Of a DNA stretch of 34,571 nt, positions 1 through 34,571 are shown in pieces. Source of the stretch: a virus; IMG/VR virus record IMGVR_UViG_3300044678_001927, positions 1 through 34,571 of that record, one strand, 5' to 3'. The notes beneath the pieces were generated by a model that saw only the letters and a program-made list of their open reading frames with translations, did no database searches and was not told the DNA's origin. Position 1 is the stretch's first letter, and each line of letters starts with the position of its first letter. The translations under genes were made by a program, and so were the position numbers.

Positions 1-1115
1 TGATTTGCGATCTGATTTCTGATCTCGTTCTCGAAGTCTGCGGCGTCTTGTGCCGCCTGCGCTCGCATTTTTGCGGTGCTTTCAAGGATCGACGACATGA
101 GCGTCAAACCAGAAAACCCGGTGCCATACATGGCCTGCTCTTCGTAGGGCACGGCGTAGTCTCTGGCCTCGGCTGGTGTCTTTGGCTTGCCACCACGGCC
201 ACCACTTCCCTTGCCCATGCCAGCAAGCTTCTCTTCGGCAGCAAGAATCTTGAGCTTTAGGTCAAGCTGAGTCTTTGAGTTTTCAATCCCTTCTTTGTCT
301 GCGTTGATTCTCAGCTTTATCGCCGTCGCTTCGCGTTTTTCGGCGTCAGACATGAGACGTTCTGCGTCGCCGAATACAGCAAGCCGTGTTCCTTCTGGAA
401 ACCTTGCCAGAACGCTATTTTTCAGCTGCTCCAATCTTTGTTCATTGTTGCTGATTGATGACTCTAGGTCTTTGATTTCTTTCTCGGTTTGCGCTTTGGA
501 TACTGCCGACTTTCCCCCTGATATTTCGGTGTTCAGCTCATCGAGCTTCTTTTTGAGGTCTTCGGTTGTTTGCAATGATGCAATTCTCATATCAAGAATT
601 GAATTCCTGATTTTGATTGCAGCCTGAGACGCCTCTTGTTGCTTTTTTATGAAGTCTGTTACTGCGCCTGTCAGTTGCGCCACCGCAATCATCGCAACCT
701 GCGCAACGCCGGCTACACCCATGCCGAGGCCAAGGCCTTGCACGAGACCAGGCACGTTATTCACGACGCCCTTGATTCCGTACTGTGCATCGTCGAGGGT
801 CTGCGAAAACATGAGCAACCCGTAGCCCATGTTCTTGCCGCCGCCGCCCGCTCCTGCGCCGCCTGGAGATGCACCGACCGCATGACCCGCTGCCCTTGAG
901 AGCGCCTCCAGCTCTTTTGTGTATCTCTCGACATTGGGACCGCCCGCCGCGATGGCGGCGTTCAGGTCTTTGATGTCTTTCTCGAGCATGATCATGTTTT
1001 TGTCGACGCGAGCGACGACGCTGTCGACACCGCCGAAGCGCTTCTCGACGTCGGCAACCGCTTTTTGGGCGTCGGCCGCATTGACCTTGACGACGTATTC
1101 GATCGTTTGCGTCAT
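1..1115 (-). CDS. Tape measure protein, N-terminal part (runs off left edge)
   Basis: The leftward frame from the ATG at 1115 is open to the window edge, giving about 371 residues and no stop. The N-terminus (residues 1-75) is a heptad-rich helix, followed by a Gly/Ala linker (80-94). A hydrophobic segment at about 121-152 (VPGLVQGLGLGMGVAGVAQV and onwards) is followed by a long charged coiled coil (155-310). A large, helical, partly hydrophobic protein just after a G/GT-like chaperone pair fits a siphovirus tail length ruler that also lines the tail lumen. The ATG overlaps the stop of the preceding frame as ATGA, indicating translational coupling. The first part is GC-rich and the part below about 660 is AT-richer, suggesting a mosaic gene. 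The family call rests on context and composition; no catalytic domain is visible in the part present. Confidence 0.85.
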   Translation of the reverse strand, partial: MTQTIEYVVKVNAADAQKAVADVEKRFGGVDSVVARVDKNMIMLEKDIKDLNAAIAAGGPNVERYTKELEALSRAAGHAVGASPGGAGAGGGGKNMGYGLLMFSQTLDDAQYGIKGVVNNVPGLVQGLGLGMGVAGVAQVAMIAVAQLTGAVTDFIKKQQEASQAAIKIRNSILDMRIASLQTTEDLKKKLDELNTEISGGKSAVSKAQTEKEIKDLESSISNNEQRLEQLKNSVLARFPEGTRLAVFGDAERLMSDAEKREATAIKLRINADKEGIENSKTQLDLKLKILAAEEKLAGMGKGSGGRGGKPKTPAEARDYAVPYEEQAMYGTGFSGLTLMSSILESTAKMRAQAAQDAADFENEIRNQIAN

Positions 1116-1492
1116 CGCTTCCTCGTCGGCCTTGCGGCGTCGTGTGCTCGTGCGTCGTTGCGTGCCTGCTCGGCATCCGACTGCATCTTAGCAGCTCGGC
1201 CAGAATCGATAACTGCCAAAGCGTCGGCGGCATGCGTCGAGAGCACCCTCAGGGCCTCGACCCCCGGCTTGCCCTCACAAGAGCGCCAAAGCGCCAGCGC
1301 TCCGCTCACATCGGGATGGTCGCGCAAGTGTCGACGTGGACACCGCCGTGTGGCGTACTCAGTGCCCGCGAAAAAAAGCACAGGCCCATCGCGCAAGCAG
1401 CCCTGTTGCTCACGTCGCGCTGCGGGACAGTCGTCACAGTCGTACCGGGTCAGGTCGACAGCGGAGGCAGCCCACAGCGCACGGCTTTTCCC
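1112..1492 (-). CDS. Tail assembly chaperone, frameshift-expressed C-terminal part (GT-like)
   Basis: This frame is open from inside the upstream chaperone gene to a stop at 1112 and has no ATG or GTG start; the only non-standard starts are a CTG at 1453 that overlaps the upstream TGA and a TTG at 1396. It lies in the -1 frame relative to the upstream gene and is joined to it by the heptamer at 1486-1492. The fusion would have 205 residues of the upstream protein plus 124 from this frame, 329 in all. The extension has a Cys cluster (YDCDDCP followed by a further Cys about 12 residues on), then a charged helical tail rich in Ala and Arg. By position it matches lambda T, the frameshift-made part of gpGT that bridges tail tube and tape measure. 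That it is expressed as a fusion is inferred; independent CTG initiation is the alternative. Confidence 0.65.
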   Translation of the reverse strand, partial: GKSRALWAASAVDLTRYDCDDCPAARREQQGCLRDGPVLFFAGTEYATRRCPRRHLRDHPDVSGALALWRSCEGKPGVEALRVLSTHAADALAVIDSGRAAKMQSDAEQARNDARAHDAARPTRKR

Positions 1493-2100
1493 GGCGGCAG
1501 CTCGAGGAAGTGCCGCGCCGCCGAGTAAAGCGGCGTCAGCAGGCCCGCCAGCACAAGCCCCGGCATCGACTCGGCGACCGTGGCCTTCAAGCCCTCGATG
1601 CCTTGGATCTCGACGACAACCGCTGAAACCACCCTGGCCGCGAGGGCATCCAAGGCATTGGTCGCCGCCGCCATCGCGACCATGTCGCCATCCAGCCGCG
1701 CCTCTTTGACTCGACCCCAGGCGGCCGAGGTCTCAGCGCTCCAGTTGCGGCGGTCGGCGTCTGAGACGACCGACATCGTCACCACGATGCCGTCCAGCTC
1801 GGGCGCCGGCTCGTAGGGCTCGATCTCCTCGAGCGCGTTGCCCTCGGCCAGCTCCGCGAGCAGGCGCGCCTCCTTGGCCACGACCGGACTCTCGCGAGCT
1901 GTAGCAGCCTCAGAGAGGCGCTTGACGCCCTCGGCAACCTGCGTCCAGTCGGTGGAGTCGTCGAGCGGCACGCGGCGCTTTCGGCGTCCCTCGATTTGCG
2001 CCAGGCGCAATGCTCGAGACGATTCGTGCGCCTCGCGAAGGACGTCCTGCAACGGGACCGGGGTGCCTTTGGTGCCTGGATAGATGAGCAGAGTTGGCAT
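1450..2100 (-). CDS. Tail assembly chaperone (G-like)
   Basis: A 216-residue protein beginning MPTLLIYPGTKG. The first 100 residues are mostly helical and charged, with a Glu/Pro segment (EEIEPYEPAPE) near 95-100. A second part (about 105-190) has a beta-like start (DGIVVTMSVV) and Ala-rich helices. No enzyme motifs are visible. Position directly before the tape measure gene, a downstream overlapping frame without a start, and the in-frame slippery heptamer near its 3' end make it the G-like chaperone that coats the tape measure protein during tail assembly. It follows the Ig-like gene with a 12-base gap. Sequence alone would not identify it; the call depends on arrangement. Confidence 0.65.
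   Translation of the reverse strand: MPTLLIYPGTKGTPVPLQDVLREAHESSRALRLAQIEGRRKRRVPLDDSTDWTQVAEGVKRLSEAATARESPVVAKEARLLAELAEGNALEEIEPYEPAPELDGIVVTMSVVSDADRRNWSAETSAAWGRVKEARLDGDMVAMAAATNALDALAARVVSAVVVEIQGIEGLKATVAESMPGLVLAGLLTPLYSAARHFLELPPGKAVRCGLPPLST
1486..1492 (-). promoter_or_regulatory. Programmed -1 ribosomal frameshift site (slippery heptamer)
   Basis: On the leftward strand the heptamer is G GGA AAA, in exactly the required zero frame (codons 204-205, Gly-Lys, of the gene starting at 2100). It fits the X XXY YYZ rule and differs only in the last base from the lambda G/T heptamer G GGA AAG. Slipping back one base enters the frame that stops at 1112, which otherwise lacks a normal start codon. 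It sits 12 codons before the zero-frame stop and immediately upstream of the tape measure gene, the classical place for this event. Confidence 0.7.
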
Positions 2101-2112
2101 GGGGCCTCGATA

Positions 2113-2427
2113 TCACACGCGCTGTGGAACGTCGACAATCGTGAGGGTGCCCGACAGGACGGGCAGGTTCTCGTCGACGTCGGAGACCCAAACCTCGTAA
2201 GGCCAACGGCCCGGCTGTAGCGCCGAGGAGTAGTCCGCCGCGGCGAAGGCAAAGGTCGCCTCGCCCGTCGCCGGTGAGACCACCGTGCCAGACTTCACCA
2301 GTTGGCCTTGGGCGCGCACGACGAGAGAGACCGCATATCCGGTCAGATTGAATGGCGACCCGCCGCTGGAGCGAACCTGGAGCGTTACGGTCTGGGTGTG
2401 GCCTTGCTTGATCGAGAGCGCCGTCAT
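2113..2427 (-). CDS. Small beta-sandwich tail/baseplate-like protein
   Basis: A 104-residue protein that starts MTALSIKQGHTQTVTLQVRS and continues with NLTGYAVSLVVRAQG, a pattern of alternating strands typical of Ig-like or BppU-N-like domains: a leading ITIKQGD-like strand, then PFNLTGY. The end (PYEVWVSDVDENLPVLSGTLTI) is the usual closing hairpin. It has no signal peptide or membrane segment and is likely a virion surface or tail accessory protein. Its ATG overlaps the stop of the repeat-protein gene (ATGA at 2424-2427), so the two are coupled. The fold assignment comes from pattern recognition and the exact partner is unknown. Confidence 0.6.
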   Translation of the reverse strand: MTALSIKQGHTQTVTLQVRSSGGSPFNLTGYAVSLVVRAQGQLVKSGTVVSPATGEATFAFAAADYSSALQPGRWPYEVWVSDVDENLPVLSGTLTIVDVPQRV

Positions 2428-3164
2428 GGGTGCACCTGCCCGAGAAGAGAGAGACTGGCCGGCACGGTGCCGACGATTGGCAGAGTAGCAGGCACGGTGC
2501 CCGTCGCCGAGAGCGTAGCAGGCACGGTGCCAATAAGCGCCGGTGCTTTGTTCGTCGCCCAGATCGTGACGTCGTCGAGGGTGATGGCGCCGGTGCCCGT
2601 CGTGGCAGGCACGGTGCCCGTGCCGACGAACGCCACGCTGTCGAGCGTGATCCCACCCGTGGCGACGTGGGCCTGTGTGCCTGCACCAGCAACGGTGACG
2701 TCGTCGAGAGTGACCGCGCCCGTGCTGTCGACGACTGGCGAGCCCGCACCTGCGAAGGTGACGCCGTCGAGCGTGACAGCGCCGCTTGCGACGACGACGG
2801 GTGAGCCAGACCCTGCAACCGTGACGCTGTCGAGGGTGATGGCGCCAGTGCCGTCTGTGCTTGCCGAGCCAGCGTCACCGGTGCCAGCGAACGCCACGTC
2901 GTCGAGGGTGATGCTGCCGGTGCCAACGTGGGTCTGTTGGCCCGAGCCAGCAAAGACCACGTCATCGAGAGTGATATCGCCCGTGGCGTCGACGCCAGAC
3001 CCGACGGTGCCCGAGCCTGCTACCGTGACGTCGTCGAGGGTGATTCCACCCGTCGCGACGTGCGTCTGCGTGCCGTCGCCAGCAACGACGACGTCGTCGA
3101 GCGTGATCGTGCCTGAAGCACTCACGCCCGCGAAGCTGACGCCAGAGAGTAGCGTCAGCAGCAC
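2424..3164 (-). CDS. Repeat-rich structural protein with ITLDDV repeats
   Basis: A 246-residue protein made almost wholly of repeats. After a short N-terminus (MLLTLLSGVSFAGVSA), about nine units of 21-24 residues follow, each with a core G-x-I/V-T-L-D-D/S-V-x-V/F-A-G-x-G and a variable spacer such as TQTHVATG or SPVVDSTG. The last 45 residues switch to three copies of GTVPATL-like units. Regular strand-turn repeats of this size suggest a beta-helix, solenoid or fibre spacer. GTG at 3164, four bases after the previous stop, is the most economical start. The hydrophobic N-terminus could resemble a signal peptide but is short and uncharged. Its place in the tail cluster suggests a virion component; its function is unknown. 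Confidence 0.75.
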   Translation of the reverse strand: MLLTLLSGVSFAGVSASGTITLDDVVVAGDGTQTHVATGGITLDDVTVAGSGTVGSGVDATGDITLDDVVFAGSGQQTHVGTGSITLDDVAFAGTGDAGSASTDGTGAITLDSVTVAGSGSPVVVASGAVTLDGVTFAGAGSPVVDSTGAVTLDDVTVAGAGTQAHVATGGITLDSVAFVGTGTVPATTGTGAITLDDVTIWATNKAPALIGTVPATLSATGTVPATLPIVGTVPASLSLLGQVHP

Positions 3165-3168
3165 GTCG

Positions 3169-3333
3169 TCACACCAGCGTCAGCAGTTGGTTCAACGTAG
3201 CTTGCGTAGTCAGAAGCTCGGCGTCGACCACAGAAGCTTGAGCAATGTCTCCGATTGAAAGAGCTGACTGGCGAAGCTGTGAAAGATATGCGATTCGTGC
3301 TTGGGCCATCGAAATAAGCTGCTCGACAGTCAT
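3169..3333 (-). CDS. Small helical protein, 54 aa, unknown
   Basis: A 54-residue frame starting MTVEQLISMAQARIAYLSQL and ending LNQLLTLV. Its ATG overlaps the stop of the propeller-like gene by one base (TGATG), and it stops just before the GTG of the repeat protein. It is predicted to be one or two amphipathic helices with heptad spacing of Leu, Ile and Ala, so a coiled-coil oligomerisation role is plausible. Tight coupling on both sides and in-frame coding character support a real gene. Small helical proteins of this kind often accompany phage appendage genes, but I recognise no family. Confidence 0.7.
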   Translation of the reverse strand: MTVEQLISMAQARIAYLSQLRQSALSIGDIAQASVVDAELLTTQATLNQLLTLV

Positions 3334-4760
3334 CACACCACCATGCATCGCAACATTACGTTGGATGTGTTGAGAATCATGTAAATATAGATGATTTTTG
3401 TTGTTCCATCTATATATCTTGCATCAAAACAAGTATCGCCAGCAATTGCAGCGCCTTGTGTGTATGTCATCGTCATCCAGCCGTCCTGTTCACCTGTTAC
3501 AACATTATGTCTAAACCACCGGCCTGTTGCGTCTTTTTGGATGTAAATGAAGTTGCCGTCGTAGTTGTATTTTGTGCCAGCACCGAACACCTCAGTAGCA
3601 GGCGAATAGGCAAGCCCAGACACCCATGTGTTCCCTGGGATGTCGTAGCGATCAAGGGTGGAGCCAGCGCCGCCGCGAAACGAATAGATGTATCTCCCGT
3701 TTTGGATGGCGTTCTCGTTGGTCCACGCGGCGTCGTCTGATTCAAACACCCAGTGGCCTGACATTCCAACGGCTGGAGCCGCAGCACGCGCTGAAGCAGG
3801 AGTCAGCGTCGTCCATGTATTCGACGTGATGCTGTAGCGGATGATCGCGACGTTGTTGGATCCCATGTAATAAAGGAAGTCGTCGTTGCCTTCGATGCTG
3901 TAGACCGACGTCGCATCAGGCTGTGTCGTCCACGCTGCCGACGTCGTCAGCACCGTCGCGGTGTTGCTGGCGATTGTGCGGATTTGACCAGCTCCAGTGC
4001 CCGACACGATACGCACCTGCGAGTTGGTCCACTGATTGACGGTCCACGCCTTCGCGGAGTTTGTCAGCGTCGACGCGCCGCCAGCAGTGGCCGTGCCGGT
4101 TGCGAATTGCTCGTAGCCTGAACCAACCCACGACGGGGTTGACAAAAGCTTTGAATCTGTGCCGATGACGTTGGTTGGCGCGTTTGCAGACAGAGTGGTC
4201 CACGTATTCAACGCAAAGTCATAAAAACGAAATACACCCGCCGTCGTGAGACCAGAAGCCGTAATGGCATTCATGATATACCAACGTGGAGTCAAAAGCC
4301 TGAACGTTGTCGACGCACTGAACGCCGACGCTTGTGCTGGTACAGTGATGACGGAATTCGCACCGATGGTATTGCTCGCAATCTCCAGCGTAACGCCAGC
4401 ATTGGGGCCGCCAGTGATGTGGATCGAATACCCTCGGAGGTCACGAGCAAGTGTGAGACCCGTCGTGATCGTCGACGTCGTCCCAGCCGTTGCGGTGCCC
4501 GACGGACCAACGGCAGTGGCGACGCCACAAGCGCCAGCGGCAAAGGTCCCTGCAAGTGCCCCTGACGGAATCTGAGTAAATCCATCCTCCAAAGGATTAT
4601 ACAGATAATGAACAGTGGCAGACGACATAAAAAGTTGACTCTGTCTATAGTGCCTTGACGATACAACAAAACTTCCTGCCGAAGTCGCCACAGGAGCAGG
4701 AGTGCAAAACTCCCAGCGCTTGAGGTCAAGGAGTTTTCGATTTCCATTCGTAGTCGGCAT
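3333..4760 (-). CDS. Beta-propeller-like tail appendage / receptor-binding candidate
   Basis: A 475-residue protein with recurring kelch-like blocks: aromatic and Gly-rich units such as RFYDFALNTWTTLS, IRYSITSNTWTTLTPAS, DRYDIPGNTWVSGLA and RHNVVTGEQDGW, each spaced by about 100 residues or less. Between them are two copies of a separate module with TATAGG/TSTIT or STLTN, then GAGQIRTIASNT, which resembles inserted domains of phage structural proteins. There are no catalytic motifs. N-terminal residues (MPTTNGNRKLLDLKRWEF) look like an attachment segment. The gene is AT-richer than the head genes, as is common for host-range genes that exchange by recombination. It overlaps both neighbours by one base. 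Receptor binding is inferred from architecture and context. Confidence 0.6.
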   Translation of the reverse strand: MPTTNGNRKLLDLKRWEFCTPAPVATSAGSFVVSSRHYRQSQLFMSSATVHYLYNPLEDGFTQIPSGALAGTFAAGACGVATAVGPSGTATAGTTSTITTGLTLARDLRGYSIHITGGPNAGVTLEIASNTIGANSVITVPAQASAFSASTTFRLLTPRWYIMNAITASGLTTAGVFRFYDFALNTWTTLSANAPTNVIGTDSKLLSTPSWVGSGYEQFATGTATAGGASTLTNSAKAWTVNQWTNSQVRIVSGTGAGQIRTIASNTATVLTTSAAWTTQPDATSVYSIEGNDDFLYYMGSNNVAIIRYSITSNTWTTLTPASARAAAPAVGMSGHWVFESDDAAWTNENAIQNGRYIYSFRGGAGSTLDRYDIPGNTWVSGLAYSPATEVFGAGTKYNYDGNFIYIQKDATGRWFRHNVVTGEQDGWMTMTYTQGAAIAGDTCFDARYIDGTTKIIYIYMILNTSNVMLRCMVV

Positions 4761-5212
4761 CAGGTCACCACAATATTCCTGCGCAATGAGTCAGAACCCA
4801 TACGCATTAGGGAGGGAACATGTTCAGTAGCATTTAAGCCACCAATTTGGGATTGATTTGTTACAGTAGAAACAGTTGTAACAGTAGAAACAGTTGTAAC
4901 AGTTCCACTTGATATTGTTGTCGCGACACTGGCAGGCGCTGCGGCGAGGCTTACGAGCAATCGGCCGGCAGAGTCTGGCATCGATTGGCCAACGGATCTC
5001 AGCAGTGCGTGCAGTGTGATTCTAATTGCCGATAATTGCTCGACGAGTTCCCCCACTCCTTGAATCGGCAGCGGGTTGCTCGCTGCGACGTCGCCATCGT
5101 TGACGCCGTCGACGCCCTGCACGATCTTGACACGCTGAAGGAGCGCCCCGCCGACGTTGTCGGCAGCAATCGTGGCGCCCGTGCCCGGTGTGTAGCCGAC
5201 GTTGTCACTCAT
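4760..5212 (-). CDS. Conserved phage structural protein of unknown role, 150 aa
   Basis: The N-terminus (MSDNVGYTPGTGATIAADNV, then VKIVQGVDGVNDGDVA) matches a segment I recognise from many tailed-phage virion gene clusters, where the protein is usually left unnamed. It is followed by a helical segment (GELVEQLSAIRITLHALL) and a Thr/Val-rich stretch with a short tandem repeat (TVTTVSTVTTVSTV, about residues 103-116), visible as repeated bases around 4866-4905. The repeat may be a flexible linker or a triple-stranded fibre. The C-terminus has ATEHVPSLMRMGSDSLRR. It sits between the 5221 gene and the propeller-like gene and probably connects them in the particle. Confidence 0.65.
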   Translation of the reverse strand: MSDNVGYTPGTGATIAADNVGGALLQRVKIVQGVDGVNDGDVAASNPLPIQGVGELVEQLSAIRITLHALLRSVGQSMPDSAGRLLVSLAAAPASVATTISSGTVTTVSTVTTVSTVTNQSQIGGLNATEHVPSLMRMGSDSLRRNIVVT

Positions 5213-5220
5213 GATTCACC

Positions 5221-5622
5221 TCAGTTGTTTCCATCGGTGATGGTCAGCGACGTCACCTGCACGGGTTGACCGGACACGATCGACAGCGTCGTCAGGTTGA
5301 GATCTGACCCGCTCGTTCCGCAGTCGCCGTCACAGACGAACGTGCCCGTGGAGTCGACGAGATAGAAAAACGCGGCGGTGCCCGTCGCGTTTGCGCTCGT
5401 GTCGCTGAACGGCGTCGTGAACGTCAGCACGCCACCCGTCGACGACCCGCATGGGTCGGCGCACGTCAGCTCAGCGAGCAAGGTGCCCGCTGGCGTGCCG
5501 CCCTTGGCGGGCTTGGTGCCGGAGTAGATGCGAAGCAGGCCCGCGCCTGCGCCAGCGTCGACGGCGATGCGGATTTCGTCGACGCGAAGATTTCGGACGG
5601 TGTTTGCGATGCGGACAGCCAT
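5221..5622 (-). CDS. Conserved phage structural protein, 133 aa
   Basis: The chosen start is the ATG at 5622 (MAVRIANTVRNLRVDEIRIA), just after the tail tube stop; an upstream extension is possible but would lie inside the tail tube gene. The protein continues with VDAGAGAGLLRIYSGTKPAK and a beta-rich body containing two Cys pairs (ADPCGS and DGDCGTS). The segment 'dag.g.glLriYsGt.Pa' is familiar from small virion-cluster proteins of many siphoviruses, whose role is not established. Most likely it is a minor tail or appendage component. It has no signal peptide or membrane helix. Confidence 0.65.
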   Translation of the reverse strand: MAVRIANTVRNLRVDEIRIAVDAGAGAGLLRIYSGTKPAKGGTPAGTLLAELTCADPCGSSTGGVLTFTTPFSDTSANATGTAAFFYLVDSTGTFVCDGDCGTSGSDLNLTTLSIVSGQPVQVTSLTITDGNN

Positions 5623-5626
5623 GTGA

Positions 5627-6859
5627 TCACCCCACAGCGAGGATAGCAGGAAGAGCGCCGGTACCAGTGGCGACGACGCGAGCGACAGTGAGCCCGTCAG
5701 TGTGCTGCGTGGTGACCACGCAATCGGCCTCGGGCAGATAGGCATACACGACCGCGCCGACTTCGCTGCCGACTTGCAGCGAGACCTTGCGCGTCGCCGA
5801 CGGCTGGCCGCTTGCGGCGCTGTCGCCGATGAGCTCGTTGAGCGTCGGCGTGCCCGCGCTGTCTTGGAGTTCGCCGGTCAACGTCGCGTCACCGAGGTAG
5901 ATGCTGAACTCCATCGTGAACGTCTTACCATCGCCCGTCGACGACACGCCACCGAGGCGACCGTTTGTGCGCGTCGACGCAACACGCGGGGTCGTCGCGG
6001 CGGAGTAGTTGATCGTGATGTCGCGCGCGATGACGTCGTTTCCGGCGAACCACATGCGGCACGCGTCGACGACGATCGGATTGCCCGACACCGGCTCATT
6101 GTGCGCTGGGTTGGCTTCTGCGACGTCGGCGAACGACGTCGGCGAAAAGACAGACGACATCGTCATCAGGCCAGCGTTGGGCACCGCGAGGCTCATACTC
6201 ATCGGCATGCAGCCGAAGTAGTCGCGTCGCCAATCCTCGCCCTCGGCGGTGAAGAATGCGTGGGTGTGCTGCGTCACGCTGTCGCTGACGCTGTAGACCG
6301 CGAGACGAAACACGGTCGCCGACGACGTCGGCGTGCCGCTGTAGGGATGGTCAAGCGTCAACGTCGTCGTGCCGCCACCGCTCGCGATGCGGCCGACTTG
6401 CAGGCCCGCCGACGAAGAAAACGCGATGACCTGACCATTGGCCGTCGTGGTGCCGACGACGGCGAGGATGCCAGATGATGGCGTGTGACCCGATGACGCC
6501 ACCGTCGGCGCAACGCCCGTCGTCGCCGGAGCCACCGCACCGAAGAGCGATGCAAGCAAGTAGCCTTGCTCCATCTTCGCTTCCCAGTCGGTGACGGCCG
6601 CGCCCGTGTTGCTGTTGACCCCGCGCATCTCGGTCGCGACGGTGATGTCGGCGAGGTCTTGGACGCCGCGTATGTGACTGTAGCGCCGGCCAGAGAGCGA
6701 GCGCAGCGGGCGCGGAATCGGCGTGCGATTGCGCGGAAGGAAGCTCGCGCCGTCGTCGGTGAGACGAAGCGGGAACAACGTGCCGGGCGTGCCGCTGAAC
6801 GTGGCGTTGTTCGTATGCAGCGCGTAGCGCAGCGTCGAGAGTCTGGCGACGTCGGTCAT
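5627..6859 (-). CDS. Major tail tube protein
   Basis: A 410-residue beta-rich protein directly after the tail terminator and before appendage genes. The opening (MTDVARLSTLRYALHTNNAT, then SGRRYSHIRGVQDLADITVATEMRGVN) is typical of long tail tube proteins. A middle part (about 115-210) carries a Gly/Thr-rich segment (SAGLQVGRIASGGGTTTLTL), as in tube proteins with an inserted or added Ig-like domain. The C-terminal part (FTMEFSIYLGDATLTGELQD and VSLQVGSEVGAVVYAYLPEA) gives more strands of the tube barrel. At 410 residues it is longer than lambda V (246), so an extra domain is likely. Assignment rests on gene order and fold-like patterns. Its ATG overlaps the terminator gene's stop. Confidence 0.75.
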   Translation of the reverse strand: MTDVARLSTLRYALHTNNATFSGTPGTLFPLRLTDDGASFLPRNRTPIPRPLRSLSGRRYSHIRGVQDLADITVATEMRGVNSNTGAAVTDWEAKMEQGYLLASLFGAVAPATTGVAPTVASSGHTPSSGILAVVGTTTANGQVIAFSSSAGLQVGRIASGGGTTTLTLDHPYSGTPTSSATVFRLAVYSVSDSVTQHTHAFFTAEGEDWRRDYFGCMPMSMSLAVPNAGLMTMSSVFSPTSFADVAEANPAHNEPVSGNPIVVDACRMWFAGNDVIARDITINYSAATTPRVASTRTNGRLGGVSSTGDGKTFTMEFSIYLGDATLTGELQDSAGTPTLNELIGDSAASGQPSATRKVSLQVGSEVGAVVYAYLPEADCVVTTQHTDGLTVARVVATGTGALPAILAVG

Positions 6860-7308
6860 GTGCTGTACCTCACTTCAAGGGTCATTCTCAGGCGACGAGC
6901 GCCGCTGACTTGCTCCACCGTGTATGGCGCTACGTCGGTGCCCGCTGGCGTCACCGCGACGATACCCGACGACGCCCGATCCCAATTCGCACCCGAGGCG
7001 AAAGCCGCCGCGAGCTGTGCCGCGTCGGTGGGGATGGCCTCGTCAATCGACGCGGTGTCGCCGAGGCTGTCAACGTACTCGACGACAACCTCCCAGGTGA
7101 CGCGATGCCGCGTCTGCTGCGTCTGGTATGGCCCCTCAGCCGCGCCGGAGAGCACCCGGCCCCACCATCGGCGCGACTGCGTGCCGACCGTCTCATCGTG
7201 TCCTGTGACGTCGTGGGTGTACCTGTTGGGCAATCCTCGCCCAACCACCGACGGCGTCACCGTCGACGGAATCGACACAAGAGCGCGGCGAGCGTCTCGC
7301 CACGTCAC
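6856..7308 (-). CDS. Tail terminator / tail completion protein
   Basis: A 150-residue protein, start GTG at 7308 overlapping the preceding stop (GTGA). It begins MTWRDARRALVSIP and has a beta-strand pair (HRVTWEVVVEYVDSLG) followed by a C-terminal strand set (GIVAVTPAGTDV, ARRLRMTLEVRYS). The size, fold pattern and position between connector and tail tube genes fit the ring protein that ends tube growth and joins it to the head. It is similar in organisation to gpU-like proteins, but I cannot see a family signature strong enough to name one. The first 50 residues are basic (pattern RRALV, RGLPNRYTHD). Confidence 0.6.
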   Translation of the reverse strand: MTWRDARRALVSIPSTVTPSVVGRGLPNRYTHDVTGHDETVGTQSRRWWGRVLSGAAEGPYQTQQTRHRVTWEVVVEYVDSLGDTASIDEAIPTDAAQLAAAFASGANWDRASSGIVAVTPAGTDVAPYTVEQVSGARRLRMTLEVRYST

Positions 7309-8210
7309 CGCGAAAGCCTCATGTAGCGCTGCGTCTGGCTCCCCGGCGTCGGGACGTCGGGCGTCTCATCTTCCTGTGATCGAGTGATGAGGTCGATTCG
7401 GTCCCACGTCGTCTGCTTGATCTGCTCATACGACGTCGAGAGACGATCGACGAACTCAGCGGGCGCCGCTGGCCACTGTCGCGCGAGATGCAGCACCGTC
7501 GCCGATGCGTGCATCGGGACGAGCACGTCATCGGTCAGGATATCCTCGTCGAGGATGCCGCGAGCGGCGAGCGCGGGGACCATCACCATCCGCCAGGACG
7601 CTTGGATGGCTTCCTCGAGGGTGAGGTCAGATGACGACGCAATCTGCCGGACGACGGGGTAGGACTGCGTCAGTTCCGTCGGCGTCAGCGCCACCGACGT
7701 GATGCGGCGAACGACGCGAAACGGCTCGTCCCATTCGCGGACGATGCCGTCGACGGTGGCCCTGAAAAGGATGTATCCCGCGCCGGGCTCCGAGGTCTGT
7801 ATGGCGTCGAGCGCCACAGACACCGCAAAACCGCGCACAGTCGACGCGTTGCCGATGTCGCAGGGCAGGGGCTCCGCAAGCCACAGCGTGGCTAGGGTGC
7901 CGCCACGGGCCGCGACAACCACCACCGGCCGAGCGCTGGCCGAGTCGGTGACGAGATACCGTCGCCCGGCCACGATGGCGACCGACGCTGCGAGCGGGAT
8001 CCTGTCGTCGCCCTCGCTGCAGGCTCCCTGCGTCGTCGTCGACAGAGAATCAATCGTCGCCGCGACGTAGACGCCGTCTGCGTCAGGGTACTGCGACGAG
8101 ATGCGTCTCGCCGTGGCGACGGAAGGGACGCCAGTCGAGATTCCGACGTCGTCGGAGAGCCGAGGATAGCTCAAGATCGACTCGGTAGACCCGACTAGGA
8201 CGCGCTGCAT
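7305..8210 (-). CDS. Head-tail connector (adaptor) protein
   Basis: The protein has a beta-rich N-terminal half (residues 10-165) and a helical C-terminal half (about 190-285: DLTLEEAIQASWRMVMVPAL, then ILTDDVLVPMHASATVLHLA). The helical part resembles gp6/gp15-type adaptors that dock under the portal. Two starts are possible: GTG at 8219 lies inside a palindrome, while ATG at 8210 has an AGAG about 8 bases upstream, so 8210 is preferred (about 301 residues). The gene lies between the gp10-like joining gene and the tail terminator, where a connector is expected. The 240-base gap upstream, with an opposing small gene and an operator-like element, is unusual within this packed operon. Confidence 0.55.
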   Translation of the reverse strand: MQRVLVGSTESILSYPRLSDDVGISTGVPSVATARRISSQYPDADGVYVAATIDSLSTTTQGACSEGDDRIPLAASVAIVAGRRYLVTDSASARPVVVVAARGGTLATLWLAEPLPCDIGNASTVRGFAVSVALDAIQTSEPGAGYILFRATVDGIVREWDEPFRVVRRITSVALTPTELTQSYPVVRQIASSSDLTLEEAIQASWRMVMVPALAARGILDEDILTDDVLVPMHASATVLHLARQWPAAPAEFVDRLSTSYEQIKQTTWDRIDLITRSQEDETPDVPTPGSQTQRYMRLSR

Positions 8211-8213
8211 GGA

Positions 8214-8235
8214 CTGCACTCTATTGCAGTTGACA
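8214..8235. promoter_or_regulatory. Operator-like element, copy A: CTGCA-N6-TGCAG plus TTGACA
   Basis: A perfect inverted repeat CTGCA-CTCTAT-TGCAG (8214-8229) is directly followed by TTGACA (8230-8235). Nearly the same 22 bases occur at 31902-31923, and the palindrome alone at 31871-31886. Here the element overlaps the start region of the connector gene; on the leftward strand its loop contains AGAG, the likely ribosome-binding site. It could be a protein-binding operator, part of a promoter, or an RNA hairpin that hides the ribosome-binding site. No good -10 lies 16-18 bases from the TTGACA on the rightward strand. Confidence 0.5.
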
Positions 8236-8265
8236 GGAAAACGCCAGTGGGTGCAGACCTGTCAG

Positions 8266-8496
8266 ATGCGCCACGACCCAATCGCTAAGGCACACGCTCA
8301 GCTCGGCAAGGCCAGGCGTCGGCAGGAGTCTGCCGAGAGTGTCCTGGCCGAGACGCTGGCCGACCTCGAGGCTGCCCTATCAATCGTGTGTCGTCTGCCA
8401 GACTCTCCCGAGCGGACGGCGCTTTTCGAGGCACTCGAACGGCGAGCCCACGTGCTGCGTCACCCGAAGATTCGGGCCTTGCCAAGCAGCCGGTAG
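8266..8496 (+). CDS. Small helical protein on the opposite strand within the virion operon
   Basis: A 76-residue frame (ATG 8266) read rightward inside a leftward block. The sequence begins MRHDPIAKAHAQLGKARRRQ and has a long amphipathic helix rich in Ala, Glu and Arg, ending LERRAHVLRHPKIRALPSSR. Third codon positions are mostly G or C and no leftward frame is convincing here, so it is likely coding. It overlaps the 3' end of the gp10-like gene by 37 bases, tail to tail. It may be an independently expressed accessory gene (a moron). I do not recognise a family. A longer start at 8209 is open but would run through the operator-like element. Confidence 0.5.
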   Translation: MRHDPIAKAHAQLGKARRRQESAESVLAETLADLEAALSIVCRLPDSPERTALFEALERRAHVLRHPKIRALPSSR

Positions 8497-8945
8497 AGCT
8501 CGGCCTCTTGCTCTTTGGTCAACCCCATGAACGGACGCGCGGGCATGCCGATGCCGTGATGGATCCAATATCCGAGCACGTTGTGCGGCGGGCCGCGCTC
8601 GCCGGTTTTCTTCATCTTTTTGTTCTTTGCGACGACTTGTGGCGACGTGCCGTTGTCGGGTGCAATCGTCACCTTGACGTAGTCGGCGGCGGTGACAGTG
8701 TCTCGCACCTTGACGCTGTTGAGCAGGCCACCGGTGAGACGGAGATCGACCTTCTGGTCTTCGCCCATCGCCTGCAGCGTCTTACGGTAGCTGTCACTGT
8801 AGGCGGCAAACGCGTTCCCCGTCGTCGACTTGCCTTGAGCTGTCCGCAGCAAGATCGCGCCGGGGACGAACGCGCTGATCACCTTTGCCGCTTTCGCGGC
8901 GTCAAACTTGACTGGTGTCCCGCTCCGCTTGGTCGTGATGCCCAC
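8460..8945 (-). CDS. HK97 gp10-like / virion morphogenesis head-tail joining protein
   Basis: A 161-residue basic protein, GTG start at 8945 five bases after the previous stop. The C-terminus reads IHHGIGMPARPFMGLTKEQE, a pattern (a basic segment, then PARPFxGL followed by an acidic helix) typical of gp10-like and gpG/Mu-type virion morphogenesis proteins. The middle has the strands LRLTGGLLNSVKVRDTV and VKVTIAPDNGTSPQVVAKNK. It lies between the head morphogenesis gene and the connector, as expected for a neck component. A perfect hairpin CCCGAA-GA-TTCGGG (8463-8476) overlaps its last codons but has no T-run. Confidence 0.65.
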   Translation of the reverse strand: MGITTKRSGTPVKFDAAKAAKVISAFVPGAILLRTAQGKSTTGNAFAAYSDSYRKTLQAMGEDQKVDLRLTGGLLNSVKVRDTVTAADYVKVTIAPDNGTSPQVVAKNKKMKKTGERGPPHNVLGYWIHHGIGMPARPFMGLTKEQEAELYRLLGKARIFG

Positions 8946-8949
8946 GGTG

Positions 8950-9762
8950 TCACCTCATGATGGCCATCGTCTCGACGTCGATAATCAGCCTCGACCCGTC
9001 GGGGCGATAAATATCTATCCCCTCTCGCACGGCGGTCTCTACCGTCGTCGGTGCCCATGAATGTCTACAGTTAAAGCCTCCGCAGTAGTCCTCGACCGGA
9101 AGGCCCTGGCCGTTGTCGAGGCGCGCGGGATCGGTGACGGCCTTGCCGACCCATGCCTTGCAGAAATCGCGGTTCTTGTCGTCGCGGGGGCCGACGTAGA
9201 CGTAGATGAGATCAAGCTCCGCCTCGACCTCGCGAGCGGCACTGACAACGGCGCGTCGACCGACGGCCATGATCGCAGAATCGACCGCCGCGCTTGCTCG
9301 AAGGTACGTCGTCGCAAGCCGTTGGCGCACTGCCTCGACGACGTCGGCAAGGCTCCCGCCGCTTGCGATGCCGCGCGCCACCGCTTCTCTCATCTCTGGG
9401 ATTGCCGACTTGAACGTCTTGACCACGTCGCCGGTCTGGCCGTTTACGATCTGGTCAAGCTCTTTGCGCGCGTCGAGCGGTAGCGTCTCAGGCGGTGCGC
9501 CGAGCACAGCAGAAACAGCCTCGATAGCGCGTTGCCCGACGACGCCAGTGAGCCGCTCGCCCTCTTGCTCGAGGCGGCTCCGTACTTGCGCCAGTACAGC
9601 GGCTGAGGTCTGTGCCTGTCGACGGACGAGCGAATCCTCGCCGGGGAGCGTGTCGAGCGACAAGAGGATACGCAGAAGATCGCGTTCAAGAGCAGCCTCC
9701 AATCGCCGCAGGTCTTCCACTGCAGCATCGGCAACGACCCCGGCGGCGGCGGCACCGCTCAT
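8950..9762 (-). CDS. Head morphogenesis protein, SPP1 gp7 / Mu gpF-like
   Basis: A 270-residue protein directly after, and overlapping by ATGA, the portal gene. The first 110 residues are long helices (EDLRRLEAALERDLLRILLS). The C-terminal part carries the family's mark: RDDKNRDFCKAWVGKAVTDP, then LPVEDYCGGFNCRHSWAPTT, with the Cys and His residues conserved in SPP1 gp7-like minor head proteins. These proteins bind the portal and are packaged in small numbers, affecting DNA ejection and head assembly. The short C-terminal tail (YRPDGSRLIIDVETMAIMR) is also usual. The match in both position and motif makes this a good call. Confidence 0.8.
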   Translation of the reverse strand: MSGAAAAGVVADAAVEDLRRLEAALERDLLRILLSLDTLPGEDSLVRRQAQTSAAVLAQVRSRLEQEGERLTGVVGQRAIEAVSAVLGAPPETLPLDARKELDQIVNGQTGDVVKTFKSAIPEMREAVARGIASGGSLADVVEAVRQRLATTYLRASAAVDSAIMAVGRRAVVSAAREVEAELDLIYVYVGPRDDKNRDFCKAWVGKAVTDPARLDNGQGLPVEDYCGGFNCRHSWAPTTVETAVREGIDIYRPDGSRLIIDVETMAIMR

Positions 9763-11270
9763 TGCTCAGTCGTCTCCCGTGGCGACGTGAACGGCGACCC
9801 TGCCAGCGCGCCGGGCAGGCTCGCGATCGTGGTCCGCGTCTGGCCTAGGTAGGCATCGGCTTCTGCACGGTCCGCCGAGAGACCGAGCATCACGCGAGCG
9901 TCGGCGTCGTCGATGATGCCAGCCGCTTTGAGCGCCAAGACGCGATCGGTCTTCTCGGTATCCGCCTCGTATGCCTTGCCCTTGGACAACTTGCAGCGCG
10001 GATCGACGTCGCCGAAGTCGGCGGGGGCGTCAGGGTCGAAGAGCTGCAGCACGTCGACGACGATCGGCAACAGTTGGCGTTCTTCGAAGTCGACGAAGAC
10101 GGGGCGCATCTCGGCGATACGCTGGTCATGTGGCGCATTAGCGATCATGCGAGACACACCCGATTGTGCCGCGCCGGGCTCGACGGCGTAGGCGTCGGGG
10201 CTGTTGCCGCGGCTGACGCCCAGCTCCTGCAGGTCTCGCGTCGCGCTGGCCTCGATGGCGGCATGGTCCGCGCCGGCAGTCTGAGCCTGGAGCGTCTCGC
10301 CGGAGCCGATCTGGAGCACGACCCCAGGACCGCCGACCAACTCCGACGTCTCTCGCACGGTGCCCGAATAGACCCACGTCGCGTGGGCCTGCATATCGAT
10401 CACGTGCTGGCGATTGGAGCGCGCCACGTTGAGCGCGTCGACGTTGACCGACACATCCCTATCCGGGTCAGGCCAAAGTCCGCTGGAAGCCGCCTCAGTT
10501 CGCAAGAACGCTACCGGCAAGCGCCCCTCGTAGGCCTCCGACGCCGTCGCCACCTTGCCATCCTCGCTCACACGTCGATGTGACCATGGCCCAAACGACA
10601 CGATCGCTCCCAGCTCGTCTTCGACGACGGGACGTGACCAGCACCACCAAAGCGGCGACGTGCTGCCCGACGGCGAAGCCTGCCGCAAGGCGACAAAAAG
10701 CACCGCGTCATGACTGTCAGGTGCCGACGGGTGCACGATCGTGACGACGTCGTGGCCCCAATACAGGTGCGCCACGGCGTGGCCCTCGTCGTCGGAGCCG
10801 ACACGTTGCCAACCGCAGACGACGGCGACGGCTCGAGCCCCAGCCGCGCATCGGCGCTCGGCTTCCGGCATTAGCACGTCGAGGCCCATTGTCCGGATCG
10901 CCTCTGCAAACTCGACGGCTCGCACGTCGGCGACGTCGAGGGGCTCGCCAGATTCATCCTCGAGGTACCGTTGCGCAGGCTCAGCGTAGACTCCAGAATC
11001 CTGCCTCGCAAAGAATCTGAGCCAGTTGACAGGGTCAGGGCGCAGCGATTGATGCGTTTTTGGGTAGGCCGCTTTCAGCGCGTCTCGGACGACGCCGATC
11101 TGGTCACCCGAGTAGCGTACCGCGATCCCTTTGACGACGCGGTCGTAGTCTGCCGCCCGCTGGCGACGTCCGGCGTCGAGCAGCGCCGTGAGCTGGTCCG
11201 GCGTCCAGGCCCCCGCCTGGTCTCGGATCTGGGTGACGATTGCGTCGCTTGCGCTGTTGACATTGAGCAT
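9759..11270 (-). CDS. Portal protein
   Basis: A 503-residue protein located after the terminase genes and before the gp7-like gene. It shows the usual portal layout: an alpha/beta N-terminal clip and wing region (DPVNWLRFFARQDSGVYAEP), a strand-rich core (WQRVGSDDEGHAVAHLYWGH, SRPVVEDELGAIVSFGPWSH), a helical stem region around residues 285-310 (DVSVNVDALNVARSNRQHVI), then ERQLLPIVVDVLQLFD and a C-terminal crown. The dodecameric portal forms the DNA channel at the head vertex and docks terminase. Length is normal for SPP1 gp6-type portals. The start ATG at 11270 lies 60 bases after the small 11330 gene. No odd truncation is seen. Confidence 0.8.
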   Translation of the reverse strand: MLNVNSASDAIVTQIRDQAGAWTPDQLTALLDAGRRQRAADYDRVVKGIAVRYSGDQIGVVRDALKAAYPKTHQSLRPDPVNWLRFFARQDSGVYAEPAQRYLEDESGEPLDVADVRAVEFAEAIRTMGLDVLMPEAERRCAAGARAVAVVCGWQRVGSDDEGHAVAHLYWGHDVVTIVHPSAPDSHDAVLFVALRQASPSGSTSPLWWCWSRPVVEDELGAIVSFGPWSHRRVSEDGKVATASEAYEGRLPVAFLRTEAASSGLWPDPDRDVSVNVDALNVARSNRQHVIDMQAHATWVYSGTVRETSELVGGPGVVLQIGSGETLQAQTAGADHAAIEASATRDLQELGVSRGNSPDAYAVEPGAAQSGVSRMIANAPHDQRIAEMRPVFVDFEERQLLPIVVDVLQLFDPDAPADFGDVDPRCKLSKGKAYEADTEKTDRVLALKAAGIIDDADARVMLGLSADRAEADAYLGQTRTTIASLPGALAGSPFTSPRETTEQ

Positions 11271-11329
11271 GCCGATAGCCTAGCGCGACGTGTCGCGAGT
11301 GCATAGCAGTCCTGGAGGTTCCCCCGAAT

Positions 11330-11707
11330 CTACGCGTGATAGCCGTAGCGAAGCTCCCACCCGTTCGCCAGCGCAATGATTTCAACTCTGAAACACCCAA
11401 ACGAGCTGCCCTCTTCCGCCCACCGCACGATGCTGGAGTGACTGGGCGGGATTGCGGCGATCCAATCCACGTCGTCTTGAGATGCAATGTCCCACGTCTT
11501 AAAAAATTCCGGAGCCTCGCAGTGACGCCAGACAAAGATCGTGGGTGCTCCGCATACGGCGTCCATGCTGGCTCGATACTTGTCCAGCCAGACCGACGCA
11601 TCCTCAAGAGCAGCCTGCCGTTTGGCTACCTTTGACGGGTGCGACCAACACCAATCTGCGTGGCCAAAAAACTCGAAATCTTTGAGGCAATCCTCGCAAG
11701 CGCGCAT
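11330..11707 (-). CDS. Small zinc-finger-like protein between terminase and portal
   Basis: A 125-residue protein starting MRACEDCLKDFEFFGHADWC. The spacing CxxC, then H, then WCWSH suggests a zinc-binding N-terminus (Cys4, Cys7, then His and Cys near 16-24). The rest is alpha/beta with Trp-rich pieces (IFVWRHCEAPEFFKTWDIAS, DDVDWIAAIPPSHSSIVRWA). It is less GC-rich than its neighbours and has gaps on both sides (9 bases before, 59 after), unlike the overlapping genes around it, so it may be an inserted accessory gene. I recognise no family and assign no function; a small HNH-type or regulatory role would be speculation. Confidence 0.65.
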   Translation of the reverse strand: MRACEDCLKDFEFFGHADWCWSHPSKVAKRQAALEDASVWLDKYRASMDAVCGAPTIFVWRHCEAPEFFKTWDIASQDDVDWIAAIPPSHSSIVRWAEEGSSFGCFRVEIIALANGWELRYGYHA

Positions 11708-11716
11708 ATTCGCACC

Positions 11717-13015
11717 CTACGCCACCGGCCCCCACTCGTCTACGACCGGCGCATACGTCGACGTGGTCTGTGCCCGTCGGTGCACGGGGAACAGTCGGTG
11801 GCACACGTACCCGAGCGCATCGAGGATATGGCTCACGTCGAGGTTACCGGTCTTCTTTTCTGGCTCGCCGTTGGCGTCGAGGGCTTGTGTTTCGAGTGCC
11901 CTCGCGAGTGTCGGGCATGCCTCGACGTCGACGGAGAGACGCCGGTCCCGAAAAAGCACGTTGAGGGTGTTGACGCGCTCCATGATCGGCGGGTTTCTCG
12001 TCGGTGGGTCCGGGCGAAACCCGGCCTGCAAAAGCAGGTGCACGTCCGACAGCGTCGACGTCGTGTGGAGACTTTGTCCGCTCGCGTCGGGATAGGCGCG
12101 AATCCGCATCGCATGAACGTCCTCTCGCGAGCGACCGAGCCGGCGCATGATCGCCTGAGCCGTCCTCTCGGCATGCTCGTCTGTCGTCGTGCCGCCCTGT
12201 TTGATTACTTCGCCCACGACGTGGATGCGGCGGTTGACGTCGTCGACCTCGGCGATGACCCATTGCATGTTGCGCACGTTGAAGTCGCAGCCGATGGCGA
12301 TGCGACCCGATTTCACGACGGAGACGCCGTTGATGCGCCGATCGAATCGGGAGTAGACGCGGCCGCCGCGCGCCGTGCGGATCCCCTCGAGTTTCTCTTT
12401 GATGGCCTCATCGGTGCCGAGCCTCGATGCCGATTCGTCGACGTAGGACGCTGGGAGAAACGGGTTGTCCTGTGTCCTGATCACATACTGTCTCGTCGTC
12501 GGAGACGGGTTCGCCAAGACCGCCTCCCACGCTGGCCCGTAGCCCTCGGGTGTCCCCGTCAGCAGAATCTCCAATGCGTCTCCGACGCGGACGCGCTGCA
12601 TCGCCGGGATCAGCGACTCAGGATCGCAGAGCTCCCATTCGTCTGCCCACAGGCCGATCGCGTTGATGCCCTCGACTGCCCTCGGCTTGTCAAGTGAGCG
12701 GCACCACAACTCGAAACGCTTGCTCTTGCCGATCTCAAAAATATGATCGCTCACCCACCGTCGATAGGGCAGCCCCCACAGATCGCAGTAGCGGATGATC
12801 GCCGCTTCCATGACGTCGACGACGCTACGATAACTCGGCTCCGTCGCGAGGATTGGCCCGAGGTGTCCAGCGCGCAAGCCGAGGTCGACTGCCCACGCAA
12901 CGCCCACCGACGTCTTGCCACTTCCATAGCCGCCCGAAACGACGCGGATCCCAGGGGCACGATCGGCAAGCACTTCGAGGTGACGCTTGCCAAACGTCGC
13001 GAGCCCGCGTTTCAC
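11717..13015 (-). CDS. terL: Terminase large subunit (packaging ATPase-nuclease)
   Basis: A 432-residue motor protein. Walker A is GGYGSGKT (residues 28-35), Walker B is GLWADEWE with Asp125-Glu126, and the coupling motif is LLTGTP (151-156). The RNase H-like nuclease half has IGCDFNV (Asp244), the motif AYPDASG (Asp310) and SHILDALGYV (Asp399). It cuts concatemers and pumps DNA into the prohead through the portal. Length is normal for the family. GTG at 13015 overlaps the small subunit's stop. The C-terminal 25 residues are a Thr/Pro-rich tail. All key residues are present, so the enzyme should be active. Confidence 0.92.
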   Translation of the reverse strand: MKRGLATFGKRHLEVLADRAPGIRVVSGGYGSGKTSVGVAWAVDLGLRAGHLGPILATEPSYRSVVDVMEAAIIRYCDLWGLPYRRWVSDHIFEIGKSKRFELWCRSLDKPRAVEGINAIGLWADEWELCDPESLIPAMQRVRVGDALEILLTGTPEGYGPAWEAVLANPSPTTRQYVIRTQDNPFLPASYVDESASRLGTDEAIKEKLEGIRTARGGRVYSRFDRRINGVSVVKSGRIAIGCDFNVRNMQWVIAEVDDVNRRIHVVGEVIKQGGTTTDEHAERTAQAIMRRLGRSREDVHAMRIRAYPDASGQSLHTTSTLSDVHLLLQAGFRPDPPTRNPPIMERVNTLNVLFRDRRLSVDVEACPTLARALETQALDANGEPEKKTGNLDVSHILDALGYVCHRLFPVHRRAQTTSTYAPVVDEWGPVA

Positions 13016-13476
13016 TTCAAAATCGCAGGTGCGAAGTCGACGGTATCGACGGAGCTATCTGGCGGCGGGATCGTCTTGCCCGGTGGCCCGTAGCGTGCTG
13101 GGTCGAGTGCGGCGAGCATCGCGAGGATGGCGCCACGGTCGCCGCTCTCTGCGAGCTCACGGAGCTGGCGCTCGAGGTCGGCGACGGTGACGACGGTATC
13201 GTCCAGATCTTCCGCCTCCCATTTAGCGTGAGGCGCCAGGGCATGACCGAGAAGGTTCTTTCGGCACGCGTGGCGGAGCTCTGGCGCCGCATCGGCGACG
13301 AGGTTGATCACGCTGTCTGGCACGTCAGCACCGCGAGGCACGGCCAGCGACGGATCACCCATGCCGATCGCATATTCGGCACGAAGGATGTCGTCGACGG
13401 CGTGGCGCAACCAGCCGGGCAGGTTCTTGCGCCCCGCCTGCTTGCCGCTGTTGGGCTTGCGGGGGTAATTGGTCAT
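13012..13476 (-). CDS. terS: Terminase small subunit (DNA recognition), probable
   Basis: Starting at ATG 13476 (MTNYPRKPNSGKQAGRKNLP) the protein has 154 residues; a longer open frame to 13656 would run through a terminator and repeats and is rejected. It has a basic start, a helical body (LRHAVDDILRAEYAIGMGDP, NLVADAAPELRHACRKNLLG), a coiled-coil oligomerisation segment (VADLERQLRELAESGDRGAI) and a terminal tail (PPGKTIPPPDSSVDTVDFAP). Position before the large subunit and the helical plan support TerS, which binds the pac or cos site. Sequence similarity within this family is low, so identity rests on context. It is the first gene of the leftward virion block in this part. Confidence 0.7.
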   Translation of the reverse strand: MTNYPRKPNSGKQAGRKNLPGWLRHAVDDILRAEYAIGMGDPSLAVPRGADVPDSVINLVADAAPELRHACRKNLLGHALAPHAKWEAEDLDDTVVTVADLERQLRELAESGDRGAILAMLAALDPARYGPPGKTIPPPDSSVDTVDFAPAILK

Positions 13477-13502
13477 ACGCGACGAGCATGCCATTTTGGC
13501 AC

Positions 13503-13530
13503 GAAAAAACAAACCCCCCTGTGAGGGGGG
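13503..13530 (-). terminator. Leftward intrinsic terminator directly upstream of terminase small subunit
   Basis: On the leftward strand, CCCCCC-TCACA-GGGGGG (13530-13514; two extra Cs precede it) is followed by TTTGTTTTTT (13513-13504). It ends 27 bases before the terS start. Leftward transcripts from further upstream would stop here unless antiterminated, so it looks like an insulator or an attenuator for late genes. Confidence 0.75.
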
Positions 13531-13532
13531 GG

Positions 13533-13740
13533 TCGCCTTGCACGCAAAGTCAAGCACACTCTGCAAATCAGCAATCCCATCGGAACGCCCACCCCTGATC
13601 TGCCCGCAGATCTGGCATTGCAAAGCCACGAAACACGCCAGATCAGGCCGCGCCATTACGATGGATCAGATCACAGATCAGATCACAGATCTGCCCTGAT
13701 CCGGCTTTGCAACGCGGAGATCCACAAAACAAGCACGGTG
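13533..13740. other. Repeat-dense intergenic control region (candidate origin, pac or operator cluster)
   Basis: No gene is supported in 13477-13817. Visible elements: ten GATC sites between 13597 and 13722; two perfect tandem copies of GATCAGATCACA (13664-13687); a palindrome GATCTGC-CC-GCAGATC (13597-13612); an inverted pair GATCTGGC/GCCAGATC (13609-13616, 13637-13644); and TTGCAAAGCC (13618-13627) with its exact reverse complement GGCTTTGCAA (13703-13712). A third TTGCAAAGC lies inside the promoter at 13744-13771. Adjacent to terminase and between opposing transcription units, this could be a packaging site, replication origin or regulator-binding region. Confidence 0.55.
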
Positions 13741-13743
13741 CGC

Positions 13744-13771
13744 TTGACATTGTTTGCAAAGCGTGTAGAAT
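13744..13771 (+). promoter_or_regulatory. Sigma70-type promoter with palindromic operator in spacer
   Basis: TTGACA (13744-13749) and TAGAAT (13766-13771) with a 16-base spacer. The spacer contains the palindrome TTTGCAAA (13753-13760), part of the TTGCAAAGC element that recurs upstream. It reads into the rightward gene at 13818 and its followers. A regulator binding the palindrome would block RNA polymerase directly. Confidence 0.75.
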
Positions 13772-13817
13772 CAACTCACGGCGCCGCAATCAAGCGAGCC
13801 GAATGGGAGAAGAGACA

Positions 13818-14102
13818 ATGACCACCGCCACCGCCGCCACCAAGTTTGTCGTCGTCAGCTCCGCCGCCTGCATGCCCAATTCGTGCTGGGGTGTGTACAA
13901 GCGCGTTGGCGTGCTCGAGGTCGCGGCCGACGTCGACGAGCGCCGCCTCACGATCGACGTCCGCCGCAAGGGCGTCCGACGCGTCGTCGCGACGTGGGAA
14001 AAACTGAACGTCGGCCACACGGCGCGGTGCGCCTACCAGCGCGCTCTGGCAGAGGCTCGCGAGATGGCCGCGTCGCTGAACGCCGCCCGCGCTGCAGCCT
14101 GA
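13818..14102 (+). CDS. Small protein, 94 aa, first gene of early operon
   Basis: ATG at 13818 follows GGGAGAAGAG, a good ribosome-binding site, and lies 47 bases after a strong promoter. The protein (MTTATAATKFVVVSSAACMP) has a beta-rich first half with strands KFVVVSSAA, CWGVYKRVGVLEVA and RRLTIDVRRKGVRRVVATWE, then an Ala-rich C-terminal helix with Cys90s-type end (ARCAYQRALAEAREMAASLN). It is basic and has no signal peptide. A small single-domain early phage protein, perhaps acting on a host target; no family is recognised. Its neighbour at 14173 is 70 bases away with its own ribosome-binding site. Confidence 0.7.
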   Translation: MTTATAATKFVVVSSAACMPNSCWGVYKRVGVLEVAADVDERRLTIDVRRKGVRRVVATWEKLNVGHTARCAYQRALAEAREMAASLNAARAAA

Positions 14103-14172
14103 TCGCCCACCCCCACAACTTGCCAAGCACCGCCCGGTCTAGAGCCCGGGCTTCTGGCGTCGGAGGAACACC

Positions 14173-14412
14173 ATGTACGAGCCAAATTGGTCAGATCGAC
14201 ACCCAAACTGGGACTACGAATACGCCGCGAGCGTTGAGCGCGATCTCGACGAGCAAATATACGTGGACCCAGAAGAAGAAAATTGGTGGGATCGGGCGCT
14301 CGCCGCCTACGCAGACGGCCCGCCAATCGTCGCCCCGACGTGTGCCTACCTGGACAGTGACCTCAGCCGAGACGAGCTCGAGGACCTGCTGTGCTGCCTG
14401 TACGGCCTGTGA
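14173..14412 (+). CDS. Acidic small protein, 79 aa
   Basis: Preceded by GGAGGAACACC, a strong ribosome-binding site. The sequence is strongly acidic and rich in Trp and Tyr: MYEPNWSDRHPNWDYEYAAS, then DEQIYVDPEEENWWDRALAA and a C-terminal LSRDELEDLLCCLYGL. Small acidic early phage proteins can be DNA mimics or inhibitors of host DNA-binding proteins, but that is an inference from charge alone. No membrane segment. It may be cotranscribed with the 13818 gene. Confidence 0.7.
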   Translation: MYEPNWSDRHPNWDYEYAASVERDLDEQIYVDPEEENWWDRALAAYADGPPIVAPTCAYLDSDLSRDELEDLLCCLYGL

Positions 14413-14452
14413 GCAATCGTAAGCAATCGTGCGCAATCGTAAGCAATAGGAG
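14413..14452 (+). repeat. Four tandem 10-bp repeats, GCAATCGTAA type
   Basis: Units starting at 14413, 14423, 14433 and 14443 read GCAATCGTAA, GCAATCGTGC, GCAATCGTAA and GCAATAGGAG. They begin directly after the stop of the 14173 gene and end in the ribosome-binding site of the lipoprotein gene. The period is close to one helical turn, so they could be a binding array (iteron-like) or a slippage product that tunes translation. Confidence 0.75.
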
Positions 14453-14459
14453 TGTCAGT

Positions 14460-14615
14460 ATGTGTAGGACAATGCAACGCGCCGTCATCCGCCAAGCAAA
14501 ACGTGAGGGTCTGCCCGTGTGGGCGTGGCTGATGGCCGCGGGCCTCGGGGCCTGCGGCGGTGAGCCCGCCGAGCTCGGCTCGCCCGACGCCACTGATTTG
14601 GACGGTGACGAATGA
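14460..14615 (+). CDS. Small lipoprotein, 51 aa
   Basis: A GGAG ribosome-binding site lies 8 bases before ATG 14460. The N-terminal region is basic (MCRTMQRAVIRQAKREG), followed by a hydrophobic core (LPVWAWLMAAGLG) and a lipobox LGAC with Cys32, then GGEPAELGSPDATDLDGDE, an acidic mature part of 19 residues after Cys. This is a complete signal peptidase II signal; the product would be a short lipid-anchored peptide of the inner or outer membrane. Phage lipoproteins of this type may be superinfection-exclusion factors or outer-membrane spanins; it is far from the lysis genes, which favours exclusion or cell-surface change. The mature sequence resembles myxobacterial lipoprotein starts, a weak host clue. 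Confidence 0.75.
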   Translation: MCRTMQRAVIRQAKREGLPVWAWLMAAGLGACGGEPAELGSPDATDLDGDE

Positions 14616-14947
14616 GCAATATGGCATACGTTATATCAGTGACGGCTGGGAGCTATTCTGATCGTCAATCCGTTGTCGTCGTCGTCTGCTACGATCGACG
14701 CAGTGCCGAAGAGGCGTGCACGCAAATCGAGGGAGAAATAGCACGAATCAATTGGATCGCAGTCAAAGACGACACAGCCATACATATTCGCAATTGCGAT
14801 GGGATCGTCGGATATGTTCGATGGGGGCCACCACAAGAGCCGTTGCGTGGATATTTGCAGGTTCCTGCCATGACAGATTTTTATTGGTTTTTGTCGGAGC
14901 CACCAAAAGTACAGATTACCGAAGCCCCCACATATGGTGCCCCATGA
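14612..14947 (+). CDS. Hypothetical protein, 111 aa
   Basis: ATG 14612 overlaps the lipoprotein stop (ATGA). The protein starts MSNMAYVISVTAGSYSDRQS and looks like a small alpha/beta domain: strands VISVTAG, VVVVVCYD, a helix RRSAEEACTQIEGEIARI, strands NWIAVKDD and IHIRNCDG, then FYWFLSEPPKVQITEAPTY. Its base composition is AT-richer than the rest of the operon, suggesting separate origin. No motif is recognised. Coupling to its neighbours suggests joint expression. Confidence 0.7.
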   Translation: MSNMAYVISVTAGSYSDRQSVVVVVCYDRRSAEEACTQIEGEIARINWIAVKDDTAIHIRNCDGIVGYVRWGPPQEPLRGYLQVPAMTDFYWFLSEPPKVQITEAPTYGAP

Positions 14948-14982
14948 CCGACGACTTCGATCCCCCGCAGGACGACCGATGA
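14944..14982 (+). CDS. Twelve-codon coupled micro-ORF
   Basis: ATG 14944 overlaps the stop of the 14612 gene (ATGA) and its own TGA overlaps the ATG of the zinc-ribbon gene at 14979 (again ATGA). It would encode MTDDFDPPQDDR, an acidic 12-residue peptide. Two perfect stop-start overlaps suggest translational relay from one gene to the next; the peptide itself may have no function. It could also be chance, so confidence is low. Confidence 0.35.
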   Translation: MTDDFDPPQDDR

Positions 14983-15131
14983 CCCGCCCCGCCGATCCCG
15001 ATCGTGACCTGCCCGACCCCGGCGACGAGGCCCCCAGGGTCTGCCCCGACTGTCGGTACGAGACCCTCGCCGCGTGGGAGGACATCTGCCGCGCTTGCGA
15101 CGCCTACCGCGAGGCCGAGCGCGAGCCCTAG
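14979..15131 (+). CDS. Small zinc-ribbon protein, 50 aa
   Basis: Starts MTRPADPDRDLPDPGDEAPR; the rest contains VCPDCRYETLAAWEDICRAC, two CxxC knuckles (Cys22, Cys25, Cys37, Cys40) that form a rubredoxin-type zinc ribbon. The ends are acidic. Small zinc ribbons in phage early operons are often nucleic-acid or RNA polymerase binding adaptors; nothing here decides which. It is the last gene before the terminator at 15175-15208. Confidence 0.65.
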   Translation: MTRPADPDRDLPDPGDEAPRVCPDCRYETLAAWEDICRACDAYREAEREP

Positions 15132-15174
15132 CGCCCGCTGAGCCACGATCACCACACGGCCCCACCCAACTACC

Positions 15175-15208
15175 GGCCCACCCTGGCGACCCCAGTGTGG
15201 GCCTTTTT
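15175..15208 (+). terminator. Rightward intrinsic terminator closing the early operon
   Basis: GGCCCAC (15175-15181) pairs with GTGGGCC (15197-15203), followed directly by TTTTT (15204-15208). It lies 44 bases after the zinc-ribbon stop. The region 15209-15369 beyond it holds no supported gene; it contains an inverted repeat CGTCACG/CGTGACG near 15285-15302. Confidence 0.75.
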
Positions 15209-15369
15209 GCTGCGTCCACGCCTAAGCCCAAGAAAGGGCGAGGGCGGAACGACGCGCGGCACCATCCCAAGGCAGTCCGCACGTCGTCACGCCCTCGTGA
15301 CGATGCTTAAGAGCGAGGCCGCCACCCCCTCGGAGGAGGTCGCGGCCGGAGCCGGAAGGCCCTCGTCGG

Positions 15370-15666
15370 TCAGCCGCGGTAGGCGGCGTCCCAGGCCTCT
15401 TTGCTGCCGTACCGAAGCTGGCTGCCCTCGACGATGAACACGTCGTTGCGGGGCAGCGACTCGGGCCGCGCGCTCCAGCGATCGTGCTCGCTCGCGGCGG
15501 GAGCCTCGCCACCGTCGTCGTCCTCGTCGTCCGACTCGGTGAACTCCTCGCGCACCGTGACGCCGTGGATCGCGACCTCAAAGGGCCAGTTCTGCTGGCT
15601 CATGAGGTAGACGCTGGCCTCCGGGTCCAGCTCCTCCAGGATCTCAATCAGCTCGCGTACCTTCAT
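15370..15666 (-). CDS. Conserved small phage/plasmid protein, 98 aa
   Basis: ATG 15666 follows GAGGAGAGAGCG, a strong ribosome-binding site; an upstream extension to 15717 is rejected. The N-terminus MKVRELIEILEELDPEASVY, then LMSQQNWPFE, and the C-terminus DVFIVEGSQLRYGSKEAWDA form a pattern I know from many unnamed phage proteins (start 'MkvreLieiLeelDPeA.Vyl', later 'gVtvRee', end 'EGsQLRYG'). The middle is an acidic linker of Asp and Glu. Function is not established for the family. It stands alone behind a promoter-terminator leader (15758-15842), suggesting regulated or read-through expression. Confidence 0.75.
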   Translation of the reverse strand: MKVRELIEILEELDPEASVYLMSQQNWPFEVAIHGVTVREEFTESDDEDDDGGEAPAASEHDRWSARPESLPRNDVFIVEGSQLRYGSKEAWDAAYRG

Positions 15667-15746
15667 CGCTCTCTCCTCGCGGTGGTGGGGCCGTGCCCCG
15701 TTGCGAGGCGCATACACGCTTCGTTCGTCGTCGATAGCAACTCGAA

Positions 15747-15786
15747 GAGAAAAAAAAACAGCCCCTTGCGGGGCTGTAGCTCTTTT
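15747..15786. terminator. Bidirectional intrinsic terminator ahead of the 15666 gene
   Basis: CAGCCCC (15759-15765), TTGC, GGGGCTG (15770-15776), with an A-run on the left (T-run for leftward transcripts, about eight or more Ts) and CTCTTTTT on the right. Leftward it is very strong by eye. It separates the promoter at 15815-15842 from the 15666 gene, as in an attenuated leader or a short RNA. Confidence 0.8.
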
Positions 15787-15814
15787 TGGAGGGAGAGAGA
15801 CGCGAGCTGAGTTG

Positions 15815-15842
15815 AGTGTATCAGGGCCGTCGGATTGGTCAA
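15815..15842 (-). promoter_or_regulatory. Leftward sigma70-type promoter
   Basis: On the leftward strand TTGACC (15842-15837), a 16-base spacer and TACACT (15820-15815). Transcription would begin near 15808 and meet the terminator at 15776-15747 after about 30-60 bases, before the 15666 gene. Either the terminator attenuates that gene or the product is a small RNA. Confidence 0.5.
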
Positions 15843-15945
15843 CATCGACTCGAATCGACTTGTTCTTATTATAGATCTCTCAAAAAATCTCTTCCTGAGA
15901 AAACTCCTTAATATAGGGGACCACGGGCGAAAACATCTTCTTTCC
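15843..15945. other. AT-rich intergenic stretch, no gene supported
   Basis: Part of the 344-base gap 15667-16010. AT-rich compared with all surroundings (TTATTATAG, TCAAAAAATC, TTAATATAG). A rightward frame of 61 codons crosses it but begins with GTG, lacks a ribosome-binding site and runs through a terminator hairpin, so it is not called. A weak rightward promoter (TATTAT near 15866-15871) cannot be excluded. Confidence 0.4.
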
Positions 15946-15985
15946 CAAAAAGCAGCAGAGGGCTCGACTGGTGTCGAGCCCTCTG
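15946..15985. terminator. Terminator after the primase-helicase operon
   Basis: A perfect 13-bp stem CAGAGGGCTCGAC (15956-15968), loop TGGT, GTCGAGCCCTCTG (15973-15985). For leftward transcripts it is followed by CTGC and TTTTT (15951-15947), 26 bases after the primase stop. The other side has ATCTTCTTT, so it may also work weakly rightward. Confidence 0.8.
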
Positions 15986-16010
15986 ATCTTCTTTCCGGGA
16001 AGGAAGTTTC

Positions 16011-18242
16011 TTACGATTGACGCAAAGCGTAAATTTCGCGCTGGCGTCCGCCCGTAGGCTCCTTTGCTACCACGATCGTTCCCTCTTCAGCAAGCCGGTC
16101 AACAATTTCGCCAACCAGGCGCGCTGGGAGCGCCCTACAGGCTCGCAGGAGGTCAGACCTAACCATCCGCCCGCCCGCAGACCTGATCGCCGACAGGACG
16201 AGCTCACACTGCGCCGCATGGTCGTCCCAGCCTGCCCGACGATTGGCGGCCAGACTGCCGGAAAACACCCGCGCCGATTCCTCCGCCAGCGCGATCGCCA
16301 CCCGCGCACACTCACCTGTCACGACAGGCGCGTCAGACTCAGGCTGAGACAACGCCGCAAGAACCAGCGCCAGACGGCCGGCAAACTCCGGTAGACGCGC
16401 CAGCACGGCCGGAGGCACGTCCTGCCGGGTGCCCTCTCGACGGGCCTTGTCGGCGTCGACCTTGCACCGCGTCAATAGGTCTCTTGCCTCGCTGTCCTCC
16501 GGCATCGTGACCGGGTCGTAGAGCCGGAGCTGATCGATCCCCGTGTCGAGCGTGACCGGGAGCGCCAAATGCCACTGTTCATGACGCTCACGCACCGCCA
16601 GCACGGCCGACCGAACGTCCAGTGGCAGATCGTCGTCTGGCCTCGTCTCTGGCGGTTGCCAGTCTGGCAGAACCCACTGTGACCGCATCCACACATGACG
16701 GCCCACAAAGCCATCCGCGACGTCCACCGACGTCAGCACGCTGTGAAGGCTCTCCGGCGTCGTCGAGCCCAGCACCGTCACGACCGGCGCAATCAAGTCG
16801 AGCTTGCCGCCGCCCTTGACGAGCGAGACCGCTGGACTCCACTTGTCGGTGCCCTTCGTCGACAGCTCCGTCAGACTTTGCTTGATGTCCTGCCGATGTG
16901 TCGCCGCCCGCGGCCCCATCATGTTGCCAAGTTGCATTCCATATTCGTCAAGCACAAGACACGTCGACACACCGGCACCAACGGCTTTTTTGACGCCGTC
17001 GACGAAAGCCGGTCCAGAGGAGAAAGAATTTGGCCCCCGAAGCGCTGGCCAGCATTCGTCGATAACCCTCGATAGGCACGACTGAGGCCGATTCTTTCCT
17101 TCTCCGCTTGACGCCATCGCCACAACGTAAAGGCTCGACGTCGACCGGCGGTACACCAACCGACGTCCAGCCATCGCCGACCCGAGCGCCAGAAGCGCCG
17201 CAATCGTGAGCCCAGGCTGCGGATGATCGGCACCTCGAATTACCCATCCGCAGAACGTGTCACACAAGCCGCCGAGGGCTCGCACGTCGGCCAGCATCGC
17301 CCATCGCGCAGCATCCTGCTCGGCTGGTGTCGGCCCTTTAGGCTTGCTCGGCTCCGGCGCCATGATCTCCGGCTCCATCACAAGCGCGTTGATCTCGTCG
17401 ACGAAGTAGCCGCTATCGGACTCGACGATCGCCTTGTCCGCAGGACTCCGAGGATGCGACGCGCCAGCCTTGAGGCCACGCTCAATCGTGCCCTTCGACT
17501 TGCGCTCGCTTTCGCCTTCCCAGCCACGAGCCACGCTGAAGAGCGCATCCGCAGCAACACCGAAAGACAGATGACCGGCGCCGCAGATCTGGCCGAGTTT
17601 GAAGCTCGCACGCACAAGCGCATGGTTACGCCCGCCCTTGCCTGTCCGCGCCACCTCGTCGACCTCACGATCAAGAGCTGTCTCTGCCCACGACGTCGCA
17701 GTGAGAGCAAACGTCTGGCGCGTGAGCGCGATCGCCTGTTGTCGAGGCTTCACTCTGTCCACGATCCACGACGGCAACGGCACCGGGTCTACGTCATTCG
17801 TCCAGGTGTATCCTTTGCCCTCGACCACCGACGGGAACGCCACGACGTAGCCTCCCTCGCCACGCGTGTCGGCATCGGGGCTGATCGCGTTAGGGCTTGA
17901 CTTGGCAGTGTTGGGTAGGCGCACACCATCGGGCAAGCGGTAGAAATAGTGCCACCCGCCGCCACGTGTCCTTGCGATCCATGTCTCAGGCAAGCGCGGC
18001 ATGATCTCCGACGACGCCGCGTCAATGTCGACGACGTAAATGCCAGACACCGACCCCGTCGCAATCGCAACGTTGGCCCCCGGAGTCTTCTCCCACCACG
18101 ATCTGATCGTGGCTTGGTCCGTCGTCGCATCCTTGCATCCGGCAGATCCCGCAAAAGGAATCTTGGTTCCCGGTGAGCACGGAAACACCGCAAGCCCGCG
18201 CTCAGCGTACCACAGGGCCGCATCGAGGTTGGTCATCACCAT
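16011..18242 (-). CDS. Prim-Pol primase-polymerase fused to DUF3987-type helicase-like domain
   Basis: A 743-residue replication protein. Residues 1-165 form a bifunctional primase-polymerase domain: VVDID (Asp72 and Asp74, metal binding), GGWHYFYR (His98) and RGEGGYVVAFPS (127-138). Residues 190-265 look like the primase C-terminal linker helices. The ATPase-like part (about 305-660) has SSGEGKN (377-383) as a degenerate Walker A, with Asn where Ser/Thr is usual, and CLVLDEYG (427-434) as Walker B. The C-terminus (about 675-743) is winged-helix-like (VLSAIRSAGGRMVRSDLLRA). It should prime and help unwind DNA at the phage origin. The ATG at 18242 has AGGA at a suitable distance; ATG 18236, overlapping the helicase stop, is the alternative. 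It is coupled to the DEAH helicase. Confidence 0.85.
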   Translation of the reverse strand: MVMTNLDAALWYAERGLAVFPCSPGTKIPFAGSAGCKDATTDQATIRSWWEKTPGANVAIATGSVSGIYVVDIDAASSEIMPRLPETWIARTRGGGWHYFYRLPDGVRLPNTAKSSPNAISPDADTRGEGGYVVAFPSVVEGKGYTWTNDVDPVPLPSWIVDRVKPRQQAIALTRQTFALTATSWAETALDREVDEVARTGKGGRNHALVRASFKLGQICGAGHLSFGVAADALFSVARGWEGESERKSKGTIERGLKAGASHPRSPADKAIVESDSGYFVDEINALVMEPEIMAPEPSKPKGPTPAEQDAARWAMLADVRALGGLCDTFCGWVIRGADHPQPGLTIAALLALGSAMAGRRLVYRRSTSSLYVVAMASSGEGKNRPQSCLSRVIDECWPALRGPNSFSSGPAFVDGVKKAVGAGVSTCLVLDEYGMQLGNMMGPRAATHRQDIKQSLTELSTKGTDKWSPAVSLVKGGGKLDLIAPVVTVLGSTTPESLHSVLTSVDVADGFVGRHVWMRSQWVLPDWQPPETRPDDDLPLDVRSAVLAVRERHEQWHLALPVTLDTGIDQLRLYDPVTMPEDSEARDLLTRCKVDADKARREGTRQDVPPAVLARLPEFAGRLALVLAALSQPESDAPVVTGECARVAIALAEESARVFSGSLAANRRAGWDDHAAQCELVLSAIRSAGGRMVRSDLLRACRALPARLVGEIVDRLAEEGTIVVAKEPTGGRQREIYALRQS

Positions 18243-20152
18243 GGCAGATCGTCCTGTTCTGTCGTCGTCTCGTCGACAGCGACCGCTTCAATTTCTGGAG
18301 TGTGTGGCAGCCATTTTCCGATGCCGCCATGGTTACCAGTACAGTAGGGACACTGACGGTAGAAAAGAGCACGGCCCTGAACGTCAATCTTGCGCAGCAC
18401 CGGTTGATTTTCAGCAAGAGACGGCATCCCGCACTCTTTGCACGACGTCGCCATCGACGACGATGGATCGTTGCCAGTACCTCCCTCGCCATCGTCGCCC
18501 GGATCACGTCGCTCGCCGTGGTGGATAGCGATAACACGATCCCACTTTCCTTCTTTCTCCACCTCGATCGCCACGACCGGCATCATGTGCCCATCGTTGA
18601 GAAGTTCGATTGCATCGTCGACGCTCGTCGGCAAACGACACCCGACATGGTCTTCCCACCACCGCATGGCCTTACGCCACGCAAAGCCGCCCTCGTCATG
18701 CTCGACACACACCCACTCCGACGCAATCTTACGCCCGAGCCCAAGCAGCCCACCTGGAGGGTAATAGTCGATCCTCAGCGTCGGCCGCGCTGTGTCGTCG
18801 CCGGTCTTCTGGTGCCTTCGCCACTCGACGGCACCGACGTCGTGACGCACGGGCGGAGCCTTGGGCTTCACTTCGAGCGACAGCGCCGGCAGGTTGCTGG
18901 CCTTGTCGTTCGCTTTTCGCTCAGGTGCTGGCCACTCGTAGCCACAGTGGAGGCAGACCCGCACCGCTGGAGCTTGCACGGCAAGGCACTTTGGACACGT
19001 CTTCAAGGGTGCCTCGCCGTCGCTTTTCTTTCCCTTGGGCTTCACCTTGACGTCGTCGATGGGGCCATGCCTCGCAATGTTCGCGCCGTAGTCCAAAAGC
19101 AGGCAATCGGTCTTTCCGTCGGCCAGTCGCATACCGCGCCCCACCATCTGCACATACAGCGACGGGCTCATGGTCGGCCTGACCAACGCAAGCACGTCGA
19201 CGACAGGTGCGTCAAAGCCCGTCGTCAGGACGTCGCAAGAGGCAAGGCACGAAAGCTGCCGAGCCTTAAAGCGCCCGATGATCTCGTCCCGCTGACCGCG
19301 CTCCGTCTCGCCAGTGATCACGTCACACGACACGCCACGGATCTGCATCTCGTTTCGCAACCGCTTTGCGTGGGCCACCGACGTGCCGAAGATCATGGCC
19401 GACGTGCGCCCGCCATCGAGAGCACCCTTGACGTCGTCGGCGACGATGCCGTTGATCTTGTCGACGTCGCACGCAAGCTCGAGGTCTTTGGCCGCAAACT
19501 CTCCCGCACGGATGCCGACTTCAGAAAGGTCGATCTGCTCTCGGACGTAGCCGGTCACAATCGGAGACAACCATCCCTCTCGAATCAGGCGCTTGACGTC
19601 GACGTCGTAGGCCACCGACGTGAAAAGCGCGCTGTCTCCCTCGGTCAAGTATCCCTGCCCGAGACGGTAGGGCGTCGCTGTGTACCCGAGTATCCGCATG
19701 TCGGAGTTGACCGCTCGCAGATCGGAGATCACGCGCTGATACGACGTCGCATCTTCTGGGCTCAGCAGGTGCGCCTCGTCGATGATCAGCACGTCGACAT
19801 GACCGAGCCTCGACGTCGACCGCACGATGGACTGGACACCGCAGATCGTGATCTGGTCGACCTCCTTTCGCCCAAGCCCCGCAGAAAAAATCCCCACGGG
19901 AGCCATCGGCCAGATCGACCGCACTGCCTTCGCATCTTGCGCGATGAGCTCAGCCCTGTGCGTGGCAATCACCACGCGACACCCGAAGTCCTGCACAAGC
20001 CGCCGCGTCGTCTCGCCGAGCGTGGGGCTCTTGCCGCTGCCCGTCGGCATCACCACAAGGGGGCTTGCTGGCCGCTCCGGCGTCGACGGTGCCCGCTCCC
20101 AGTACGCAAACACCGCATCCACTGCCTCTTGCTGGTAGTCCCTCAGCTTCAT
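18236..20152 (-). CDS. DEAD/DEAH-box superfamily 2 helicase with zinc-binding C-terminus
   Basis: From ATG 20152 (MKLRDYQQEAVDAVFAYWER), with AAAGGA 9 bases upstream, the protein has 638 residues. Motifs: Q-motif-like RDYQ; MPTGSGKS (35-42, Walker A); IIDEAHLL (125-128 DEAH); GYTATPYR (motif III area, 157-163); TTGFDAPVVD (310-319); and QMVGRGMR (335-342, motif VI). This is an SF2 helicase of the UvrB/RecG/RapA-like phage replication type. After about 385 come CPKC and CLHCGYEW (Cys386, 389, 400, 403), a zinc ribbon, and near the end CKECGMPS with CPYC, a second one. It lies upstream of, and overlaps, the primase gene, so both replicate the phage DNA. Its promoter is the divergent control site at 20175-20208. 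Confidence 0.88.
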   Translation of the reverse strand: MKLRDYQQEAVDAVFAYWERAPSTPERPASPLVVMPTGSGKSPTLGETTRRLVQDFGCRVVIATHRAELIAQDAKAVRSIWPMAPVGIFSAGLGRKEVDQITICGVQSIVRSTSRLGHVDVLIIDEAHLLSPEDATSYQRVISDLRAVNSDMRILGYTATPYRLGQGYLTEGDSALFTSVAYDVDVKRLIREGWLSPIVTGYVREQIDLSEVGIRAGEFAAKDLELACDVDKINGIVADDVKGALDGGRTSAMIFGTSVAHAKRLRNEMQIRGVSCDVITGETERGQRDEIIGRFKARQLSCLASCDVLTTGFDAPVVDVLALVRPTMSPSLYVQMVGRGMRLADGKTDCLLLDYGANIARHGPIDDVKVKPKGKKSDGEAPLKTCPKCLAVQAPAVRVCLHCGYEWPAPERKANDKASNLPALSLEVKPKAPPVRHDVGAVEWRRHQKTGDDTARPTLRIDYYPPGGLLGLGRKIASEWVCVEHDEGGFAWRKAMRWWEDHVGCRLPTSVDDAIELLNDGHMMPVVAIEVEKEGKWDRVIAIHHGERRDPGDDGEGGTGNDPSSSMATSCKECGMPSLAENQPVLRKIDVQGRALFYRQCPYCTGNHGGIGKWLPHTPEIEAVAVDETTTEQDDLPW

Positions 20153-20174
20153 GATCTGTCCTTTCGTTTTGTGC

Positions 20175-20208
20175 TTGACACATTCTATCGGACCCCGATA
20201 GAAGTCAA
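20175..20208. promoter_or_regulatory. Overlapping divergent promoters built on a perfect palindrome
   Basis: TTCTATCGG-ACC-CCGATAGAA (20183-20203) is a perfect 9-bp inverted repeat, flanked by TTGAC (20175-20179) and GTCAA (20204-20208). Rightward: TTGACA (20175-20180), 18-base spacer, TAGAAG (20199-20204), ahead of the Sak4-like gene. Leftward: TTGACT (20208-20203), 15-base spacer, TAGAAT (20187-20182), ahead of the helicase. The two promoters share the same DNA, so polymerase can use only one at a time, and both -10 boxes lie in the palindrome arms. The 15-base spacer is short, so the leftward promoter may need help. Confidence 0.7.
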
Positions 20209-20225
20209 CCAACAAAGGAGAGCAG

Positions 20226-20936
20226 ATGCAGATCGTAAAACTCAAAGAGGCTATCAGGCCGCATGCACCCAAGGTGCTTGTCTACGGTGACAGCGGCATT
20301 GGCAAGACGACGCTGATCGGAAGCTTGCCCGGAAAGGTGCTGATCGTGTCCGCAGAGTCGGGCTTGCTGTCGTTGTCGTTTGCATCGAGCGACGAACGGT
20401 TCGACGTCGTCGAAATCGAAACTGTCGACGACTTGATCTCAGTTCACAAGCACCTGACCAGCAAGTCGCATGGATATGACTGGGTCGCGCTTGACAGCAT
20501 CTCAGAGATCGCCGAAGTCGTGCTGACTGCCGAAAAGAAAAAGGTCACGGACCCACGTCAGGCCTATGGTGCCGTGATTGAGCGCGTCACGGCCGCGATG
20601 CGTGCTTTTCGTGACCTGCCGATCGGCGTGTATTTTTCGGCGAAACTGGCCAAACTCAAAGACGACGCCACAGGTCGGATCACCTACGGGATCTCGATGC
20701 CCGGCGCCAAGCTCGGTGACGCAGTCCCGTATCTCTTTGACGAGGTGTTTCGCCTGATCGCCGTCGACGAAGTCGACACCGACGGCAAGCGCGCAGCCGT
20801 GCGCTACCTCCAAACTTCTGGCGATGCCCGCAGCATCGCCAAGGACCGCAGCGGGGCTCTTGACCCGCTCGAACCCGCTGACCTCGGCGCTGCATTGGCG
20901 AAGATGGCGGCACACGCACAAGGACAAGCACAATGA
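20226..20936 (+). CDS. Sak4-like RecA-fold ATPase (recombination/annealing)
   Basis: AAAGGAG lies just before ATG 20226; the protein has 236 residues. Walker A is GDSGIGKT (21-28), followed by SLPGKVLIVSAESGLLSL, and Walker B is YDWVALDS (Asp90). It ends in a helical Ala-rich segment. This is the AAA_24/Sak4 family: compact RecA-like cores that work with a phage ssDNA-binding protein to anneal DNA during replication and recombination. A DUF669-type ssDNA-binding partner is encoded two genes downstream, exactly the pairing expected. The promoter is the palindromic site upstream; its stop overlaps the next start (ATGA). Confidence 0.85.
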   Translation: MQIVKLKEAIRPHAPKVLVYGDSGIGKTTLIGSLPGKVLIVSAESGLLSLSFASSDERFDVVEIETVDDLISVHKHLTSKSHGYDWVALDSISEIAEVVLTAEKKKVTDPRQAYGAVIERVTAAMRAFRDLPIGVYFSAKLAKLKDDATGRITYGISMPGAKLGDAVPYLFDEVFRLIAVDEVDTDGKRAAVRYLQTSGDARSIAKDRSGALDPLEPADLGAALAKMAAHAQGQAQ

Positions 20937-21379
20937 GAGCAATTGAAAAAACCAAAAGGATTGAACAGATAGGGACAATCGTACCAGAAAAAAACTACAG
21001 CGTTGCACAGGCCTCAAAGTTTGTCAGTTGTGGAGAGAGGACACTTCGTGCGGTCCTGAATGAGAGAAACATAAAACCAGCAGATGGAAAGATCTTGACG
21101 GTGGATGGTCAGACGTTGGCTAGTATCGTCGCCGAATCAAAGGCCATCCACGACGAGATAGACAGGAAAAAACAAGCACAAAAAGCACAGAAGGCTTCGA
21201 AGCAGACTCCCAAGCAAACTGAGATGAAGCTCAGCGACGCAAAGGCCGATCGTCGTATCACGATCAAAAGAGACCTGTTAGCGCAATGCACGTCGATTGC
21301 ACTCAAGAGCGACGACGGAGACACGACCGCGCTGATCAATCGCTACATCGCAGCCCAATTGAAGAAGGTGAACTCATGA
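20933..21379 (+). CDS. Lys-rich protein with HTH-like N-terminus, 148 aa
   Basis: Begins MRAIEKTKRIEQIGTIVPEK. Residues 22-50 (YSVAQASKFVSCGERTLRAV, then LNERNIKP) look like a helix-turn-helix. A long Lys/Gln/Ala helix follows (about 82-105: KKQAQKAQKASKQTPKQT), and the C-terminus (RRITIKRDLLAQCTSIALKS, then INRYIAAQLKKVN) recalls a ribbon-helix-helix end. Lys is favoured over Arg and many codons end in A or T, unlike the GC-rich neighbours, suggesting recent acquisition. Lying between Sak4 and DUF669 genes, it may be a recombination mediator or a regulator. No family is recognised with confidence. Confidence 0.7.
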   Translation: MRAIEKTKRIEQIGTIVPEKNYSVAQASKFVSCGERTLRAVLNERNIKPADGKILTVDGQTLASIVAESKAIHDEIDRKKQAQKAQKASKQTPKQTEMKLSDAKADRRITIKRDLLAQCTSIALKSDDGDTTALINRYIAAQLKKVNS

Positions 21380-21891
21380 ATGACTTCGACAACGACCCCC
21401 TCGCCCTTGACTTTGACGTCGCCAGCGTCGAGCGCCGCCCGTCGAGTTTTGAGCCATTGCCTGCCGGAGATTATCCGGTCTCAGTGAGCAAAATCGAGGC
21501 AAAGAAGACCCGCGACGAGCAGAGTGTCCAGGCAAGTGTTGAACTCACCGTCGACGACGGCGACTACAAGGGACGTAAGACCTGGACGCGCATCACGCTT
21601 CGCACAATCCGCACCGACGAGAAGGGCCAGCAGATGCTCGATATTGGCAAGCGCCAAGCTGCTGAGCTTGCCGATGCCTGCGGCGTGACCGGCATGAGCC
21701 TGTCACCGTGCGTCGGAGCTCAGATCGTGGTGAAGCTCAAGGTGCGCCCTGCGGCCAACGGCTACGACGCCAGCAACGACGTCGTGGCGTTCAAGCCCCG
21801 CGCTGGTGTCGCTGCGCCCGTCGCTGTCGCCAGCAAGCCCGCTGCGTCGGCTCCATCGAGCAAGCCCGGCTTCATGAACCGCAAGGCGTGA
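21376..21891 (+). CDS. DUF669-type ssDNA-binding protein
   Basis: A 171-residue protein from ATG 21376, which overlaps the previous stop (ATGA). It begins MNDFDNDPLALDFDVASVER and has the family core PLPAGDYPVSVSKIEAKKTR, a strand YKGRKTWTRITLRT and a long helix (KRQAAELADACG) before VGAQIVVKLKVRP. The C-terminal tail is a flexible Ala/Ser/Pro linker ending KPGFMNRKA. DUF669 proteins bind ssDNA and are usually encoded next to Sak4 or RecT-like annealases, as here. Function in annealing and protection of ssDNA during phage replication is therefore likely. A strong terminator follows. Confidence 0.82.
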   Translation: MNDFDNDPLALDFDVASVERRPSSFEPLPAGDYPVSVSKIEAKKTRDEQSVQASVELTVDDGDYKGRKTWTRITLRTIRTDEKGQQMLDIGKRQAAELADACGVTGMSLSPCVGAQIVVKLKVRPAANGYDASNDVVAFKPRAGVAAPVAVASKPAASAPSSKPGFMNRKA

Positions 21892-21901
21892 CGCCACCTC
21901 G

Positions 21902-21929
21902 CCCCGCACGGATCACCGTGCGGGGTTTT
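21902..21929 (+). terminator. Intrinsic terminator after DUF669 gene
   Basis: CCCCGCACGG (21902-21911), ATCA, CCGTGCGGGG (21916-21925) and TTTT (21926-21929). A perfect 10-bp stem. It splits the rightward block; no clear promoter lies between it and the HTH gene, so downstream genes may depend on read-through. Confidence 0.88.
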
Positions 21930-21945
21930 GTTTGGAGATCTGCAC

Positions 21946-22197
21946 ATGGCTCAGACTTGGTACCATCCAAAAACCGGCGTACGGACAATCCTCGACGGCA
22001 CTCGCCTGCGCGAGCTGCGCGAGGGCATGGGCCTCAGCTTGCCAGACGTGGCACGCGAAACGCGCTGTAGCGTTGCCTCGCTGTCAGTCTGGGAAAATGA
22101 GGGCGCATGCCCGTCTCCAGGTTCAATCTCAGCGCTGAGGGCGTTTTACGGCGCTTCGCTTGAGGCATCCGGTGCATTGGTTGTCGTCGATGTCTGA
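21946..22197 (+). CDS. Xre-type HTH regulator, 83 aa
   Basis: ATG 21946 follows GGAG. The sequence MAQTWYHPKTGVRTILDGTR precedes a typical Cro/CI-type helix-turn-helix: LRELREGMGLSLPDVARETR, then CSVASLSVWENEGACPSPGS (residues about 21-60). The short C-terminal part (LRAFYGASLEASGALVVVDV) is a small dimerisation-like tail. Such single-domain regulators bind short palindromes; possible targets in this window are the palindromes at 20183-20203, 13753-13760 or the repeated CTGCA-N6-TGCAG. No CI-like protease or integrase accompanies it. Its stop overlaps the RusA-like start. Confidence 0.75.
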   Translation: MAQTWYHPKTGVRTILDGTRLRELREGMGLSLPDVARETRCSVASLSVWENEGACPSPGSISALRAFYGASLEASGALVVVDV

Positions 22198-22552
22198 CGG
22201 CATCCACCTATACGCGCCGATGAAGCTTGACGCGCACACCAACGCCCGAGGCCATTGGCGCACGCTCAAGAAGCGCACGGATAAAGAAAAGCAGACGACG
22301 GCGTGGCTTCTGAGATCGCGTGTGCTGCCAGACTTGCCCGTCGTTGTGACATTCACGCGAATCAGCCCTCGTGACCTCGACGACGACAATCTTCCGTCAG
22401 CATTCAAGTACGTGCGCGACGAGATTGCACGCCACTACGGGACGCATGATGGGACGTCTGCGCCGATTGCATGGCACTACTCTCAGCGCCGTGCACGCTC
22501 AGATGAGACAAGCCGTTACGGTTTCACAATCACGATTGAGGCCCAACCATGA
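22190..22552 (+). CDS. RusA-like Holliday junction resolvase
   Basis: A 120-residue protein from ATG 22190, overlapping the HTH gene's stop. It begins MSDGIHLYAPMKLDAHTNAR and its core is VVVTFTRISPRDLDDDNLPS, with AFKYVRDEIA after it: the acidic cluster DLDDDN (62-67), Lys73 and Asp77 match the RusA pattern DLDN...K...D. A further Asp (GTHDGTS) follows. Length is normal. RusA enzymes cut four-way junctions made during recombination and packaging, and fit beside Sak4 and the exonuclease. The call is solid on the acidic motif though overall similarity is untested. Confidence 0.75.
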   Translation: MSDGIHLYAPMKLDAHTNARGHWRTLKKRTDKEKQTTAWLLRSRVLPDLPVVVTFTRISPRDLDDDNLPSAFKYVRDEIARHYGTHDGTSAPIAWHYSQRRARSDETSRYGFTITIEAQP

Positions 22553-23184
22553 TCGTCTATCTCGACGTCGAAACAGTGCCAGCGCAAAGGCCCGAGGTCG
22601 TCTCTTGGATGGCCGCTCGAGCGCTTGCGAAAGGCACCGAGCCAAAGAGCGCGGATAAAGAATACCGCGCATCGTCGTTGTCGCCGCTGCTCGGTGAGCT
22701 GGCTGTCGTCTCGCTCGCCCTCGACGACAACGAGCCGCTCACATGGAAGCGCGACTTCGCAGACCCGCAAGGCGAAGCGAGACTCTGTGAGGCTGTAGCC
22801 TTTGAGCTTGGTGCTCTTTATGACGACGGGTGCCTATCGCAGATCGTCGCGCACAACGCCGAGTTCGACAGAACCATGCTTCGCACTCGGTGTGCTGTCC
22901 ACGGCGTCAAGCTTCCCTACAAGGTGCACGCACTGAGGATCAAGCCGTGGGACAGCGTGTGGATCTGCACGATGGAGATGCTGCGCGCCGATTGGAAGTC
23001 CTACGCATCTCTCGACGCCGCTTGCGTCGCTTTCGGTGTGCCTCTGCTCAAAGGTGACATCGACGGCAGCAAGGTGTGGGATGCCATCTGTGAAGGTCGC
23101 CTCGACGACGTCGCCTCATACTGTGCCGACGACGTGCGACGCGTGCGAGCGGTCTACAAAAAACTCATGGCGGTGACCCGATGA
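22549..23184 (+). CDS. DnaQ-like 3'-5' exonuclease (PolB-exonuclease type)
   Basis: A 211-residue protein from ATG 22549, overlapping the RusA stop by ATGA. Motif I is YLDVETVP (Asp6, Glu8), motif II is VAHNAEFDRTM (Asn103, Asp107), and YCADDVRRV (Asp194/Asp195) is the ExoIII-like end with Asp. This is the DEDD exonuclease family related to the exonuclease domain of DNA polymerase B. No phage DNA polymerase is encoded in this window, so it may proofread or trim for the host or Prim-Pol polymerase, or act in recombination. All acidic positions are present. Confidence 0.8.
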   Translation: MIVYLDVETVPAQRPEVVSWMAARALAKGTEPKSADKEYRASSLSPLLGELAVVSLALDDNEPLTWKRDFADPQGEARLCEAVAFELGALYDDGCLSQIVAHNAEFDRTMLRTRCAVHGVKLPYKVHALRIKPWDSVWICTMEMLRADWKSYASLDAACVAFGVPLLKGDIDGSKVWDAICEGRLDDVASYCADDVRRVRAVYKKLMAVTR

Positions 23185-23414
23185 ACTTTCTATTCCGTAT
23201 CCTCGGTATCCTCGACGACGCCGTCAACGTCGTCGTGGTGCCCACGTCAGTGTGGCATCGCATGCAAGATGAGCGCAATGAAGCCTACGCCGTCTGCGAG
23301 AGACTCGCCGATTGGTGGCGCACGCACGGCATAGAAGGGACGCCAGAGATTGACGAGATTGCTTGGCGCGCGCGTGGCGTCGTGTTCAGAAAGAAAGGAC
23401 CGGAGAGGCCATGA
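23181..23414 (+). CDS. Hypothetical protein, 77 aa
   Basis: Starts MNFLFRILGILDDAVNVVVV; the ATG overlaps the previous stop. It has a hydrophobic N-terminus (LFRILGILDDAVNVVVVPTS) that could be membrane-peripheral but carries two Asp, so it is not a clear membrane helix. The middle VWHRMQDERNEAYAVCERLA and WWRTHGIEGTPEI are helical; the end is basic (RKKGPERP). Phage accessory protein with no family I recognise. Confidence 0.65.
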   Translation: MNFLFRILGILDDAVNVVVVPTSVWHRMQDERNEAYAVCERLADWWRTHGIEGTPEIDEIAWRARGVVFRKKGPERP

Positions 23415-23701
23415 CCAAGCACACACCGGGACTGTGGGTTGTGCGAGATTGCGGTAAGCATCCGCCAGGACACGAGGCGTGGAAGAGCTGTGCCCATCTC
23501 GCCGACGAAAACGGGCAGGCGATCCCCAAGACCTTTCCCAATATGCAGTTGCAAGCCGCCGCGCCCGATTTGTTGGCGGCGTGTGAGGCGTTCTTGGATG
23601 CGGAGCACATTGCGCTCACAGACGGTCAGCGCGCGTTTTCCAAGTACGTCGACGCCATCGACGCGGCGAAGGCGGCCATTTCCAAAGCACGAGGCCAATA
23701 A
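23411..23701 (+). CDS. MTKHTPG-family small phage protein, copy 1
   Basis: ATG 23411 after GGAGAGGCC, a good ribosome-binding site. The protein (MTKHTPGLWVVRDCGKHPPG, about 96 residues) ends AAPDLLAACEAFLDAEH, then KAAISKARGQ. The start 'M[ST]KHTPGPW' and the 'AAPDLLaA' and 'A.AKA.G' segments identify a family common in many phages with no proven function. A second copy lies at 26624-26977. A conserved N-terminal Trp and a C-terminal helix are common to both. Confidence 0.75.
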   Translation: MTKHTPGLWVVRDCGKHPPGHEAWKSCAHLADENGQAIPKTFPNMQLQAAAPDLLAACEAFLDAEHIALTDGQRAFSKYVDAIDAAKAAISKARGQ

Positions 23702-23841
23702 TGCCAGGACAAAAAGACGAAGCCATCTGGAACAAAGCCAAACGCGCCGTGAGCGAGTCTCGCAAGAAACCCGAGTCGAGCTTCAGCGATCGTGACTGGG
23801 CGCTTGTGCAGACGATTTATCGCGAGATGGGTGGACGATGA
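23701..23841 (+). CDS. Small conserved phage protein, 46 aa
   Basis: Stop of the previous gene overlaps the ATG at 23701. The sequence MPGQKDEAIWNKAKRAVSES, then RDWALVQTIYREMGG resembles a small recurrent phage domain of the 'iW.kAk..a...dWalV..IY..MGG' type, sometimes near DNA-modification genes. It is helical and basic. Its stop overlaps the methyltransferase ATG (ATGA), suggesting coupled expression. Role unknown. Confidence 0.65.
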   Translation: MPGQKDEAIWNKAKRAVSESRKKPESSFSDRDWALVQTIYREMGGR

Positions 23842-24533
23842 TCGATCTCAGGCTTGGCCGATGGCAGGACGTGTTGGCCGACGTGACGACGTGCGATGCG
23901 GTTATTTGTGATCCGCCGTACTCGGCGCGGACGCATGAGGGGCATGATTTGGGCGCCGGGAGTCCTCCCGGCGCCCACGGCGCCGACATGTCAGCGCGCC
24001 GCGCCTTGAACTACGCCACTTTCACCACCGACGACGTCCGCGCCTTCGTCGACAGCATGGCCCCGCGATGCGCCGGTTGGTTCGTTGCCTTCACCTCGCA
24101 CGACCTTGTCAGCGCCTACACCGATGCACTTGAAACGCACGACCGCTATGTGTTTGCGCCGCTACCGTTCTTCTCGCCGGGGTCGCGCGTGCGTTTGTCG
24201 GGGGATGGTCCGTCGTCGTGGACGTGTTGGATCGTCGTCGCCCGACCTCGCCACGCGCCCTACGCGAAATGGGGCACGCTGCCCGGTGGCTACATGGTTC
24301 CTCCAGAGCGGTGCGAAGTGGTCGGCGGAAAGCCGTTGGCATTGATGGCCGCTATCATCCGCGACTACAGCCGCCCCGGCGACCTCGTCGTCGATCCGTT
24401 TTGTGGCTCCGGCACAACTGCCCTTGCTGCGGCGATGGAAGGCCGTCGCTGCATCACGTCAGAAGAGAAACCAGAGCACTACGAGATAGCACGCAAGCGC
24501 CTCGACAGAGGCTACCAACCCGGTCTGATTTGA
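23838..24533 (+). CDS. DNA methyltransferase (N6-adenine or N4-cytosine, beta class)
   Basis: A 231-residue enzyme from ATG 23838. Motif IV is DPPY (25-28), and motif I is DPFCGSGTT (186-194), in the order IV before I, as in the beta class. Flanking segments (VVGGKPLALMAAIIRDYSRP, GDLVVDPFCG) match phage orphan methyltransferases. The target-recognition part (about 35-160) is short, including ARRALNYATFTTDD and the Pro-rich RHAPYAKWGTLPGG. No restriction enzyme is nearby, so it is an orphan that may protect phage DNA from host restriction. Recognition sequence cannot be told from the sequence. It is coupled to the 23701 gene. Confidence 0.85.
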   Translation: MIDLRLGRWQDVLADVTTCDAVICDPPYSARTHEGHDLGAGSPPGAHGADMSARRALNYATFTTDDVRAFVDSMAPRCAGWFVAFTSHDLVSAYTDALETHDRYVFAPLPFFSPGSRVRLSGDGPSSWTCWIVVARPRHAPYAKWGTLPGGYMVPPERCEVVGGKPLALMAAIIRDYSRPGDLVVDPFCGSGTTALAAAMEGRRCITSEEKPEHYEIARKRLDRGYQPGLI

Positions 24534-24545
24534 GAGGAGCACGAC

Positions 24546-25280
24546 ATGCACGACACCGAAGGCGAAACAATTGAAGACGTGAAGCGCGAACGCGACGAAC
24601 TGTCCCGCACCGTGGCGGCGATGGCTGGCGCGTTGGTGGACATCGCCGACAGCGAAGATGAGCACGGCAAGCCGTGCTCAGCGGCGTGGATGAGCCGCTT
24701 GCGATGCCGCGCCATCCTTGAAAGTCCAGCCGTTTTTGCCGAGCAAAGGAAATGGGTCCCGAGAAAGGATTTCGATGACCTCGCATCGGCGGCATACGCC
24801 GCGAACCAGCGAACTTTTGATGCCCTTGATGAACGCGACGCCGCCGTTGCTGAGGCATGGAGGCTCGTCGCAATCGAGACCCGCGCCACGTCAGCGGAGC
24901 GCGAGCGCGACGAACTGTCCCGCACCGTGGCGGCGTGCGTCGAGCACATCGACGTCGTCGAGCGCATCCTCGGCGACCACGAGGAAGAGGGCGGCGTGTT
25001 CATTCCTCGTGCCGACCTGCCCAAGCGCTTCTCCCACCGCGACGGAGACTACCTTGCGGTCACCCACACTGTCTCGGCTGGAACCTACGCAAAGCGAGTC
25101 GACGAACGAGACGCCGCCATTCGCGAGCGCGATGAACTCGGCATCCAGCTCGAGGCCCTACGCGAGCGCATGCAATTGGCGATGGCCGTCGTCGAGGCGG
25201 CACGACGCTGGCAGACAATCGACACAAAGCTGAAGCCCGCTCTTGATGCCTTCGACACCGTGCCGGGTGATGAAAAATGA
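24546..25280 (+). CDS. Coiled-coil protein with internal duplicated segment, 244 aa
   Basis: ATG 24546 follows GGAGCACG. The protein is a chain of charged helices: ETIEDVKRERDELSRTVAAM at the start, ERERDELSRTVAACVEHIDV in the middle and RERDELGIQLEALRERMQLA near the end. The RERDELSRTVAA units arise from a 30-base identical direct repeat (24591-24620 and 24906-24935). A non-helical middle part contains EEEGGVFIPRADLPKRFSHR. It has no membrane segment and no enzyme motif. Coiled-coil early proteins often act as scaffolds or DNA-binding adaptors, but function is unknown. The 12-base gap before it and coupling after it suggest one operon. Confidence 0.7.
   Translation: MHDTEGETIEDVKRERDELSRTVAAMAGALVDIADSEDEHGKPCSAAWMSRLRCRAILESPAVFAEQRKWVPRKDFDDLASAAYAANQRTFDALDERDAAVAEAWRLVAIETRATSAERERDELSRTVAACVEHIDVVERILGDHEEEGGVFIPRADLPKRFSHRDGDYLAVTHTVSAGTYAKRVDERDAAIRERDELGIQLEALRERMQLAMAVVEAARRWQTIDTKLKPALDAFDTVPGDEK
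24591..24935 (+). repeat. 30-bp direct repeat pair inside the coiled-coil gene
   Basis: CGCGACGAACTGTCCCGCAC, followed by CGTGGCGGCG, occurs identically at 24591-24620 and 24906-24935, separated by 285 bases and in the same reading frame. Codon-level identity shows a recent duplication or gene conversion rather than selection on the protein alone. Confidence 0.85.
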
Positions 25281-25423
25281 CCGCCATTTCAATCCTCCTG
25301 CTTGCCCTATCCATCTCCGTCGCCACCTACGGCGTAGCGCTGCTTTCCGATGCTGTCTCCGAGCGTCGTCGCGCTCGACGTCATGCGGTGTGGCTGGCGT
25401 CGTTCTACGAGCGTGAGCGATGA
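25277..25423 (+). CDS. Small membrane protein, 48 aa
   Basis: ATG 25277 overlaps the coiled-coil stop (ATGA). The sequence is MTAISILLLALSISVATYGV, then ALLSDAVSERRRARRHAVWL: one hydrophobic helix of about 22 residues and a basic cytoplasmic tail, so N-out, C-in topology is expected. No signal cleavage site is convincing and no lipobox. It may be a small early inner-membrane protein, such as an exclusion or lysis-accessory factor. Its stop overlaps the next ATG. Confidence 0.65.
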   Translation: MTAISILLLALSISVATYGVALLSDAVSERRRARRHAVWLASFYERER

Positions 25424-26049
25424 CGTCGAAGCATGGCTTGCTGAACAAGTCGTTTCTCGAGGAGCCCGTCAAGCGCATCATTGAACGCGGGCCGTGGGCG
25501 AGCTACGCCCGGTGCGACGAGTGTGGCGTCGACGCGGGCAAGGCGTGTCGCGACGAAGACGACCACGAGGCCCTCGAGGTGTGCGACGGTCGGAGGCTGG
25601 TCGTCGTCGACAGCTACGCCCGTTGCAAAACACAGCAGCCTGGACGCGCTAAAACGCTCCGAGACCACGTCTCGACACGTGACCGAGGCTCGACGCCGGT
25701 CTATGTGCCTTGCGAGCACTGTGGGGCATCTGTGCGCTTGTGGGGGCAGGGGATCGTCGTTGGGCGCGGATGGTGCTCGGCCGAGCCCTGTTATAAGGCC
25801 CGCAAGGCTGAGGCCGGGCGCAAATCGCAGGCGCTCCGCCGTGCGCGTGACCGCGATCGTCGACGTGCGGCGGAGCTCGTCAGCGGAATCAAGGCAACCG
25901 CCGTGCACTGCTGGTGGTGTCAAGCGGCGCTTGATTTTTTCCCGCGGGACACGGCGAGACCGTGCTGCCGTGAGGTCGAGTGCAGACGCGCTCGAGAGCG
26001 AGAGCGGCAACGGGACATCCGTAGTGGACGTGTCAAAAAAACAAAGTAG
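25420..26049 (+). CDS. Multi-zinc-finger protein, 209 aa
   Basis: Starts MTSKHGLLNKSFLEEPVKRI. Three Cys-rich clusters are visible: ARCDECGVDAGKACRDED (about 30-48, a 'CxxCg...GxxC' type), VPCEHCGASVRLW with GRGWCSAEPCYKARKAEAGR (about 97-133), and HCWWCQAALDFFPRDTARPC with CREVECRRARERERQRD (about 163-196). Between the clusters is a long basic helix (RKSQALRRARDRDRRRAAEL). The basic, zinc-rich character suggests nucleic-acid binding, such as a transcription or DNA-damage factor. The first cluster resembles small zinc domains in actinophage proteins. I cannot assign a family. Confidence 0.7.
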   Translation: MTSKHGLLNKSFLEEPVKRIIERGPWASYARCDECGVDAGKACRDEDDHEALEVCDGRRLVVVDSYARCKTQQPGRAKTLRDHVSTRDRGSTPVYVPCEHCGASVRLWGQGIVVGRGWCSAEPCYKARKAEAGRKSQALRRARDRDRRRAAELVSGIKATAVHCWWCQAALDFFPRDTARPCCREVECRRARERERQRDIRSGRVKKTK

Positions 26050-26058
26050 AGTGACGCC

Positions 26059-26355
26059 ATGAACCGAATCGACCTCGACACACTCAAGACCTGGACGGGC
26101 ACCGACGCAGACCTTGCGCGTCATTGCGGTGTCACCCGGCAGGCCATCCATCACGCCCGACTGACTCACGGTATCCCCGCGCCCATCAACGGCCGCGTCG
26201 GGCCTCGTCACGGGCTCGGCCGCACCTTGTGTACCGCCGTGATCCGCGAGGCCACGCGCCGGGCTGGGTCGCTCGCTGACGACGCCGTGCGCCTCGATGC
26301 AATCCGCGCCGTGCTTGACGATCTCGACGCCTGGCACAAAGGCGGTGCGCGATGA
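26059..26355 (+). CDS. HTH DNA-binding protein, 98 aa
   Basis: Starts MNRIDLDTLKTWTGTDADLA. Residues about 17-40 (DADLARHCGVTRQAIHHARL) are a textbook helix-turn-helix with A-x3-G-V-T-x-QAI. The remainder (GLGRTLCTAVIREATRRAGS, LDAIRAVLDDLDAWHKGGA) is helical and may dimerise. No ligand domain. It could regulate later genes or the divergent promoter. The start has AAGTAGAGTGACGCC before it, a weak ribosome-binding site. Its stop overlaps the next ATG (ATGA). Confidence 0.72.
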   Translation: MNRIDLDTLKTWTGTDADLARHCGVTRQAIHHARLTHGIPAPINGRVGPRHGLGRTLCTAVIREATRRAGSLADDAVRLDAIRAVLDDLDAWHKGGAR

Positions 26356-26627
26356 CGACAGCCACTCGTCAGGCGATCCGCAGCGTGTGGATCGTCACCG
26401 TGGGGTCGCTTTACGAGGGCGGCTACGTCGAGAGCGTGCATGAGACGCGAGAGGGCGCGATGTTGGTCGTTGAGGAATTGCTCGCAAAAAATGCCGAAGA
26501 GTGCGCCTTTGCTCGCAGCATGGATGACCCGTGGGACCGTCCGCCGATGGAGCAGAGTGCCGATGGCGACTTTTGGGCCGACGATGTTGATTTCATCACG
26601 CTGAAAGAGTGGGGAGTAAAGCCATGA
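26352..26627 (+). CDS. Hypothetical acidic protein, 91 aa
   Basis: Starts MTTATRQAIRSVWIVTVGSL. A small alpha/beta plan is likely: strand SVWIVTVGS, helix TREGAMLVVEELLAKN and an acidic end (EQSADGDFWADDVDFITLKE). The pattern 'vWiVTvGs..EGg.v.svh.Tre.A' recalls small phage accessory proteins of unknown role that often accompany the MSKHTPG family, encoded next. Coupled to both neighbours by ATGA overlaps. Confidence 0.65.
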   Translation: MTTATRQAIRSVWIVTVGSLYEGGYVESVHETREGAMLVVEELLAKNAEECAFARSMDDPWDRPPMEQSADGDFWADDVDFITLKEWGVKP

Positions 26628-26977
26628 GCAAGCACACACCGGGACCGTGGGCCGTTGCAGAAGTCGCGCCTGAGTTTTACGGTCACGGCAAGTACTGGGT
26701 CGCATACGTTGACCTTGGGACGTGGCCGGACCTGACGGCCACGGTCGCACCCTGCATCGGACTTGAAGGGCAGCCGATCAACCGAGAGGTCGTCGAGGCA
26801 AACGCCCACCTCATCGCCGCCGCGCCTGACCTGTTGGCAGCCTGCGAGCATGTGAGAGATACCATCAGGGAGTTCTTGCCCACTGTCATGTCGGAGGACT
26901 TGACAGCGATAGAAGCTGCCATCGCCAAGGCAAAGGGTCAGTCCACCAGCACCGACACAGCACGCGCCACCGAGTAG
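26624..26977 (+). CDS. MSKHTPG-family small phage protein, copy 2
   Basis: ATG 26624 follows GGGGAGTAAAGCC. The start is MSKHTPGPWAVAEVAPEFYG; the middle has NAHLIAAAPDLLAACEHVRD and the end EAAIAKAKGQ, so it is a paralog of the 23411 gene with a longer middle. Family function unknown. Its last 40 bases overlap the endolysin gene tail to tail (26938-26977), so its C-terminal extension (STSTDTARATE) is encoded on top of the endolysin C-terminus. No terminator separates the two blocks. Confidence 0.75.
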   Translation: MSKHTPGPWAVAEVAPEFYGHGKYWVAYVDLGTWPDLTATVAPCIGLEGQPINREVVEANAHLIAAAPDLLAACEHVRDTIREFLPTVMSEDLTAIEAAIAKAKGQSTSTDTARATE

Positions 26978-27522
26978 CGGCGCGTGATCTTGCCCCATTT
27001 CACGGGGCCCTCGAGCGTCGACATCAAGAGGCGCTCGGTCCGCGCTGTAGCGGGGTCGGCCGCGAGCACGTCGTCACCGTCGATGGCGTAGCAGCACACC
27101 CAATGGTCGGCGATCGGGTCGCCCTTCGGGAGCGAACGGTCGTAGTCGACGGCCACTAGCAGCACGCCGCGCTTGCTGAGTGTCTCGGTGATGAGCTCAC
27201 TCAAGGCGCCCTTGTCGGCGACCTTCCCAGGCCCCGCCAAATCAACGCCAGGGCTCACGTCGACCTGAGCCGACACAAGGGCCGGGACGACGCACCCCGA
27301 TTGCCCTGGAGCCCACACGTTGCCTCGTAAGAGCCCCGCTGCCTGCACCTGGAGCGGAGTCGCGCCAGCGCGCACGCCGAGATAGCGAAGGGCCATCGCC
27401 AGCGACGTGACGACGCAACCGACGGCGCCGAACGTGCCATTCCCGAGCCCCACCGTGCGGCGACCCCATCGAGGGTCACCCTGCCAGAGCACGGGCTGAT
27501 CAGGGTAGCCTACTCGGCCCAT
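26938..27522 (-). CDS. Endolysin, peptidase C39-like (papain-fold)
   Basis: A 194-residue cysteine peptidase-like protein. The N-terminal MGRVGYPDQPVLWQGDPRWG with TFGAVGCVVTSLAMALRYLG is typical of the C39_2 family: nucleophile Cys36 in VGCVVTSLAMAL. The His and Asp partners fit DHWVCCYAIDGDDVLAADP (His140 and Asp156). Such domains are used as phage endolysins that cut peptide cross-links. There is no signal peptide; release through holin is expected, and the gene follows holin-like genes. The start ATG 27522 overlaps the 42-codon gene. Lysis is inferred from family and context; a maturation peptidase is the alternative. Confidence 0.78.
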   Translation of the reverse strand: MGRVGYPDQPVLWQGDPRWGRRTVGLGNGTFGAVGCVVTSLAMALRYLGVRAGATPLQVQAAGLLRGNVWAPGQSGCVVPALVSAQVDVSPGVDLAGPGKVADKGALSELITETLSKRGVLLVAVDYDRSLPKGDPIADHWVCCYAIDGDDVLAADPATARTERLLMSTLEGPVKWGKITRRYSVARAVSVLVD

Positions 27523-27638
27523 ATCGCCTCCACGTCGACGCTGCGAAGCACCTCGGCAATCTGCATTGCCACGTCGATCGACGGAGCCCAGAGGATGCGC
27601 TCGACGTCGTCAGCGTAGACGGCGAGGAAGCGGCTCAT
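27510..27638 (-). CDS. Very small protein, 42 aa, in lysis cassette
   Basis: ATG 27638 overlaps the holin-like gene's stop (ATGA) and its TAG lies 10 bases inside the endolysin gene. The sequence MSRFLAVYADDVERILWAPS, then IDVAMQIAEVLRSVDVEAIW has an amphipathic alpha/beta look. No membrane helix. It is packed between holin-like and endolysin genes, so it may be part of the lysis system or simply a coupling peptide. No family recognised. Confidence 0.6.
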   Translation of the reverse strand: MSRFLAVYADDVERILWAPSIDVAMQIAEVLRSVDVEAIWAE

Positions 27639-27877
27639 TTAGGGCCGGAAACCCGAGCGTCTTTGGCGGTCAACAGGCCCGCGCCACTCGCAAGGCCCGC
27701 GAGCACTTGTGCCCAATGAGCCACCTCAGGAGGCACACCAGGCGCAAGCGCCACGCCTTGCGCCAGCACCGTGACGACGCCAGCGATCGTGGTGCGATAC
27801 GATCGGCCAAAGATCCGCGAAAGGAAACGGCCGACGATGCCGCCGTCGTCGTCGAAAGGTTGCTGCTGTTCGTTCAT
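27635..27877 (-). CDS. Holin-like small membrane protein, 80 aa
   Basis: The sequence MNEQQQPFDDDGGIVGRFLS, then SYRTTIAGVVTVLAQGVALA and VAHWAQVLAGLASGAGLLTA, gives two hydrophobic segments (about 31-47 and 54-70) joined by a Pro-containing turn, with a charged start and end. This matches the 'RTTitGv...la..v...lp.....l.gl..a.GL..akDa' pattern of a small holin family found beside endolysins. Expected to form the lesion that releases the endolysin. Two-helix topology and length are normal for class II holins. Its ATG overlaps the preceding gene. Confidence 0.7.
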   Translation of the reverse strand: MNEQQQPFDDDGGIVGRFLSRIFGRSYRTTIAGVVTVLAQGVALAPGVPPEVAHWAQVLAGLASGAGLLTAKDARVSGPK

Positions 27878-28122
27878 GATGACCTCGGGGCAATCATGGC
27901 TTTGACCAGATCCTCAAGTCGGTCGAAGCGGCGCTCCATCTCTTGTGTTAGCCGGTCGACAGACGCGGCGACGACGGAGAGCGCCTCTTTGCTTGCCTTC
28001 TCGGACTTGAGGTCTGCGGTGATTTCCTCGAGCCGCCTCACGCGAGCCTGCAACGAGGCCCATGCGCCAGCTCCACCGGCTACGGAAGAGAGCACACCCA
28101 CGAGCACTTGTTCGAGTGTCAT
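27874..28122 (-). CDS. Membrane-anchored coiled-coil protein, 82 aa (XhlA- or spanin-like)
   Basis: The sequence has a hydrophobic N-terminal helix (MTLEQVLVGVLSSVAGGAGA) and a long coiled coil (LQARVRRLEEITADLKSEKA, then VVAASVDRLTQEMERRFDRL). One membrane segment followed by a coil recalls XhlA-like haemolysin/holin partners or inner-membrane spanin subunits. It is placed between patatin and holin genes, so a role in lysis is likely. No lipobox. Start overlaps the patatin stop. Which of the two roles applies cannot be told here. Confidence 0.6.
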   Translation of the reverse strand: MTLEQVLVGVLSSVAGGAGAWASLQARVRRLEEITADLKSEKASKEALSVVAASVDRLTQEMERRFDRLEDLVKAMIAPRSS

Positions 28123-28988
28123 GGAGCGATCATCCCAGCGTCTTTACGCTTTCGCAACCACTCGACCATCGTGTCGGACGTGCTGTCGTATCCGTTGGCC
28201 CACTCGCCGAGGATACGCGTCTCGGATTTCTTGAATGACCAGTCGTTGGTGCCGTCGACGTCGACGTCGAGGCCGTCGGTGCGACGAGACTTCCACGCCG
28301 AGGCGCCCCACAAGAGCGCGCGCGGAATCGCCGCGAGAATCTTCGGCACGTCGCCGTCGCGGATTCGTTGCTCTGGTTGTGTGTCGCCGTCTTGTTGCGC
28401 AAGACGCAACGCAACGCGTGGCGCGAGCATCCCATCCCACGCGCCGTCGACGGTGTTGTCTGTGAGACCGCCGTCGCCGAAGAGGCGGATATCGGGAGAG
28501 AGATCAGACCCGAGACTTGGGATCTTTGCCGCTGGCGTCACGCCGCACATGAACGACGACGAGGCTATGAGCGCCTCACGCACAAGTACGCGAGGTGTCG
28601 CTGCCTTGCTGAGATAGATTGGCCGCGCTTGGTCGAGGTCGGTGACGCAGACGATGAGCGCCATATGCGCATCGCCGAGCTTGGCCGTCTTACCAAGCAC
28701 GCTGTCGACGATCTCTCCGACGGCATCGAGATCAAAGATACCGCCGCGAGGAATGTTGCCGACGCCAGGATTCAGTGCCTTGCCAGTCGAAAGTATCTCG
28801 ACGAGCACGCGGACCATCATCTCGTCGGAGACGTTGAAGGAACGACACGCGGCGACGATAGCGCCAGCGCTTGCGCCGGCCCATCCTCGCACGCGTGCGT
28901 AGCGCGAGACCGCCGACGCTGCGCCAGCGAGATAGGTGATAGCAGGGCCACCACCGCTCACGCTGGCGTAGACGTCGAGGTCACGCAT
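28119..28988 (-). CDS. Patatin-like phospholipase/acylhydrolase
   Basis: A 289-residue protein. All patatin signatures are visible: a Gly-rich oxyanion segment near the start (SGGGPAITYLAGAASAVSRY, residues 11-30), the nucleophile elbow GASAG (Ser40, G-x-S-x-G), and the Ser-Asp dyad's DGG motif (FGDGGLTDN, Asp172). The first 45 residues run VYASVSGGGPAITYLAGAAS, then ARVRGWAGASAGAIVAACRS, the normal strand-oxyanion hole-strand-elbow order. It should cleave acyl esters of phospholipids at the membrane. It has no signal peptide or membrane helix. It is coupled to decoration-like and membrane-anchor genes in the late cassette, so it may help lysis or DNA entry. Alternatives are a virion-borne enzyme or a host-defence effector. 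Confidence 0.85.
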   Translation of the reverse strand: MRDLDVYASVSGGGPAITYLAGAASAVSRYARVRGWAGASAGAIVAACRSFNVSDEMMVRVLVEILSTGKALNPGVGNIPRGGIFDLDAVGEIVDSVLGKTAKLGDAHMALIVCVTDLDQARPIYLSKAATPRVLVREALIASSSFMCGVTPAAKIPSLGSDLSPDIRLFGDGGLTDNTVDGAWDGMLAPRVALRLAQQDGDTQPEQRIRDGDVPKILAAIPRALLWGASAWKSRRTDGLDVDVDGTNDWSFKKSETRILGEWANGYDSTSDTMVEWLRKRKDAGMIAP

Positions 28989-29497
28989 CAGACTTCGCCG
29001 ATCTTGATGAGGTCGATCTCAAGCTCGCGGAACGTGATCGCGTTGCCGTCGGTCTGCACACCGACGCGCAGCTCGACGGTGTCGCCGATAGCCGAGAGGT
29101 CGACGATCGCAAGCGCGACGCCGCAGTTGCCTTGCGCGGCCGTAGAGCCCTCAAGCTTCCGCGCCCTGATGCCGCGAGCTGCAGCGGCGACGCCAGCCTC
29201 ACGGGCGAAGAATTGCACGTTGTGATGCGCCGAGTTTTGGCCTTGCGTGTTGCCCGCCGAAGCGATCGCCAGATAGCGGCCGAGGCCCGCAGGGGTGGCG
29301 ACGGTGAAGACGCCGGTCGCTGCGGCGAAGGTGATGCCGCCGCCCGTGCTGTTTTTCTTCTCGGTGAGGAGAGTTGACGAGAGGACAGCTTGCGGCGTCG
29401 CGGCTGCTGCGACGGTGATGGCAAAGCCGGTGCCGTCGGAGACGTTGACGCTGACAGCGCTGTGATTTCCGCCAGTGTTGAGTGCTGCGAGTGACAT
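28988..29497 (-). CDS. Decoration/fibre-like structural protein, 169 aa
   Basis: AGGAAG lies before ATG 29497. The protein begins MSLAALNTGGNHSAVSVNVS and is rich in beta strands with Gly/Thr/Ala: FAITVAAAATPQAVL, GVFTVATPAGLGRYLAIASA, then LAIVDLSAIGDTVELRVGVQ and FRELEIDLIKIGEV. This jelly-roll-like pattern (GlGrYlaias....v.lrvg) fits C1q/TNF-like head-fibre or decoration proteins. It follows the capsid block and may sit on the head or tail. Its stop overlaps the patatin ATG. Family is not certain; a baseplate domain is possible. Confidence 0.6.
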   Translation of the reverse strand: MSLAALNTGGNHSAVSVNVSDGTGFAITVAAAATPQAVLSSTLLTEKKNSTGGGITFAAATGVFTVATPAGLGRYLAIASAGNTQGQNSAHHNVQFFAREAGVAAAARGIRARKLEGSTAAQGNCGVALAIVDLSAIGDTVELRVGVQTDGNAITFRELEIDLIKIGEV

Positions 29498-29511
29498 GGT
29501 GATTCTTCCTA

Positions 29512-29661
29512 TCAGCCGCGTTCGCGGCGCTCACGGTTGATGCGCTCGGCGCTTTCACGCGCAACCTTGCGCGCTTGCTCCGAGGAGAGAGAAGGGGTTG
29601 TTTGCTTGATGCGCTCGGCCATCTTGTCGACGGCAGAGGGCTTGACGTCTTTGTTAGACAC
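29512..29661 (-). CDS. Small basic protein, 49 aa
   Basis: GTG 29661 overlaps the 29654 gene's end by 8 bases. The sequence MSNKDVKPSAVDKMAERIKQ, then TPSLSSEQARKVARESAERI and NRERRERG is helical and highly charged. It may be a small head or DNA-binding accessory protein. The GTG start has GGTGGCCC just before it; an internal ATG (codon 14) is an alternative. Phage-like arrangement and open frame support it; function unknown. Confidence 0.55.
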   Translation of the reverse strand: MSNKDVKPSAVDKMAERIKQTTPSLSSEQARKVARESAERINRERRERG

Positions 29662-30112
29662 GGGCCACCGCCTTGTTCGTCGACGACGCAACCGACTTGA
29701 CCATCGCTTGGATGCTCTTGGCGACCTCGCCGCCCATCTGTTGCTCGTATTGGTGCTCAGCCAGACGTCGTGTCTCGACGGCTTTGGCGATAAACTGTTC
29801 TCGGGCCTTGGCCCATTTGGCGAGCATGTGTTCAGGGTGCTCTCGTCGGATGACGTCTTCCTCGAAGGCCTGTGCGTCGTCGCCAGCAGGCGGAGCCTCG
29901 TTGGGCGCGAAACGCCAGTCGCCTACGCTTTCGATCAGGAAGACCGGAAGCTGTGCCTCTTTACCGTCGACGACGACGCCGACGCGCTTCGACAACACGC
30001 GTTGCAGCGCTTGCCGTTGCGAGCTTGCCTCGCCTTCCTTGGTGATGCCGCCGTCGACAAATTCGACGATGTGCGGGTCTTTGATGCACTTGAGCTTGAT
30101 GGTTCTTTTCAC
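29654..30112 (-). CDS. Head-cluster protein, 152 aa, unknown
   Basis: The start is set at GTG 30112 (MKRTIKLKCIKDPHIVEFVD), with GAGG 6 bases upstream; longer frames run through the terminator and the capsid gene. The protein has a beta-rich start, a middle YSVGDWRFAPNEAPPAGDDA-like loop region (LIESVGDWRFAPNEAP), and a long C-terminal helix (EHMLAKWAKAREQFIAKAVE, then LAEHQYEQQMGGEVAKSIQA). A head-associated or connector accessory role is possible. It lies just after the capsid terminator, so it depends on read-through. No family recognised. Confidence 0.65.
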   Translation of the reverse strand: MKRTIKLKCIKDPHIVEFVDGGITKEGEASSQRQALQRVLSKRVGVVVDGKEAQLPVFLIESVGDWRFAPNEAPPAGDDAQAFEEDVIRREHPEHMLAKWAKAREQFIAKAVETRRLAEHQYEQQMGGEVAKSIQAMVKSVASSTNKAVARV

Positions 30113-30134
30113 GAAGCGCCTCAGTTGGAGGGAT

Positions 30135-30173
30135 AGACAGACAAAGGAGGGGCCTCGTCGTGAGGCCCCTCCT
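30135..30173 (-). terminator. Leftward terminator after the major capsid gene
   Basis: AGGAGGGGCCTC (30173-30162), ACGAC, GAGGCCCCTCCT (30156-30145) form a 12-bp stem on the leftward strand, followed by TTTGTCTGTC. It lies 7 bases after the capsid stop and would favour high capsid and scaffold output relative to the following genes. Confidence 0.8.
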
Positions 30174-30179
30174 ACGCGC

Positions 30180-31172
30180 TCAGGTCGCGCGGTAGACGAG
30201 ACGGACGCCGTGCTCGTCGGTGTGCTCAGCAAGGCCCCAGCACCAACGGCCGACGGCGAGCAAGGTGTCGTCGCTGAGGTCGTACGAGAAGCCCAGCGAC
30301 GGCTCGTAACGCTCCACCATCTCGGCGAATCCGCGCACGCTGCCTGGGGCGCCGGTCTCGCCACGGCCGGCGACGATGAGCGCACCGACGCGGTCAACGC
30401 CAGCGTTTGCCGTCGCCATGACCGAGCGGTTGGCCGCGTAGATCGGGACGCCAGCGAACGAGCCGCGAAAGCCGTTGCGCGAGGCGTCGGGTCGGTGATT
30501 GAAGAACGACACGTCACCGCTTCCGCCACCGCCGAAGATTGCCGACAGCGAGGCACCGGTGCCGCCAGCGGCGAGGGTGCGGAGGTGGCTCAGGCCCACT
30601 TCGTCGATGACGAAGAGCGCATCTTCAGACTCGACGTTGTTGTCGAAGAGCTTCAACATCGCGTCGATCATCGTGGCGAACGACAACGTGGTGTTGGTCG
30701 TGCCGGACGACTCCGAGAGACCGGGGAACAACGCGAGCCCATCGGTCTCGGCGCGGAGATAGTGAGACTGGAGGATCTCCATCATCGCGTCACGAACGAG
30801 CGGGAGAGCAGCGGCGTTGCCACCTTCGATCGACGCGATCACCTGGCTGCGAGGCACGCCAGGCAGCGCGAGCTCGACGGCGTCAGCCGAGAGCTGCACG
30901 CCCTGCACCTTGGTCGTCGGCGTGATCGAGATATTCGCCGCGACGCCGAGAGCAGGCGGGTTGCTGTAGGCAACACCCTCGGTGTCGTCGACAGCAGCGG
31001 CGATCGCATTTTTCTTTCGGATGCGGCGGACCTTCGTCGCACGGCCCGAGATGTCGGCCATGTTGAGGAAGGGCAGCAGCACGTACTTGCCGCGCAACGG
31101 GTCGAGGGCGATTTGGCTCATGACCTCGGTCAAGATCCAATTGGCAACGGTCGTAGAGGTAGAGACGGGCAT
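30180..31172 (-). CDS. Major capsid protein (HK97-fold)
   Basis: A 330-residue protein, AGGTGA before ATG 31172. It starts MPVSTSTTVANWILTEVMSQ and shows features of HK97-type capsids: an N-arm with LRGKYVLLPFLNMADISGRA, an E-loop-like basic stretch (KVRRIRKKNAIAAAVDDTEG), a P-domain spine helix (LVRDAMMEILQSHYLRAETD) and an A-domain with FVIDEVGLSHLRTL, then GSFAGVPIYAANRSV, GALIVAGRG and LAVGRWCWGLAEHTDEHGVR. A strong terminator follows, and a scaffold-like gene precedes it. Length is normal. The fold is inferred from these patterns plus context. Confidence 0.85.
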   Translation of the reverse strand: MPVSTSTTVANWILTEVMSQIALDPLRGKYVLLPFLNMADISGRATKVRRIRKKNAIAAAVDDTEGVAYSNPPALGVAANISITPTTKVQGVQLSADAVELALPGVPRSQVIASIEGGNAAALPLVRDAMMEILQSHYLRAETDGLALFPGLSESSGTTNTTLSFATMIDAMLKLFDNNVESEDALFVIDEVGLSHLRTLAAGGTGASLSAIFGGGGSGDVSFFNHRPDASRNGFRGSFAGVPIYAANRSVMATANAGVDRVGALIVAGRGETGAPGSVRGFAEMVERYEPSLGFSYDLSDDTLLAVGRWCWGLAEHTDEHGVRLVYRAT

Positions 31173-31198
31173 GGGTCACCTATTGCGGCATGCGCCGC

Positions 31199-31858
31199 TC
31201 AAGCGTTGGGCGCCTTGGTCGACGACGATGCGAATCGTCCTACGCCAAGGGATTGAGAGCCGCCGCGTGCAGCGAGGACTCGGTTGAAGAATGCGGCGAC
31301 GGCGCCGGGGTCGCGTTTCTTGATTTCTGCCAGTTTCGCACCGCTCTTGTCCGCAAGCGCCGTCTCGATATCGAGCGCGGACACCGGCGACGGTGCGCCC
31401 ATCGACGGCGGTTGGCCCTTGATGGGCGTCGTCGTCGACGACGTGGCGCGAAACGCGGCGAGCACCTTGCGCTTCGCCTCGATGTCGACAGCGCTGGCAT
31501 AGAGGTCGCGCACGGCCTCGGGCAATGCCGCGGCCTCGCCGTCGAGGCGCTTGGCTTCCTCGGCTTCGTAGCTGCGCCACTTGGCCGCGAGAGGCTCGCT
31601 GGCCTCGAGCTCCGCCAGGCGCGATTTCGCCTGCTCGAGCGCCTTGGCAAGCTCGCCCGCTTTCTCGGCGTCTTCTTGCGCCCGCTTCCGCGCCTCCCTG
31701 TCAAGTTTTTTCGCTTCGGCCGCCTCGGCCTTGAGGGCCGCCAGCTCGGCCGCGGCGGCCTTGAGCGCGTCGATGTCCACGACGTCAGGAGAAGATGCAG
31801 CAGAGCCCGCTACAGGCTCTTGAGAAGGGGTTTGCGCGCCATCGGCGGGGGTTGTCAT
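31199..31858 (-). CDS. Capsid scaffolding protein, probable
   Basis: A 219-residue protein immediately upstream of the capsid gene. It begins with an Ala/Pro/Ser linker (MTTPADGAQTPSQEPVAGSA), then a long Ala/Glu/Lys coiled coil (LKAEAAEAKKLDREARKRAQ, EKAGELAKALEQAKSRLAEL), an acidic middle and a C-terminal end ADKSGAKLAEIKKRDPGAVA. High charge, high Ala and coiled coil are standard for scaffolds, which guide capsid assembly and are removed later. No protease motif is visible. The ATG at 31858 lies 13 bases from the palindrome at 31871-31886; no good ribosome-binding site is seen, so the element may set its expression. Confidence 0.72.
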   Translation of the reverse strand: MTTPADGAQTPSQEPVAGSAASSPDVVDIDALKAAAAELAALKAEAAEAKKLDREARKRAQEDAEKAGELAKALEQAKSRLAELEASEPLAAKWRSYEAEEAKRLDGEAAALPEAVRDLYASAVDIEAKRKVLAAFRATSSTTTPIKGQPPSMGAPSPVSALDIETALADKSGAKLAEIKKRDPGAVAAFFNRVLAARGGSQSLGVGRFASSSTKAPNA

Positions 31859-31870
31859 GCAGCCAGTCTA

Positions 31871-31923
31871 CTGCACTCTGTTGCAGACCCGCAAGATCCG
31901 ACTGCACTCTTTTGCACTTGACA
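31871..31923. promoter_or_regulatory. Operator-like elements, copies B and C, upstream of scaffold gene
   Basis: Copy C: CTGCA-CTCTGT-TGCAG (31871-31886), a perfect palindrome. Copy B: CTGCA-CTCTTT-TGCAC (31902-31917) followed by TTGACA (31918-31923), matching copy A at 8214-8235 at 20 of 22 positions. The two copies start 31 bases apart, close to three helical turns. Leftward, TAGACT (31870-31865) could be a -10 box with TTGCGG upstream at 18 bases, so copy C may lie inside a promoter. Confidence 0.6.
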
Positions 31924-31924
31924 G

Positions 31925-32569
31925 CTAGTGCGAGCGCCGGGCGATCTGGTTGAGGCTTGCCCGGTCAATGCGGGCTGAGCTGCCGGTCAAGGCGGTGCAC
32001 TCGAACTCGATGCGGACAGAATTGAGCCCTGGAACGACGTCGGCGAACGTCACGCTGTCGCCGATCGTGCCGGTGCCTGTCGTCGTCACCGACGCAAAGC
32101 GAGAGACCTCGCCCGAGTAGACACGCACCTCCACCGTGCAGCTACCGCCGCCGACGCATGTGACACGACCGCGAAAGTAGGCCCGCGAGTAGGGCACTTT
32201 TGGTGCGACATAGTGCGGCCGGTTGAAGAATTCCGCGAACACAGTCGCGACTTGCCCAACGGCGGTGAGCGATGCGATGGCGACCTGCCCGGCGATGTTT
32301 CCGTCGATGGCGTGCTCGTAAATCCACATTGGATGCAGATGCGCATCGCCCCACGGTGGACCGCTTCGGTCGACGCCGAGCTGACCTTGCGGATTGAGCG
32401 GCGTGCCGACGTCGCCATCGAAGCCTGCACCGTCGCCGCGCAGAAGCTCGAGGAGATAGCGCGGCCGGCCAGCGAGCGACGTCGCCAGACGTCGGGAGAC
32501 AGCAGGCGCCCACGACGTCGCCTCGTCGTCTGTGAGCGGCTCAGATGAGACGATTCGAGTGATGGGCAT
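31925..32569 (-). CDS. Structural protein of tail-tip region, 214 aa
   Basis: Starts MPITRIVSSEPLTDDEATSW and has a strongly beta-like C-terminal half (FRGRVTCVGGGSCTVEVRVY, GTIGDSVTFADVVPGLNSVR). The first 50 residues include RRLATSLAGRPRYLLELLRG, an attachment-like helix. Its stop lies just before operator copy B. It follows the tail-surface gene with a 6-base gap, so it is probably a tail or host-range component. No enzyme motif and no membrane helix. It could also be a portal-proximal head protein, as it precedes the scaffold. Confidence 0.6.
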   Translation of the reverse strand: MPITRIVSSEPLTDDEATSWAPAVSRRLATSLAGRPRYLLELLRGDGAGFDGDVGTPLNPQGQLGVDRSGPPWGDAHLHPMWIYEHAIDGNIAGQVAIASLTAVGQVATVFAEFFNRPHYVAPKVPYSRAYFRGRVTCVGGGSCTVEVRVYSGEVSRFASVTTTGTGTIGDSVTFADVVPGLNSVRIEFECTALTGSSARIDRASLNQIARRSH

Positions 32570-32575
32570 AGAACC

Positions 32576-33874
32576 TCATGGGTCAAAGTAGAGGCAGACA
32601 CCGAGCATCTGAGCGTGCTTGATCGTGCCGCTGCCCGTCGTGTGTCTGATTCTCACGTCGACGAGATTTGAGACGCCAGCGGTGAACGGGATTCCTGTTA
32701 CGGTGGCGGTCCAATACTTAGACGCACCCAATTGCGTCGGCGCAAATTGGCCAGAGGCTGATCCGCTGACGTTGACGTCAAACCGCCAGTCAGCCATGCT
32801 ATCGCCTGTCGAAGCTTGGAATAGCACTGTGCATTTGAGATCCGACGTCGACGTCCTGAAATTCGGCATGAACATGTTGAGCCCGCAAAACGACGCTGGC
32901 GTTGTTGAGTGAGAGACCGGATAGCGAATCCATCCTTGCATGTCGGACGCGCTGGGGTTTTTTGCTCCGGTGATGGCTGCGCTCGCGCCGAGCGCGGCGA
33001 CCGTCATCGGGAATTCGAGCAACGCCTCGTTGGCCCATGTTGACCGATTATTGCTTACCGTCGACGTGCCCTGGTAGGCGTTGTTCCCCGGTATCCTTGA
33101 CCCTGTGACATATTCCCAAAGCGCGTTCAGTTTGCGGTTGAGCCTTGACGTCACATAGGCAGACAACCCCATGGTGTATGCTGTGACTTCCTCGTCGTAA
33201 AATTCTATGTTGTTCGCGACGCTGTACGTCGAAAGCGCATTGTATGGACTGCCGACTAGCGTCGAGCCGTCGACAAAGAGGCCGTTCGTCGAGCCTGCGC
33301 TTGGTCTCGCATTGTCGAGAGACCAAGAAAAGAACCTGTCATTTGTGTCTGTGCATCTGCGCTTAACGAATACGTAGTAAATTCCTGCCGTGTAGATTGT
33401 AAAGTTCCACTTTACGACAAATACTCTATTGATAGGAATTAGCGTCCCATCGCCGCGCACTGGCGGTTCCTCTACTTCACCTCGAAGCGGAACGCTAAGA
33501 ATTGCAAAAGTTGAGTCTCTGACCTCTAGCGTCATGTCATCGGCCCCGCCCGGCGTCACTGACATGCGAAGCGAATAGGTGTCAGTTTCTCCAGCTCGGA
33601 CGAACACCGGAACAGCTAGAATGTAATAATCACCAGCCGACGTTGCTGACACATCTCTATTGATCGCCTGCGCCGCGAGCGGCATGCGCAGCGGACAGCC
33701 AAGAGGCGCACCACTGTGATCAATCGCCGTCGTCGAATTGGCCCCGGTGATCAAATCATGCGCGAGCGCGGTATCACCGACGGCAGCACGCAGCCATCGC
33801 GCATAGATGGGCGCATCTGGGGCAACGTCGCGAGGCGTAACACCGACGGGGTTGGTTGAGCGAACGCGAGCCAT
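32576..33874 (-). CDS. Tail surface / receptor-binding-like protein, 432 aa
   Basis: ATG 33874 overlaps the previous stop (TGATG); a start 9 bases further up is possible but would lie inside it. The sequence MARVRSTNPVGVTPRDVAPD leads to beta-rich domains with many Tyr, Trp and Thr (YYILAVPVFVRAGETDTYSL, then VFVVKWNFTIYTAGIYYVFV). Two similar sandwich halves may exist, the second around WANEALLEFPMTVAALGASA and FDVNVSGSASGQFAPTQLGA. The gene is AT-richer than capsid genes, a mark of exchangeable host-range proteins. No catalytic motif. Role is inferred from location and composition. Confidence 0.6.
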   Translation of the reverse strand: MARVRSTNPVGVTPRDVAPDAPIYARWLRAAVGDTALAHDLITGANSTTAIDHSGAPLGCPLRMPLAAQAINRDVSATSAGDYYILAVPVFVRAGETDTYSLRMSVTPGGADDMTLEVRDSTFAILSVPLRGEVEEPPVRGDGTLIPINRVFVVKWNFTIYTAGIYYVFVKRRCTDTNDRFFSWSLDNARPSAGSTNGLFVDGSTLVGSPYNALSTYSVANNIEFYDEEVTAYTMGLSAYVTSRLNRKLNALWEYVTGSRIPGNNAYQGTSTVSNNRSTWANEALLEFPMTVAALGASAAITGAKNPSASDMQGWIRYPVSHSTTPASFCGLNMFMPNFRTSTSDLKCTVLFQASTGDSMADWRFDVNVSGSASGQFAPTQLGASKYWTATVTGIPFTAGVSNLVDVRIRHTTGSGTIKHAQMLGVCLYFDP

Positions 33875-34571
33875 CAGACCCACCTATTGTTGGGATAAAA
33901 CACATCGCTGTCTTGAATCTCGGCGCCCTCGACTGCCTGATAACCGCTAGCCGACGTGCCGATACCACTGTTGCTAGGATGCAGCGTCACCCGGTCGCCT
34001 GCCGCAAGCGTCCACCCGTCGGCAATGACTGTCGGCACCGAGCTAAGGGTGAGTTGTGTGCCGCTTGGGATCGCAGTCACATCCGCACCCCATGGTGCGC
34101 CAGCGCCGCCGCCCTGTGATGTGTCGACGATCTGAACATTGGCTCCGACCCAAAAATGGTCGGACGGCGCGGCCAGCGGGTTTTCGACCGTACTTGAGTT
34201 CAGAGTTATTATGTTGCCCACGGGAGCGCCTGAGAGCGTCGCTGACGGGCAAATGTGGAGCCTCCGCTCGAGGAGTTCGATCCGCACGTCGACGCGTGCT
34301 TGGTCGTATCTGGGGCGTCGTGAGATGATGCGCCCTGAGAGGCCGGCGATGGTTCCGCCGCGGAGGTCTGGCACGGCAAACCCGTTGGGCAGGTCGGTAC
34401 CAAACGTCACGAAGTCTCCGACGCGCAGCCCAAGGTGCTCGTGCGACAACGACAACGAGACGATGCGGCGTCCTGATTGTGTGGGTCGGATGAGCGACTG
34501 GACAAATGGGATCATTTCGTCCGGTGTCATCGACACTGGGTTTTGCCACGGCGCTCGCGAAACGTTGCGAG
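33874..34571 (-). CDS. Tail-tip / distal tail protein, C-terminal part (runs off right edge)
   Basis: The frame is open through the right edge; in-frame residues upstream of the first internal GTG are coding-like (RNVSRAPWQNPVSMTPDEMI), so the start is outside. The visible 231 residues have a beta-rich plan (LSLSHEHLGLRVGDFVTFGT, then LRGGTIAGLSGRIISRRPRY) with Gly-rich turns, ending GYQAVEGAEIQDSDVFYPNN. The segment 'v..GD.V.f....pnG.av.DlrgGt..g..GrIisr' is typical of siphovirus tail-tip proteins that cap the tube. It should lie downstream of the tape measure in the complete genome. Confidence 0.65.
   Translation of the reverse strand, partial: RNVSRAPWQNPVSMTPDEMIPFVQSLIRPTQSGRRIVSLSLSHEHLGLRVGDFVTFGTDLPNGFAVPDLRGGTIAGLSGRIISRRPRYDQARVDVRIELLERRLHICPSATLSGAPVGNIITLNSSTVENPLAAPSDHFWVGANVQIVDTSQGGGAGAPWGADVTAIPSGTQLTLSSVPTVIADGWTLAAGDRVTLHPSNSGIGTSASGYQAVEGAEIQDSDVFYPNNRWV

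Follow-up and report, generated by a model that had tools for sequence, protein, structure and literature searches.

The tail assembly chaperones of phage lambda, gpG and gpGT, are the closest well-described counterparts of the locus analysed here. They are made in a ratio of approximately 30:1, with the G portion binding the tape measure protein and the T portion binding the major tail subunit (PMC5009743). The lambda slip site, G GGA AAG, is highly shift-prone in Escherichia coli, where a single tRNA reads both lysine codons (PMC5009743). In phage TP901-1, loss of either G or T abolishes tails, and forced fusion of the two results in non-infectious particles (PMC4493119). The same expression logic operates ahead of the tape measure gene in P2 (E/E+E′), HK97, D29, Bxb1 and phiC31, although the slip site of P2 is TTTTTTG; our heptamer scan did not resolve that of HK97. 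Arthrobacter phage Molivia also carries a frameshifted pair, gp38/gp39 (204 and 358 aa), just before its tape measure gene.

The slip site and its conservation

The window, by which we mean the whole stretch of viral DNA analysed (34,571 nucleotides; IMG/VR record IMGVR_UViG_3300044678_001927), contains on its minus strand an open frame of 216 codons (1450..2100; ATG at 2100, TGA at 1450) that encodes a putative tail assembly chaperone, here called G. A sequence-only reading of the window had placed a canonical −1 programmed frameshift near the end of this gene, and the geometry it described is borne out. The heptamer G GGA AAA (minus strand, 1486..1492) occupies codons 203-205, where it is read from 1492 to 1486 as CC[G GGA AAA] in the canonical phase X XXY YYZ. 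In the zero frame, the twelfth codon after it is a stop, which leaves a dual-coding stretch of 11 codons (minus strand, 1453..1485) that is read in the −1 frame too. The −1 frame continues as a T-like extension of 124 aa (minus strand, 1112..1486), giving a predicted fusion of 205 plus 124 codons, or 329 aa as calculated earlier. It ends at TGA (1114-1112), overlapping the ATG of the downstream gene at 1115 as ATGA. One detail had to be corrected: the −1 frame had been described as free of ATG and GTG, yet the extension contains a TTG at codon 31, a GTG at codon 36 and an ATG at codon 101. There is nonetheless no ATG, GTG or TTG between the upstream −1 stop, 246 nt before the slip site, and codon 31.

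As a string, GGGAAAA is unremarkable on its own, since the window has four copies where 1.9 would be expected. Canonical X XXY YYZ sites that lie in frame are rare, with 6 among 8,072 codon positions of likely genes. It is conservation among related sequences that provides the decisive test, and it argues that the heptamer exceeds chance. Relatives were first gathered by a protein search of IMG/VR, with G identities of 38-94%. To avoid bias, IMG/VR was searched a second time using a DNA pattern built solely from bases downstream of the heptamer. This heptamer-blind pattern returned 34 viral contigs, 33 of which encode the T extension. GGGAAAA lies directly upstream of the extension in every one of these 33 homologous contigs, as it does in the window; 11 chance matches to the pattern (one in an unrelated viral contig and ten in genomes) lack it. 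The position of the zero-frame stop is identical in 32 of the 32 contigs that reach it, and the length of the dual-coding stretch is constant in all relatives that do so. The sequence-only reading had proposed an alignment of homologs as a check, and both heptamer and frame are retained in 33 of 33; no homolog was found that lacks the heptamer while opening the second frame with its own start. A sequencing error or a pseudogene is ruled out, as the same frame break recurs in no fewer than 33 further contigs, drawn from different metagenomes.

Across the 33 contigs and the window, codon 203 is CCG (26), GTG (7) or GCG (1), such that the residue varies among P, V and A while the final G stays constant; Pro-202, in contrast, uses all four of its codons. 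In 17 divergent sequences, Gly-204 is GGA and Lys-205 is AAA without exception, despite the rarity of both codons in these genes (approximately 5-8% of Gly codons for GGA and approximately 21% of Lys codons for AAA). Codon choice is free to vary at other invariant glycines upstream of the slip site, and the DNA of codons 208-210 is nearly frozen.

A conserved RNA stimulator was sought, and none was demonstrated. A stem downstream of the slip site is highly paired among relatives (93.8% of cells, compared with 28-58% when slid), but it is not backed by any two-sided changes, and its pairing is partly automatic because the variable partners are mostly third positions that allow only C or T. The fold z-score dips right after the slip site (−1.28), but it does so equally elsewhere. 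A conserved upstream SD-like stimulator was not supported, GGAG preceding the slip site in some relatives only.

Relationship to known chaperones and gene order

G has no match among Pfam, PHROG or NCBIfam families, and T has none in Pfam or PHROG. An AlphaFold2 model of G is mostly helical (mean pLDDT 83.7) and gave no significant match in a PDB fold search. Against viral structures its matches were weak, with the short and long tail assembly chaperones of Molivia ranking third and fifth (E 0.044 and 0.14); these are the two named tail assembly chaperones among G's leading structure matches. The model of T was poor (pLDDT 49, too low for judging its fold), and a viral fold search with it returned nothing usable. 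Phage records yielded no cultured relative for G, T, the major tail protein or the portal, and a prophage search of genome contigs gave no match to T. By these searches, the lineage is without cultured relatives for any of the four proteins.

The Molivia pair resembles ours in size, in position and in having a cysteine-rich T. However, it shows no significant sequence match to the window's pair, the heptamer detected in the zero frame of its G gene is TTTTTTG, and its cysteines are differently spaced. Further, its G belongs to the PHROG chaperone families phrog_20192 and phrog_15960, neither of which is matched by the window's G. With lambda, the window shares the slip geometry, a shift near the end of G and placement after the major tail protein. 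The extension is of similar length (144 aa in lambda, 124 aa here) and overlaps the tape measure start in the same way as lambda T overlaps H, and the lambda order V-G-T-H matches that found in our relatives. The heptamer, however, ends in G in lambda and in A here, the zero-frame stop follows after 5 codons rather than 11, G has 140 aa rather than 216, and family searches detect no sequence relation between the two pairs. The description of the pair as lambda G/GT-like stands for its position, expression and architecture, whereas sequence homology to a known chaperone family was not demonstrated.

The gene downstream of the pair (minus strand, 1..1115; ATG at 1115) runs off the window and is a putative tape measure gene, judged in the window by its position and the ATGA overlap. 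Profile searches with its product gave no tape measure family match; the assignment follows mainly from position, together with size variation and composition, complete relatives being helix-rich and 478-626 aa long. A putative major tail protein gene (minus strand, 5627..6859; 410 aa) was assigned by position only, its product having no functional family match. Seven relatives (L013, L018-L022 and L024) have its homolog immediately before G. In L013 and L018-L022, a 303-aa gene and then a 150-aa gene precede the putative major tail protein (410-422 aa), G, GT and the putative tape measure, so that major tail protein, G, GT and tape measure follow one another without insertion, with the neighbours assigned mainly by position; in the window's own clade, accessory genes intervene. 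In L021, the putative tape measure gene is followed by one whose product has a PHROG tail protein match (E 1.8e-8). Other genes of the window encode a terminase large subunit and a tail completion/Neck1 protein.

Between its putative major tail protein and G, the window carries approximately 3.5 kb of accessory genes (minus strand, 2113-5745), encoding a phrog_3758 virion protein, a Kelch-like protein, a repetitive ITLDDV protein and a phrog_1084 protein. The same junction is empty in the distant relatives L013 and L018-L022 and holds other DNA, 1.6-1.9 kb in length, in L015/L017. These differences in content mark the junction as an insertion hotspot. One protein encoded there (minus strand, 2424-3164) is internally repetitive, with a unit near ITLDDVTVAGSGT and a 63-bp DNA repeat at 2679-2851, and the length of its matched region varies between relatives. 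The listed start of another gene (minus strand, 5221-5745) overlaps the gene upstream; translation probably begins at the ATG at 5622 instead, because the phrog_3758 match begins at residue 42. Elsewhere in the window, at a distance from the terminase and portal, 30180-31172 (minus strand) encodes a protein that reads like an HK97-type major capsid protein and has no PHROG or Pfam match at E 0.01. In L021, a gene for a metallophosphoesterase (356-1135; phrog_221, E 1.9e-37) is found upstream of the tail genes.

The T frame and competing explanations

Downstream of the zero-frame stop, pN/pS is 0.12-0.44 in the T frame (13 comparisons) and exceeds 1.2 in both other frames. These values indicate that the extension evolves as protein, and in the −1 frame only. 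In most relatives, conservation is higher in T than in G. All 30 complete T sequences share extension cysteines 17, 20, 30, 49 and 70, and His 53 is kept in 28 of them. The extension thereby contains four or more conserved Cys/His residues, as a zinc ribbon or zinc finger would require for its ligands, and the five cysteines plausibly hold a metal ion. The sequence-only reading had called a Cys-rich segment unusual for a T domain. This is true of six textbook T frames, those of lambda, HK97, P2, D29, Bxb1 and phiC31, which lack CxxC (lambda T has none to set against the five invariant cysteines here), but the annotated chaperone of Molivia has two such motifs. Cysteine-rich T domains are therefore uncommon among textbook phages rather than unique to this lineage.

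Might T instead be a separate gene, translated from an internal start of its own or by coupling at the stop of G, with the heptamer being incidental? Codon 36 of the extension is GTG or ATG in many relatives, and ATG in most of the L017-L023 group; lambda T itself has been deposited as a separate CDS. Yet the first possible T start ranges among relatives from codon 12 to codon 81, or lies upstream of the slip site, and an independent start was ruled out as none is conserved. Starting at codon 36 would, moreover, cost three of the five invariant cysteines. In 9 of the 30 relatives that have T in full, the −1 frame is open for no more than 15 nt before the slip site, so that no start can supply T in these nine. 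Given these closed frames and the absence of a conserved first start, frameshifting is the only common route to T. A separate gene would also leave the invariant GGA AAA and the constant G of codon 203 unexplained, and we consider it very improbable.

The same fused frame would arise if RNA polymerase, rather than the ribosome, slipped on the A run. This run is only four long, and transcriptional slippage usually needs homopolymers longer than that. Polymerase slippage also needs none of the three upstream Gs, yet these and the reading phase are invariant, which makes a transcriptional origin of the fusion barely credible. A different doubt concerns function, namely that the frameshift is real and the fusion serves outside tail assembly, for example as a virion or head-tail component. 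The failure to match a known chaperone family or fold would fit such a role, as would a putative metal site that is atypical of model T domains. The surroundings of the pair argue otherwise, as it sits between a putative major tail protein and a putative tape measure in relatives, has an overlap of the lambda T and H kind, and is followed by a PHROG tail protein. We judge a role outside tail assembly to be decidedly unlikely.

Proposed mechanism and significance

Comparative sequence evidence strongly supports a canonical −1 programmed frameshift in a G/GT-like pair before the tape measure gene. We consider it very likely that ribosomal frameshifting at this locus yields a pair of tail assembly chaperones from a single start. 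Comparisons among relatives support both the slip and the protein-coding nature of the T frame; the chaperone function we infer from gene order and architecture, and the binding partners and product ratio would follow by analogy with lambda. Under this model, most ribosomes would finish the 216-aa G protein. A minority would slip back by one base on G GGA AAA, the P site moving from GGA to GGG and the A site from AAA to AAA, and would read 124 further codons to produce the 329-aa GT fusion. Slippage by the P- and A-site tRNAs is the most likely route, as in lambda (reviewed in PMC5009743). If the analogy holds, the tape measure protein encoded by the next gene would be coated by G, and the few GT molecules would use their T part to bring in the major tail protein and so initiate the tube.

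We speculate that frameshifting places a metal-binding, five-cysteine T, as the recruiter of the major tail protein, on only a few copies, that tail initiation is zinc-dependent, and that the AAA codon reflects the lysine tRNAs of the host. We hold this idea tentatively, as possible rather than probable. AAA might be a better slip codon than AAG in a host that has a second lysine tRNA, which we offer as a prediction only; the window itself was found to carry no tRNA genes.

The frameshift trick is well known from other phages, and the pair of this lineage is an addition to a known kind. Here, G/GT frameshifting is a fixed trait of an uncultured, siphovirus-like lineage, and neither its G nor its T matches a described family. 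For this reason, T would be missed and the product split if annotation relied on a gene caller or on homology. Because the slip site and the cysteine set of T are more conserved than the surrounding protein, the lineage offers a clean comparative case. Its cysteine-rich T also poses a concrete and testable question: how T recruits the tube protein.
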